From Phycisphaerales bacterium (GTDB lineage Bacteria; Bacteroidota; Bacteroidia; Chitinophagales; Chitinophagaceae): DNA of 56,495 bases. The stretch lies in the NCBI GenBank assembly GCA_030054025.1, contig JASGCQ010000004.1:1-56495 (forward strand). The letters are read 5' to 3'. This document shows, piece by piece, positions 1 through 56,495 of this stretch. The notes below the pieces were generated by a model. The model was not told the origin of the DNA and did not search any database. It was given only the letters and a program-made list of their open reading frames with translations. A program made the translations under genes and the position numbers. Positions within the stretch are counted from its first letter, which is position 1. Every line of letters starts with the position of its first letter.

Positions 1-52
1 AACCCTGCATTATGACAGATTATGTAAAAACTTCCTACTGCAAAATCTGGGT

Positions 53-1360
53 TTATAAAATTCTTTTTATATCAGCGCCCAGCGCCTGTAATCTTTTATC
101 AATAAACTGGTAGCCTCTGTCAATTTGTTCAATATTTTGAATAGTACTTTTCCCATCGGCACTTAATGCAGCAATCAGCAAAGCTTGTCCAGCTCTGATA
201 TCCGGGCTGCTCATTGTAATACCACGCAAATTTTGTTTTCTACCTAAACCAATTACAGTTGCACGGTGTGGGTCGCATAAAATAATCTGTGCACCCATAT
301 CTATTAATTTATCCGTAAAAAATAACCTGCTTTCAAACATTTTTTGGTGAATTAATACACTACCTCTTGCCTGTGTAGCAACCACTAAAACAATACTTAA
401 TAAATCGGGAGTAAAACCTGGCCATGGGTGATCGTAAATGGTTAACACACTTCCATCAAGAAAAGTTTGTATTTCATAACTATCCTGTTCAGGAATAAAA
501 ATATCATCTCCCTTAATATCAAATTGAATACCTAGCTGCCTGAATTTTTCGGGTATTACACCTAATTCGTTAATACCTGCTCCTTGTATTTTTATTTCAC
601 TCTGGGTCATGGCAGCTAATCCAATAAAACTACCCACTTCAATCATATCAGGCAAAAGCGTATGTGTTGTGCCATGTAGGTTTTCTACTCCTTCAATTGA
701 TAATAAATTACTTCCAATGCCAGCAATTTTTGCACCCATTCTATTCAACATTTTGCATAATTGCTGAACATAGGGTTCACATGCAGCATTATAAATAGTG
801 GTGGTTCCTTCAGCCAAAACAGCTGCCATTACAATATTAGCAGTTCCCGTTACTGAAGGTTCATCCAATAACATAAAACAACCCTTCAATTGTGGTGTGG
901 TTATTTTAAAATAAGTGTTCACGTCATCATACTGAAAAATTGCTCCTAGTTTTTCAAAACCAATTATATGTGTGTCTAATCTTCTTCTGCCAATTTTATC
1001 TCCTCCAGGTTTTGGTATATAGGCTTTTTTATATCTTGCTAACATAGGGCCAGCAATCATTACACTACCTCTTAATTGCCCCCCTTTTTTTCTAAATCCT
1101 TCAGTTGCTAAATAATCTGAATCAACATTAGCTGCATTAAATACAAAAACACCTTCTTCTGGATTTGTGACAGCGACGCCCAAGTCTTGCAATAATTCTA
1201 TTAACAGATTTACATCTACAATATTGGGAATATTAGAAATTGTAACTGTTTCTTTAGTTAATAACACAGCCGCAATTACTTGCAGGGCTTCATTTTTAGC
1301 TCCTTGAGGAATAATGGTACCCTTTAATTTTTTTGCACCTCTTACTTCGAAACTACTCAT
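53..1360 (-). CDS. murA: UDP-N-acetylglucosamine 1-carboxyvinyltransferase
   Basis: 435-aa ORF; N-terminal GxxxLxGxxxxxGAKNEAL and EPSVTGTANIVMAAVLAEGTT typical of the EPSP-synthase/MurA fold. Confidence 0.93.
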   Translation of the reverse strand: MSSFEVRGAKKLKGTIIPQGAKNEALQVIAAVLLTKETVTISNIPNIVDVNLLIELLQDLGVAVTNPEEGVFVFNAANVDSDYLATEGFRKKGGQLRGSVMIAGPMLARYKKAYIPKPGGDKIGRRRLDTHIIGFEKLGAIFQYDDVNTYFKITTPQLKGCFMLLDEPSVTGTANIVMAAVLAEGTTTIYNAACEPYVQQLCKMLNRMGAKIAGIGSNLLSIEGVENLHGTTHTLLPDMIEVGSFIGLAAMTQSEIKIQGAGINELGVIPEKFRQLGIQFDIKGDDIFIPEQDSYEIQTFLDGSVLTIYDHPWPGFTPDLLSIVLVVATQARGSVLIHQKMFESRLFFTDKLIDMGAQIILCDPHRATVIGLGRKQNLRGITMSSPDIRAGQALLIAALSADGKSTIQNIEQIDRGYQFIDKRLQALGADIKRIL

Positions 1361-1408
1361 TATCGTATTAAAATTTATCTTGCTAAGTTATTAGGTTCTT
1401 GATTAAAA

Positions 1409-1436
1409 TAAAAAGCCGTTTCATAAAGAAACGGCT
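1409..1436 (-). terminator. Rho-independent terminator between murA and greA
   Basis: AGCCGTTTC-ataaa-GAAACGGCT hairpin just downstream of the greA stop, flanked by A/T runs. Confidence 0.6.
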
Positions 1437-1457
1437 ATATCTTAAACAAATCATGTA

Positions 1458-1925
1458 TTAAATGGCAATATCTTCTACCTTAAATTTAATGATGCCATTT
1501 GGCGCCTGTACTTCGGCTACTTCTCCTTTAGACTTACCCAATAAGCCTTTACCAATAGGCGATGATGCAGAAATCTTACCGGCTTTTAAGTCGGCTTCTT
1601 TTTCACCTACAATTTGGTAAGTAACCGTTTTTTTGGTGGCCATATTAGTAATGGTAACCTTGGTTAAAATACTAACCCTGCTGGTATCGATAGTACTAGT
1701 ATCCACAATTTTTGCTGTTGCAATTACACCCTCTAGTTGTTTAATTCTTGCTTCAAGCATTCCTTGTGCTTCTTTGGCGCTATCATATTCGGCATTTTCT
1801 TTAAGATCGCCTTTTTCGCGGGCCTCTGCAATGGCTTTGCTTGCAGCCGGCCTGTCGATGGACTTCATTCGTTGAAGTTCCTGTTTCATCTTGTCAAAAG
1901 TTTCCTGTGTTACATATTCGCTCAT
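1458..1925 (-). CDS. greA: Transcription elongation factor GreA (start at MSEYVTQETF inside the longer ORF)
   Basis: YVTQETFDKMKQELQ...EAREKGDLKENAEYDSAKEAQG and PIGKGLLGKSKGEVAEVQAPNG are GreA signatures. The ORF-track N-terminal extension reads through a 5' hairpin and is unlikely to be translated. Confidence 0.93.
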   Translation of the reverse strand: MSEYVTQETFDKMKQELQRMKSIDRPAASKAIAEAREKGDLKENAEYDSAKEAQGMLEARIKQLEGVIATAKIVDTSTIDTSRVSILTKVTITNMATKKTVTYQIVGEKEADLKAGKISASSPIGKGLLGKSKGEVAEVQAPNGIIKFKVEDIAI

Positions 1926-1956
1926 AACAATCGGTTTAGAAAAGGGAAAAAAAATA

Positions 1957-1982
1957 CAACGCCACTTTTTAGTGCGGCGTTG
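1957..1982 (-). promoter_or_regulatory. Perfect-stem hairpin in the greA 5' leader
   Basis: CAACGCCACT-TTTT-AGTGcGGCGTTG inverted repeat about 30 nt upstream of the greA start. Confidence 0.45.
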
Positions 1983-2194
1983 CAGATAAACAAATTTAAG
2001 GCAAAAATGATAAAACCAACAAGTAAAATGGTTGTTTTTTGCCATTTTTGGGTGTTCAAAAGCTAAAGCAATAGTATTTAAATATCCCATTTATTATAAA
2101 ATTGGTAGCAATTAAAATGCGTATCTAAAATCAAATTAACCTTATTTAACCTTTAACCCATCTTAGTTAACCCTGTTTTTTTTACAGCTGCTAT

Positions 2195-5068
2195 ATGTTT
2201 GCTGCAAGAATTAATATTATGAAGAAAATAATTGCTTTACTATGTTCCTTAATTTTTACGCTATCTGTAACTGCCCAAAAAAACAATACTTCCGTTACTG
2301 GTCGGGTATATGATTCCACCATTAAAAAAGGATTGGCTTATGCAACAGTTTCAATCTTGAACGCAAAAGACTCTACTTTATTTTCATTTACTAGGGCTGA
2401 TTCTTCCGGCAATTTTAAATTGAACCAATTGGGCAAAAGCGGCAATTTTATTTTATCTGCATCTTATGTAGGTTATATACCTGTTTGGAAAAATGTAACG
2501 CTCAAAGAAGGTACAAATATTGAAATGGGTGTTTTATCATTAACAGATTTAGCACATGCTACTGATGTTACTGTTACTGCACGTAGACCACCGGTTGAAA
2601 TGAAAAACGATACACTGGAGTTTAATACTGAGAATTTTAAAACAGCTCCCAATGCTGTAGTAGAAGATATGCTAAAACGTTTGCCCGGTGTTACAGTTGA
2701 TAAAGACGGTACCGTAAGGGTAAATGGTCAAGTAGTTAGAACTATAACCGTTAATGGCAGAGAGTTTTTTACAGGCGATCCTAAAATGGCTACAAAAAAT
2801 TTAAATGCAGACTGGGTAGATAAAGTACAAGTGTATGATAAGAAAAGCGACCAGTCTCAGTTTACTGGTTTTGATGATGGTCAAACACAAAAAGCAATCA
2901 ATTTAAAACTTAAAAAAGATAAAGACAATGCCTTATTTGGTAGAGTAACCGCAGGTGCAGGAAATGATAGCCGCTATGAAGGCCAAACCAATATTAATAA
3001 GTTTAAAGGGGATAAGCAGGCTTCTTTAATTGCAATGGGTAATAATACAAATAAACAAGGTTTTACAATAAATGATATTATGAATTTTACTGGCGAATTA
3101 AATCGGGCAATGCGTGGCGCCGCAGGGGGTGGTAGTTCAGTAAATATTCGATTTGGTGCAAGAGAAGATTATGGTTTGCCTGTAACGGGGCAAGGTCAAA
3201 ATCAACAAGGCATTGCAGAAACTTGGGCTGGAGGTATTAATTTGAATGATTTATGGAACAAAAAGAAAACAGATTTTAATGGAAATATTATGTTAAGTGA
3301 TACCCGTTTATTTACAAAAAGAATAAGTGAAAGACAGAATAATATTCCGGGCTTTGATTTAACTACTCGTGATACTTCAATTACACAAAGAAATGGGCAA
3401 CAACAAAAACTAGGCTTTACGATTGATCATAAAATAGATTCTTTTCAATCAATTCGATTTGTTCCACAATTAACTTTTCAGCAAGGCAGCGTTTATAGAC
3501 TTGATACTAATTATTCGTTTAATAAATTTGGCAACGTAAATAATGGTTATACCAGAAATAATAGCACAAGCACTGCAATTAATTTTACTAATTCATTATT
3601 GTACCGCAAAAGATTTAAAACAAAAGGCAGAAGTTTTTCTGCAAGTATTAACTTTGATTATAACAACAGCAAGTTGTCTGATAATTTAAGCACAAATAAT
3701 AGTTTCTTCAAGCCATTGAGGCCAGATTCATTAGCTAGTCAAAACCAACAAAGTACACGTAATGCTATAACTAGAGGTATTGGAACTAATTTAAGTTATA
3801 CTGAGCCAGTAGGAAAAAGGTCTTTATTAGAGTTTGGGGCTTTCTACAATATCAATACAGGCGAAAGCGATAAAGAAACATTTGATTACAATGGGCTTAC
3901 AAAACAATACGATAAAATAAATACCATACTTACCAATAGTTTTACCAATCAATTATATTATGGTGGAGCAAGTGTTGGAATTAGAACAAATATTAAGAAG
4001 TGGAGTTATGGTTTTGGAACTGCATTGCAATCTGCCTTCTTAAGAAGTAATAATATTACACAAACCAGTTTAGTTGAACAAAAATTTACTGATTTATTAC
4101 CCAATGCTAATCTACGTTATAAGTTAACGAATAATACTAGTGTAGGATTATCATATAACACTTCAACCTCACAACCAAATGCAAGGCAATTACAACCTGT
4201 TCCAGATGTAACAAATCCTTTAAATGTATATACTGGTAACCCTGCTCTAAAAAGAACGTATAGCCAAAATTTAAACATAAACTTCTCCAGCTTGAATTTG
4301 TATAAAGGTCAGACCATTTTTGGTTTTGCTGGAATAAACAGAATGGATAATGCAATAACCAGTTCTGATACTGTTTTTGCAAATGGTAGCAGGAGATCAA
4401 CAAGCGTAAACCTAAATGGCATAACAATGATTTTTGCAAACGTAAGTTCTGGCTTTGCAGTAAAGTCGCTTAAAAGCAGGTTAGAATTTGGGCTTGGTCT
4501 TAATAAATCAAAAACGGCCAGCATGTTGAAGGTTTTTCGAGCTAATGGTAGTGATACAAGCGGCAGAAATAATATTACTAATACAACACTTAGTCCTTCA
4601 TTTAATTGGAATTTTTCAATTGAAAACAAAATTGACATTTTTGCTACAAGCCGCCTCAATTTTACTCATGCTGCATACAGCATGCAGCCTGAAATATCTA
4701 ATAATTTCTTGCAACAAGTATATGGTATTGAAATGAATAATTATATACCGGGAGGTGTTGTATTGAACAATAATTTCAGCTATACAATTAACTCAGGCCG
4801 TTCCGATGGGTTTAATCAAAACATCCCTTTCTGGAATGCTTCTGTTGCAAAATCATTTTTAAAGAATAAAAGGGCTGAATTTAAGTTCACTGTTTTTGAT
4901 ATTCTCAATAAGAATATTGGTATTAACCGTACTGCAAACAGCAATTTTATTGAAGACGTTCAATACAATGTTTTACAACGTTACTTCTTGTTAAGCTTCA
5001 CATTTGTTTTAAACAAAGGTGGAAATACTGCAGGCAATAGAGTAATGATCAGAACATTGGGAAATTAG
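2195..5068 (+). CDS. TonB-dependent-receptor-like outer membrane beta-barrel protein with N-terminal carboxypeptidase-regulatory-like domain
   Basis: Signal peptide, SVTGRVYDSTIKKGLAYATVSI domain, plug-like PNAVVEDMLKRLPGVTVDKDGTVRVNGQ, C-terminal beta-strand repeats. Confidence 0.85.
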   Translation: MFAARINIMKKIIALLCSLIFTLSVTAQKNNTSVTGRVYDSTIKKGLAYATVSILNAKDSTLFSFTRADSSGNFKLNQLGKSGNFILSASYVGYIPVWKNVTLKEGTNIEMGVLSLTDLAHATDVTVTARRPPVEMKNDTLEFNTENFKTAPNAVVEDMLKRLPGVTVDKDGTVRVNGQVVRTITVNGREFFTGDPKMATKNLNADWVDKVQVYDKKSDQSQFTGFDDGQTQKAINLKLKKDKDNALFGRVTAGAGNDSRYEGQTNINKFKGDKQASLIAMGNNTNKQGFTINDIMNFTGELNRAMRGAAGGGSSVNIRFGAREDYGLPVTGQGQNQQGIAETWAGGINLNDLWNKKKTDFNGNIMLSDTRLFTKRISERQNNIPGFDLTTRDTSITQRNGQQQKLGFTIDHKIDSFQSIRFVPQLTFQQGSVYRLDTNYSFNKFGNVNNGYTRNNSTSTAINFTNSLLYRKRFKTKGRSFSASINFDYNNSKLSDNLSTNNSFFKPLRPDSLASQNQQSTRNAITRGIGTNLSYTEPVGKRSLLEFGAFYNINTGESDKETFDYNGLTKQYDKINTILTNSFTNQLYYGGASVGIRTNIKKWSYGFGTALQSAFLRSNNITQTSLVEQKFTDLLPNANLRYKLTNNTSVGLSYNTSTSQPNARQLQPVPDVTNPLNVYTGNPALKRTYSQNLNINFSSLNLYKGQTIFGFAGINRMDNAITSSDTVFANGSRRSTSVNLNGITMIFANVSSGFAVKSLKSRLEFGLGLNKSKTASMLKVFRANGSDTSGRNNITNTTLSPSFNWNFSIENKIDIFATSRLNFTHAAYSMQPEISNNFLQQVYGIEMNNYIPGGVVLNNNFSYTINSGRSDGFNQNIPFWNASVAKSFLKNKRAEFKFTVFDILNKNIGINRTANSNFIEDVQYNVLQRYFLLSFTFVLNKGGNTAGNRVMIRTLGN

Positions 5069-5125
5069 TACTTATAGTTTTAGACGTTCCTGCCTTTCTA
5101 GGCGGGAACCTTTATTTTTGGGAAT

Positions 5126-6301
5126 ATGATTATGAAAAAAATAACTGCTATAATACTCACTTACTTTGCAATATTTGCTATACAAGCCCAATCTATAATT
5201 AGTATTCCCTTTGTGCTAGAGGGAGAGCATATGACAATTAAACTGAAAGTAAACAATACTGATAGTTTGTTATTTGTTTTTGATACGGGGGCTTCAACTA
5301 CTGTAATTGATTCTGCAACTGCTGAAGCTATTTCACTAAAAGAAATTTCGAAAACAGGTATTTCAGGCGCAAGTGGAAATGCGAGTTATGCTGTTTGCCA
5401 GCTTGATAGTATTTTGTATAAAGATTTAAAGCTAGTAAATCAACGTGCGGTTAAAGCATCTTTAGCATCACTCTCTCGTTCTCTTGGTACTGAGATCAAT
5501 GGAATTATTGGTGCCGATATTTTGCGTAAGTATGTTACAGAAATAAATTATGATATTGCTTGCATACTTTTATACAAACAGTCTTCGACAGTAGATTTTT
5601 CTAATAAAGGAACTAGCTTACCCCTTAATTTTTCATTGGGTCTCTCTATTCCAACTGTACCAGTTTCAATTGAGCTTCAGAATGGCGAAATAATATCTGG
5701 CGAATTCTTACTGGATAATGGCGCAGGCATTACTACATGTATTAATACTCCGCATGTTAATGATGGGGGATTATTACAAAAAGCAGGCAAGACATTCAAA
5801 TCAAGCAGTAAAGGCTTAAGCAGCAAGTCGGGGAATTATTTAGCTGCAGCTAAATCAATTAGTTTCTCCGGTTATACATTTTCAGATATCCCTTTTATTC
5901 TCGAACAATCTACACAAGGTGTTGTAAGCATGCGTACAGTAAAAGGCTTATTGGGTAATACTATTCTAAAGCGGTTTAACATATTACTTGACTATGCTTC
6001 TCAAAAAGTATATATAAGACCCAATGACTTATTTAGTACTCCATTTCAATTCCCACTAGTTGGTTTTAAGTTAGAAAAAGTAAATAAAGAACTGATAGTA
6101 GCTGACATAAATTTTGAATCTGAAGCCAGTAAATTGGGGATTAAAAATGGTTTTATTCTTACTGCAATTGACGGCAAAAAAAATCTTACCCTAAAGCAGG
6201 CAAGAGAATTACTGGCACTGCCCGGGCTAAAAACAATAGAATTTGTAGATGTAAACAAACAAATTCAAAAGATTGTATTGAAGTTGGAAAGGTTAATTTA
6301 A
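5126..6301 (+). CDS. Aspartyl protease family protein with C-terminal PDZ domain
   Basis: VFDTGASTTVID and FLLDNGAGITTCI (two D-[TN]-G motifs); PDZ-like tail FESEASKLGIKNGFILTAIDGKK. Confidence 0.8.
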   Translation: MIMKKITAIILTYFAIFAIQAQSIISIPFVLEGEHMTIKLKVNNTDSLLFVFDTGASTTVIDSATAEAISLKEISKTGISGASGNASYAVCQLDSILYKDLKLVNQRAVKASLASLSRSLGTEINGIIGADILRKYVTEINYDIACILLYKQSSTVDFSNKGTSLPLNFSLGLSIPTVPVSIELQNGEIISGEFLLDNGAGITTCINTPHVNDGGLLQKAGKTFKSSSKGLSSKSGNYLAAAKSISFSGYTFSDIPFILEQSTQGVVSMRTVKGLLGNTILKRFNILLDYASQKVYIRPNDLFSTPFQFPLVGFKLEKVNKELIVADINFESEASKLGIKNGFILTAIDGKKNLTLKQARELLALPGLKTIEFVDVNKQIQKIVLKLERLI

Positions 6302-6374
6302 ACGAGATTCTTTTTTTAAAATTTCAAATTTTGATATCTACCTGAATGGCTGTACATTTCGCAAAATTTTATTA

Positions 6375-7079
6375 ATGCGTTTTATTTTATTAGCAACTGC
6401 TCTTATTGCAACTATTGCAACAGAAGCACAAAAGCCGGCACCTAAAAAATCTGCTACAACTGCGGCGGTAAACCCGTTAAAGAATAATACAGATAGCTGT
6501 AGTTATGGCATAGGCGTTTCAATTTTTTCAAGTTTAAAGCAACAGGGATTAAATAAGCTTAATTTAAATGTTTTGCAGAAGGCATTATCAGATGCATATT
6601 ATGGTAAACCTTCTTTACTAAGTCCCGAGTTAATACAATCTTCGATTACCACTTACATGCAAAAAGCACAAAGTGAAAAAGCAACAAAAGCAAAGCAAGA
6701 AGGCAAGGCATTTTTAGATGCCAATGGCAAACGAAAAAATGTAATTACAATGCCCGAAGGCTGGCAATATGAAGTTATACAACAAGGAAAGGACAGCATT
6801 AGCCCAACAATGGCGAATAGTGTAAAATGCAATTATAGGGGTACGCTACTTAATGGAGAAGAATTTGATGGTTCTGCGAAACATGGCGGACCTATTACTT
6901 TTGCGTTAGGTCAGGTAGTTAGCGGCTGGCAACTTGCTTTACAAAAAATGACCGTTGGCAGCAAATGGAAAATATATTTGCCGTCTGACTTAGCTTATGG
7001 AGATATGGGTAATCCTCCCGTTATTCCGCCCGGTGCTACGCTGATATTTGAATTGGAGTTATTAGAAGTAATTAAATAA
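6375..7079 (+). CDS. FKBP-type peptidyl-prolyl cis-trans isomerase
   Basis: NYRGTLLNGEEFDGSAKHGGPITFALGQVVSGWQLALQKMTVGSKWKIYLPSDLAYG...IPPGATLIFELELL. Confidence 0.92.
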   Translation: MRFILLATALIATIATEAQKPAPKKSATTAAVNPLKNNTDSCSYGIGVSIFSSLKQQGLNKLNLNVLQKALSDAYYGKPSLLSPELIQSSITTYMQKAQSEKATKAKQEGKAFLDANGKRKNVITMPEGWQYEVIQQGKDSISPTMANSVKCNYRGTLLNGEEFDGSAKHGGPITFALGQVVSGWQLALQKMTVGSKWKIYLPSDLAYGDMGNPPVIPPGATLIFELELLEVIK

Positions 7080-7080
7080 T

Positions 7081-7965
7081 TTAACGCCTGTTAATTTGAG
7101 CTTCAGCGGCAATAAACCCAAAGCTGCTCCATTGGTTTCCTGCAAGTATTTTTTTGATAAGCAGATTTGATTTCTCTTTTTGCTGATTCAAATGATAATA
7201 CATAGCAAGTCCAAAAGCAGTGGTAGCATCACTCAAATTATCGTTTTCGGTTTGCAAACCAGCGTATAATTCATCTGCACCCGTATGATTTTTATATAGC
7301 ATTAAAATTTTTAAATAATCACCGCTTTCCAATAAAATTTTATTAGGGTTAATAGTTGCTAATAATTGATTGGCTTTTGCTGATTTTCTTGCTAACTGCA
7401 ACACCAGATTAAGCCAGTTTGCTGTGGCCATATACATGTCATCATTTTTACTCAAAGTCAAACACTTTTCGTAGGTCTTAATAGCTTTTTGGAAGTTTCC
7501 TTTTAGAAAATAAGCTAGACCTAGATGATAATAAATATTGGTTTGCAGCGTACTCGTTGGAATATTTTGTGCATTAGGCATTCCATCAGGTTCAATTTCA
7601 TCTGTCTTTCCCTTAACTAGTTTAGCGGCTTTTTCAAAGTCGGCAATTGCTTTGTCAAAATTACGGATAGTAAGATACCGATGTCCTCTGTGACGATACA
7701 TTCTTGCATCGCTGGGATGTATCACTATCCCTCTTGTAAAAAGATCAATTGCTCCAATATATTCTCCTAAATAGGCTGTTCTTCTTCCTAGCCAGATAAT
7801 TGCGTCTGCATTCGTCGTATCCTTTTGCCATATTTTTTTTGCTGACGCTAATTTTTCTTCCAATGATTTACGAGCAGTTTCGCTCAATACAGGTTTTGTT
7901 ATACTAGTTTGCGCTAGTAGATGATTACTGAGAAGAAAGCAGAAAACAAGAATAAAATATCGCAT
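7081..7965 (-). CDS. TPR-repeat secreted protein
   Basis: Signal peptide plus TPR-like helices (RHRGHRYLTIRNFDKAIADFEKAAKL; IYYHLGLAYFLKGNFQKAIKTYEKCL). Confidence 0.8.
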   Translation of the reverse strand: MRYFILVFCFLLSNHLLAQTSITKPVLSETARKSLEEKLASAKKIWQKDTTNADAIIWLGRRTAYLGEYIGAIDLFTRGIVIHPSDARMYRHRGHRYLTIRNFDKAIADFEKAAKLVKGKTDEIEPDGMPNAQNIPTSTLQTNIYYHLGLAYFLKGNFQKAIKTYEKCLTLSKNDDMYMATANWLNLVLQLARKSAKANQLLATINPNKILLESGDYLKILMLYKNHTGADELYAGLQTENDNLSDATTAFGLAMYYHLNQQKEKSNLLIKKILAGNQWSSFGFIAAEAQINRR

Positions 7966-8007
7966 ATTATTTAATTATAAGTGTAGGGATAGTATTTTCG
8001 CCCTATC

Positions 8008-8577
8008 ATGCAACGTATAGCCATTTTTGCTTCAGGAACCGGAACCAATGCCGATAAAATTATCGCTCATTTTTCAAATAAAAATAAAAATGTTTTGCCT
8101 GCCTTGGTGGTTTGTAATAAACCTGGGGCTGGTGTTATATCCATTGCAGAAAAATGGGGTATTGAAGTTTTGTTAATCGAGAAAGAACAGTTTTTTACAG
8201 GAGATGGTTATGTAAATTTTTTATTGGATAAAAAAATAGATTTTATTGTTTTAGCTGGATTTTTATGGAAAGTTCCTTTAAGCCTGATTGCTGCCTATCC
8301 AGATAAAATTATCAATATCCATCCTGCCCTCTTACCAAAATATGGCGGCAAGGGCATGTATGGCAATCATGTGCACGCCACAGTTATTGCCAATAAAGAA
8401 AAAGAATCTGGCATTACCATTCATTATGTAAATGAAAAATATGATGAGGGTGCAATTATTTTTCAAGCAAAAGCAAATGTTGACTCAAGCGATACACCAG
8501 AAACATTAGCTAGTAAAATTCACCTATTGGAACATGAGCATTTTGCAACTACGATTGAGAATTTATTAAGTCATTAG
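8008..8577 (+). CDS. purN: Phosphoribosylglycinamide formyltransferase
   Basis: IAIFASGTGTNADKI, IINIHPALLPKYGGKGMYGNHVHATV, GITIHYVNEKYDEGAIIFQ. Confidence 0.93.
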   Translation: MQRIAIFASGTGTNADKIIAHFSNKNKNVLPALVVCNKPGAGVISIAEKWGIEVLLIEKEQFFTGDGYVNFLLDKKIDFIVLAGFLWKVPLSLIAAYPDKIINIHPALLPKYGGKGMYGNHVHATVIANKEKESGITIHYVNEKYDEGAIIFQAKANVDSSDTPETLASKIHLLEHEHFATTIENLLSH

Positions 8578-9610
8578 AGGTTGACAACAATAGTACGAGA
8601 TTCTTATCGGGTTCAGTTGTAGCGGCCTCAATAGGAAGAATCAAGGAAGAAGGTTTCTCTGCAGAACATTTTTTGTACCATTTATCATAGTACTTCAATA
8701 ATACTTCAAAGCAACTTGGTACATTGTCTTCAAGCAAAAAGTTAATTGCATTTTTAGCCTCCAAGCCGCCCAATCTTTTTTTAATTCGCATAATTGCATT
8801 CAGCAATTTTTCTTTATCAGCCTTACCATATTCTGCTAATACTTGCTTTAGTCTTTCTTCGAATGGTATATCAAAGAAGAAAACCTGTTTTGTTTGTATT
8901 TGCTTTGACAAAATTGTTGGAATATTTACATTACCTATACGTTGACTTTCATTTTCTATCCAAATTGTTTCTGCGTTGCTAGATTGTATTAAGTCGGTAG
9001 CTAATAAATTTTCAAACATTTCCTGTGTGGGTTGTTCAGGCATGCCTATATTACCAAAAGCGGAACCTTTGTGACAAGCCAATGCTTCTAAATCAATAAC
9101 ACTATGCCCATTCTTTTTTAGTGCATGTAACAATTTAGTTTTACCGCAACCAGTATAACCACCAATAATCTTAAATGGATAAGTTTTTGTAAATTGATCT
9201 AATATAAAATTTCGATAGGCTTTATAACCACCTACAAGTGTATATACTTTATACCCATATAGATCAAATAACCAGGCTACGGCTGCACTACGCATACCAC
9301 CCCGCCAACAATGAATCAATATTTTTTTAGGTTGTTCGCCATTTTTCTTAAATAAGGAAAAACCTTCAACCTCATCTACCATTTTCCGCATCTTAATGCC
9401 AAAAAAATCAAGTCCTAATTTTATTGCTATTTGCCTGCTCTCTTGTTTGTATGCTGTACCTACAATCTTTCTTTCCTCATCTGTAAATAAAGGCAGGCTA
9501 ATTGCTTTTGGTATATGTGCATGTTTATACTCACCCGGACTGCGAACATCCAAAACAGGTAAATCAGCATATTTTGTTGCCCAATCGGTAATGCTTATTT
9601 TTTGAATCAT
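8549..9610 (-). CDS. mnmH: tRNA 2-selenouridine synthase; convergently overlaps purN by 29 nt
   Basis: Rhodanese domain LDVRSPGEYKHAHIPKAISLPLFTDEER, CWRGGMRSAAVAWLFDLYGYKVYTLVGGYKAYR, Walker A GGYTGCGKTKLL. Confidence 0.93.
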   Translation of the reverse strand: MIQKISITDWATKYADLPVLDVRSPGEYKHAHIPKAISLPLFTDEERKIVGTAYKQESRQIAIKLGLDFFGIKMRKMVDEVEGFSLFKKNGEQPKKILIHCWRGGMRSAAVAWLFDLYGYKVYTLVGGYKAYRNFILDQFTKTYPFKIIGGYTGCGKTKLLHALKKNGHSVIDLEALACHKGSAFGNIGMPEQPTQEMFENLLATDLIQSSNAETIWIENESQRIGNVNIPTILSKQIQTKQVFFFDIPFEERLKQVLAEYGKADKEKLLNAIMRIKKRLGGLEAKNAINFLLEDNVPSCFEVLLKYYDKWYKKCSAEKPSSLILPIEAATTEPDKNLVLLLSTSNDLINSQS

Positions 9611-9685
9611 TAATTGCTATCAAACATAGTTGCTTTTCTCAAGAATAAAAAGAGATTTACATTACTACACATAATCAAATAAAAA

Positions 9686-9716
9686 AGCAGCAAGTTAAAA
9701 TTTGCTGCTTTATAAA
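9686..9716. terminator. Hairpin terminator downstream of rho
   Basis: AAGCAGCAAG-ttaaaa-TTTGCTGCTT with flanking A/T. Confidence 0.55.
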
Positions 9717-9730
9717 AATTGTGTTTAAAA

Positions 9731-11356
9731 TTATCCATTCATACTGGCTAAGAATTCTTCGTTGCTCTTGGTGCCTCGCATACGTTTTAATAACTCATTC
9801 ATAGCTTCATCAGTGTTCATATCATTAATATACAAACGTAGAATATTCATCCTTTGCAATACTTCTTTATCTAATAATAAATCATCTCTACGAGTTGAAG
9901 AAGATATTAGATCTATAGCTGGGTAAACCCGCTTGTTTGCCAAACGACGATCAAGCTGTAATTCCATATTACCAGTTCCTTTAAATTCTTCAAAAATCAC
10001 CTCATCCATTTTACTACCCGTTTCAATTAATGCTGTAGCTAAAATAGTTAAGCTACCACCATGTTCTATTTTACGAGCAGCACCAAAAAATTGTTTTGGT
10101 TTTTGCATGGCATTTGCTTCAACACCACCACTTAATACTTTACCACTACTAGGTGCTACCGTATTATGTGCACGTGCTAAACGTGTAATACTATCTAATA
10201 ATATCACTACATCATGGCCGCATTCTACTAAACGTTTTGCTTTTTGTAATGCAATGGCTGATACTTTAACGTGTTTCTCTGCAGGCTCATCAAAAGTAGA
10301 AGCCAATACTTCGGCTTTTACGCTACGTTCCATATCAGTAACTTCTTCTGGTCTTTCATCAATCAACACAACCATTAAATAAATTTCCGGGTGGTTAGCA
10401 GCAATTGCATTGGCCACTTCCTTTAATAACATGGTTTTACCCACTTTAGGTTGTGCTACAATTAATCCACGTTGCCCTTTACCAATGGGTGTAAACAAAT
10501 CCATAATCCTTGTACTGTAATTAGATGGAGTTGTAAACAGGTTTAATTTTTGGTATGGAAATAATGGCGTAAGATAATCGAATGGTACACGGTCACGTAC
10601 TTCATCCGGTCTTTTACCATTAATTGAATCTACTTTTAAAAGAGCAAAATATTTTTCGCCTTCTTTAGGCGGACGAACAGAACCCAAAACCGTATCGCCT
10701 GTTTTTAATCCAAATAATTTTATTTGTGAAGGAGATACATACACATCATCCGGAGATGATAAGTAGTGATAATCAGAAGAACGTAAGAAACCATACCCAT
10801 CAGGCATCATTTCTAAAACACCTTCTCCAGTAACTACTCCATCAAATTCTACATTAAATGCAGGCTCTTTTCTATAGGTTTGTTGCGGTATAACTGGGGC
10901 AGCTGTTATTGCCTCCTCAATTATTTCTGGTTCTTGTGGTTCTTCTGTTGCTGCTAATAAAGCATTAGCCAAGTTAGTAAGATTAGCATCTACCATAGAA
11001 GGTTCGGCTACAGCACTTTTTTCTTCCTGCGTATTTGCATTTTCTTGCTTTGGTACATTACGCAAAGGTTTACGCGGACGTTTTCCTTTTTGATCTGCTG
11101 GCTCTTCTGCCACCACTTCACTTTCCATTACTTCCGCTTCTTCTGTAACATTTGCAGTAGAAACCATAATTGGTTTTCTAGCTCTCTTTTTCTTGCCATC
11201 ATCCTTTACTTCACTGGCCGAAACAGCCTGACTATCAAGAATCTTATAAATTAAATCTTGTTTGTTTAATTTTTTAAAATTGGCAATTTTTTGCTGCTCT
11301 GCTATATCGTGTAGTTCAGTCAACAGCATGTCATTCAGTTGTAAGATATCGTACAT
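9731..11356 (-). CDS. rho: Transcription termination factor Rho with long low-complexity N-terminal insert
   Basis: [90 protein letters not shown]. Confidence 0.95.
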
Positions 11357-11623
11357 ATGTATCGTTGAAATAAAAACTTAACTTTTAAAAAAAATCATCC
11401 AGTCTGTAAAATTGAAAACTTTTGTTTGATGGGAATATTGACAAAAACCGAGAAAACCGAGATTTTGATACTGGCTTATTCCGGTTGCTGCTGCAATGTT
11501 AAGGTAGTTTTCTATAAAAAATCAAAAAATATCCGAAAAAAAACTAATTCTGGTTGCGATTAGGCATTATAAAGCCATTAAAGCCCTATCACGCTTATAT
11601 TTGCAGCCCTTTAAAAAGCAATT

Positions 11624-13075
11624 ATGTTTAATCAACGCACCAAAATAAAAGTATTACTCCAGTCAGATCATATTGGCCAGGATATTACCGTAATGGGCTG
11701 GGTTCGTAGTTTTAGAAACAACCAGTTTATAGCATTAAACGATGGTAGTACTAACAATAATTTACAAATTGTTGTAAACCTGGGATTATTGGATGATGCA
11801 ACTTTAAAAAGAATTACCACTGGTGCTTCCTTAAAAGTAAAGGGGCAAGTTGCAGCTTCCTTGGGTAAAGGCCAGGCTATTGAATTAATTGCTGCTGCTG
11901 TTGAAATTCTAGGGGATAGCGATGCCGAGAAATTTGCTCTACAGCCCAAAAAACATAGTCTTGAGTTTTTAAGGGAAATAGCGCACTTGCGTTTTCGTAC
12001 CAATACTTTTGGTGCAATTTTCCGTATAAGACATTCTTTGGCATTTGCCATACACCAGTTCTTTAATGAAAAAGGATTTGTGTACTTACATACACCCATT
12101 GTTACAGCCAGCGATGCAGAAGGTGCTGGTGAAATGTTTAGGGTAACTACTTTACCAATGGATGGTTCTGCGCCAAAAAATGAAGATGGCAGCATAAATT
12201 ATAAAGAAGATTTTTTTGGCAAAGCCACAAACCTTACCGTAAGCGGACAGTTAGAAGGCGAGCTTGGTGCTATGGCTTTTAGTGAGATTTATACTTTCGG
12301 GCCAACCTTTAGGGCTGAAAATTCCAATACTACCAGGCATTTGGCTGAGTTTTGGATGATTGAACCTGAAATGGCGTTTCACGACATAGAAGATAATATG
12401 AACCTGGCCGAAGAGTTCATTCAATACCTGATTGCTTATGCCATGAAGCATAATGCAGATGATTTAGTTTTTCTTGACCAGCGCTTAGCCGAAGAAGAAA
12501 AACTAAAGCCACAAAATGAAAGAAGCGAAATGGGTTTATTGGAAAAACTGCGTTTTGTTACTGAAAATAAGTTTGAACGTATTACCTATACTGAGGCTAT
12601 TGACATTTTATTAAACAGCCCGGCTTATAAAAAGAAGAAGTTTAAATATAATGTAAGCTGGGGTATTGATATGCAAAGCGAACATGAAAGGTATTTGGTG
12701 GAGAAACATTTTAAAAAGCCTGTAATTGTTACTAATTACCCCGCAGCCATCAAAGCATTTTATATGCGTTTAAATGATGGTTGCGAGCCGGGTAAAGAAA
12801 CAGTGGCGGCCATGGATATACTAGCTCCAGGCATTGGAGAAATAGTAGGTGGTAGTCAGCGGGAAGAAAGATTAGCCAATTTAGAGGCAAGAATGGCTGC
12901 TTTTCATATACCAACGGAAGAAATGAGCTGGTATTTAGATACTCGCCGTTTTGGTACGGTGCCTCATGCTGGTTTTGGTTTAGGCTTTGAAAGAATGGTA
13001 CAGTTTGTTACTGGTATGGGTAATATCAGGGATGTAATACCTTTTGCCCGTACCCCTAAAAATTGCGAATTTTAG
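11624..13075 (+). CDS. asnS: Asparagine--tRNA ligase
   Basis: Class II aaRS motifs: [59 protein letters not shown]-terminal OB domain. Confidence 0.94.
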
Positions 13076-13162
13076 ACCAAGGGAAATTATAATTTTATAA
13101 ATTAAACGCCCACTCCTATATTTGCAACCCCAAAAGGGAAGCATATAGCAGTATATGCGGAT

Positions 13163-13238
13163 GGTGCGGTAGCTCAGTCGGTAGAGCAAAGGACTGAAAA
13201 TCCTTGTGTCGCCGGTTCGATCCCGGCCCACACCACCA
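13163..13238 (+). tRNA. tRNA-Phe(GAA), reconstituted at the left end of the element
   Basis: 76-nt cloverleaf: AAGGA-CTGAAAA-TCCTT anticodon arm, GCCGG-TTCGATC-CCGGC T arm, encoded CCA. One C5-A68 acceptor mismatch. Confidence 0.92.
13193..13236 (+). repeat. attL core: 44-bp direct repeat of the tRNA-Phe 3' half
   Basis: ACTGAAAATCCTTGTGTCGCCGGTTCGATCCCGGCCCACACCAC, identical to 49435-49478. Confidence 0.95.
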
Positions 13239-13249
13239 GTAAAATCAAG

Positions 13250-13283
13250 CCTTTCAGCTCAACCGCTGAAAGGTTTTTTATTT
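13250..13283 (+). terminator. Element-supplied terminator for tRNA-Phe
   Basis: CCTTTCAGC-tcaacc-GCTGAAAGG followed by TTTTTTATTTT. Confidence 0.75.
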
Positions 13284-13285
13284 TG

Positions 13286-13305
13286 GGTACAACATAGGTA
13301 CAACA
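13286..13305 (+). repeat. Arm-type repeat of the tRNA-Phe integrase (left copy)
   Basis: GGTACAACATAGGTACAACA, identical and in the same orientation at 49311-49330. Confidence 0.8.
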
Positions 13306-13336
13306 ATACAAAAACGTAAGTTCAAAATTAAGTTAC

Positions 13337-14497
13337 TTACTTCTGCATATTTTTAATTGCCAAGTTCACAGCATCCATAACTGGGTCTTGCGAAAGCCTT
13401 GCATAAATTGCAGTAGAAATTTGGCTCTTATGATTTAAAGCTTTGCCAATAATGGGCAAGCTTACACCAGATATTGCCATGTAACTACCTAAGGTTCTTC
13501 GTAAATCATGCATACGAATATCATCTTTGCCCATGCGTTTTCTAATTCTTTCAAACGCCCTTTTTGGGTCTTTCAAATAACCCTCTTTACCATCACCTTG
13601 AAAAACAAAGAGAGAAGGGGGTTGTAGTTTTTTATTTGCTTCATTCCTATATTTTAAAATTTCAAGAACCTCATTACTAAGCATTACTATATTCACTTCT
13701 TTGTTTTTTGTTTGGGTATCTGGTATCCGCCATCTATTTAATTCAAAATCAATATCAATCCATTTCATAGAAAGCACATTGCCCTTTCTTGCACCTGTAA
13801 AGAGAAGTACTTGAAAAAAATGTTTGAATAGTTCTTCTTCTTGTTCAATGGCATTGAAAAAAGAAAGCAATTCCTCTTTGGATAAAAATCTGTCTCGGCT
13901 GAATGTTCGGAATTTCTTGATTCTTGAACATGGATTAGTTCCTGCGAAATAATCATGTTTAATGCAAAATGTAAAAACAGAACTAACGACCGTAATAATT
14001 CTGTTTGCTGTAGCTCCAGATCTTATTTCGCCGATGCTCAAATGTAATTTTCGCAATTTTTCTTTTGTTATTTGTTCTGCTTTTATATTCCCAATAACTG
14101 GGAATACATGTTTGTTCATCATGTTTCTGTTGTCTTTAGGTCGCTTTGTAAAAACCTTTGCATGCTGATTATAGTAAAACTCATACAGTTCCTTAAAAGT
14201 TAACTGGTTTCTTTCTTTTCGCTTTTCTTCTTGAGGGTCTCCGCCCAGAGTAATAATTGAATTTAACTTTTTGGCTTGCTCTCTTGCTTGCTCAATAGTC
14301 AAATCTTTATAATTACCGATTTTGATTCGCTGTGGCTTACCTTTTACTTTTCGGTATAGGTAATAGGTCTTTGTACCACCTGTGCCAACAGACAGTTTTA
14401 AGAACTGGACTTTGGCATCACTGATTTCATAACGCTTGTTTGTGATGGGAAGGTTTTCTAAAACATCTTTCCTGAAATTCAGCACGGTATTTTGCAT
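13337..14497 (-). CDS. Tyrosine recombinase, P4-like integrase (integrase 1)
   Basis: 386 aa; LLFTGARKGNVLSMKWIDID (R), HDLRRTLGSYMA (HxxR), HKSQISTAIYARL (H/Y); AP2-like N-terminal arm-binding region. Confidence 0.92.
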   Translation of the reverse strand: MQNTVLNFRKDVLENLPITNKRYEISDAKVQFLKLSVGTGGTKTYYLYRKVKGKPQRIKIGNYKDLTIEQAREQAKKLNSIITLGGDPQEEKRKERNQLTFKELYEFYYNQHAKVFTKRPKDNRNMMNKHVFPVIGNIKAEQITKEKLRKLHLSIGEIRSGATANRIITVVSSVFTFCIKHDYFAGTNPCSRIKKFRTFSRDRFLSKEELLSFFNAIEQEEELFKHFFQVLLFTGARKGNVLSMKWIDIDFELNRWRIPDTQTKNKEVNIVMLSNEVLEILKYRNEANKKLQPPSLFVFQGDGKEGYLKDPKRAFERIRKRMGKDDIRMHDLRRTLGSYMAISGVSLPIIGKALNHKSQISTAIYARLSQDPVMDAVNLAIKNMQK

Positions 14498-14506
14498 TTA
14501 TGTCTC

Positions 14507-14542
14507 CCAAAATTGCTACCTATTTGCTACCGTATGGGTTAA
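14507..14542 (+). repeat. Arm-type repeat of integrase 1, copy A
   Basis: CCCAAAATTGCTACCTATTTGCTACCGTATGGGTTAA, paired with copy B at 14733-14769. Confidence 0.8.
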
Positions 14543-14651
14543 ATCCCGATTGTAGCTATAAATGAAGTTTTAGCATATTTTCAATTAGAATCAAGTTATT
14601 ATTCGACTCTATTAAACGCAGTTAATCAGACATAATAAGCCCCTGATCAAT

Positions 14652-14696
14652 TTGACATGGAAGAGGTCACAGGTTCGAAGCCTGTATCGCCCACCA
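14652..14696 (+). other. Partial tRNA (3' half, probable tRNA-Val(GAC)) = core of an intact attP for integrase 1
   Basis: TTGACAT loop, GGAAG, AGGTC, ACAGG-TTCGAAG-CCTGT T arm, ATCGCCC-A-CCA. No 5' half pairs upstream. Flanked on both sides by the TTGCTACC arm repeats. Confidence 0.8.
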
Positions 14697-14732
14697 ATTT
14701 CAAGCACTTAAATACAGCTTGTTTTTAACACT

Positions 14733-14769
14733 CCCCAAATTGCTACCAAATTGCTACCGTATGGGTTAA
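14733..14769 (+). repeat. Arm-type repeat of integrase 1, copy B
   Basis: CCCCAAATTGCTACCAAATTGCTACCGTATGGGTTAA. Confidence 0.8.
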
Positions 14770-15054
14770 TATTGGTTACAAACTAAAAAGCAACCAGAAA
14801 AGCAGAACAGGTTATTGTCTCTTCAAAACTGGTCTTGGGGGTTTTTCAAAAAAAAGCAAAAACAGCGGTGTATCTCAAACCCGATTCCTTGTTTTCATCC
14901 ACACCCCTGCATGAGGGTATCGTAGCTCTTACATAAACTGGTATTATTCTGTATTACCAATATGTCTTTTTCTTACACTTCGCTTTGCGAATCGGTTATC
15001 ACAGCCCTCCCTTACGCAACGGGTGTTGCAACATTTATTTTTTTGGAGATTGCT

Positions 15055-15252
15055 ATGAAAGAAAAAGAAGCCCTTGAACCATTGCTCTGTCGTAAACGTG
15101 CCGCAAAATATCTGAATGTTTCGCCTGGCACTTTGGCGGTTTGGGATTGCACCAAACGCTATCAGCTGAACCCGCTTAAAATTGGTCGGGCGGTGCGTTA
15201 CCGCCGTAGCGATTTGGATGCTTTTATCCTGCGCAAGCAACAGAACCGTTAG
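15055..15252 (+). CDS. Helix-turn-helix (excisionase/HTH_17-like) DNA-binding protein
   Basis: CRKRAAKYLNVSPGTLAVWDCTKRYQLNPLKIGRAVRYRRSDLDAFILRKQ; start after a GGAG at 15055. Confidence 0.8.
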   Translation: MKEKEALEPLLCRKRAAKYLNVSPGTLAVWDCTKRYQLNPLKIGRAVRYRRSDLDAFILRKQQNR

Positions 15253-15273
15253 TGTTGTCGTTGCATTGATACC

Positions 15274-15306
15274 GGAACGTTTTTTCGTTCCTTATTTTTT
15301 CTTTTT
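15274..15306 (+). terminator. Terminator/attenuator between the HTH gene and primase
   Basis: GGAACG-TTTTTT-CGTTCC followed by TTATTTTTTCTTTTTTTC. Confidence 0.6.
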
Positions 15307-15336
15307 TTCATCATCATTTATTTTTTGGAGACTGCT

Positions 15337-16233
15337 ATGAATATCGAGCAGGCGAAAGCCATTCCTTTGTCTGTAATTCTTGTCAAGCTGGGTTTATCAC
15401 CGCATAAACAAACCAACAAAGAAGCTTGGTATTACTCTCCCTTCCGCAAAGAAAAAACGCCCAGCTTTCATGTGCATTTACAAAAAAATTACTGGTATGA
15501 TTTTGGCGAAGGCAAGGGTGGCGATATTGTTTCATTTGTCTGTGCTTATTTGGCTGCTTGTCATGAAAGTAATACTGTTGCTGATGCCTTGCGCTGGCTG
15601 GGCAATATGCAGGGGGCTTTGCCCGCCTTTGCGGCGATTGATACCAGTGATTGTGATACAAAAGATGCTTCGCTGGTGTTTAAAGAAGCAAAAGCCATTA
15701 CAAGCCCTGGCTTGTTGCAGTATCTGCGCCGCCGGGGCATCCCTCAAAAAATCGCTTTTTTGTCTTTAAAAGAAGTGCTGGTCTTCAATAAGGAAACGGG
15801 CAAATCCATTTATGCATTGGGTCTGCTGAATGAAGAGGGCGGCTATGAATTACGCAATGTTTTTTTCAAAGGCTGTGTAGGACGAAAAGATGTTTCCTTT
15901 ATTCGGGGCGTTGGTTCACCCAAAACCATCCATGTCTTTGAAGGTTTCTTTGATTATCTCTCGGTGCAAACCGCACAAGCTTTAGTGGGGGATGTGCTTA
16001 TTTTAAATTCTATTGCCTGTTTGCAAAGAGCCATCGGCTATATCAAGGGCTTTGGTTATAGCAGTGTTTATAGCTGGCTGGATAATGATGCCAAGGGCAT
16101 ACAAGCCACAGAATTCTTTGATGCATTTTGCAAAACGGAATCGGGTTTGATGCATTTACCACAGAACAAATTATATGCCCCGCATAAAGATGTCAATGCC
16201 TGGCATATGCACAAGCTTGGATTGGGGGCTTAG
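15337..16233 (+). CDS. Element-type DNA primase (CHC2-like zinc finger + toprim)
   Basis: YYSPFRKEKTPSFHVHLQKNYWYDFGEGKGGDIVSFVC; toprim-like HVFEGFFDYLS...SVYSWLDNDAKG. Confidence 0.85.
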   Translation: MNIEQAKAIPLSVILVKLGLSPHKQTNKEAWYYSPFRKEKTPSFHVHLQKNYWYDFGEGKGGDIVSFVCAYLAACHESNTVADALRWLGNMQGALPAFAAIDTSDCDTKDASLVFKEAKAITSPGLLQYLRRRGIPQKIAFLSLKEVLVFNKETGKSIYALGLLNEEGGYELRNVFFKGCVGRKDVSFIRGVGSPKTIHVFEGFFDYLSVQTAQALVGDVLILNSIACLQRAIGYIKGFGYSSVYSWLDNDAKGIQATEFFDAFCKTESGLMHLPQNKLYAPHKDVNAWHMHKLGLGA

Positions 16234-16715
16234 TGATGACTAAAGCTTCCGTGGAAAATTTATCATTGTTCCAAGTGACCGAAGTGGAACTGGTCTATCG
16301 TAATAAAGTAAAACCTTGCGACCGTCTGCAAATTGTCCGTTCTTCGGATGTGTATAATTTGCTCCTCTCTGTCTGGGACATGAATAAAATTGAACTGGTA
16401 GAAGAGTTCAAGATTATGCTGCTGGACAGGCGCAATGCTTGTTTGGGTGTTGCGGCTATTGCATCGGGGGGCATCACTGGGTGCCTTGTGGATAGCCGGA
16501 TTGTTTTTTCGACGGCTTTAAAAGCCCGTGCTTCCAGTATCATTTTGGCGCATAACCATCCTTCGGGGAATTTGCTGCCCAGCAAAGATGATATGAACCT
16601 GACCCAAAAATTAGTGGATGGCGGCAGGCTCTTGGATATCAAAGTCATCGAACACCTGATTGTCACCCCGCAGGGTTATCATTCTCTTGCCGATGAAGGC
16701 ATGATGCCCTGGTAG
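16233..16715 (+). CDS. RadC-like JAB domain protein
   Basis: ILAHNHPSGNLLPSKDDMNLTQKLVDGGRLLDIKVIEHLIVTPQGYHSLADEG. Confidence 0.93.
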   Translation: MMTKASVENLSLFQVTEVELVYRNKVKPCDRLQIVRSSDVYNLLLSVWDMNKIELVEEFKIMLLDRRNACLGVAAIASGGITGCLVDSRIVFSTALKARASSIILAHNHPSGNLLPSKDDMNLTQKLVDGGRLLDIKVIEHLIVTPQGYHSLADEGMMPW

Positions 16716-16801
16716 GTGCTGTATTGTTTTGCATCGTTGTTTTGTTGGGTGTTTTGCTGCTGCTGCATTCCTTTCAATGCGGGATTCGTTGTGTAGCGTG
16801 A

Positions 16802-16942
16802 GGGGTTTTACCAAGGCCGCTTATTCCACCAATCAAGAATTTTCGCCTGCCTTTTTCAAATAAAAAGGCTTTCCCCGCCCATCAAAATACTTTGCCAAAA
16901 TTCTTGTTGGCTCATGCGCTTGCACCTTGGTTTTTGCAACCC
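16802..16942 (+). repeat. Large fold-back intergenic element, copy 1 (upstream of ArdC-like gene)
   Basis: Nested stems: ACCAAGG/CCTTGGT outer, CCAATCAAGAATTTT/AAAATTCTTGTTGG inner, GCCTTTTT/AAAAAGGC apical. About 80% alignable to 24667-24785. Confidence 0.8.
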
Positions 16943-16977
16943 CTCTAACCACTCACCCCATCAGAAAGGGAACTATC

Positions 16978-17904
16978 ATGGAAAACACACTCACCACCCC
17001 AACAACTGCTAAAACTTATTTTAGCCGTGACCTATATCAGGAAGTCACCAACACCATCATCGAACAATTAGAAGCGGGAACGATCCCCTGGCAGATGTCC
17101 TGGACAGGTGGCTCGAACGCAAGTTTCCTGAGGCTGCCGAAGAATTTTTCTACCAACAAATATTATCAGGGTATCAATATCGTCTTGCTTTGGTCAGCAT
17201 CCTTGAAGCATGGTTTTACTTCATCCGAATGGGGCACTTTTAAGCAATGGTCCGCAAAGAAAGAATCCATCCGTAAAAACGAGAAGGGCAGTATGATTGT
17301 TTACTATGATACCTTCGAAAAAGAAATTGATGGTGAAATACAACGCATCCCCTTTCTCAAAGCATCGGTTGTTTTCAACCGTTGCCAGTTGGCGAGTTAT
17401 AAACCAGAAGCTGCGCCTGTTATTGTTGCTTCACCTGCGTCCGCCCCTGTTGAAACGATTGCAATCATTGATGCTTTTGTTACAGCAACTAAAGCTGATA
17501 TCATTCATAACGGTAACAACCCTCGTTACCTGCCTGCAAGGGATATCATTGAAATGCCTTTGACTACCAGCTTCACGGCAACACAGTATTGCACGGCTTC
17601 AGAAAATTATTACGCCACTTTGTTGCACGAACTGGTGCATTGGTCGGGTAACCCTAACCGCATGAACCGTGTGAAAGGCAAACGTTTTGGCGACCAGCAA
17701 TATGCTTTCGAAGAAATGGTGGCTGAACTGGGTGCGGCTTTCCTCTGTGCGGATTTTAAACTCTCTACCACCCAAAGCGGCGACCATGCCAGCTATATTG
17801 CGCATTGGTTAGGTGTCCTCAAAGACAATAAACACTTTATCGTCACCGCCGCCAGCGAAGCATCGAAAGCAGTGGGGTATTTAAAGGGGTTGCAGGTGGA
17901 ATGA
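16978..17904 (+). CDS. ArdC-like antirestriction protein (DUF1738-type ssDNA-binding + zincin-like domain)
   Basis: FSRDLYQEVTNTIIEQLEAGTIPWQMSW, GINIVLLW, ATLLHELVHWSGNPNRMNR (HELxH), FAFEEMVAELGAAFLC-like segment. Confidence 0.9.
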   Translation: MENTLTTPTTAKTYFSRDLYQEVTNTIIEQLEAGTIPWQMSWTGGSNASFLRLPKNFSTNKYYQGINIVLLWSASLKHGFTSSEWGTFKQWSAKKESIRKNEKGSMIVYYDTFEKEIDGEIQRIPFLKASVVFNRCQLASYKPEAAPVIVASPASAPVETIAIIDAFVTATKADIIHNGNNPRYLPARDIIEMPLTTSFTATQYCTASENYYATLLHELVHWSGNPNRMNRVKGKRFGDQQYAFEEMVAELGAAFLCADFKLSTTQSGDHASYIAHWLGVLKDNKHFIVTAASEASKAVGYLKGLQVE

Positions 17905-18064
17905 AATTGATAAACAAGGAGTCGGCTTTTTGAGTCGGCTCCTTGTATTAAAGTTTTTCCTAATTGCATTCTGATTTTTGAAAGATAAATTAGTTATTTA
18001 GTTGTTACATTTTCAATAGAAAAAAGATTTTTACAACTGTAAACAGATTTTTCTTGGCAAAAAA

Positions 18065-18110
18065 TGTTACATTTTTTTGTTTTTTGATAAAAAAACCTAT
18101 TTTTGTAACA
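18065..18110 (+). promoter_or_regulatory. Promoter/operator of the XRE-ImmA-PIN operon
   Basis: TGTTACA ... TGTAACA inverted repeat overlapping a Bacteroidetes -7 box TATTTTTG (18099-18106). Confidence 0.5.
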
Positions 18111-18143
18111 GAATTCACAAAAAGTATGCTTAAAATTGCTGTT

Positions 18144-18482
18144 ATGAAAAACGCAAATATCATTATCAGGACTTTAAGAGAACAACTAGGTTACAGTCAA
18201 GATGCAGTAGCAAATTTTCTTAAAGTAAAAAGAGAGATGGTAAGTTACTACGAAACAGGGGCAAGGGAATTGCCATTAGGGGTGCTGGAAAAGCTAGCGG
18301 ATTTATTCGGAGTCGATTTAGAAATCTTTTTTACTGATAATGTCGAAGATGTAAACACAGAGCTTGCTTTTGCTTTTAGGGCTAATGAGCTTAATGAGAA
18401 TGACCTTGAAAGTATTGCTGCATTCAGAAAAATTATCAAAAATTATCAAAGAATAACCAATTTGGAAAAAAGGGATGCTTAA
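18144..18482 (+). CDS. XRE-family HTH transcriptional regulator
   Basis: IIRTLREQLGYSQDAVANFLKVKREMVSYYETGARELPLGVLEKLADLFGV. Confidence 0.9.
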   Translation: MKNANIIIRTLREQLGYSQDAVANFLKVKREMVSYYETGARELPLGVLEKLADLFGVDLEIFFTDNVEDVNTELAFAFRANELNENDLESIAAFRKIIKNYQRITNLEKRDA

Positions 18483-19218
18483 GGAAAGATACATAGAATT
18501 TAAGGCTAACAGATTTCGGGAAGAACATGGTTTAGCGGCTACAGAACCGGTAGATGTATATAAGCTATTAGCTAAACTTAATGTTATCACCGTGTTCAAA
18601 GAAATGACTGAAAACTTTTCTGGCATGGCTTTGAAGAATGGCGTAGGTAATTTTATGATGGTAAACTCTAGCGATATTCTAGCAAGGCAGCATTTTACTA
18701 TTGGACACGAATTGTATCATTTATTTATTCAAGAAAATTTTAAAAATCGCATTTGTCAGGTTGGAATATTTGATAAAAAAGAGAAAGAGGAATACAATGC
18801 TGATTGGTTTTCGTCTTACCTGCTCATGCCTCAAGATGGAATCTTTGAATTATTGCCAAAAAACGAAATAGGCTTAAACAAAATTAGTCTCGATTCAATT
18901 GTAAAAATGCAACATTATTTTGGTGTTTCGCGAGTGGCAATACTTAATAGGCTAATGTTTATTGACATGATTAACAAACAGCGAAAAGAAGAACTACTAA
19001 ATACAGGCAATAAACGATTACATGCCGTATTAATGGGTTTTGGTGAGGATTTATATGATGCTGGTAATACAAATAAAGTAATTGGTGACTATGGTGAAAA
19101 AGCAAAAAAACTTTATGATAGGGAAATAGTATCTGAAACAGATTTCTATGGTTTAATGATGGATATCGGAATAGACTTGGACAAAAAATTGAAGGAGGAT
19201 GGCAAAGCAGAAAGGTGA
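18475..19218 (+). CDS. ImmA/IrrE family metallo-endopeptidase
   Basis: FTIGHELYHLFIQE (HExxH) and EYNADWFSSYLLMP; start overlaps the XRE stop. Confidence 0.92.
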   Translation: MLKERYIEFKANRFREEHGLAATEPVDVYKLLAKLNVITVFKEMTENFSGMALKNGVGNFMMVNSSDILARQHFTIGHELYHLFIQENFKNRICQVGIFDKKEKEEYNADWFSSYLLMPQDGIFELLPKNEIGLNKISLDSIVKMQHYFGVSRVAILNRLMFIDMINKQRKEELLNTGNKRLHAVLMGFGEDLYDAGNTNKVIGDYGEKAKKLYDREIVSETDFYGLMMDIGIDLDKKLKEDGKAER

Positions 19219-19729
19219 ACCGAAAATATTATTAGATGCAGATGTAGTGATACATTTTATAAAAGCTGGATATCAGATGAAATTAGCTGCCATCTTTCCT
19301 GACAGGTTGACTATGCTTGATAAAGTGAAACTAGAATTATTAAAAAGAAGATCAGAGGCATTAGGAGTTGAAAACTTTCTTAGCTGGTGTAAAATACCTG
19401 TTGAAGAAATGCCAAAAGATATTGAAATATTGAGAGAATATGCAGCTTTAAAGAAGCTAAGAGGTAACGGAGAAAGTGCTTGTATGGCTGTAGCAAGATT
19501 CCGTAAGGAGTATATTGCTAGCAGCAATATTCGTGATATAAAAAAATATTGTGAAGAACATTCGATTGTTTACTATACAACTTTAGATGTGCTTGAAGTG
19601 GCTATTGGTAGTGGTATAATGACAGAACCTGAGTGTGACAATTTTATAAAAGAAGTGAAGCTCAAGGACAGTAAAATGCCATGTAATACAATGGCTGAGT
19701 TCAGAAAATTGAAGAAAAAAGAATATTGA
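19199..19729 (+). CDS. PIN-like domain protein (putative toxin/RNase)
   Basis: ILLDADVVIHFI N-terminal acidic motif, GNGESACMAVARF, YYTTLDVLEVAI; 20-nt overlap with the ImmA-like gene. Confidence 0.65.
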   Translation: MAKQKGEPKILLDADVVIHFIKAGYQMKLAAIFPDRLTMLDKVKLELLKRRSEALGVENFLSWCKIPVEEMPKDIEILREYAALKKLRGNGESACMAVARFRKEYIASSNIRDIKKYCEEHSIVYYTTLDVLEVAIGSGIMTEPECDNFIKEVKLKDSKMPCNTMAEFRKLKKKEY

Positions 19730-19784
19730 AAGACATATTGACATTACAAATACGATGGAATGAATATTGATAAAGATTAAAAAA

Positions 19785-19873
19785 GAAAAAGCCCCTTAAA
19801 GTTCTGGTAAAACTTTAGGGGCTGGTTGGAATGAGTTTTAGAAAAGCTTCTCTTTCCAGTTGATTTATTTCGT
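19785..19873 (-). ncRNA. Predicted minus-strand small RNA (~90-100 nt) ending at a strong terminator
   Basis: Minus-strand TTG-N20-TACTTTTG promoter (-7 at 19878-19885), transcript ending in AGCCCCTAAAGTT...AACTTTAAGGGGCT followed by TTTTTCTTTTTT. No ORF. Confidence 0.5.
19790..19823 (-). terminator. Rho-independent terminator, functional on the minus strand
   Basis: AGCCCCTtAAAGTT-ctggtaa-AACTTTaGGGGCT; the T-run is present only on the minus-strand side. Confidence 0.7.
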
Positions 19874-20039
19874 GCTGCAAAAGTAGGGTTTTGTAAATAT
19901 CCAAACAACACCCTATCTTTTTGCTACTTTAATTCAAGGCAATTTCCTGCCAATCAACTCCTCGTTTAAAAGCTTTCCGGCTAAAAAGCACACCAATCCG
20001 TGAGCTAGTGTGTGCTGCTATTAATTCATCCCTAAAAAA

Positions 20040-20276
20040 ATGAAAATGGGAAAGAACATTCACGTAACGCCACACCAAAATGGTTGGCAAGTAAAAAGGG
20101 TAGGTAATTCAAAAGCAACAAAAATTACCGAAACTCAACAAGAGGCAATTAAGTATGCCATACCGATTGCAAAAAATGAAAAATCTGAAGTAGTTATCCA
20201 TGGAAAAGATGGAAGAATAAGAGATAAAGACTCTTATGGTAATGATCCATCAACAATCAAAGATAAAAAATTTTAA
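20040..20276 (+). CDS. DUF2188-like small protein, first gene of the CBASS-like operon
   Basis: NIHVTPHQNGWQVKRVGNSKATKITETQQEAIKYAIPIAKNEKSEVVIHGKDGRIRDKDSYGNDP matches the DUF2188 pattern. Confidence 0.75.
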   Translation: MKMGKNIHVTPHQNGWQVKRVGNSKATKITETQQEAIKYAIPIAKNEKSEVVIHGKDGRIRDKDSYGNDPSTIKDKKF

Positions 20277-20279
20277 AGC

Positions 20280-20696
20280 ATGCATCCAATCATTAGTAAA
20301 TTAGGCATAAAGCCCGCAGATAGAATTGTTGTACCTAAAAGTGGCTTAAGAATAGTACAACATCATGCAATATATCTTGGTCAAAATAAATTTGGACATG
20401 ACTTAATTGCGGAAAACAAAATTGGATTCGGCGTTAGGATGGTAACTGCTGATGAATTTTTTAAAGATGTAATTGAGGTTACACGAATAGAAAGATTTAA
20501 TGGTAGTAATCATGATAGAAATAAAGCTATAGAAAAAGCACTGTTGTTACTTGGCAAAGAGTATAACCTAATTGGCTTTAACTGCGAAAATTATGCTAAT
20601 ACTGTTCAACACAAAAGTAGTTATAGCAATCAAGTAAAAACAGGATTGGGTGTTTTTGTAGCATTAATGTTAGGGGTAATAATTTTAAACGATTAA
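20280..20696 (+). CDS. LRAT/NC-domain (NlpC/P60-related) putative acyltransferase/hydrolase with C-terminal TM helix
   Basis: IVQHHAIYLG (His block) and FNCENYANTVQ (NC motif Cys block); hydrophobic tail LGVFVALMLGVIIL. Confidence 0.7.
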   Translation: MHPIISKLGIKPADRIVVPKSGLRIVQHHAIYLGQNKFGHDLIAENKIGFGVRMVTADEFFKDVIEVTRIERFNGSNHDRNKAIEKALLLLGKEYNLIGFNCENYANTVQHKSSYSNQVKTGLGVFVALMLGVIILND

Positions 20697-20698
20697 AT

Positions 20699-21301
20699 AT
20701 GGCAGTTATAGATTTTAAGTATCATAAGGAGGCTACTACCATTCTTTTTATAGTAAGTGTGTATTCATTGGCCACTTTTCTTACTAAAAACTTGTTTTCA
20801 CTTTCAGGTGTAGCTATTTCAGCATTTGCGCTTACAGGAGCTATAATAGTAATTATTAATGAATATTTGTGGAACTATTTCCCCTTTACTTTCTTGTTTA
20901 AGATAAAATGCTTTGCAGGTGAATACGAAGGTGAAATTAGATATAGTTTTTTAAATGAAAATTTCGAAACAATATCTGGTAACTTAAAACAAAAGCGAAC
21001 AATAAAGCAAACAGGTTCATCAATATTTATAACAACAGAAACCTTTAATCCAGATGGTTCTGTTAGTAGTAAATCTGAGAGTAAAGTTGAACAAATTGTT
21101 GTTGAACGTGATGGCACCTTTAAGTTGTTTTATACCTATTTTAATGAAGGCAATTTTGAACAAAAATTAATGCCACATTACGGCACAGAGGTTTTGCACA
21201 TAAAAATAAATAAAAAAAACTGCACTATCGAAGGTGAATATTACACCAATAGACAACCCAATCAAACAAGAGGGAAAATTTCATTGACTAAAATAAAATA
21301 A
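20699..21301 (+). CDS. Two-TM + beta-rich protein, S-2TMbeta/Cap15-like putative CBASS effector
   Basis: Two N-terminal hydrophobic helices, then a beta-rich domain GEYEGEIRYSFLNENFETISGNLKQKRTIKQTGSSIFITTET...; directly upstream of a CD-NTase. Confidence 0.6.
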   Translation: MAVIDFKYHKEATTILFIVSVYSLATFLTKNLFSLSGVAISAFALTGAIIVIINEYLWNYFPFTFLFKIKCFAGEYEGEIRYSFLNENFETISGNLKQKRTIKQTGSSIFITTETFNPDGSVSSKSESKVEQIVVERDGTFKLFYTYFNEGNFEQKLMPHYGTEVLHIKINKKNCTIEGEYYTNRQPNQTRGKISLTKIK

Positions 21302-21308
21302 GTTTAAA

Positions 21309-22367
21309 ATGGCAAACTGTACAGATTTGTTTCTTAATTATAATAACCTAATCAAACTAACTAACGATAAGCGAAATATTCTTTTACAAACGAGAGAAAG
21401 TTTAAGAAAAAGAATGTTAGGTAAATACAAAAAAATTTCAGTAAACGAACAAACTAGTCTTCTTTTAGAGTTTCAAAGTCAGGGTTCGTTCGTTATGGAT
21501 ACGATTATTACTCCAGTTAATGAAGACTTTGATTTAGATGATGGTGTCTATTTTATTGGCAGCAGAAATGAAACACAAAAACCATCGCCAGCCCACTTTC
21601 ACAAATGGGTAATGCAAGCAGTAGATAATGACAATGATTATGAAGAAGTTGTTGATAAAGATACATGCGTAAGGATTAAATATAAGCAAGGCTTTCATAT
21701 AGACTTACCAATATATTATGCTTCCAAATTTGAACACCCGGAGTTAGCACACAAAAAAGATGGCTGGCTTGAAAGCAACCCTGTAGAGTTTATTGCTTGG
21801 TTTGAAGACAAAGCAAAATCTGGCTTTAACAAAGCTTTTTTGTATGAAAGCAGATTATATTCATCTCAATTTGATAGCTGGTTAAACGAACAAAGAAAAG
21901 CTGATTGTCAGCTTAGAAGGATAGTAAGATATATAAAAGCTTGGGCAGACTTGAAGCGTGATGAAATGCCATGTGGCATTGAGATAACCATATTGGTCGC
22001 TAATAATTATGCTGAAAATTTGCTAAGAGAAGATCTGGCACTAAGAGATACCCTAATCAATATAAAGAGCTATTTATTGAATAATGGCTTTAAGTGCCCG
22101 CGACCAACGACGCCAATCAATGAAGATTTATTTCAGCATAAAACAGAACAACAAAAAAAATATTTCTTAACTGCTGTGAATGGATTAATAGCTTCAGCTA
22201 ATAATGCTCTTGAAGCTGATAATCAAAAGGATTCCTGTAAAGAATGGGAAAAGCATTTTGGCAGTAGGTTTCCTTGTCATTTAGCCAATAACTATAAAGA
22301 AACACCTAAAAGAGATATAGCAGCTTTGCAACCAATAGCAGCAACAAGTAAGCCATATGGATTTTAA
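21309..22367 (+). CDS. CD-NTase (CBASS oligonucleotide cyclase)
   Basis: QGSFVMDTII (GS motif), NEDFDLDDGVYFIG (DxD), HIDLPIYY (third acidic); C terminus ...ATSKPYGF. Confidence 0.85.
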   Translation: MANCTDLFLNYNNLIKLTNDKRNILLQTRESLRKRMLGKYKKISVNEQTSLLLEFQSQGSFVMDTIITPVNEDFDLDDGVYFIGSRNETQKPSPAHFHKWVMQAVDNDNDYEEVVDKDTCVRIKYKQGFHIDLPIYYASKFEHPELAHKKDGWLESNPVEFIAWFEDKAKSGFNKAFLYESRLYSSQFDSWLNEQRKADCQLRRIVRYIKAWADLKRDEMPCGIEITILVANNYAENLLREDLALRDTLINIKSYLLNNGFKCPRPTTPINEDLFQHKTEQQKKYFLTAVNGLIASANNALEADNQKDSCKEWEKHFGSRFPCHLANNYKETPKRDIAALQPIAATSKPYGF

Positions 22368-23001
22368 AGAACTAATTTTAAAAGAATATGAAGTTTTGAA
22401 GGATTGGTATCCAAAATTAGAGATGCCAAGCTTTGGTAAATATTATTGCTCGATAAAAGGTGTAGTTGATTTAATTGATATCAATGGCAATAAATGGGAC
22501 ACTTATTCTATAGAGATAAAAATACCCCCAACTTATCCAAAAGAAATTCCGATTTTATTAGAAACACAAGGAAAAATACCCAGAGATATTGATTGGCACA
22601 TTGTAAATAAAGAAGGTATTTGTTGTCTTGGGACTGATTCAAAAATTTACAGAGAATTACAAAACAAAATCACAATAGAAAATTGGTTTAAAAAATTTGG
22701 ATATAGTTTTTTGGCAAATCACAGGTATAGGGCTGAAACAGGAAAATATGCCAACGGTTACTATCGACATTTTAACGATGGAATAGTCGATGACTATAAA
22801 GAGTTGTTTAGATTGAATTCTAAGGAAGAGGTGGTTACTTACATAAAATACATTTTGGGAAAAAAAACAAAAAGTTTAAATACTAATTGTTTTTGTGGCA
22901 GTAACAAGCTTTATAAAAGATGCTATTTATTATATAAAGAAAAACACTTTCACAATATCCCTGAATTTATCTATGAAAAAGATTTGAAGAAGTTGCAATA
23001 G
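22357..23001 (+). CDS. E2/UBC-like protein with C-terminal SEC-C-type zinc motif
   Basis: IEIKIPPTYPKEIPILLET, WHIVNKEGICCLG (candidate catalytic Cys); tail NCFCGSNKLYKRCY. Overlaps the CD-NTase stop by 11 nt. Confidence 0.75.
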   Translation: MDFKELILKEYEVLKDWYPKLEMPSFGKYYCSIKGVVDLIDINGNKWDTYSIEIKIPPTYPKEIPILLETQGKIPRDIDWHIVNKEGICCLGTDSKIYRELQNKITIENWFKKFGYSFLANHRYRAETGKYANGYYRHFNDGIVDDYKELFRLNSKEEVVTYIKYILGKKTKSLNTNCFCGSNKLYKRCYLLYKEKHFHNIPEFIYEKDLKKLQ

Positions 23002-23123
23002 TTTTATCTTTTAAACGTAAGAAAAGATAGCGTAAGGTTTAATTTTACCGCTAATTTTTCGCCGCAATTATCCTGCGTATATCCTATGTTTGTTTTGTCA
23101 AACTATTTAATAAGTCACAGCTA

Positions 23124-24611
23124 ATGAAATCACTTGATAAATACTTGCTCAACCAAGAATGGGAAGCAGTTAGATTTCCAATCACCATTTCGAGGCTTGA
23201 TAATAATGAAGCGTTTCGTTGTTTTGGAGAAAACACAACAATCAAAATATGGAGAGATAAAGAATATAAATTAGTTGGCAGATTATATGGTGCTACTCCT
23301 AAACCAAAGCTTATTAACAATGATAATTTTATTGGTAGGGGAAATATAATAAAAGGCGATAATATAAAGGGGATAGACGAGCTTGGTAACTTGATCGAAA
23401 TATTTGATTGTGTCATTCATTCAATTTCAAGTAATTCTTGGAATAGGAATGAACTAGGATATGTTTGTGACTGTGATATAAAAATGGATAAGATATACAT
23501 TTCCTCTAATTCTCAGAAACCATCAAAAGCAAGTAAAAGGCTTGACTGGTTTTTATGTTCTAAAGTCGATGCACAATTTAGCGAAACAACAATCAGGTAT
23601 GAAATGCCGAAAGGCACGAAAATAAGGGAAGGGATTGACGAGTATAACAAAAGTGATATTGACAGAAACACTAGTGTTTCATGGTCAAGGGATTATAATT
23701 GTATTGAGGTAGAAGGAATCAAATTTATTATTGCAAACATACCAAAAGAGATAATTGAGAATAATCTTGCTGGCTTATGTTTTGAATTTAGAGACCAACT
23801 AGGATTTGAAATTCCTAGTTCAAAAAAAATAAACAACATTAAGAATCTAGCATCTTTCTTGCTAGGAAATAATTTAGTGCATATCGGGTATTCGCTTTTA
23901 AATGGCAATGAAGTTATCAAATCGGTATCCTATAGTGTTTATAACCATATATTTCAACTAACTCAAAAAAGTGCTATGCCGCCGATAAAATTTAATACGC
24001 AATACGATTGGGGAAAATTTCAATGGCTATTAAATAATTTACTGGGAGATTATTTGCAGTTTGAACAAGAGTTTAAATTAGACGAAGTGCTATCTAGATA
24101 TTGGATAGCACTAAGTTTACCACTCGGAGTAAACTTACCTATTCTTGCAAATGCTCTTGAGGTATTAGCCTTCTATTATTTAAAGAAAAAAAATGAACTC
24201 AAAACTGAAACTATTCCAACGGAAGAATATAACAAATTAATTGGAACTGAATTACTCTCTCTTGAGGCTAAGTTTTCTAATTACAAAGATGGCAACATGA
24301 TTCTTAATAAATATAAAAACGCAAATCAAAGAGGCTCAAGTGAGAAAATAAATCACTTCTTCAACCTATTAAAGATTGAAATAGGCAAACAAGAAAAAGC
24401 AGCCATTAATTTGAGAAATAAAATGATTCATAGTATAAGAGATTACTCTGAAGATGATAAAATTTTTGATGATTTAATTCTTTCAAGAATTTACCAAGTA
24501 CTATTCAATAGAACCTTACTTAAATTACTTAATTATGATGGATACTATATTGATTATAGCATGCAAGGCTGCCCGTTAAAACATATTTCTAAAATAGCTG
24601 GTTCTGAATAA
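23124..24611 (+). CDS. HEPN-motif protein, possibly ApeA-like defence protein
   Basis: C-terminal helical region with LRNKMIHSIRDY (R-x4-H HEPN motif) after a long N-terminal beta-rich domain. Confidence 0.5.
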   Translation: MKSLDKYLLNQEWEAVRFPITISRLDNNEAFRCFGENTTIKIWRDKEYKLVGRLYGATPKPKLINNDNFIGRGNIIKGDNIKGIDELGNLIEIFDCVIHSISSNSWNRNELGYVCDCDIKMDKIYISSNSQKPSKASKRLDWFLCSKVDAQFSETTIRYEMPKGTKIREGIDEYNKSDIDRNTSVSWSRDYNCIEVEGIKFIIANIPKEIIENNLAGLCFEFRDQLGFEIPSSKKINNIKNLASFLLGNNLVHIGYSLLNGNEVIKSVSYSVYNHIFQLTQKSAMPPIKFNTQYDWGKFQWLLNNLLGDYLQFEQEFKLDEVLSRYWIALSLPLGVNLPILANALEVLAFYYLKKKNELKTETIPTEEYNKLIGTELLSLEAKFSNYKDGNMILNKYKNANQRGSSEKINHFFNLLKIEIGKQEKAAINLRNKMIHSIRDYSEDDKIFDDLILSRIYQVLFNRTLLKLLNYDGYYIDYSMQGCPLKHISKIAGSE

Positions 24612-24666
24612 AAAAGTTGTTCTTTTATTTAGCAATTTCCCTTTCCTTCCGTTGATATTACCATGG

Positions 24667-24785
24667 TGTTTTACCAAGGGCGGTCATTCCACCAATCAAC
24701 AATTTTCGCCACCCTTCGGGTTTCCCCGCCCAACCAAAATTCTTGTTGGCTCATTCACTTAAACCTTGGTTTTTCAAACACCTCT
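24667..24785 (+). repeat. Large fold-back intergenic element, copy 2
   Basis: GTTTTACCAAGG...CCACCAATCAACAATTTTCGCC-ACCCTTCGGGT-TTCCCCGCCC...CCAAAATTCTTGTTGGCTCATT...ACCTTGGTTTTT, parallel to copy 1 with a different apical stem. Confidence 0.8.
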
Positions 24786-24813
24786 ATCAACCAAGAAGTG
24801 AAAGGAATACACC

Positions 24814-25176
24814 ATGTCTAAAAAAACAAATTACTACAAACAATATGCACTTAAATGTTTGTTGAAAGGCAAAACAAATTCAAGAGCATTTGATAATTGC
24901 TTTGAAGGTGAGCATGATTATGAAGTGGTGATATATCTCATGAAAAAAGCCACTGAAGCATTGCCACCGCTTCCTGATGGATTTTCATGCCACGGCCTTT
25001 CGGATGAGAAGGCCGATCGGCTTGCGAAAAAACATGCAATCCAAAAGGAACTCAAAAGTGCCATAAAAAAGGCAGGTTATTGGGGAAGTTGGGTTTTTAC
25101 CTACAGTCTCCATTTGACTTTGGCAGATATGCTAGCCAGAGAAAACGCATCTAAATTCAATTTTATAATACAATAA
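24814..25176 (+). CDS. 120-aa orphan protein behind fold-back element copy 2
   Basis: Complete ORF with plausible composition; no family recognised. Confidence 0.6.
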   Translation: MSKKTNYYKQYALKCLLKGKTNSRAFDNCFEGEHDYEVVIYLMKKATEALPPLPDGFSCHGLSDEKADRLAKKHAIQKELKSAIKKAGYWGSWVFTYSLHLTLADMLARENASKFNFIIQ

Positions 25177-25188
25177 TAGTTCACAAGC

Positions 25189-25217
25189 GTTCATAAGCCA
25201 AATGCTTATGAACGCCT
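25189..25217. promoter_or_regulatory. 12-bp perfect inverted repeat (GCGTTCATAAGC-caaat-GCTTATGAACGC)
   Basis: Perfect dyad without a T-run; half-site GTTCATAAG resembles the dyad upstream of the resolvase. Confidence 0.7.
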
Positions 25218-25286
25218 TACTGCTATTTTCACAAACCTTGTCGACCCAATGCGAAGAGAACCAAATTACATTCACTGAAAAATATT

Positions 25287-25528
25287 TTACTCATTTACGG
25301 TGTGTGTTGTGAATGTGAGAACAATATTACTGTCATCTGGCAGCAATTCCCCACTGATTAAATACGCATAGTTCAAGAACATTCTTCTGCCATCTTCCCA
25401 CACGATACATAAATTTCGTGTATGGCTATGAGTGGTAAAAGATTCTTTGTTTCTTCTTCGCCTATGTATTTTTTGGTGGAATCGTTTTCCAACAACACTT
25501 CAAATTTGCGTTTATAGTGCTGGTTCAT
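25287..25528 (-). pseudogene. Frameshifted small ORF overlapping the relaxase 3' end
   Basis: Frame 1 MNQHYKRKFEVLLENDSTKKYIGEEETKN joins by a -1 shift at CTTTT to FTTHSHTRNLCIVWEDGRRMFLNYAYLISGELLPDDSNIVLTFTTHTVNE*. Confidence 0.6.
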
Positions 25529-28262
25529 GATCGCTTTGTTTTTGCGTTGCGATGGTTTCTTTTAGGGGTGCTGCTATTGGTTTTGGATTTTCGTATTCGG
25601 CTTTTTGTAATTGCTGCAGGTGCTGCACATCCATGTCCTTCCCTGCCATCAATTCCATGGCTGATTGTCGGTCGCCCAGTTGCGCCGCATGTTCCAACAA
25701 CGCTACTTTGTCATCGGTATAAATCGTAACGGATTCACGACCCCTTGAAACCGACACATAAAACTGTTTGGCATCGGTAGCAGGAAAGGTGGATGCGGGT
25801 TGTGCAATCAACACATGGTCAACGGTTTTTCCTTGTGCTGCATAAGAAGTGATGCAATAGGCATGACTGATATGACCAAATTCTTTTGGCAGGCGATACT
25901 TGCTTTTACTGATTACATTGTGCAGGATGATATCGCCTCTCTCCGTAATGTCGGTTACTTTCAAGGTTTGACCATTATTCAACCGTTTTTGATATTGGTC
26001 AAAACTGTTTCGGGTGATTTTTATCTGGTCGCCCTTTGCTAATTTTATGCTGTCGGGTTCATAGACTTCATACATATTTGCTTTATTTAGCGGCAATATT
26101 GTTGTTTGGTTTTTATCATTGGTGAGGATGATAGTATTGTTGTCTGTTGCGGTTACCTGCCATACACTGCCCCGTTTGATGTTGGAGAGGTTTTGATTAA
26201 ACTGAATAATTTGTCCTGCTTTATAATTTCTGGCATCCGATTTTTGCGCTTCGGTGAATTTTAAATTATTCAACCGCAGCACTTCAATTTCTTTTTTACC
26301 CAGCAAGCCTGCGGCTTTTAATTTAGACCTTATTGCTTCGGTTACCGCATCGCTTTGTTTATGCGTTGGCGAAACCACCACAGCACTCTTGCCTTTTTTG
26401 ATATGGCTGATATAGGCTGCGACCAACGATTCATGGGGTTTTGTCTTATCAATCGTTTGGATAGCACCCATATTATCCAACCTCTCAAATGCTTGTTGAA
26501 TATCACCCTTCGCCAAGTCTTGCACCGCTTCTCTGTAATCGGCTTTTAGCTGGCGGTAAATTTTATTCACTTCCGCCGCTTTAATGCCTGCGACAATATT
26601 TAGGATTCGCAAGGCATCACCTCGAACTACGCTGGCATGTTGGCGAGTATCGCCGCCCAATATCAGCCGGCAGTTGTTTGTCTTGGCAATCGTCAGCAAC
26701 GCTTTCATATCTTTTGTTCCCAATAACCCTGCTTCATCCACCCATAATACTTGGTTTGTTAATTGCTTTTGCTGTTCTTTATCCAACAATAATCCCGCAA
26801 CCGTATTGGCTTCTTTAAAACCTTCTGCTACCAACACGCCTTTGGAGGCTTCGGCGGTGGGAGCAACAATCATGATTTTTTTACCAGCAGTTTCTATATG
26901 TTTTACCGCTTCTTTGAGCAGGGTAGTTTTGCCCGAGCCTGCTGCACCAAGCACAATCGAAACTTGATGGCTAGTGGTCAATATATGGCTTACAGCTTGC
27001 CCCTGTTGCTCCTCCAGTTCAATGGCGGGGGCTTGCTGGTATAAAGGCTGCATTTTGCCCATACCCTCTCTGGCCAGTTTTACCATGGCTTTTTCTTCTT
27101 CTAATACTTCTTTGGTGGTGCAAACCATTCTGCTCTTTTCTTTTACCCGCAGGATACGATTATCGGTTGCAAAGCCTTGCAGGATGGATTCAATGTTTAG
27201 TTGGTGGTCGCCCAGACTGTATTTTAAAGCGGATTCCAACAGCTTTCTTTCGGCTATCACCGATGCACGTTCAAAACCATGCTGTAAAGCATAGTCAATA
27301 GCGGATGGGGGATGGTGGTTTAGTGTTGCTGCTTTTGGTGCATAACGGATGGGTGGGTTTGATGTTGCGGGATCTTGATTGGTATTAAGGGCTTTGATTG
27401 CTGTGCGCCATGCTGCTTTGAGTTCTTTCATGCCCAAGCCTTTTTGCTTTTTGGAACGTGTTCTTGCTCCCAGTTCACTGAGTTGTTTGGCATCAGTAAT
27501 ACGGTTATCCTTGGCATACCGACCAATCGCATCGGTTCTTTTGGAAAACAAATCAATCGCTGTTTGTGGCACACCCACCATTTCAAAAGATTTTTCGGTT
27601 TTGCGGATTCCATAGCCAGCTTCTATCAATTTATCAGATAGTCGTTTATGAAACAAAGCCTGATAATAGGGCATGTCTCGTTTGATGTCACGGAACTGAC
27701 CTGCTTTGTATTTTTTTTCAATATTGTCCCAGGTTACATTAAACACAAAACAATGGCTGTGCAGATGCGGGTCTGGAGCAGAACCATCCACGGGTCTTGC
27801 GGTCTGGTGAGTAAACGCCGCCCAAAGCAGTTCACCTGTTTGTCGGTCGGCATCTTTGCCCGAAGACCTGACCCGTGTTTGCGCATCTTCTTCGATGGCG
27901 TGCATGGTTGCGCTTACGGCTGACTCGAAAATTTCCATGATATGATTGTCCTTGCTCAACGCATGGACAATGGATACGGATTTCGGGCAATGAAAATTAA
28001 TATCATAGCCCGTGGTCCGGTTTGCTTTGGTGCGGGGTGTTAGCGGCTGACCAGTGAACGGGGTTCTGTTCTCACAGAGGGTAAAAAAATCTTCTTTCGT
28101 TACCAATCCGGCAATGCTTAAACGCTCGGCGATTTTGCCTGCAAAAATGCCTGGCAATTCCTGGTCATTGAGATAGTAATCCGACTTCACCAATGCATCG
28201 GTGAAATAGGATTTGGCGTGGCTGGCTGAACTGCTTTGTATCATCCGTATCATGACCAGCAT
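25512..28262 (-). CDS. MobF/TrwC-type conjugative relaxase-helicase
   Basis: TGYDINFHCPKSVSIVHAL, DPHLHSHCFVFNVTWD (three-His), IVLGAAGSGKTTLLKEA (Walker A), VDEAGLLG, TSYAAQGKTVDHVL. Confidence 0.93.
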   Translation of the reverse strand: MLVMIRMIQSSSASHAKSYFTDALVKSDYYLNDQELPGIFAGKIAERLSIAGLVTKEDFFTLCENRTPFTGQPLTPRTKANRTTGYDINFHCPKSVSIVHALSKDNHIMEIFESAVSATMHAIEEDAQTRVRSSGKDADRQTGELLWAAFTHQTARPVDGSAPDPHLHSHCFVFNVTWDNIEKKYKAGQFRDIKRDMPYYQALFHKRLSDKLIEAGYGIRKTEKSFEMVGVPQTAIDLFSKRTDAIGRYAKDNRITDAKQLSELGARTRSKKQKGLGMKELKAAWRTAIKALNTNQDPATSNPPIRYAPKAATLNHHPPSAIDYALQHGFERASVIAERKLLESALKYSLGDHQLNIESILQGFATDNRILRVKEKSRMVCTTKEVLEEEKAMVKLAREGMGKMQPLYQQAPAIELEEQQGQAVSHILTTSHQVSIVLGAAGSGKTTLLKEAVKHIETAGKKIMIVAPTAEASKGVLVAEGFKEANTVAGLLLDKEQQKQLTNQVLWVDEAGLLGTKDMKALLTIAKTNNCRLILGGDTRQHASVVRGDALRILNIVAGIKAAEVNKIYRQLKADYREAVQDLAKGDIQQAFERLDNMGAIQTIDKTKPHESLVAAYISHIKKGKSAVVVSPTHKQSDAVTEAIRSKLKAAGLLGKKEIEVLRLNNLKFTEAQKSDARNYKAGQIIQFNQNLSNIKRGSVWQVTATDNNTIILTNDKNQTTILPLNKANMYEVYEPDSIKLAKGDQIKITRNSFDQYQKRLNNGQTLKVTDITERGDIILHNVISKSKYRLPKEFGHISHAYCITSYAAQGKTVDHVLIAQPASTFPATDAKQFYVSVSRGRESVTIYTDDKVALLEHAAQLGDRQSAMELMAGKDMDVQHLQQLQKAEYENPKPIAAPLKETIATQKQSDHEPAL

Positions 28263-28336
28263 GTATAAAGGCTTTTGCAGATGAATTGGGAAATTTTCTG
28301 ATTGCGTTAGAAAACACGCATCACAAATAATCTCAG

Positions 28337-28480
28337 CACAGCCAAAAAGCTGTGTTCAAAAACCCGTTATAGTCCATTAAAATGAAGCCCATCAGACATC
28401 TTCCCTAAGCACAGCTTAGGAGGAAGGGAGAAGAGGTAATTTTTTTATTTCCTAACACAGCTCGGCGATAATTTATCGCC
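28337..28480. other. Candidate oriT region for the MobF relaxase
   Basis: Cluster of inverted repeats upstream of the relaxase start: CACAGC-caaaaa-GCTGTG, CCTAAGC-aca-GCTTAGG, GGCGATAA-t-TTATCGCC. Confidence 0.5.
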
Positions 28481-28534
28481 TCTCATGCCTGTCGTAAGCA
28501 AATAGATTTTATCTTTAGAAAAACGAACAGTTTC

Positions 28535-28804
28535 ATGGAAGTGATTTGTTTAGAAGATAAAGCCTTTTATCAGTTGTTTGATAAAGTGATGGCGCATATA
28601 AAAGAGCAGCACAGCATCAAACAAGATAAATGGGTATCGGGTGAAGAAGCCATGCAGCAGCTTCGCATCACCAGCAAAACCACCTTGCAGAAATTACGGG
28701 ATGAAGGCAAAATCCGTTTCTCGCAACCTGAAAAGAAAATCATTTTATACGATACGGATTCTATCAGTGAATATCTTGAAAAAAACTCCCGCAATACTTT
28801 TTAA
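28535..28804 (+). CDS. Helix-turn-helix DNA-binding protein
   Basis: WVSGEEAMQQLRITSKTTLQKLRDEGKIRFSQPEKKIILYDTDSISEYL. Confidence 0.8.
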   Translation: MEVICLEDKAFYQLFDKVMAHIKEQHSIKQDKWVSGEEAMQQLRITSKTTLQKLRDEGKIRFSQPEKKIILYDTDSISEYLEKNSRNTF

Positions 28805-28806
28805 TC

Positions 28807-29040
28807 ATGGAAGAACACATCAACCCAACCTATCTCAAAGGCTTTAATGACGGCTATATCCTGAGCAAGCATGAGCCTGCAATTTTATCGGGCATCCTTA
28901 AAAGCGACAACCCTGCCAATGAATTTTTAAAAGCTTTAAAAGCCGGGCAGAAGCAATTTGAAACAGAAAAAATACTAGAAATGATTAAGCAAGGGAAGGA
29001 GAATACAGAGAGGGGGAGAAAAAATGAAATTGAGAAATAG
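28807..29040 (+). CDS. Small conserved-type mobilization-associated protein
   Basis: Follows the HTH gene by 2 nt; charged helical 77 aa. Confidence 0.5.
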   Translation: MEEHINPTYLKGFNDGYILSKHEPAILSGILKSDNPANEFLKALKAGQKQFETEKILEMIKQGKENTERGRKNEIEK

Positions 29041-29118
29041 CATTAAATGAGTAACAAATAGCATTTTCTTCGTATAAGAATCATACGAAGAAAATAAATA
29101 ATTTAATGCTACGAGTAC

Positions 29119-29301
29119 TTAAATGTAGTAGCTATGAATGGTTGAAGCCAGTTTCTGAAAAGAAGCATCTAAAAAATACAATTCTTTTCCTCCTGAACCA
29201 GCTCCGCCACCCTGCCCAGGGCAACATTCTAGACTATTCAATTCAAAAGCAACTACATTACATTTAACTGATGAAGGTTTAGTGTTTTTTTTCTGTTCCA
29301 T
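29119..29301 (-). CDS. 60-aa Gly/Cys-containing peptide ORF, coupled to the upstream membrane gene
   Basis: MEQKKNTKPSSVKCNVVAFELNSLECCPGQGGGAGSGGKELYFLDASFQKLASTIHSYYI; ATG lies inside the 3' end of the 373-aa gene. Confidence 0.5.
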   Translation of the reverse strand: MEQKKNTKPSSVKCNVVAFELNSLECCPGQGGGAGSGGKELYFLDASFQKLASTIHSYYI

Positions 29302-30400
29302 TTTTTTCCTCTTTTTGGAGTTTTTCAAAGTATATAGAGAATTTGTCATTGCGAACGAAATAGAGCTCGAGTCCATTCGTAACAACTTCCGAAGACTGCC
29401 TGTTTATAGTCTTATTGTCAATCGTTTCCGCAATACTTTCAGCTTCAGGGTTTATTTTTTTCTGAAGCTGACTCATATTCCGTGCAAATTTACAACTATA
29501 TGCAATATCTATATCATCCATTTTGTTAACAACTGTTAATTGAAAATTTTCGGTATATCCTTTAAATAAAATAAAAAACCAGCTATCGCTATTTGATTTT
29601 TCGCCATTAACTAGAAGCCAAAATCTATAAGCAATACTTTGAATGACATACCCGTTTTCAGGAATGTCTGCGATAAAATTTTTAATTACGTATCGTTTAT
29701 CTTTCAAAGTTTTAAAATCAATCAACCCCCCAAAAGGGATTATGTATTCTTCTTTTTGGGTTTCATTACCATTTTTTTTATTTGGTTTTATGTACGTTAA
29801 TTTATGCATCACCATTTGCCCAATTTCACCATCGACATTTGGTCCTGGTTCAACAAACATTGAAATGTTGGTAGGCATTTTATCCTCCTTACACATATTC
29901 GTTATTTTATGCTCTGAAACTACGTGTATTTGAAGATATTTTTTACTTTCATCCAAACGAAGTAATTGTATGGTAATTTTGCTATCAGCGTTATAGGATA
30001 ATAAATCTATGAGTCTTTCTTTTAAGTAAAAGTCTGCATTTTCAGAGATATTTTCTCCATTAGCTAGTGATGAAACTCTTATATCATAGCTTTCATCTCG
30101 TAATAACTTTGTACTTATTAAAAGACCAACAAAACCAGTACCAAAAAAAATCAAATCCTCGCTGAATGATGGGAATAATGAATCGATAAAACCGTCTTTA
30201 AAACCCAATTCATTAAACAAACATGATACCACACCATAGTTAAACTTACAATAGAACCATAAAAGCAAGAAAAACAAATATAGTATAATCAGTATTCTGA
30301 ATTTTAGCCATGTGTGAAAAAGTCGTTTGCGCCAATAGTATTTAGGTCTTTTATATAATGAGACCAATGGCCATTTTGTTAAACTGTATTTGATACGCAT
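29279..30400 (-). CDS. Unknown membrane-anchored protein (two N-terminal hydrophobic segments)
   Basis: RILIILYLFFLLLWFYC and LIFFGTGFVGLLIS followed by a soluble domain. Confidence 0.6.
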   Translation of the reverse strand: MRIKYSLTKWPLVSLYKRPKYYWRKRLFHTWLKFRILIILYLFFLLLWFYCKFNYGVVSCLFNELGFKDGFIDSLFPSFSEDLIFFGTGFVGLLISTKLLRDESYDIRVSSLANGENISENADFYLKERLIDLLSYNADSKITIQLLRLDESKKYLQIHVVSEHKITNMCKEDKMPTNISMFVEPGPNVDGEIGQMVMHKLTYIKPNKKNGNETQKEEYIIPFGGLIDFKTLKDKRYVIKNFIADIPENGYVIQSIAYRFWLLVNGEKSNSDSWFFILFKGYTENFQLTVVNKMDDIDIAYSCKFARNMSQLQKKINPEAESIAETIDNKTINRQSSEVVTNGLELYFVRNDKFSIYFEKLQKEEKNGTEKKH

Positions 30401-30480
30401 ATATATATTTAAAATACCAAATCTGAAGTAAAATAAATGTATAACGTAGTAAGCTATAATTTATTTTTCGAAAGAAGTGT

Positions 30481-32418
30481 TCATTCTTTAAAATACGGAT
30501 TCTTATCCGCCAGTGCCAGCAATTCCGCATCCTCATAATAAGGATGTTTATGGATACGCAGGGGCGGTTTATCGGCGAGGAATGCAAAAATGGTTTTACC
30601 TGATTCACGGCGCAATTCATCGGGGGTAATCAATTCCCGCGGTGTGGAGTCAGCATTGGTGATGTTAAATATCGAAGTGCCAGAATAGGTGACCCTCGAA
30701 GTTTTACCCATGGCATGACTGATATAATCCGCCGAAAAATTATCACTCACATTAAAAAAATGCCGCACGCTGCTATTGGCAATAAAACTTTCCCAGTTAT
30801 TGCCATACACATCACGCAGTTGTATCAACGATTGCAGGATGCACCAAATCGTAACTTCATACCCCGCATAAGTGCTGAGGGCGATTTCGATTTCAGACAT
30901 ATAGCCCAATGCTGCGAACTCATCCAATAAAAAAGCTACTTTTTTATTTGGCTTTCTTACTACGGCTCGCATGGTTGAGGTAACCACCAAACGCAACCAC
31001 CGTGCGTGGCTTTTTAATTTATCAACAGGGATGATGATATATAAAGAACTATTGCCGTCGGCTAATTGATAGGGATTAAAATCACTTTTTAGAGAGGTTT
31101 GGAGCGCAGGAGAGTTTAAAAAATTCGTGGATTGCAGAGCGGTGGCAATGATACTGCCAAAGGTTTTCTCCCCCGCTTGTTGCAATTTGATGATTTCATT
31201 GGCGGCAGTGCGCACCGCCAGACCGCAATAAGGATTATCATTGCTGCTCATTTTGGCGAGTAATTTATCCCAAGATTCTTCGTTCAAACGCAACCATTGC
31301 CAAAGCGTGGACAATGTTTTGGGCGGAAAAGAAATAATATCTTCTGCGGTTTGTTCGTATGAACTTTCTTCAGTCACTGCGCTATCATGGTCCTGCGTCA
31401 TCAGATGCATGATGAGTCCTGCAATAATGGCCCTGGCATTATCGGTAAAGAAATTATCTTTTTCATCGGCATTCATCGGCACAATCATTTCTGCAATCAC
31501 TGCTACATCATCCACAAAATTGATATTGCTGATATCGGCTAAAATATCCAAGGGATTATAGGCGCTGCTTTCTTTGATATGGTCGGTCAACAAACCCCAG
31601 GGATTTAAGATGACCACTTTTCTGCCCGATGCTTCCTGCGCCCGAATAGTAATGGCTGCATTCTCACCCTTGGGATCAATCACCACCCAGGAGCCTTGAT
31701 AATTGCCCAAGCCTAACAAGTTTGGGATGATTAAATTTGTGCCTTTACCGCCTCTGGTGCCTGCCACGGTAAGCAAATGGCCTTTATCGGAAAAAATCAA
31801 CGCCTCCCCAATATATAAGCCTTCGCCTTGTGTATATTCCACCACATCGGAATAGGTAGCAAAACGTGCTGTGCCAAATTTATTGCCTTCTAAATTTAAT
31901 CTTGCAATACTGGAACGCCAGCGTTTATACACCATAAAAATCAGGCTGGTAGCGATAAGGTTTGCGACCGCATAGATCATAAACACATAGATATCCTTGT
32001 CCTGAAAAAATACTGCCCAGATAATCGCTAACAGAATAATGGCTAGGATTATAAATACCCAGATCAACACTGCTCCGGCAAACATGGCAAACCGCACAAT
32101 CGGAATCGTTCGGTTTAAATCGGGCAGCAAATCATTTTTCTGGTCCTCGTCCAGCATAAAGCGTTTATAGCCGCGAAAGAAACCCCACATAATTCCCATC
32201 ACCGTAATCGGGGATAACAAAAATCCAATCAGATATAACCATCGTTTTACCTTGGCTTGCGGGTTGGGATAGCGGCGCAACAAGAGCTGCACTTCATAAG
32301 GATGCACTTTAAAATAGCGGTATAATTTCTGCTGCCAAACAGGGGCATGCGCCGCCCATTCCTCATAATGTATCTCTCCTAAAGAGGGTTGTTTTGGTGT
32401 GGATGTTTGGCCTGTCAT
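30481..32418 (-). CDS. Type IV coupling protein (VirD4/TraG/TraD family)
   Basis: LTVAGTRGGKGTNLIIPNLL (Walker A), SWVVIDPKGENAAIT, VAFLLDEFAALGYMSEIEIALSTYAGYEVTIWCILQSL; N-terminal TM helices. Confidence 0.93.
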   Translation of the reverse strand: MTGQTSTPKQPSLGEIHYEEWAAHAPVWQQKLYRYFKVHPYEVQLLLRRYPNPQAKVKRWLYLIGFLLSPITVMGIMWGFFRGYKRFMLDEDQKNDLLPDLNRTIPIVRFAMFAGAVLIWVFIILAIILLAIIWAVFFQDKDIYVFMIYAVANLIATSLIFMVYKRWRSSIARLNLEGNKFGTARFATYSDVVEYTQGEGLYIGEALIFSDKGHLLTVAGTRGGKGTNLIIPNLLGLGNYQGSWVVIDPKGENAAITIRAQEASGRKVVILNPWGLLTDHIKESSAYNPLDILADISNINFVDDVAVIAEMIVPMNADEKDNFFTDNARAIIAGLIMHLMTQDHDSAVTEESSYEQTAEDIISFPPKTLSTLWQWLRLNEESWDKLLAKMSSNDNPYCGLAVRTAANEIIKLQQAGEKTFGSIIATALQSTNFLNSPALQTSLKSDFNPYQLADGNSSLYIIIPVDKLKSHARWLRLVVTSTMRAVVRKPNKKVAFLLDEFAALGYMSEIEIALSTYAGYEVTIWCILQSLIQLRDVYGNNWESFIANSSVRHFFNVSDNFSADYISHAMGKTSRVTYSGTSIFNITNADSTPRELITPDELRRESGKTIFAFLADKPPLRIHKHPYYEDAELLALADKNPYFKE

Positions 32419-32497
32419 GTTATACTTAAAAACGCTGTTGAATGAGTTTTAAAACGTTAAATTATTTTATTTTTTTTAAATCACAAATAAAAAAATG

Positions 32498-32542
32498 AAA
32501 CTACGTAGAAATACGTAGGCAAGAAACGTAGTTCTACGCAAG
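32498..32542. other. Candidate oriT / relaxosome repeat region for MobC/MobA
   Basis: Nested CTACGTAG / TACGTAGG / CGTAGTTCTACG repeats in the ~460-bp gap upstream of mobC. Confidence 0.35.
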
Positions 32543-32879
32543 CTTTTTCCAGTAAGGGTTTGGCAATTTTAATCCCGCATACATCCAAATGATTTATGCT
32601 GTATTTTCGAAACTGAAAAATGAGAACACTGGATGAAACATACTCAATTATTCTGCCATTATTTTTTTAGTAAATAAAATAAAAGTTGTTGGATGCACTG
32701 TTGCAGTTGGAAACAAAAAATCTGTTGGGTGCAGACGGCAAAACTGATTTCGGAGGCACACGCAAGACGTGGTTTGTAGCTACAAAAACAATTCCCCTGA
32801 ATTCTTTTTGCATCCCTACACCTTCTTGTAAGGGAGACATTGCATTCTCCCTTAACCCTCTCGTTAAACATGACCCCTT

Positions 32880-33254
32880 ATGGTTCGACCTACCAAAATC
32901 GCCGATGAAAAACGCAGCCTCACCATCCGGGTGCGGGTGACTGCGGCTGAGAAAAAAACACTGGTTACCGCTTCCGAAAACGAAGGCTATAGCCTCAGTG
33001 ATTTTATGCGGCTTAAATCCATCCATGCCGTGCCGAGGTCTAAAAAAGCGACACCGGAACGGGCAGCATTAATCCGTGGTTTGGGAGAATTGTCCAAACT
33101 CGGCAGCAACCTCAACCAGATTGCCCGTGCCTTGAACCGCCGTCAACAGGTGGGTGAGTTGCAGGGATTTTCATCGGAGTTGTTGCAATCTTTGTTGCAA
33201 CAAACGGATCGTCTTTCGGCACAGCTTTTAAATCTGTTGGAACATGGTCATTAG
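32880..33254 (+). CDS. mobC: MobC-like relaxosome protein
   Basis: RVRVTAAEKKTLVTASENEGYSLSDFMR and LSKLGSNLNQIARALNRRQ. Confidence 0.85.
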   Translation: MVRPTKIADEKRSLTIRVRVTAAEKKTLVTASENEGYSLSDFMRLKSIHAVPRSKKATPERAALIRGLGELSKLGSNLNQIARALNRRQQVGELQGFSSELLQSLLQQTDRLSAQLLNLLEHGH

Positions 33255-34299
33255 AGGACGCATCCGTGGCAATGGTCGGCAACTGGCCAATTATTTATTG
33301 ACGATGGCCGAGAACAGCGAGATCCAAATATTGGATATCAATGGCCGTGGTGCATTGCAGGAAGAAGCTTTGCGGCATGCGCTGACCTCGATGTCGCTTA
33401 CATCGGAACTCACCAAGAGCCAAAAGGGTTTGTATCATGCACAAATCAATCCGGCTTATGGCGATGATAAAAACATGACTCCAGCCGATTGGGAAAAAGC
33501 GGCGGATATGTTGGGCGAAGCCTTGGGGCTGGCCGACCAAAGACGGGTCATTGTGTTACACACTAAAAAAGACAGGACACATGCTCATGTGGTTTGGGAA
33601 CGCTACGACCATCAAAAGGGCATTATGCGTTCGGATAGTTTTTCCCGCTACAAACAAAATGCGGTGCGGCTGCAAATGGAAAAACAATTTGAACACAAAC
33701 AAACACCTGAAAAAAACCCGCACCGTGCGGACATGAAAAAAGAACTGTCTGCTTTGTGGCAGCAATCAACAACAGGAGCGGGTTTTATCAAGGCAGCAAA
33801 GGAATTGGGTTATATCATTGCGACCAGTCCTAACCGCAGGCCGTTTATGGTGATTGATCCCCATGGGCGTTCCTTTGATTTGGTCAGGCAACTGGATAAA
33901 GTGCAAACCAAAGAAGTGCGGGAACGGTTCAAGAGTGAAAAACTACCTACCGAAAAAACAGCCTTGCAGTCGGTTGCGACCCATCGGCAGATGCATAAAA
34001 CCCAGGAAGGGTTCTTGGATAAAATAGCAGTGCAGCAGGAAAATGAATCACTCAAACAAAATGACCAACGGCACAATAAAGCCAAAGAGTTTGCTGAGAC
34101 CAAACAAGACTTGCAAACCGATAAACAAGCTTTGTATCATGAACAAGCGGTTGCATTCAATGAAAGCAAACAAAAAATAACCAATCCCAATAGTTTATCA
34201 AAAACTGAAAAAGCTGCTTTAGAAAAAGCTGCCTTGGAAAAACTCAAAAAAATGCGGGAGAATAAAATCCAAACCAAGGGTAATCAACTGGATAGATAA
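33244..34299 (+). CDS. mobA: Relaxase/mobilization nuclease (MobA, MobP-type)
   Basis: IRGRIRGNGRQLANYLL, VIVLHTKKDRTHAHVVWERYD (HxH), basic C terminus. Confidence 0.85.
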   Translation: MVIRGRIRGNGRQLANYLLTMAENSEIQILDINGRGALQEEALRHALTSMSLTSELTKSQKGLYHAQINPAYGDDKNMTPADWEKAADMLGEALGLADQRRVIVLHTKKDRTHAHVVWERYDHQKGIMRSDSFSRYKQNAVRLQMEKQFEHKQTPEKNPHRADMKKELSALWQQSTTGAGFIKAAKELGYIIATSPNRRPFMVIDPHGRSFDLVRQLDKVQTKEVRERFKSEKLPTEKTALQSVATHRQMHKTQEGFLDKIAVQQENESLKQNDQRHNKAKEFAETKQDLQTDKQALYHEQAVAFNESKQKITNPNSLSKTEKAALEKAALEKLKKMRENKIQTKGNQLDR

Positions 34300-34329
34300 A
34301 AAAGATATTTTTTCTTTTTTAAAGAAAAA

Positions 34330-34367
34330 TTTGTTCATGAGTAAAGGATGGTTAGCTCATGAACAAA
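34330..34367. promoter_or_regulatory. Inverted repeat upstream of resolvase, candidate res subsite
   Basis: TTTGTTCATGAG-N14-CTCATGAACAAA, perfect 12-bp arms. Confidence 0.6.
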
Positions 34368-34454
34368 ATCCTCCATTTTTATAAAATCTCCCACCAATAA
34401 ACCATTCTATTACAGGCCTATGTAGTGCCGCACTAAGCGAATTTTAACAATAAT

Positions 34455-34490
34455 CTGTTCAAATATAAACCATCGTTAACCCATGAACAG
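34455..34490. promoter_or_regulatory. Second inverted repeat upstream of resolvase, candidate res subsite/operator
   Basis: CTGTTCA-N22-TGAACAG just upstream of the resolvase ATG. Confidence 0.5.
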
Positions 34491-34504
34491 AAAGGTACTG
34501 TGAA

Positions 34505-35143
34505 ATGAAACAGGTAATTGCATACTATCGGGTTTCTACAAGCAGGCAGGGGCGAAGTGGCTTAGGTTTGGAAGCTCAACAACAAGCGGTAGAAGCCCAT
34601 TGTAGGCAGAATGACTATCGGTTGCTCACGCAAATAGTAGAAGTGCGATCTACCCGAAAATATAGAATCGGGTTGTTTGATGCGTTGAGCCTTTGTCGGC
34701 AGCATAAAGCTATTTTGATAGTGGCTCGCTTAGACCGCCTTGGCAGGGATGTGGAACAAATAGCGGGTATCGTGAAATCGAATGTTGAAATTATTGTGGC
34801 AGATAATCCGCATGCCAATCGTTTCACCATTCATATTCTGGCGGCAGTTGCCGAAGAACAAAGACAAAGAATAAGTGATACCACCAAACAAGCGTTGCAT
34901 GCGGCTAAAAAAAGAGGGATTTTGTTGGGGAAAAATGGTAAGACGCTTTCAATCGCCAATAAGAAAGCCGCTACAGATTTTGCTTACGCTTTGTTTCCAA
35001 TACTCAATCGGTTAAGAAACCGAGGGATTATTTCTGTGAGGGCGGTGTCGGAAGCATTGAACAAAAAAGGGGTGCCCACATTCAGGGAAGGGGGCAGATG
35101 GCATCCCAGCACCGTATATACATTGATGAATAGATTAAAATAA
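34505..35143 (+). CDS. Small serine recombinase (resolvase/invertase family)
   Basis: IAYYRVSTSRQGRSGLGLEAQQQAVE, LIVARLDRLGRDVEQIAG, ILAAVAEEQRQRISDTTKQALHAAKKRG. Confidence 0.92.
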   Translation: MKQVIAYYRVSTSRQGRSGLGLEAQQQAVEAHCRQNDYRLLTQIVEVRSTRKYRIGLFDALSLCRQHKAILIVARLDRLGRDVEQIAGIVKSNVEIIVADNPHANRFTIHILAAVAEEQRQRISDTTKQALHAAKKRGILLGKNGKTLSIANKKAATDFAYALFPILNRLRNRGIISVRAVSEALNKKGVPTFREGGRWHPSTVYTLMNRLK

Positions 35144-35171
35144 TTGAACCTTAATTTTTAAACCAAATAAT

Positions 35172-35348
35172 ATGATAGCGACATTAAAAAATGACATTTT
35201 GTTTGATGACAGGGCAGCCATAGAAGCTGTCCTGGGTAGTGAGTATTCAACGCATTCTTTGCCAAGAACCGATAATGATTGCTCCAATAACATTTACCCC
35301 AATGATGATACATGTAATACCAAGGAAATCACCCGCACTGCTTTGTAA
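35172..35348 (+). CDS. 58-aa putative RiPP precursor peptide (absent from the ORF track)
   Basis: MIATLKNDILFDDRAAIEAVLGSEYSTHSLPRTDNDCSNNIYPNDDTCNTKEITRTAL*; stops 4 nt before an in-frame rSAM ATG at 35353. Confidence 0.5.
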   Translation: MIATLKNDILFDDRAAIEAVLGSEYSTHSLPRTDNDCSNNIYPNDDTCNTKEITRTAL

Positions 35349-35352
35349 GCTG

Positions 35353-36639
35353 ATGAATGCGGAGTATGGTTATGCAGTTAATTGTTCCTACCCGCATTCG
35401 TTCAGGCTCTTAAACAAAAGCCAGTATGCTATTCTTGAGGCCATTAATGGAGCAGATGATGTGTTCACATTAGCCCATCGGTTACATCTGCCTGTAGAAA
35501 CTTTGCAGCAATTCTTATTGATCCTGCAAAAAACAGAAATAGTGAATTTTGGTGATGGTTTTACGATGCCGCAAAAACCAGTGCTACCCAACGCACTGAA
35601 CTTTTGGATACATACTACCAATGCCTGTAATCTGGGGTGCAGCTATTGTTATATATCTACCCTAAATGCTGGTAAAGCCATGGCAGCATCGGTGCAACAG
35701 CAATTGATATTTAAGTTGGTGGAAGTGGCAAGGGTAAAATCTGTCAAGCATGTTAAGCTACGTTTAGCAGGTGGTGAACCTTTGGGGCAATTCAATGCCT
35801 GGAAAATATTTATTCCTGAAGCCAAAACAGCCCTTGCGAAAGAAGGCTGCAAAATTGATATTGCATTTATTACCAATCTCACCATCTTAAATAATGACAT
35901 CATTGAATTTTCTAAAGAACATAGCATTAGTTACGGCGTGTCCATAGATGGTTTGGAAGCGGTGCATGATGCTACACGGAGTTTTAGATCTGGCAGGGGT
36001 TCTTTTGCGTTGGTGGATGCTAACTTACAAAGGCTTACCCATGTAGGTATTCCAGTATCAGTCAATACGGTGGTGAGTAATCACAATCTTGTGGGATTGC
36101 CAGCGCTAACACAATACCTGATTGACCTGGATATTCCATTCAGGTATTCGATTGTAAAAGGTGAAAGCATTGATGCCTTTTTACTCGATAAGTATCTTTC
36201 GGCTTCCTATGCAATGATGTCAGCGGCGATTGAAACGGGTTGGCAGTTCTCTAAGCGTTACCAATTCTGTGACCTTAAACCCAATGAATTAGGCTTTCAA
36301 ACCTGTGCTTCTGGATTCAATGGGGCTGCTATTTATGTGGATGGCTCTTTTAAATATTGTCATGTTCATTTTGGAAAAGAAACGGGGGAGAAAAAATCTA
36401 TTTTTAATCAGGAAGCAGACCTTATTGACATGATACAATCGGGTGAACATGTTGAAAATACAAAGTCAGCCGATTGCAGTAGATGCCGTTTTAAATCTGT
36501 TTGCACCAGTGGGTGTCCTGTTTATCGCATGGATGGCAAAGACCCGCAATGTAGCTTGTATCACCGTTTTATCCCCCTTTATTATGAGTTGCAGGGAAAA
36601 GAACGGTTGAGATTCATGCAACACTATGCGATAGTGTAA
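35353..36639 (+). CDS. Radical SAM/SPASM peptide maturase with PqqD-like N-terminal domain (ORF track starts at 35239)
   Basis: TTNACNLGCSYCYIS (CxxxCxxC), RLAGGEPLGQ, SPASM Cys pattern CASGFNGAAIYVDGSFKYCHVHFGK...CSRCRFKSVCTSGCP; N-terminal YGYAVNCSYPHSFRLLNKSQYAILEAI. Confidence 0.88.
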   Translation: MNAEYGYAVNCSYPHSFRLLNKSQYAILEAINGADDVFTLAHRLHLPVETLQQFLLILQKTEIVNFGDGFTMPQKPVLPNALNFWIHTTNACNLGCSYCYISTLNAGKAMAASVQQQLIFKLVEVARVKSVKHVKLRLAGGEPLGQFNAWKIFIPEAKTALAKEGCKIDIAFITNLTILNNDIIEFSKEHSISYGVSIDGLEAVHDATRSFRSGRGSFALVDANLQRLTHVGIPVSVNTVVSNHNLVGLPALTQYLIDLDIPFRYSIVKGESIDAFLLDKYLSASYAMMSAAIETGWQFSKRYQFCDLKPNELGFQTCASGFNGAAIYVDGSFKYCHVHFGKETGEKKSIFNQEADLIDMIQSGEHVENTKSADCSRCRFKSVCTSGCPVYRMDGKDPQCSLYHRFIPLYYELQGKERLRFMQHYAIV

Positions 36640-36675
36640 CATCAATCTCTTTAACCGCTTCCAGGATGGTGTAGT

Positions 36676-37155
36676 TTGTCTGCAATAATTATCTCCCTGA
36701 TTGCTTTGGTGGCTACTTTTTATCAGTTGCATTTACAACGCATCCATAACGAAAACTCATTAAAACCGCTCTTGCAAATTGATTTCATGGATTGCAACGG
36801 ATTACTATTTGTTCGTGTTACCAATAATGGTGTTGGTCCGGTAATTATCAATCGTTTGGAATTCCGCAAAGGAGAGCGTTCCCATTTTTATATCAAAGAC
36901 TGTCTGGACATTGATCCCAGAACTTATCATCATATCGACATTAACGCTGCCAATAAAAAGATTATTCAGCCCACAGGATTTATTGAAATTTTCTCCAAGC
37001 AGTTTGATGAAACAGCTCAAGCAATAGACATCGGCTATTTTAGAAAACAACTTTCACTATTAGTTTTAAAGGTAAAAGGAGAGGATATTTATAATAATGC
37101 AATCGTTATTGAGAAAAGTTTACAATGGTTTGCGAGGCATGAGGAAGATGTATAA
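36676..37155 (+). CDS. Single-TM anchored protein downstream of rSAM, unknown function
   Basis: TTG start; N-terminal IIISLIALVATFYQLHLQRIHNE anchor then beta-rich domain. Confidence 0.55.
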   Translation: MSAIIISLIALVATFYQLHLQRIHNENSLKPLLQIDFMDCNGLLFVRVTNNGVGPVIINRLEFRKGERSHFYIKDCLDIDPRTYHHIDINAANKKIIQPTGFIEIFSKQFDETAQAIDIGYFRKQLSLLVLKVKGEDIYNNAIVIEKSLQWFARHEEDV

Positions 37156-37322
37156 AAAATAAACTCACTCGAATCTTGGGCTTATCTAGGAAATTTTTTT
37201 TGGTGTGGTCTTGGGGAGGTTGGATAATATTTTAGCTGATTGAGAATTGATGGGTTTTGTTCACAGACAGAGCTTCCTTTGCATGTAAACAAGAAAATGT
37301 TTTACTTTATCAAAAAAAAGGA

Positions 37323-37781
37323 ATGCTACAACAGGAAACGATTGACTTTTGGAATAATCAAAACCAGCAACTACAGAATCTGCAAGGCGAAGATTTAATA
37401 ACTATATATGCAAGGTTCGATGCATCGTTTATTTTATACGCAAGGTTGACTAATGAAGTGCCAGCTATACTTAGGGCGAAAGGCTTTGTAATTAATAATG
37501 GAGATTTTGCAAATGATAGGTTTCGAGCTGCAGTATTTCCAATTATGTTTCTTGGTGCCGATGCCATTGTGAACTCATTAAATAATAAAGGTTTGCTTGA
37601 AAATTTTAGCAGCTTTGCAAAGCTCATTGACCTAGAAATGTTTCATATGAAGTTTAATAGAGATGATGTTCATGACCGAAATGCTGACCTAGCCCTTTCA
37701 AGAGATTTGACCTCGGCAAATAATGAAACGAGAGTTTCCGCATTGCTCAATCTTATATATCAGGCTAGGAATAACAGGTAA
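37323..37781 (+). CDS. Hypothetical helical protein
   Basis: ORF with internal ATG start MLQQETIDFWNNQNQQLQNL; no family recognised. Confidence 0.45.
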   Translation: MLQQETIDFWNNQNQQLQNLQGEDLITIYARFDASFILYARLTNEVPAILRAKGFVINNGDFANDRFRAAVFPIMFLGADAIVNSLNNKGLLENFSSFAKLIDLEMFHMKFNRDDVHDRNADLALSRDLTSANNETRVSALLNLIYQARNNR

Positions 37782-38253
37782 CACGGAAGGAAGCACTTCC
37801 AAGATCATCAACGCCTTCTTTTAGAACCCATGCATTCCATTTTGATGGTTATAAATCCACTCTTGTTTAATGAATTGAGCAAATAATTATATTCTGAGCT
37901 TTTTGTTGAGTTTAGGAAGAATATAAATGCTGACCAGAATATGGTTTACTATGCTTAGTGCATAATCGTAGCATCCGTTACTGGATGTCTTGTTTGCTTT
38001 CATTTGTGTTTAGCCCAACTCATTTAAAGCTCCATTCATGGTGGGTCATCGGGGGCATTGTTTTGTTTTTCTCAGCTATCCTTATCCTTTTTGGGCAAAG
38101 TTTATAAGCATTAGATATATTTCTATTTCTAAATTTGCCCCTTTCAATTACTAGCCTAGTGCTTATAATATCAAAAGATTTTATGCCGTTCTCAGATAAT
38201 GCACAAGCAAAGGCTCTAAAATGGTAAATTTGGCAACTAACAACCCAGAAACG

Positions 38254-39828
38254 TTTATGAGTGAAGATCAAAAGAAGCAGCTAGAACAACAGCTTTGGAA
38301 TATCGCAAATACCCTGCGTGGTAAAATGAACGCTGATGAGTTTCGGGATTATATCCTTGGCTTTATTTTCTACAAATACTTGGCTGAGAAAATGGAAATC
38401 TATGCGAATGCCATTTTGAAGCAGGACAAGATTAAGTTTCGTGACATCAACGAAAATTCCAAAGAGGGCAAAGAATACATTGAAGCCATTAAAGAAGAAG
38501 CCTTGGACAAATTGGGCTATTTCTTAAAGCCCTCTGAGTTGTTTAGTGAAGTGGCTAAACGTGGCAATAGCGATGTAGAAGGTGAGAATAATTTTATTCT
38601 CGAAGACTTACAAAAAATCTTGACGAATATCCAATTGAGTACAATGGGTACAGAAAGCGAAGAGGACTTTGACAACCTTTTCGAGGACATGGATTTAAAC
38701 AGTACCAAGCTTGGTAAAACTCCTGATGACAGAAATGAAATTATTGCGAAAGTGCTGTCGCACTTAGACAAGATTGATTTTAAACTGGAACAAACCGAAT
38801 TGGATGTTTTAGGCGATGCCTATGAATATTTGATTGGGCAGTTTGCTAGTGGTGCAGGTAAAAAAGCAGGTGAGTTTTATACCCCACAAGAAGTAAGTAA
38901 AATTCTGGCTAAAATTGTTACGACTGGAAAGAGCAAACTGAGATCAGTTTACGACCCTACTTGTGGTTCGGGTTCATTGTTGTTGCGTGTAGCAAGAGAA
39001 GTAAAAGAAGTTAGTAATTTTTATGGGCAAGAAATGAACCGTACAACTTACAACTTGGCACGTATGAACATGATTTTGCATGGTGTGCATTACCGCAGGT
39101 TCGATATTAAACAAGAAGACACTTTAGAACGCCCTCAGCACTTAGATAAAACCTTTGAAGCCATTGTTGCCAATCCACCTTTTTCGGCTCAATGGAGTGC
39201 TAATCCACTTTTTACAAGCGATGACCGCTTTAGCCAATATGGGCGACTAGCACCAAGCAGCAAAGCAGATTTTGCCTTTGTACAGCACATGATTCATCAC
39301 TTAGCAGATAATGGCACAATGGCCATTGTATTGCCACATGGTGCATTGTTTAGAGGCGGTGCAGAACAGCATATTCGCCGATACCTGATTAACGATAGAA
39401 ACTACCTAGATGCTGTGATTGGTTTGCCAGCCAATATTTTCTATGGCACATCTATACCCACCTGTATCATGGTATTTAAAAAATGCAGAGAAAACCCAGA
39501 GGATATTTTATTTATTGATGCAAGTTCATATTTTGAAAAATCAAAAAATCAAAACATTCTTCGCGGAACTGATATCAAGAAAATAATTGACTCTTACAGA
39601 AATAGAATCGATGAAGAAAAGTATAGTAAAAAAGTTTTTCTAAAGGAGATTGCAGAAAATGATTACAACATAAATATTTCAAAATATGTTGACACATTTG
39701 CGGAGGAAGAAATTGTTGATATAGATTCTATTTCTAAAAAATTGAAATTATTAAACGCGGATATAGAAGCAACAAATAAAAAAATTTCGGCATTCTGCAA
39801 AGAATTACAAATTGGAACACCTTTCTAA
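38254..39828 (+). CDS. hsdM: Type I restriction-modification methyltransferase subunit
   Basis: VYDPTCGSGSLLLRVARE, FEAIVANPPFSAQW (NPPF), AGEFYTPQEVSKIL. Confidence 0.95.
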   Translation, partial: FMSEDQKKQLEQQLWNIANTLRGKMNADEFRDYILGFIFYKYLAEKMEIYANAILKQDKIKFRDINENSKEGKEYIEAIKEEALDKLGYFLKPSELFSEVAKRGNSDVEGENNFILEDLQKILTNIQLSTMGTESEEDFDNLFEDMDLNSTKLGKTPDDRNEIIAKVLSHLDKIDFKLEQTELDVLGDAYEYLIGQFASGAGKKAGEFYTPQEVSKILAKIVTTGKSKLRSVYDPTCGSGSLLLRVAREVKEVSNFYGQEMNRTTYNLARMNMILHGVHYRRFDIKQEDTLERPQHLDKTFEAIVANPPFSAQWSANPLFTSDDRFSQYGRLAPSSKADFAFVQHMIHHLADNGTMAIVLPHGALFRGGAEQHIRRYLINDRNYLDAVIGLPANIFYGTSIPTCIMVFKKCRENPEDILFIDASSYFEKSKNQNILRGTDIKKIIDSYRNRIDEEKYSKKVFLKEIAENDYNINISKYVDTFAEEEIVDIDSISKKLKLLNADIEATNKKISAFCKELQIGTPF

Positions 39829-39829
39829 A

Positions 39830-40993
39830 ATGCAAAAAGAGAAAAACATACCAAGATTACGTTTTCCTGAGTTTAGAACAAAATGGCAGCAAAAGTCATT
39901 TGGAAAACTAGCAACTAAAGTTTCAGTACCAGTTTATGTTGAGCCTAATGAACTTTATAAGCAAATTGGAATTCGTTCACATGGCAAAGGAATATTTCAC
40001 AAGGAATTTGTTGAGGGTAAAACATTAGGAAACAAACGAGTTTTTTGGGTTAAGGAAAATGCTCTAATAATAAATATTGTTTTTGCATGGGAGCAAGCAG
40101 TTGCCAAAACTTCATCAAGTGAATTAGGAATGATTGCTTCTCACCGTTTCCCAATGTATTTACCAATTGAAGGGGTTTCTGATCTTGACTATCTTTTACA
40201 TTTCTTTTTAACTAAAAAGGGGAAAGCATTGTTAGAGCTAGCATCTCCAGGAGGGGCTGGAAGAAATAAAACTCTTGGTCAAAAAGAATTTGAAAACTCG
40301 AAGTTAAATATTCCAGAGTATAGTGAACAAATTAAGATTGCCGCTTTTCTAACAGTTGTAAATAAAAAAGTCTCTCAACTTTTGGAAAAGAAAAATCTCT
40401 TAGAGCAGTACAAGAGAGGAGTCATGCAAAAAGTATTTTCACAAGAATTTAGGTTTAAAAATAAAAATGGAAAACCATTTTCCAATTGGCAGTCAATTCC
40501 TCTTAGTGATTTATTGGATTATGGGCAACCCACTAAATACATAGTAGAAACTAAAGAGTATAACGACAACTACTCAACACCTGTTTTAACAGCAGGTAAA
40601 ACGTTTGTACTGGGATATACTAATGAAATAAATGGAATTTATGACGAACAGTTGCCTGTTATAATTTTTGATGATTTTACTACTTCAATGAAATTTGTTG
40701 ATTTTCCTTTCAAGGTAAAATCCTCAGCTATTAAAATTCTGATACCTAAAGAAGGTATAAATATTTATTTTGTTTATGAAGCAATGCGAAATATCAAGTA
40801 CGAAATTAGTGGACATGAAAGACATTGGATTTCTAAATATTCTAAAATTGAAGTTCCAATCCCATCGCCCGAAGAACAAAGTAGAATTTCTGGATTCTTT
40901 TCTGAATTAAACGAGAAAATTAAACAAACTGAGATTCAAATTGAGCAAACACTTCAATTCAAAAATAATCTGACGCAAAAAATGTTCTGTTAA
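39830..40993 (+). CDS. hsdS: Type I restriction specificity subunit
   Basis: Two TRD/coiled-coil halves: PEYSEQIKIAAFLTVVNKKVSQLLEKKNLLEQYKRGVMQKVFS and PSPEEQSRISGFFSELNEKI. Confidence 0.92.
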   Translation: MQKEKNIPRLRFPEFRTKWQQKSFGKLATKVSVPVYVEPNELYKQIGIRSHGKGIFHKEFVEGKTLGNKRVFWVKENALIINIVFAWEQAVAKTSSSELGMIASHRFPMYLPIEGVSDLDYLLHFFLTKKGKALLELASPGGAGRNKTLGQKEFENSKLNIPEYSEQIKIAAFLTVVNKKVSQLLEKKNLLEQYKRGVMQKVFSQEFRFKNKNGKPFSNWQSIPLSDLLDYGQPTKYIVETKEYNDNYSTPVLTAGKTFVLGYTNEINGIYDEQLPVIIFDDFTTSMKFVDFPFKVKSSAIKILIPKEGINIYFVYEAMRNIKYEISGHERHWISKYSKIEVPIPSPEEQSRISGFFSELNEKIKQTEIQIEQTLQFKNNLTQKMFC

Positions 40994-42210
40994 TGGTTAC
41001 AACCAATGAAATATCGCTGCTTTTTAATTCAGTTCAAAAAATTATTGACCATCAGGAACAATTAGAAAAGCTGAAAGGTGAGCGATTCAACATTTTCTCT
41101 GTTCTTAAAATGGAACGATTAGAAAACAGAACCCACTCTGCTTTTATTGCAGAATTGCTCAACCCCAAAGGCTCACATTTAAAAGGCAACATTTTCCTTT
41201 CATTGTTTCTACAAACGATAAGCCTTACTGAATATGTGGAAATAGATACGGCTGAGGTTATTGTTGAATTTGGCATCGGCGAAAGAAACGACGAATTAAA
41301 AACTGGTGGCAGAATAGATATCTTTATTAGAGATAAAAGAGGCAAATCAATTTCTATTGAAAATAAAATTGATGCAGGTGACCAAACTGCACAAGTTGAA
41401 AGATATTACAACTACAATAAGGACAATAACACTGTTGTTTATCTTACGTTAGATGGTAAAGAAGCATCTAAAGAAAGTGCTGGTAATTTGGTTGCTGGTA
41501 GTGATTATAAAATTGTTTCCTATAAAGATGATATAATAAATTGGCTACAGCTTTGTCTTAAAGAAGCCGCAGACTTTCCTTTGTTGAGAGAGTCTATTAA
41601 ACAATATCTAAACCTCATAAAAAAAATGACTAGCTCACCTGATAAGCAACACGAAAAAGAATTCATCAATTTATTGGTCGAACATTATGAAGTGGCTGCC
41701 TTTGTAAAAAACAACATGAGTAAAGCAAGGCAAGTTGTTGGTGATGAAATTAGGTATGCAGTCTTTAATCGCTTGAACACACTTTTGAATGAAGATGAAT
41801 TTTCTATTTCAATTGGTGATGTAATTCATAATCAATATGCACAAATTTGGATATGGCATAAAAATTATCCAAATGCTGATGTTTATTTTGGAGTTGAGAC
41901 ATTCAATGGCTTAGGGTATAATTATAAAGGTAAAATGTTTGTTGGCATTTTTAACTGTATGGGTAAAGCAAATGATTTTACCAAAGCGTTATTGGATGAA
42001 AAAGGAAAATACTGGTATAATGGAGTTGATTTAAAACTAGATGATGCTCCTATAAATTTTGCCAATGATGAGCTTATTATTGACATACAAAAGCAAACTG
42101 ATTTTAAAGATAAATTGATTGATTACATAGCAACAATCGTTTATGATTTTGTGATTACCAATAAGGACATTGTTTTAACCTACTTGAAAAACGCAGCAAA
42201 TAATGGCTAA
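40993..42210 (+). CDS. PD-(D/E)XK nuclease superfamily protein inserted between hsdS and hsdR
   Basis: ENRTHSAFIAELLNPKGSHLKGNIFLSLFL and GGRIDIFIRDKRGKSISIENKIDAGDQTAQVERYYNY (D-x-ExK). Confidence 0.8.
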   Translation: MVTTNEISLLFNSVQKIIDHQEQLEKLKGERFNIFSVLKMERLENRTHSAFIAELLNPKGSHLKGNIFLSLFLQTISLTEYVEIDTAEVIVEFGIGERNDELKTGGRIDIFIRDKRGKSISIENKIDAGDQTAQVERYYNYNKDNNTVVYLTLDGKEASKESAGNLVAGSDYKIVSYKDDIINWLQLCLKEAADFPLLRESIKQYLNLIKKMTSSPDKQHEKEFINLLVEHYEVAAFVKNNMSKARQVVGDEIRYAVFNRLNTLLNEDEFSISIGDVIHNQYAQIWIWHKNYPNADVYFGVETFNGLGYNYKGKMFVGIFNCMGKANDFTKALLDEKGKYWYNGVDLKLDDAPINFANDELIIDIQKQTDFKDKLIDYIATIVYDFVITNKDIVLTYLKNAANNG

Positions 42211-45058
42211 GCAACCCGAATTAGTATTGGAAGAACAATTGGTAGCCCTGCTTCAACGCTTGGGCTATGAACTGGTATTGCTGAAAGATGAAAAGCAGGT
42301 AATTGCCAATTTAAAGCAGCAGTTAGAGAAGCATAACAATATCAGCTTTTCAGCTACTGAGTTTGAAAAAGTAATGAATATCCTTTCCAAAGGTTCTGTA
42401 TTTGAAAAAGCCAAAACCTTGCGTGAAAAACAACATATTGTTCGGGATAATGGAGACAACCTTTATTTTGAATTTATCAATACAGAACATTGGTGTCAAA
42501 ACCAGTTTCAGGTTACGCATCAGGTAACCATTGATGGCACATACCGCAACCGTTATGATGTTACACTCTTAATCAACGGTTTGCCTTTGGTGCAAATTGA
42601 ATTGAAGCGTAGAGGGCTTGAACTCAAAGAAGCATTCAATCAAATCAACCGTTATCAACGCCATTCATTTGGGGCTAATTCTGCCCTGTATCAATACATT
42701 CAACTCTTTGTTATCAGCAATGGGGTAAATACCAAATACTACGCTAACAACAAGAAGCAATCATTTAAGCAAACCTTCTACTGGACAGACAAAGAGAACA
42801 AACGCCTTACCAATATTCTGAATGGGTTTACCAGTGAATTTTTAGAGCCTTGCCACATTTCTAAAATGATTTGCAAATACATTGTACTCAATGAAACCTA
42901 TAAAGCTTTAATGGTGCTTCGCCCCTATCAGTTTTATGCGGTAGAGGCTTTGATTGATCGAGTAAAGAACAGCGATAAAAACGGTTATATCTGGCATACA
43001 ACTGGTTCAGGTAAAACATTGACTTCATTTAAGGCGAGCCAAATTTTAATGAACCTGCCACAAGTGAAGAAGGTGGTTTTTGTGGTGGATAGGAAAGACC
43101 TGGACTATCAAACCACTAAAGAGTTCAACAGCTTTAGCAAGGGCAGCATTGACGGTACAGACAATACCAAAGCTTTGGTGAATCAGTTTTCAGATGATAC
43201 CAAACTCATTGTAACTACAATTCAAAAACTAAATACAGCAATTAGTAAAAAGCAGTATTTAGATAAAATGGAAAAGCTAAAGGATGAACGCATTGTGTTC
43301 ATTTTTGACGAGTGTCACCGTTCTCAATTTGGTGAAACGCACAACCGTATTAAAAAGTTCTTCAATAATATTCAGTTGTTTGGTTTTACAGGTACGCCCA
43401 TTTTTGCAGACAATGCAGTTAAGAATGAATTGGGTAAACGAACCACCAAAGAACTCTTTGGCGATTGCCTGCACAAGTATGTGATTACCGATGCTATCAG
43501 GGATGAAAATGTATTGAAGTTTGCTGTTGAATATGTTGGCAGATACAAGCAAAAAGAGGGCAGGGAAACCAATATTGACATTGAGGTAGAGGATATTGAT
43601 ACCAAAGAGCTGATGGAAGACCCTGCAAGGCTGAACAAGATTGCTGATTATATTATTGCTCATCATAATCGTAAAACACATAGCAGACAGTTCACAGCCA
43701 TGTTCTGTGTGAGCAGTGTTGATACGTTGATTAAGTATTACGATATTTTGCAGGTGAAAAAAGAAAAAGGCGAGCATAACTTAAAGATTGCTACGATTTT
43801 CAGTTTTGCCGCTAATGAAGATGATGCAGATGCCAATGGTTTTATTGGTGAAGAGCTTTCGGTTGTTGAAGAACCCAGAGCTTTATATGGTTTGAATGTA
43901 CATACAAGAGAAAAACTGGATAGCTACATTGAACACTACAACCAGCAATTTGAAACCAAGTTTTCTACAAAAGACAGTGAAAGCTTTTACAACTATTACA
44001 ACGATATTTCTAAAAAAGTAAAAGAAGGCAAGATTGATATTTTGCTAGTGGTGAACATGTTTTTGACAGGCTTTGATAGCCCACTGCTAAATACTTTGTA
44101 TGTAGATAAGAACCTGAAATATCATGGCTTGATTCAAGCCTATTCTAGAACGAACCGTATTTTGAATGAGCAGAAATCACAGGGCAATATTGTGGTGTTC
44201 CGCAACCTGAAAAACGCCACTGATGATGCTATTACTTTGTTCAGTAACAAAGAAGCTATTGATGTGATTATCATGAAACCTTATGAGGATCATGTAAAGA
44301 AATTCAACGAGGCTTTTGTTGATTTATTGAAGATTGCACCAACCTTAAACAGTGTGAATGAACTGGAAACCGAAGATGATGAATTAGAGTTTGTAAAAGC
44401 ATTCAGGGAGTTGATGCGTATTAAAAATATCCTTACTGCTTTTGCAGATTTTAAATGGTCTGATTTGTCTATGGGCGAACAGCAATTTGAAGATTATAAG
44501 AGCAAGTATCTTGACTTATACGATAAGGTAAAAACCGACCACCAGAAAGAAAAAGTATCTATACTGGATGATGTAGATTTTGAACTGGAATTGATACATA
44601 GAGACGAAATCAATGTCACCTATATCATTCAGTTACTCATCAAGCTGAAGTCCAAAGTTCAAAAAGATGTTACCCAAACAGAGAAAGAGATTTTCAACTT
44701 ACTCAATACCGAAGCACACCTGAGAAGTAAGCGTGAACTGATTGAGAAGTTTATCAAAGAGAACTTGCCAGTTATTGAAGACACAGATACTATCTCCGAT
44801 GAATTTGATAAGTTCTGGAGTAAGGAACAGCAATCAGCCTTTGCAAAATTGGTGCAGGAAGAGGGCTTATCGGCAGAGAAAACAGAGAAAGTAATTGAAG
44901 ACTATCTCTTTGCTGAACGTGAACCCATGCGTGATGAAATATTAGATTTGATTGAAGGTGAACAGCCTTCCGTACTCCAACGTAAAAAAGTAGGCGAAAG
45001 AATTTTAGGGAAGATTTTGAATTTTGTGGAGACGTTTATAAATGGGATTAGTGGGTAG
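42203..45058 (+). CDS. hsdR: Type I restriction endonuclease subunit R
   Basis: IWHTTGSGKTLTSFKAS, VFIFDECHRSQFG (DEAH-like), LFGFTGTPIF, GLIQAYSRTNRI; N-terminal LVQIELKRRG nuclease motif. Confidence 0.95.
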   Translation: MAKQPELVLEEQLVALLQRLGYELVLLKDEKQVIANLKQQLEKHNNISFSATEFEKVMNILSKGSVFEKAKTLREKQHIVRDNGDNLYFEFINTEHWCQNQFQVTHQVTIDGTYRNRYDVTLLINGLPLVQIELKRRGLELKEAFNQINRYQRHSFGANSALYQYIQLFVISNGVNTKYYANNKKQSFKQTFYWTDKENKRLTNILNGFTSEFLEPCHISKMICKYIVLNETYKALMVLRPYQFYAVEALIDRVKNSDKNGYIWHTTGSGKTLTSFKASQILMNLPQVKKVVFVVDRKDLDYQTTKEFNSFSKGSIDGTDNTKALVNQFSDDTKLIVTTIQKLNTAISKKQYLDKMEKLKDERIVFIFDECHRSQFGETHNRIKKFFNNIQLFGFTGTPIFADNAVKNELGKRTTKELFGDCLHKYVITDAIRDENVLKFAVEYVGRYKQKEGRETNIDIEVEDIDTKELMEDPARLNKIADYIIAHHNRKTHSRQFTAMFCVSSVDTLIKYYDILQVKKEKGEHNLKIATIFSFAANEDDADANGFIGEELSVVEEPRALYGLNVHTREKLDSYIEHYNQQFETKFSTKDSESFYNYYNDISKKVKEGKIDILLVVNMFLTGFDSPLLNTLYVDKNLKYHGLIQAYSRTNRILNEQKSQGNIVVFRNLKNATDDAITLFSNKEAIDVIIMKPYEDHVKKFNEAFVDLLKIAPTLNSVNELETEDDELEFVKAFRELMRIKNILTAFADFKWSDLSMGEQQFEDYKSKYLDLYDKVKTDHQKEKVSILDDVDFELELIHRDEINVTYIIQLLIKLKSKVQKDVTQTEKEIFNLLNTEAHLRSKRELIEKFIKENLPVIEDTDTISDEFDKFWSKEQQSAFAKLVQEEGLSAEKTEKVIEDYLFAEREPMRDEILDLIEGEQPSVLQRKKVGERILGKILNFVETFINGISG

Positions 45059-45123
45059 TTGATAACTAAGTAAAGAAAAGATACCAATTCATCAATCGGT
45101 AGTGAAGTTAAATGTTGTTTGAT

Positions 45124-45459
45124 TCATTCTTCTTTTTTCTTTTTTTTATCCTCTTCCTCTTTCCGCTTTTGATCTTCCTCTTCTTTCTTTTGCTTTTTGG
45201 CATCTTTATCTGCATAGCATTGATCTAATGCATATTTTAGCTCGTTATACTCTGCTTCTTTTGTATTAGCTTGCTGATACAGAGCTTGTAATCTTTGCTT
45301 AACATTAAGGTCATTTGGATGCGATAAAAGCCATTCTTTATTTATCGTTATCTTGTTTTTAAGTTCATCGAGCTGCCTTTTGCAACTATTTACTTTCATA
45401 CTGAGTGATTCACAACCTGACATAAGGGTAATTTTTAAGTGTGAATAAATTTTGTTCAA
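45124..45459 (-). CDS. Small charged coiled-coil protein with Glu/Lys-rich tail
   Basis: KKQKKEEEDQKRKEEEDKKKKKEE tail; possible lipobox LMSGC. Confidence 0.45.
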   Translation of the reverse strand: MNKIYSHLKITLMSGCESLSMKVNSCKRQLDELKNKITINKEWLLSHPNDLNVKQRLQALYQQANTKEAEYNELKYALDQCYADKDAKKQKKEEEDQKRKEEEDKKKKKEE

Positions 45460-45573
45460 TAAATATTGGATGTTTTTTTGTGCCTAATTACACAAATATT
45501 CTCCTCAGAGCAAGTTAAATAAAAATATTGGCGTTTATCAAATAAATTTTTTTGCAGAAAAAAATTATTTCCC

Positions 45574-46704
45574 CTATCCAGTAAATTCTTTTTCTAATAT
45601 ATCAAGGTACTTTCTAAATGTGTAGGTTTTGTTACGTTGTACTTCTTTCTCTTGCTCCAATATTCCAAGGTTTACAAAAGAAGTTACCAGTTTTTGTGCT
45701 GTATTGTAGGCACTTCCTGTTAATTCTACAACGTCATTGATTGTCAAAACTGGTGTATGGCATAGCTGTTCCAATAGAGTATTCCCATTGGCTTGAGTAC
45801 GTAAGGGCTCTGTTTCGATTGTACGAGTACAGTCTTCAAGCAAGGTATCAATTGCCCAAGCTCTTTTCACAATATCTTCAGCAGAGGCTTTTACGCCACG
45901 TAAGTAAAACTTTATCCAGCCTTCATAATCGGATTTTGTCCTTACTGCTTCTAACCTATCGTAATACTCACTTCGATATTTCATGAAGTAGAAAGAAGGG
46001 TAAAGTACTGGCTCATTGATAATCCCGTAATCTAGTAGCATCAATACTATCAATAATCTGCCTATTCTGCCATTACCATCAAGAAAGGGGTGTATTGTCT
46101 CAAATTGCACATGTGCCAGCCCTGTTTTAATTAAAGGTAGTATGGTTGTATCTGCATGAATGAACTTTTCTAAATCAGCAATCAGATTTTCAATATAGTG
46201 AGCAGGGGGCGGCACAAGGCTACCCACAAATACAGGCACTTTTCTGTATTGCCCCGGGCTTTTACTTTCTCCACGTACACCCGATAATAGCTTTGAATGG
46301 CAATCCCTGATAAGCCTTGATGATATTGGTAGGTTCTTTTCACGCATCAAGTGAATACCATGCTGGAGGGCATTGATATAGTTGAGCACCTCCTGAACAT
46401 CTTTGTTTTCTGTTTTCTGTTTTGGATTGTATTCAAGAACCTGCGTTAGCGTTGTATTGATATTCTCTATCTGGCTGGTATAAACGGCTTCTTTTGCCAC
46501 ATACACATCAAGAAACTGCCTTTTGCTAGGAATACGGCTCTGGGCTTCAGCAAACTTGCCTAAACTTTGCATGGCTTCGCCGTAAAGCTCTAACAGCTCT
46601 TTATCTAGCTCGATGCTTGGAACAGGCGGCAAGGGGCTTGGCACGAAATGCTCATGCTCTCCGTAAGTTTCATAGTGACCGCTTCTTGATGGTTTGTTTT
46701 TCAT
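45574..46704 (-). CDS. Fic family protein
   Basis: FETIHPFLDGNGRIGRLLIVLML; N-terminal AMPylation-type helical domain. Confidence 0.93.
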   Translation of the reverse strand: MKNKPSRSGHYETYGEHEHFVPSPLPPVPSIELDKELLELYGEAMQSLGKFAEAQSRIPSKRQFLDVYVAKEAVYTSQIENINTTLTQVLEYNPKQKTENKDVQEVLNYINALQHGIHLMREKNLPISSRLIRDCHSKLLSGVRGESKSPGQYRKVPVFVGSLVPPPAHYIENLIADLEKFIHADTTILPLIKTGLAHVQFETIHPFLDGNGRIGRLLIVLMLLDYGIINEPVLYPSFYFMKYRSEYYDRLEAVRTKSDYEGWIKFYLRGVKASAEDIVKRAWAIDTLLEDCTRTIETEPLRTQANGNTLLEQLCHTPVLTINDVVELTGSAYNTAQKLVTSFVNLGILEQEKEVQRNKTYTFRKYLDILEKEFTG

Positions 46705-47018
46705 GTTACTGCCTTAAATTGAAACAATGGTGATGTTTTAAGTGCCTTATTTCATCTTTAATCAAAATTATGAAATAAAAGAAAAGAAAAGTCAACATTA
46801 TTTCAGAAAAAATAAAATAAATGAAATAATAAGGTGGTTTTTAACTCCTTATTTCAGTTTTCGGCGTTTAATACCCGTATTTATATCCATAAATATCCAT
46901 AAATACCCATAAAAACAAAGTTGCCTATTGTTTGGGTTATATATAGCCCATAAAATTATAAATAAAGGGCTATTATTATCCCTTTTTTAATTATTTTTGT
47001 GCTATTAATAGCATCAAC

Positions 47019-47483
47019 ATGACCTACTGGGATAAAAAACTGCTTCGAGAACAACTGGACGAGAAGCTGGAAAAGCTGAAATTTTTTGCATCGCCTGACT
47101 TGCCTCAACGTGGCTGGATCAGGCTTATGCGGAATGCTCTTGGCATGACTGCACAGCAATTGGGCAAGAGGGTTGGGCTTGACCGTTCACGTATCGGTAA
47201 ACTCGAAATTGCAGAAGCAGAGGGTGACTTGAAGCTGTCATCGATGCAAAAGATTGCCGAAGGCTTAAATATGAAGTTTGTTTACGGCTTTGTACCTGCA
47301 ACGTCACTGGAAAACATGGTTAGAGAACAGGCTCGCAAACTTGCATTACAACGGATGCAACAGGTAAATCATACCATGCGGTTAGAAGATCAAGAACTAT
47401 CCGAGGAACAAAAGAAAAAAGCTTTGGAAGATTTGATTCAAAAAATACTTATTGAACAGCCAAAAGATATTTGGGAAATATGA
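47019..47483 (+). CDS. Mobile mystery protein A (XRE-type HTH)
   Basis: GWIRLMRNALGMTAQQLGKRVGLDRSRIGKLEIAEAEGDLKLSSMQKIAEGLNMKFVYGFVP. Confidence 0.88.
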   Translation: MTYWDKKLLREQLDEKLEKLKFFASPDLPQRGWIRLMRNALGMTAQQLGKRVGLDRSRIGKLEIAEAEGDLKLSSMQKIAEGLNMKFVYGFVPATSLENMVREQARKLALQRMQQVNHTMRLEDQELSEEQKKKALEDLIQKILIEQPKDIWEI

Positions 47484-48067
47484 AGCCGTTTGATTATCCG
47501 ATGGGTGCGACACCCCTTGACCCAGATGAACTAGACGGTTTGAAATTGAAGCACATCACAACAAGAAGCGAACTTGACCGTTGGGAACAGCAGAACATTC
47601 AAGATGCTATTGCATGGCTGAAACGCAAACGTAGCCCAGATTTTTTGAGCGAGGAATTTATTTGTGAATTGCACGAAAAAATGTTTGGAAAAGTGTGGAA
47701 GTGGGCTGGACAATTTCGAAAGACAAATAAGAACATTGGTGTGGAATGGACTTTGGTTTCTGTGGAGTTGCGTTTACTATTGGATGATGTACGATTTTGG
47801 ATAGAAAATAATACATACGAACCTGATGAAATCGCCAGTCGTTTCCACCATCGGCTAGTATGGGTTCACCTTTTCCCAAATGGCAACGGCAGACATTCCC
47901 GCATGATGACAGATTGCATCCTGATAGGGCTACTAAATAGCCAGCCCTTTAGTTGGGGAAGCGGAAACCTTGTCGAAGCAGGGGAAATTCGGAAGAAATA
48001 TATCACAGCATTGAAATTAGCAGATACCCATGATTATAGTTTGTTAAATGATTTTGTCCGTTCATAA
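47471..48067 (+). CDS. Mobile mystery protein B (Fic-fold)
   Basis: GATPLDPDELDGLKLKHITTRSELDRWEQQNI and HHRLVWVHLFPNGNGRHSRMMTD. Confidence 0.9.
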   Translation: MGNMKPFDYPMGATPLDPDELDGLKLKHITTRSELDRWEQQNIQDAIAWLKRKRSPDFLSEEFICELHEKMFGKVWKWAGQFRKTNKNIGVEWTLVSVELRLLLDDVRFWIENNTYEPDEIASRFHHRLVWVHLFPNGNGRHSRMMTDCILIGLLNSQPFSWGSGNLVEAGEIRKKYITALKLADTHDYSLLNDFVRS

Positions 48068-48081
48068 ACAAGAACAAGTAA

Positions 48082-49320
48082 TTAATAGTTTAATACGCTG
48101 TTTAATGCTTCGTCCGTATCCTTATTGATAAAATTAGCCTGATAGCCAATCGTCGTGGTAATCGAAGAATGCCTATACAGCTTCTGCAATAACTGCAACG
48201 GGATTTTGTCACCCGATATACTGGCAAAAGTATGTCGGGCAATGTGCATGGTGAGGGTCTTGGTTATTTTGGCAAGAGGTGCGACCTGTGTACGCAAGCA
48301 TTTATCTACAGCACTGGTTTTAAATCCAATTGTTCTGTTGGTGGAAAATTTATTCTCAAAATCACATTCCTTTAGTTCAGGGAATATCAAATTGTTTTTG
48401 TTATCCTGAAATGCTCTGTATTGCTCAATAATACGCATAGCCTTATCAGGAATGCTAAACGAGCCGCCCTTATTATTTTTACCCATTGAATAATGCAAGC
48501 GATTATCCTGCAAATCAGACCAACGCACACGAAATACATCCGACACACGCATGCCAGCAAAGTAAAACGAGAACAGCCAAAGATTACGAGCATGATTCAG
48601 TTTTGGGTCATCTAGTTCAACCTCTTCAAGACGTTTAACTTCTTCAATGGTTAAACCAACTTTGGTGGTATCGGGGAATTTGATTTTAACCCCACCTTTT
48701 CCAAATGGATAGAACTTCGCATCAATAACATTATCTCTTATTGCATGACTAAAAACAGAACGCACAGATACCAAATGATTCACGGCACTACGTTCACTAA
48801 GTTTGAGCTTGTTAATTACATGGGCTCTGTATTTTTCTAACATCACAGGAGTAATGTCTTGAAACGCAATATCACCACCTAGAAACTCTTTGAAATGCTT
48901 TAACCGTGGTTTTTCTGAAGTGTATTGATTGTATTTTCCAGCTTCTTTTAAACGTTCAACAAAAGCATCGGCTTGTGCAAAAAAGGTAGCACCCACAGAT
49001 GGTTTTATTTTTTGCCTAACTGATGAAGCACTAACAATAGTTTTGTTGGTTTCAACTTCTAAAGCTGTGTTTGTTGCTTCTGAAAGTTTTTTCAAAAGCA
49101 GGTTATTTAATCGTGCACTGTTAGGATTTGATTTTTTTACACTGGAACTTGCTTTGTTCCAGTCAGAGTCTTTAATAGAATAACCTATATGAATAAAGCT
49201 TGTTTTTCTATCTTTAGTGATTCGCAAAGCAAGAGGGAATGTACCGTCTTTATTTGCTTTTTTCCGAAGGACTATTTTGATTGAAGCCATGACATCACTT
49301 TTTAAAAAATGGTACAACAT
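48082..49320 (-). CDS. Tyrosine recombinase (Bacteroidetes-type integrase 2, tRNA-Phe integrase)
   Basis: FYFAGMRVSDVFRVRWSDL (R), LTMHIARHTFASISGD (HxxR), LYRHSSITTTIGYQANF (H/Y). Confidence 0.93.
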   Translation of the reverse strand: MLYHFLKSDVMASIKIVLRKKANKDGTFPLALRITKDRKTSFIHIGYSIKDSDWNKASSSVKKSNPNSARLNNLLLKKLSEATNTALEVETNKTIVSASSVRQKIKPSVGATFFAQADAFVERLKEAGKYNQYTSEKPRLKHFKEFLGGDIAFQDITPVMLEKYRAHVINKLKLSERSAVNHLVSVRSVFSHAIRDNVIDAKFYPFGKGGVKIKFPDTTKVGLTIEEVKRLEEVELDDPKLNHARNLWLFSFYFAGMRVSDVFRVRWSDLQDNRLHYSMGKNNKGGSFSIPDKAMRIIEQYRAFQDNKNNLIFPELKECDFENKFSTNRTIGFKTSAVDKCLRTQVAPLAKITKTLTMHIARHTFASISGDKIPLQLLQKLYRHSSITTTIGYQANFINKDTDEALNSVLNY

Positions 49321-49330
49321 AGGTACAACA
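49311..49330 (+). repeat. Arm-type repeat of integrase 2 (right copy)
   Basis: GGTACAACATAGGTACAACA, same as 13286-13305. Confidence 0.8.
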
Positions 49331-49434
49331 TTTTATGATTTGATGTGCTTTTTTATGATTTTATTTGAAAATGTGAACACTGATTATCAATGGTTTAAGT
49401 TCATATTGAACCATATGAAACCATTAATTTCAAA

Positions 49435-49478
49435 ACTGAAAATCCTTGTGTCGCCGGTTCGATCCCGGCCCACACCAC
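49435..49478 (+). repeat. attR core: duplicated tRNA-Phe 3' half
   Basis: 44/44 identity to 13193-13236. Confidence 0.95.
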
Positions 49479-49485
49479 AGAAACT

Positions 49486-49518
49486 AAGCAGTTACAATAA
49501 AATGTAGCTGCTTTTTTC
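49486..49518 (+). terminator. Displaced native tRNA-Phe terminator
   Basis: AGCAGTTACA-ataaaa-TGTAGCTGCT followed by TTTTTCTTTT, immediately after attR. Confidence 0.65.
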
Positions 49519-49618
49519 TTTTACTACAACAATACTGCAACATTTAGGGTTTTGTGTTTATCAGCACTTGTGCTTTAGTTAATTAGCCTAAACAAAATGC
49601 ATATGATTAGATGAAATA

Positions 49619-50521
49619 TTATAATCCCTTCAATTTTTCTTCTAATATCTCATATTGTTGCTTGTGTTTTTTAGGGTTTGTCTCTTTTAGTTTTTTCAGG
49701 TTTTGCAGTTTCCATTGAATGGCAGGGAAACGTTCAAAATCATATAGACTCCAGTCTGGCGTCGCATTTTTGATACTCAATAAAAATCGTTTATCTTTTT
49801 CTGTTAAGCTTTGATGAACAGTCACTATCAATTTTTGTCGCACTGTTTCATAATCATCATAGGTAAACCTCTCCAAGCTCATACCCATAAACTGATTGTC
49901 CATTGCGGCACGTTGATCCAAAAGATTTGGTACAAGTATTTCATTGATTGGTCTTTCACCACTTACCAGACGAAACAGAAACCCCTCTTTAATGGCGGTA
50001 GTAACCCCTTCATTAGCCAATAGGTACTGCACATCAAACAAATCCCTTGGGTGTTGCCTATCAAGTGCCGCACATATTTTCCCACCATATAATTGTCCGA
50101 TAGACACAACATCCATTTCACAAAAAACACCAAAACTTTCCTGAGCTTTTTTACAAAGCTGCATTGTTGTTATAGGTGCTATCAACCCTCTATTCACAAG
50201 GTTCACTTCAAGTTTCACCTCTACGCCTCTTGAAATTTGTAGTTTCCCGGCATCTTGCCTATGTGTTACTTTTATAGTAGGCATCACTTGGTGAATATTC
50301 TTTTCAATCCTTACCAAAGCGGCTGCAATGTTATCGAGTGTTGTTTGCCTGTCTTCAAGCGGAATATAGGTGAGGTCTATATCCACCGATAAACGTGGCA
50401 TATCCCGTATAAAAAGATTGATGGCTGTTCCGCCATGCAATGCAAAACATTTTTCTTTTGCAATTTCAGGGATAACATCAAGAAGTAAAGCAACCTGCTG
50501 CCTATATAATTGCTGTTTCAT
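49619..50521 (-). CDS. AbiEii-type nucleotidyltransferase toxin
   Basis: FALHGGTAINLFIRDMPRLSVDIDLTYIPLEDR. Confidence 0.9.
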   Translation of the reverse strand: MKQQLYRQQVALLLDVIPEIAKEKCFALHGGTAINLFIRDMPRLSVDIDLTYIPLEDRQTTLDNIAAALVRIEKNIHQVMPTIKVTHRQDAGKLQISRGVEVKLEVNLVNRGLIAPITTMQLCKKAQESFGVFCEMDVVSIGQLYGGKICAALDRQHPRDLFDVQYLLANEGVTTAIKEGFLFRLVSGERPINEILVPNLLDQRAAMDNQFMGMSLERFTYDDYETVRQKLIVTVHQSLTEKDKRFLLSIKNATPDWSLYDFERFPAIQWKLQNLKKLKETNPKKHKQQYEILEEKLKGL

Positions 50522-51281
50522 TTTTTTCTAATGCTGCTGGTACGGTTATGTGATATTTAGGAACATACACTCCATTTTGAACGATGCTCCTGTTGCCCTT
50601 TCCTAGATTGATCTTTGATGCATCAATATATTTGAACCAGCTATGACTTGCTTTCTCGGCAAGGTAAAGAAACAGCCGCTTTACTTTTATCGAATTGCAT
50701 TTTTCTAACAATAGCTGCACCTCATTAGGTCTTAGATTACTCAGCCCTTCCATTAATTCATAACATTCGACGAGATCATGGTATTTTGGTACAAGATAGA
50801 GGCACTCCAATATTGCCCGCACAGCATTTGAAACCTGTATCGAAAAATTGCCCACGACTACTTCCGTCATACCAAGATGATTGGGCAATAGCGAGGTCTG
50901 AACATAGTTGACCGATAAACCCCAATCATGTTCTTTAAACCATACCGGAAGTTTTTCTCTCAGACTTCCAAACAGCGTCACCTTTTTTGTATCGAATTCC
51001 AAATAATGGTTTTTACCAAGAAGGGATAAAGCGGTTCGCCCCCCCGGATGTATGCTCAATGAAGTTTGGTGTTGGAGTGCGTATAGTGCTCCTTCATATC
51101 CAACTTTGTCGCCCTTGCGGATCATTGCTCCTGTGCCAATCGATTCCAGCCAATTACTTTTCCTGTACCTTCTTTGCAAATCAAAACTATATCCTTCTTG
51201 AGCAAGCCAGGCAGATTGAAGGACAATCCCTAAAGGGAGTCTCAACAAATTCTTTAATTTTGTTCCATTTTCAGTACTCAT
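50502..51281 (-). CDS. AbiEi-type antitoxin
   Basis: N-terminal HTH-like region YEGALYALQHQTSLSIHPGGRTALSLLGKNHYL; overlaps the toxin start by 20 nt. Confidence 0.85.
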   Translation of the reverse strand: MSTENGTKLKNLLRLPLGIVLQSAWLAQEGYSFDLQRRYRKSNWLESIGTGAMIRKGDKVGYEGALYALQHQTSLSIHPGGRTALSLLGKNHYLEFDTKKVTLFGSLREKLPVWFKEHDWGLSVNYVQTSLLPNHLGMTEVVVGNFSIQVSNAVRAILECLYLVPKYHDLVECYELMEGLSNLRPNEVQLLLEKCNSIKVKRLFLYLAEKASHSWFKYIDASKINLGKGNRSIVQNGVYVPKYHITVPAALEKNETAII

Positions 51282-51481
51282 AGTACCTTTATTGTATTAT
51301 ATTCAAAGTAAAAATACAAGTTATTTTATATTTATTCCTATAAAAGTACCTATAGTACTGTTATAAGGGTTTTTTTAAACAATTTAAACAAGAAAATTAA
51401 ATAATCGACATTATACAGAGGCTTTACTGTGTTCTAATACAGGTGAAAGTAATTTTTTCTAAACACATTTACAAGGTCACT

Positions 51482-54400
51482 TTACTCCATCAGTACAAAT
51501 GCCGCCCACGAAAACGGCGGATACTTTGCCCGCATGGTTTGCTGTGCCTGGTAAAATGCTTTACGCGGCGTAGCACCTTGTAATAGTTGCGTATAAAACA
51601 GTTGCATCAGTTCCATGGTTTCTGCATCGGGTACCTGCCACAAACTCAGCAGCATGTTTTTTACACCCGCCATTTTTAATGCCCGTTGCAAGCCAAATAC
51701 ACCTTCGCTATCCTGCACATCGCCAAGCCCAGTTTCGCAGGCACTCAGCACTGCTAGCTGCGTGCCTTGCAGGTTGGTTTGCGCTATTTCATATGCAGTA
51801 AGAATACCGTCGTCTTTACTACCGGCTACACTTTCGCCCGACCAGTATTGATTGGCACCCGTCAATACTATGCCACTGCGCATCAATGGGTCTTGCGAAC
51901 GGGCAAAACTGTTTTGCCCAAATACTACAGCCTGCGAAATATCAGCAGCATGGCCAGCCGGCGGGTCGGGCAAAAAGAAGCCGTGTGTTGCAATATGCAG
52001 TATAGCGGGTGCTTTACCATTCAGCCGTTTAAATGCTTCCTCAGTAGCTTGCATACCTGTGTCAACCATTACTTTCAGCCCTTTGCTTTTCAGCAGTTGC
52101 TGCAGGGCTTGTATTTCTTGTTTGGTACCAGGCAATGTTTGCCACGCACCACTACTACCCGCTTTACTCCCTTTATCAAAATTGGCATAGCCCTGCAATA
52201 CCGCCGTACCTAATGCAACTGTTACATTTTTTTGCGTTGCAAGCTGTCTTACCGAAGAATATTGCTGCAACTGAAAACTATCGAGCAGCAATGCGTTGGC
52301 CGATATGGGCAATGCAGCAAAAGCCACTTTGTGCAACAAACCATCGGGTGCTAAGCTCACTATTTTTACCCCTTTCAATAGCGGCATCAGCGGTTTCCAG
52401 ATGAGGTTGTACAAACTATCGCCGGTAAACACCGACGCATTGGTTTGCTTGCTTTTAATGCGACTGCGGTATAGCTTGCTGATATTCGTTTCTTTACTAT
52501 TGCTGTTGCCACCACTCATGCACCACTGCACTTGCTTTTCGGTACCCAATGGCAGCAATACAGGTTGCCCGGTTTTGTTGATAACGATAGCACCGAAATA
52601 CATGGTATCGGTATAGTTATTACGGTCAAATTTTGGATAGCGCAAAAACTCCACCGCTGCTTCGCCGGGCTGCAATGCCTGCTGCACCTGCTGCCACTTA
52701 ACGGCACTTTGTGCAGACAATACATTTTTACCTGCTTTCCGGTTGATGGCCTGCTCCAGGTTATTGGACAAAATGCCCAAACTATCGGTGGAATAACTGC
52801 GCTCTGCCACGGGCAGCGCCGATTGCTGCATGTACAAAGTGCGGGAGGTTTGCCATGCATCGAGCATTTGCTGCAGTTGCGGATCGTTGACGCTGCGGGC
52901 TTTTTTCAGCGAGGCCACAGCATTGTTGAGCACAAACCCTTTTAACCGCAATTGCTGGTTTACCATGGCCGACACCATGGCGGTATCGGGGGCAGTGCCA
53001 GCCAACAGCAGCGATGGAAATAACTGAAACAGGTAGGCTTGTTGCTGCCAATAGGCTACCTGATCTTTTTCGCTGAGTGCATACAGGTTTTTTTCATAAT
53101 GCGCCGTTTGCAAATTCAATGATTGGTGCAAATATTGAATGGACATCGGCAAGTTGCCGGATTGTGCTTCCAACGACGAGAGGTTGCTGTAAATTTTCAC
53201 CAATATTTCTGCTGAGTCTCCCAATATTTTTTTGGTAATGCTTTCCATTTCTTTGGCCATACTTCTGGCAGCATCGTACTGCCGGAGTTTGATATGCGCC
53301 ACCATACAGTTATTACCCGCCCTGATGTACCCCAGCGAGTTTTTGCCACTTGTTTTGGCCGTATAAGCCATGGCCTCCCTGCCGTATTGTAAAGCAGCTC
53401 CATACTGCTGTTGATTCACACTGTTATGGCAAAGATTGCTTAACACCGTTTCGAGAACGGTGCTGTTTTGTACACTGTCTTTTTTCAGTAATACCAGGAG
53501 CTGTTCGTACAATTTGGTAGCGGTGGCATTGTCATTCTGCCGCTCCATCAGCAGCGCTATATTGTTGATGGTGGTAAGGGCAATACTGGAACCAATCATG
53601 CCACGTTGTTTCAGAATTTCAATACTGGCCGCCAGCAGTTTGTCGGCATCCACAAACCGCGATTGCATGATGAGCACCGCTGCCAGATTGTTCATAGCAA
53701 TGGCACACTGTGGATGATCGTAGCCGAGCAATTGCTGCCGGATGATATAAGATTGACGCAGCACTTTTTCTGCAGCCGCATAGTCGCCCGATTCCTGATA
53801 AATTATGCCAATATTAGATAAGGTAGAAGCGGTATTCACGTGTACTTCGCCCAGTATTTTTTTGTTGATGGCCAATGCTTTTTCGCAAAGCAATAAGCCC
53901 GCTGCACTGCTGCCCATTTTATGTTTGGCCAGACCTTGTACTTCGTAAGCCGTAGCAGCAAGGCTCGTTTCGGGGCCAGTGTATTTGGTGGAAATAGCAA
54001 GGCCTTGCGCCGCATGTGCTAGTGCAGCCGACAGTGCATTGATCTGATACTCCACATTGCCGAGGGTCACCAGTATTTCTGCGCTGCCCAAATACTCCTT
54101 GCCAAATTTCTTATCGTAAATATTCAGTAGTTGCAGCAGTGATTTTTTTGCCGGCAGCAATCTGTATGCCGTTACATCGGTATAAGCCTTACTGCGTAGT
54201 ACGGTGGTGTACATATCATCTTCTTGCAAGCCCGCCTGCTGCATCAGCTGCAGCGATGAATCGTAATATGTATCGGCCACCTCAAATCGGGCCATATCGC
54301 CATACAGGTTGGCTAAAATATGATAATTGGAAGCTTGCCCGTAGTAATCTGGAGTGGAAAGCCGGGTGCGAATGATGCGGCTTTGCAGCAAGTATTTTTC

Positions 54401-55156
54401 TGCTACTGCAAACTCATTTTTAATGCGGTGCAAATCGGCCAGCATATCGAGCATGCTAGCATAAGTGCCCGTGTTTTCACCATGTACTTTTTTCGATAAG
54501 GAAACTACCTGCTGCTGCCGTTTCATGGCCGAGTCAGTGAGTTGCTGGTTGCGAAAAGCTACCACCAACTGAACGAGTTGATTGAGGTAAGCCTCACTGG
54601 CTTTTCCTTGCTTTGTTTCAATAACGGGGAGTATGGCCCGGCTTACGTTTTCCAGTTCTTTTGCATATCCAAATACTTTTAACACCTCACATAAATTGCC
54701 GGCTACTACCAAGAGGTTGTCGTACTGATCGTAGGGGTAGCGGAGGAAGTATTTATACGATTGGGCAAAGTAGGTAAGTGCAGAATCGAAAGTGGCCCGC
54801 CGCAGGTAGATATTCCCAATGGCATTGTTACTGAGGCCTACTTCAATAATGTCTTCTCCGGCTACGGTGATGTAGGTTTTTTTGGCCAGTTGAAAATAGC
54901 GTAAGGCAGGCGGTAGGTTATTGTCGTGGTCGTAGGCATTCGCCAGGTTTTCGGCGGCAATGGCGTAGTTGAGGTTGGCATCGCCAAATTCTTTTTTTGC
55001 TTGCAGCAACGCTTTTTCTCCAATGGGAATAGCGGCTTTGTATTTGCCTTGTTTGTACAGCTCAATAAACTGATCATTCAACTGCTGAAAGGTCTGCGCC
55101 TTACTCAGCAGCGACAAGAGCAGTAACGTTACCAACGCCATCCAATGCTTTTTCAT
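51482..55156 (-). CDS. Secreted TPR-CHAT protein
   Basis: Signal peptide, many TPRs, C-terminal ILHIATHGFFLPD and LAVLSACETGLGDV (CHAT His/Cys blocks). Confidence 0.92.
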   Translation of the reverse strand: MKKHWMALVTLLLLSLLSKAQTFQQLNDQFIELYKQGKYKAAIPIGEKALLQAKKEFGDANLNYAIAAENLANAYDHDNNLPPALRYFQLAKKTYITVAGEDIIEVGLSNNAIGNIYLRRATFDSALTYFAQSYKYFLRYPYDQYDNLLVVAGNLCEVLKVFGYAKELENVSRAILPVIETKQGKASEAYLNQLVQLVVAFRNQQLTDSAMKRQQQVVSLSKKVHGENTGTYASMLDMLADLHRIKNEFAVAEKYLLQSRIIRTRLSTPDYYGQASNYHILANLYGDMARFEVADTYYDSSLQLMQQAGLQEDDMYTTVLRSKAYTDVTAYRLLPAKKSLLQLLNIYDKKFGKEYLGSAEILVTLGNVEYQINALSAALAHAAQGLAISTKYTGPETSLAATAYEVQGLAKHKMGSSAAGLLLCEKALAINKKILGEVHVNTASTLSNIGIIYQESGDYAAAEKVLRQSYIIRQQLLGYDHPQCAIAMNNLAAVLIMQSRFVDADKLLAASIEILKQRGMIGSSIALTTINNIALLMERQNDNATATKLYEQLLVLLKKDSVQNSTVLETVLSNLCHNSVNQQQYGAALQYGREAMAYTAKTSGKNSLGYIRAGNNCMVAHIKLRQYDAARSMAKEMESITKKILGDSAEILVKIYSNLSSLEAQSGNLPMSIQYLHQSLNLQTAHYEKNLYALSEKDQVAYWQQQAYLFQLFPSLLLAGTAPDTAMVSAMVNQQLRLKGFVLNNAVASLKKARSVNDPQLQQMLDAWQTSRTLYMQQSALPVAERSYSTDSLGILSNNLEQAINRKAGKNVLSAQSAVKWQQVQQALQPGEAAVEFLRYPKFDRNNYTDTMYFGAIVINKTGQPVLLPLGTEKQVQWCMSGGNSNSKETNISKLYRSRIKSKQTNASVFTGDSLYNLIWKPLMPLLKGVKIVSLAPDGLLHKVAFAALPISANALLLDSFQLQQYSSVRQLATQKNVTVALGTAVLQGYANFDKGSKAGSSGAWQTLPGTKQEIQALQQLLKSKGLKVMVDTGMQATEEAFKRLNGKAPAILHIATHGFFLPDPPAGHAADISQAVVFGQNSFARSQDPLMRSGIVLTGANQYWSGESVAGSKDDGILTAYEIAQTNLQGTQLAVLSACETGLGDVQDSEGVFGLQRALKMAGVKNMLLSLWQVPDAETMELMQLFYTQLLQGATPRKAFYQAQQTMRAKYPPFSWAAFVLME

Positions 55157-55838
55157 AAGCCAGCCGTTTTAAAAAAGGGTAAGTGGGTGAAAGATACAAC
55201 TTATTGCTATCGGCGGACATCATCGCCCAACGAGTTTTCAATTGGCATAGCAATGCCCGAACACAACCTGGTGCCAGCAATGGGTAGATGCTCCTTTTGA
55301 TTATTGGCGGCTATCCAATGATTATCGACAACAAAACAACAACAAACAAGATAGTCAGCTTGACAAAATATTTAACTACTGAATTTATCAAGGATATTAG
55401 TATTCTAAGCCCCAACGACCCAGCAACAAGAGCTATCAATGATTCGCAAGGAATGAGTGGAATAGTTGTAATGATATTGACCAAAAAAAGCATTTAAAAA
55501 AAAATTACACTCTAATGGTTATAGATACACTTGACGAAGTACGGCATACAACATGAACTGTGTATAAAAACAAATAAATCAAGCTATTTTTATATAAAAA
55601 TTTCTGTAGAACATATAATCATTTTTTACTACACCAAAAACTTGTTTTAAAACTTATTGGCTACAGAACCAGCAGCGGTTATGGCAGATGGAATACTATT
55701 TTCTTACTTGCATAAAGCCCGGCTCATTGACAGTCAGCCGTATAATCATTAGAAAATATTAAAATATGGCAGAGTATATATCTCCAAAACATATTACCCT
55801 ATATTTAAGTTATTAATAGGTATTAAAGTGCCCAAAAA

Positions 55839-56297
55839 ATGGAATCTATAACATACAAATCTAGAATATCAGAAACTTTTGAAAATGTGAGGAAGCTCTC
55901 CTTCGAGGAAAAGAAAGAATCTTCATTTGATGAAATCAAAGTCAATAAATTACTAGACGAAATTTTGGAGTTCAAAAAAGTATTTACTGATAAGACAAAT
56001 AAAATAAACTCAATAGTTGAGACGATTGAAGAAATAACTTGGTTTAATAATGTTGATAATGATATCATGATGTCAATTAATGACCTGATTTCATCAATTA
56101 GGGACTTGCATTCTTCTTTACTAAGACAATATATTTCTTTGGCGTTTATTAGATCTAAAAGCATCGCAAATGAGGAAATAAAAAAATTTAAAGCGTCAAT
56201 AGATGACCTAAGAGATGTTGCAGCCGACCTTGAATCTAGATTTTTTTCCTGCCAAATATCCTCGACTTTCAAGAAACTACTAAAGAACTTTCACTAG
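55839..56297 (+). CDS. Hypothetical coiled-coil protein
   Basis: 152-aa ORF, helical composition; a minus-strand ORF overlaps, so the strand is uncertain. Confidence 0.5.
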   Translation: MESITYKSRISETFENVRKLSFEEKKESSFDEIKVNKLLDEILEFKKVFTDKTNKINSIVETIEEITWFNNVDNDIMMSINDLISSIRDLHSSLLRQYISLAFIRSKSIANEEIKKFKASIDDLRDVAADLESRFFSCQISSTFKKLLKNFH

Positions 56298-56495
56298 TTT
56301 AATGACAATACTTTGCATCGAAGATTTTAAAGTTGAATTTGAAAAGTTAAAGAAAAAGAATTCTTATTCATCAATTGAACAAGACATTATAGAATATTTC
56401 TTTGACAAAGAAACGCAACAATTAATACCGATTACATCCGTAATAGTCCAAACAAGTTTGTCCTAAACGGCTGTTATATCGGCATAATACCAAAT

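Follow-up and report, generated by a model that had tools for sequence, protein, structure and literature searches.

The five-gene CBASS operon described here has a core that is already known, and the sequence contexts of its second gene, which encodes a predicted LRAT/PLAAT-like enzyme, suggest that CBASS and Pycsar systems have an additional, interchangeable component that has gone unrecognised. Accessory genes may hold the answer to the open question of what triggers most cyclases in CBASS and Pycsar. The LRAT-like gene is common to two unrelated cyclase classes and to at least six types of CBASS and Pycsar effector, and is a strong candidate for a shared step, which could be an input tied to the envelope or a second arm of killing. 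An association of CBASS with LRAT or DUF2188, or of CD-NTases with LRAT or NlpC/P60 proteins, is unreported in the openly searchable literature, where an earlier mention is possible. No PADLOC model matched the LRAT-like gene, so current defence-annotation models truncate the operons that carry it at their 5′ end.

An E2-only CBASS operon with two additional 5′ genes

We analysed a 56,495-nt stretch of DNA (the window), in which the operon comprises five + strand ORFs spaced by 3, 2 and 7 nt and then overlapping by 11 nt. This layout agrees to the base with the preliminary description, and the motifs HHAIYLG, FNCENYAN, DFDLDD and HIDLPIYY that it had listed are all present. The first gene (20040–20276) encodes a small DUF2188 protein of 78 aa (Pfam PF09954, 1e-24; PADLOC candidate PDC-S16, 5e-34) and the second (20280–20696) a predicted LRAT/PLAAT-like permuted NlpC/P60 enzyme of 138 aa (LRAT PF04970, 3e-7; Peptidase_C92 PF05708, 7e-8). 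Profile matches from Pfam, PADLOC and NCBIfam back the identities first proposed for the remaining three: the membrane effector Cap15, with two transmembrane helices and a beta-barrel (20699–21301; PF18153, 3e-11; PADLOC 2TM effector, 4e-49), a DncV-like CD-NTase of 352 aa (21309–22367; PF21654, 2e-23; PADLOC cyclase, 4e-106; NCBIfam ‘CBASS cGAMP synthase’ NF041078, 5e-72) and a stand-alone E2-like protein of 214 aa with a conserved CC motif (22357–23001; PADLOC E1-E2, 7e-47, and E2, 4e-44). The E2 has a zinc-binding-type SEC-C tail; its Pfam score of 16.1 bits lies under the cut-off of 20.4, but the cysteine motif CFCGSxKxYxxC is present and common to related E2s in an alignment with six of them.

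By these sequence matches, the Cap15, cyclase and E2 genes make up a standard E2-only CBASS (‘short type II’). Cap15 exceeds the PF18153 cut-off and lies 7 nt from the cyclase, as a nucleotide-responsive effector of CBASS should; the cyclase conserves the GS...DxD active-site motif and is the sole SMODS match across its own 2.49 Mb genome; and the E2 matches E2-type profiles, is too short for an E1-E2 fusion and stands without E1 or Cap3, the next downstream gene having no PADLOC match. A bare equivalent of this operon is found in L057; the window shares with such systems Cap15, the DncV-like CD-NTase and the stand-alone E2 with its SEC-C-type tail, and adds the DUF2188 and LRAT/PLAAT-like genes at the 5′ end of a tight operon. 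We looked for a terminator separating these two genes from the cyclase, which would have spoken against the grouping made in the preliminary description, and found no + strand terminator-like site in 20040–23001.

The cyclases of the E2-only operons in the window (22340–22367; C terminus ...SKPYGF), L014, L015, L016, L024, L025 and L057 share a tail, [KRN]P[YW][GAS] followed by a single residue, whose conservation hints at E2 conjugation at the C terminus, perhaps after trimming. Directly after the CBASS genes, 23124–24611 encodes a 495-aa protein of unknown family with no PADLOC match.

Upstream on the same strand lie genes for an HTH regulator with a possible CapH-like role (18054–18482; NCBIfam HTH matches) and an M78/IrrE-type metallopeptidase that may be a CapP-like regulator (18475–19218; PF06114, 5e-13; PADLOC capP, 4e-26). 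Two features intervene before the operon: the third gene of this trio (19199–19729, +), which is PIN-like by inspection only, has no Pfam match and has a homologue (4e-59) in the L092 trio, and a strong hairpin at 19781–19824 (RNA fold −18.1 kcal/mol, z = −4.2) with a T-run on its − strand side. The HTH-M78-PIN-like trio (18054–19729) recurs in L092 (2558–4227), where it is followed by DUF2188. By ORF inspection, 13337–48067 is a mobile element that encloses the operon and carries genes for an integrase, a DNA primase, RadC, an ArdC-like protein, a MobF-type relaxase, a serine recombinase and type I restriction.

A predicted membrane-tethered NlpC/P60-type enzyme

The preliminary description had called for structure prediction of the ORFs. 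The AF2 model of the LRAT-like protein (pLDDT 89) comprises a permuted NlpC/P60 domain, predicted with confidence, and then a less confident C-terminal helix, placed by the model and by hydropathy at about residues 117–137 and predicted to span the membrane; hydropathy indicates such a helix in all members of the cyclase-linked LRAT group. The top Foldseek match of the model is human HRASLS3/PLAAT3, which is also the best match in an HMM search of PDB sequences (2e-6), and profile searches gave a weak match to desumoylating-type peptidases (PPPDE/C97). Across an alignment of 15 homologues H28, E45, Y95 and C102 are invariant, and His precedes Cys, the permuted order, within a papain-like fold supported by alignment, model and Foldseek.

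With eukaryotic LRAT and PLAAT/HRASLS proteins the LRAT-like protein shares the permuted fold, the H-x-A-x-Y-x-G, NCEHF-type and S-x-Q motifs and a single C-terminal membrane helix. It differs in being bacterial and within a phage-defence operon, and in lacking the H-H-C triad of PLAAT enzymes: at the position of their second catalytic His it has the pair E45/N46, as in enzymes of the YiiX type, the PDB-profile alignment spanning the first His and the Cys only. The residues H28, E45, Y95 and C102 instead match the active site of YiiX-type permuted enzymes, a Cys-His-Glu triad with a typical Tyr (PMC3142127). This active site is shared with the YaeF/YiiX (Peptidase_C92) and Tox-Act1-type enzymes, among which lipid-directed members are known (PMC3142127, PMC12994826); Tox-Act1 itself is a toxin of the permuted NlpC/P60 type with phospholipase activity (PMC12994826). 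Unlike these, the LRAT-like protein has a transmembrane tail and is linked to operons that use nucleotide second messengers, being neither a secreted toxin nor a stand-alone enzyme. The fold, active site and relatives suggest a putative cytosolic enzyme that is tethered to the inner membrane and acts on acyl groups. An enzyme of this kind had been proposed at the outset, and the modelled fold, active site and membrane tail are compatible with it.

The LRAT-like gene precedes diverse cyclase operons

The first relatives identified within the family lay beside a CD-NTase with TIR-STING, beside PycTM-PycC-E2, and elsewhere. Scanning 84,980 species genomes with a four-sequence LRAT alignment returned 14 relatives, all from Bacteroidota, and 12 lie directly upstream, on the same strand, of a visible CBASS or Pycsar cyclase operon. 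The co-occurrence with CBASS elsewhere on which the preliminary description had made its proposal depend is thus borne out for LRAT, down to the five-gene order: L014 (DUF2188-LRAT-Cap15-CD-NTase-E2) is identical in order to the window, and L077, added by a class-level search and from the same organism as L014, agrees. Other CBASS contexts are LRAT-CD-NTase-patatin without an E2 (L012; patatin by PADLOC match), DUF2188-LRAT-CD-NTase-E1/E2-JAB-SAVED/M48, in which the dedicated deconjugase Cap3 is present (L013), DUF3892-LRAT-patatin-CD-NTase-E2 (L015, L016), LRAT-patatin-CD-NTase-E2 (L024, L025), LRAT-HNH/SAVED-CD-NTase-E2 (L018) and DUF2188, a 380-aa protein, LRAT, CD-NTase and TIR/STING, without an E2 (L019); in L022 the contig ends after LRAT-CD-NTase. 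The class-level search also added an independent locus, L078, with DUF2188-LRAT-DnaJ-HNH/SAVED-CD-NTase-E2. In Pycsar, which differs from the CBASS of the window in cyclase class and effector, a gene of the same LRAT group stands directly upstream of PycTM-PycC-E2 (L023) or one gene further up (L020, DUF2188-LRAT-DUF1508-PycTM-PycC-E2). The remaining two relatives are L017, where DUF3892-LRAT-patatin is followed by the contig end, and the exception L021, which lies elsewhere, on a contig that also carries a divergently placed ubiquitin-like/E1 operon. Patatins in L015, L016, L017, L024 and L025 were assigned by homology and a GGGxxG...GTSTGG sequence, and the Flavobacterium loci, as close relatives, were counted as one lineage.

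The effectors beside LRAT thus differ widely (Cap15, patatin, HNH-SAVED, SAVED-M48 peptidase, TIR-STING and PycTM), and adjacency to a cyclase by chance would be expected at less than 1% per locus, given about one such cyclase per genome. The gene is dispensable for CBASS, because all eight other Cap15 operons sampled, from other Bacteroidota, are without it. LRAT homologues that scored below about 120 bits, the more remote ones, do not adjoin cyclases, and our claim about cyclase operons is therefore restricted to the LRAT group of the window. Neither tblastn of the LRAT protein against collections of phages and plasmids nor a scan of IMG/VR with the LRAT alignment gave a match; at the sensitivity used, phages and plasmids do not commonly carry the gene. 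It is present in named isolates (Pedobacter borealis, Limnovirga soli, Adhaeribacter soli, Daejeonella lutea and Flavobacterium luteum), in which it can be tested directly.

The identities of LRAT proteins and of their neighbouring cyclases disagree: between the window and L012 the former are 58% and the latter 24% identical, and between the Pycsar locus L023 and the CBASS locus L024 the values are 50% and 24%. The gene therefore moves between systems, and its contexts show that members of the LRAT lineage have been swapped among Pycsar and CBASS systems, the latter with at least five designs of effector. On a quick LRAT tree with many weak inner branches, the cyclase-linked label required 3 changes, against a mean of 11 after shuffling, and the cyclase-linked group was not a single clean clade. 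A single origin of the LRAT–cyclase association is possible on these sequences.

Possible roles of the LRAT-like protein

In our reading, the locus is an E2-only CBASS with two optional 5′ genes, for DUF2188 and for a predicted LRAT/PLAAT-like enzyme anchored in the membrane by its C-terminal helix. Given its fold, active site and relatives, the enzyme would most likely work at the inner membrane, cleaving or transferring the acyl groups of phospholipids or lipoproteins, and might act as an auxiliary membrane effector alongside the nucleotide-gated effector of the operon. Pfam profiles and the AF2 model revealed no nucleotide-sensing or -binding domain in the LRAT-like protein, and because of this its control would probably not be exerted by the cyclic nucleotide itself, and more probably through expression, by the often-adjacent HTH-M78 (CapH/CapP-like) regulators, or through partner proteins. 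We hold this optional, membrane-anchored lipid or acyl enzyme, acting as an auxiliary effector, to be the leading candidate, tentatively, and likelier than a regulator. We prefer it for two reasons: some enzymes of this fold family damage membranes, and the distant relatives L035 and L037, encoded divergently to HTH-M78 genes, have no cyclase beside them, as would be predicted for a payload that has a function of its own. Several observations sit less easily with it: the Cap15, PycTM and patatin partners already disrupt membranes, so that a second lipid effector looks redundant; the 5′ position and the indifference to effector type would also suit a regulator or sensor; the eight sampled Cap15 operons do without the gene; and the Glu/Asn pair in place of the second PLAAT His leaves room for an amidase- or peptidase-like activity instead of a lipase-like one.

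The same 5′ position, independent of effector and of cyclase class, together with the missing nucleotide-sensing domain, would fit a membrane-anchored upstream sensor or licensing factor that turns the cyclase on, whatever the effector, either in response to a phage-induced change of the envelope or through modification of the cyclase (acylation or localisation). A type II CBASS cyclase has been found to be partly membrane-associated and conjugated to PspA (PMC11153139), which is in keeping with such a role. The cyclases that LRAT accompanies (several CD-NTase clades and class III PycC), however, have no obvious surface in common, and both distant LRATs without a cyclase and Cap15 operons without LRAT exist; we regard this role as possible but doubtful. 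A further reading, in which the membrane-anchored PLAAT-like enzyme is a portable licensing or sensing module that couples otherwise unrelated cyclic-nucleotide systems (CBASS with several effectors, and Pycsar) to the state of the envelope, seems unlikely to us. If true, it would supply a common upstream input that is absent from current models of both.

DUF2188 and other small genes at the 5′ end

In L013, L014, L019 and L020, DUF2188 copies that are 55–64% identical lie directly or one gene upstream of LRAT. The preliminary description had treated DUF2188 as a candidate CBASS partner. A census of 295 Bacteroidia genomes with gene context instead indicates a general companion of defence operons, already catalogued as PADLOC PDC-S16: it heads operons of various kinds in the vicinity of HTH-M78 or sigma/M78 regulators, with partners that include a putative KAP-type ATPase, a ubiquitin-like/E1 operon and an HNH-SAVED CBASS with DnaJ and a kinase, occurs also at the 3′ side of a TIR-STING CBASS, and is mostly found without LRAT. 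A fold search with its medium-confidence model gave no meaningful match. Differing defence-like operons beside HTH-M78 or sigma-M78 regulators contain DUF2188 in L117, L119, L120, L122, L129 and others; in L122 the order DUF2188-DnaJ-Ser/Thr kinase-HNH/SAVED-CD-NTase is a further set of accessory genes combined with CBASS.

A small-protein gene (DUF2188, DUF3892, PDC-S38-like or a 90-aa orphan) stands just upstream of LRAT in most loci, and the interval between regulators and effector appears to be a slot for rotating small genes, among them DUF2188, DUF3892, DUF1508, PDC-S38-like genes, LRAT, DnaJ and a kinase. This arrangement, and the distant LRAT-family proteins whose neighbours are DUF2188 in L091 and a similar HTH and 114-aa gene pair in L011, would suit a toxin–antitoxin-like cassette, inserted as a guard, in which the small protein restrains an LRAT toxin until phage blocks the operon. 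We consider this improbable, as most DUF2188 genes occur without LRAT and LRAT has no small companion in L018, L022, L024 and L025. An obligate DUF2188–LRAT pair was rejected, since each is often found without the other.

Deconjugation and distant homologues

The preliminary description had also raised the idea that LRAT acts on the E2–cyclase conjugate. The weak PPPDE/C97 match, and the ending of E2-only cyclases one residue past the conserved tail motif, would accord with a thiol peptidase or isopeptidase that acts on the E2-linked cyclase, by trimming or deconjugation, in place of Cap3 in E2-only systems. As a general function this is rejected, because L012 and L019 have LRAT without an E2 and L013 already has Cap3; the E2-only locus L057, moreover, has the same cyclase tail without LRAT, and we judge the idea very improbable. 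That LRAT is a fortuitous passenger of a defence island, as might be read from the mobile element (integrase, MobF-type relaxase) and the further defence genes that ORF inspection places around it, is hardly credible given its invariant catalytic residues, its many differing cyclase operons and its position in independent genomes, directly upstream on the same strand with gaps of a few bases or overlaps.

Among the distant homologues, multi-ubiquitin/E2/E1-JAB operons adjoin LRAT in L036 and L009/L021, as they do DUF2188 in L120. A separate distant branch (L080–L085 and L088) is preceded by a protein of about 290 aa of no known family, and one of its members neighbours a trypsin-like protein as large as 1892 aa; this branch looks like a separate conflict system.
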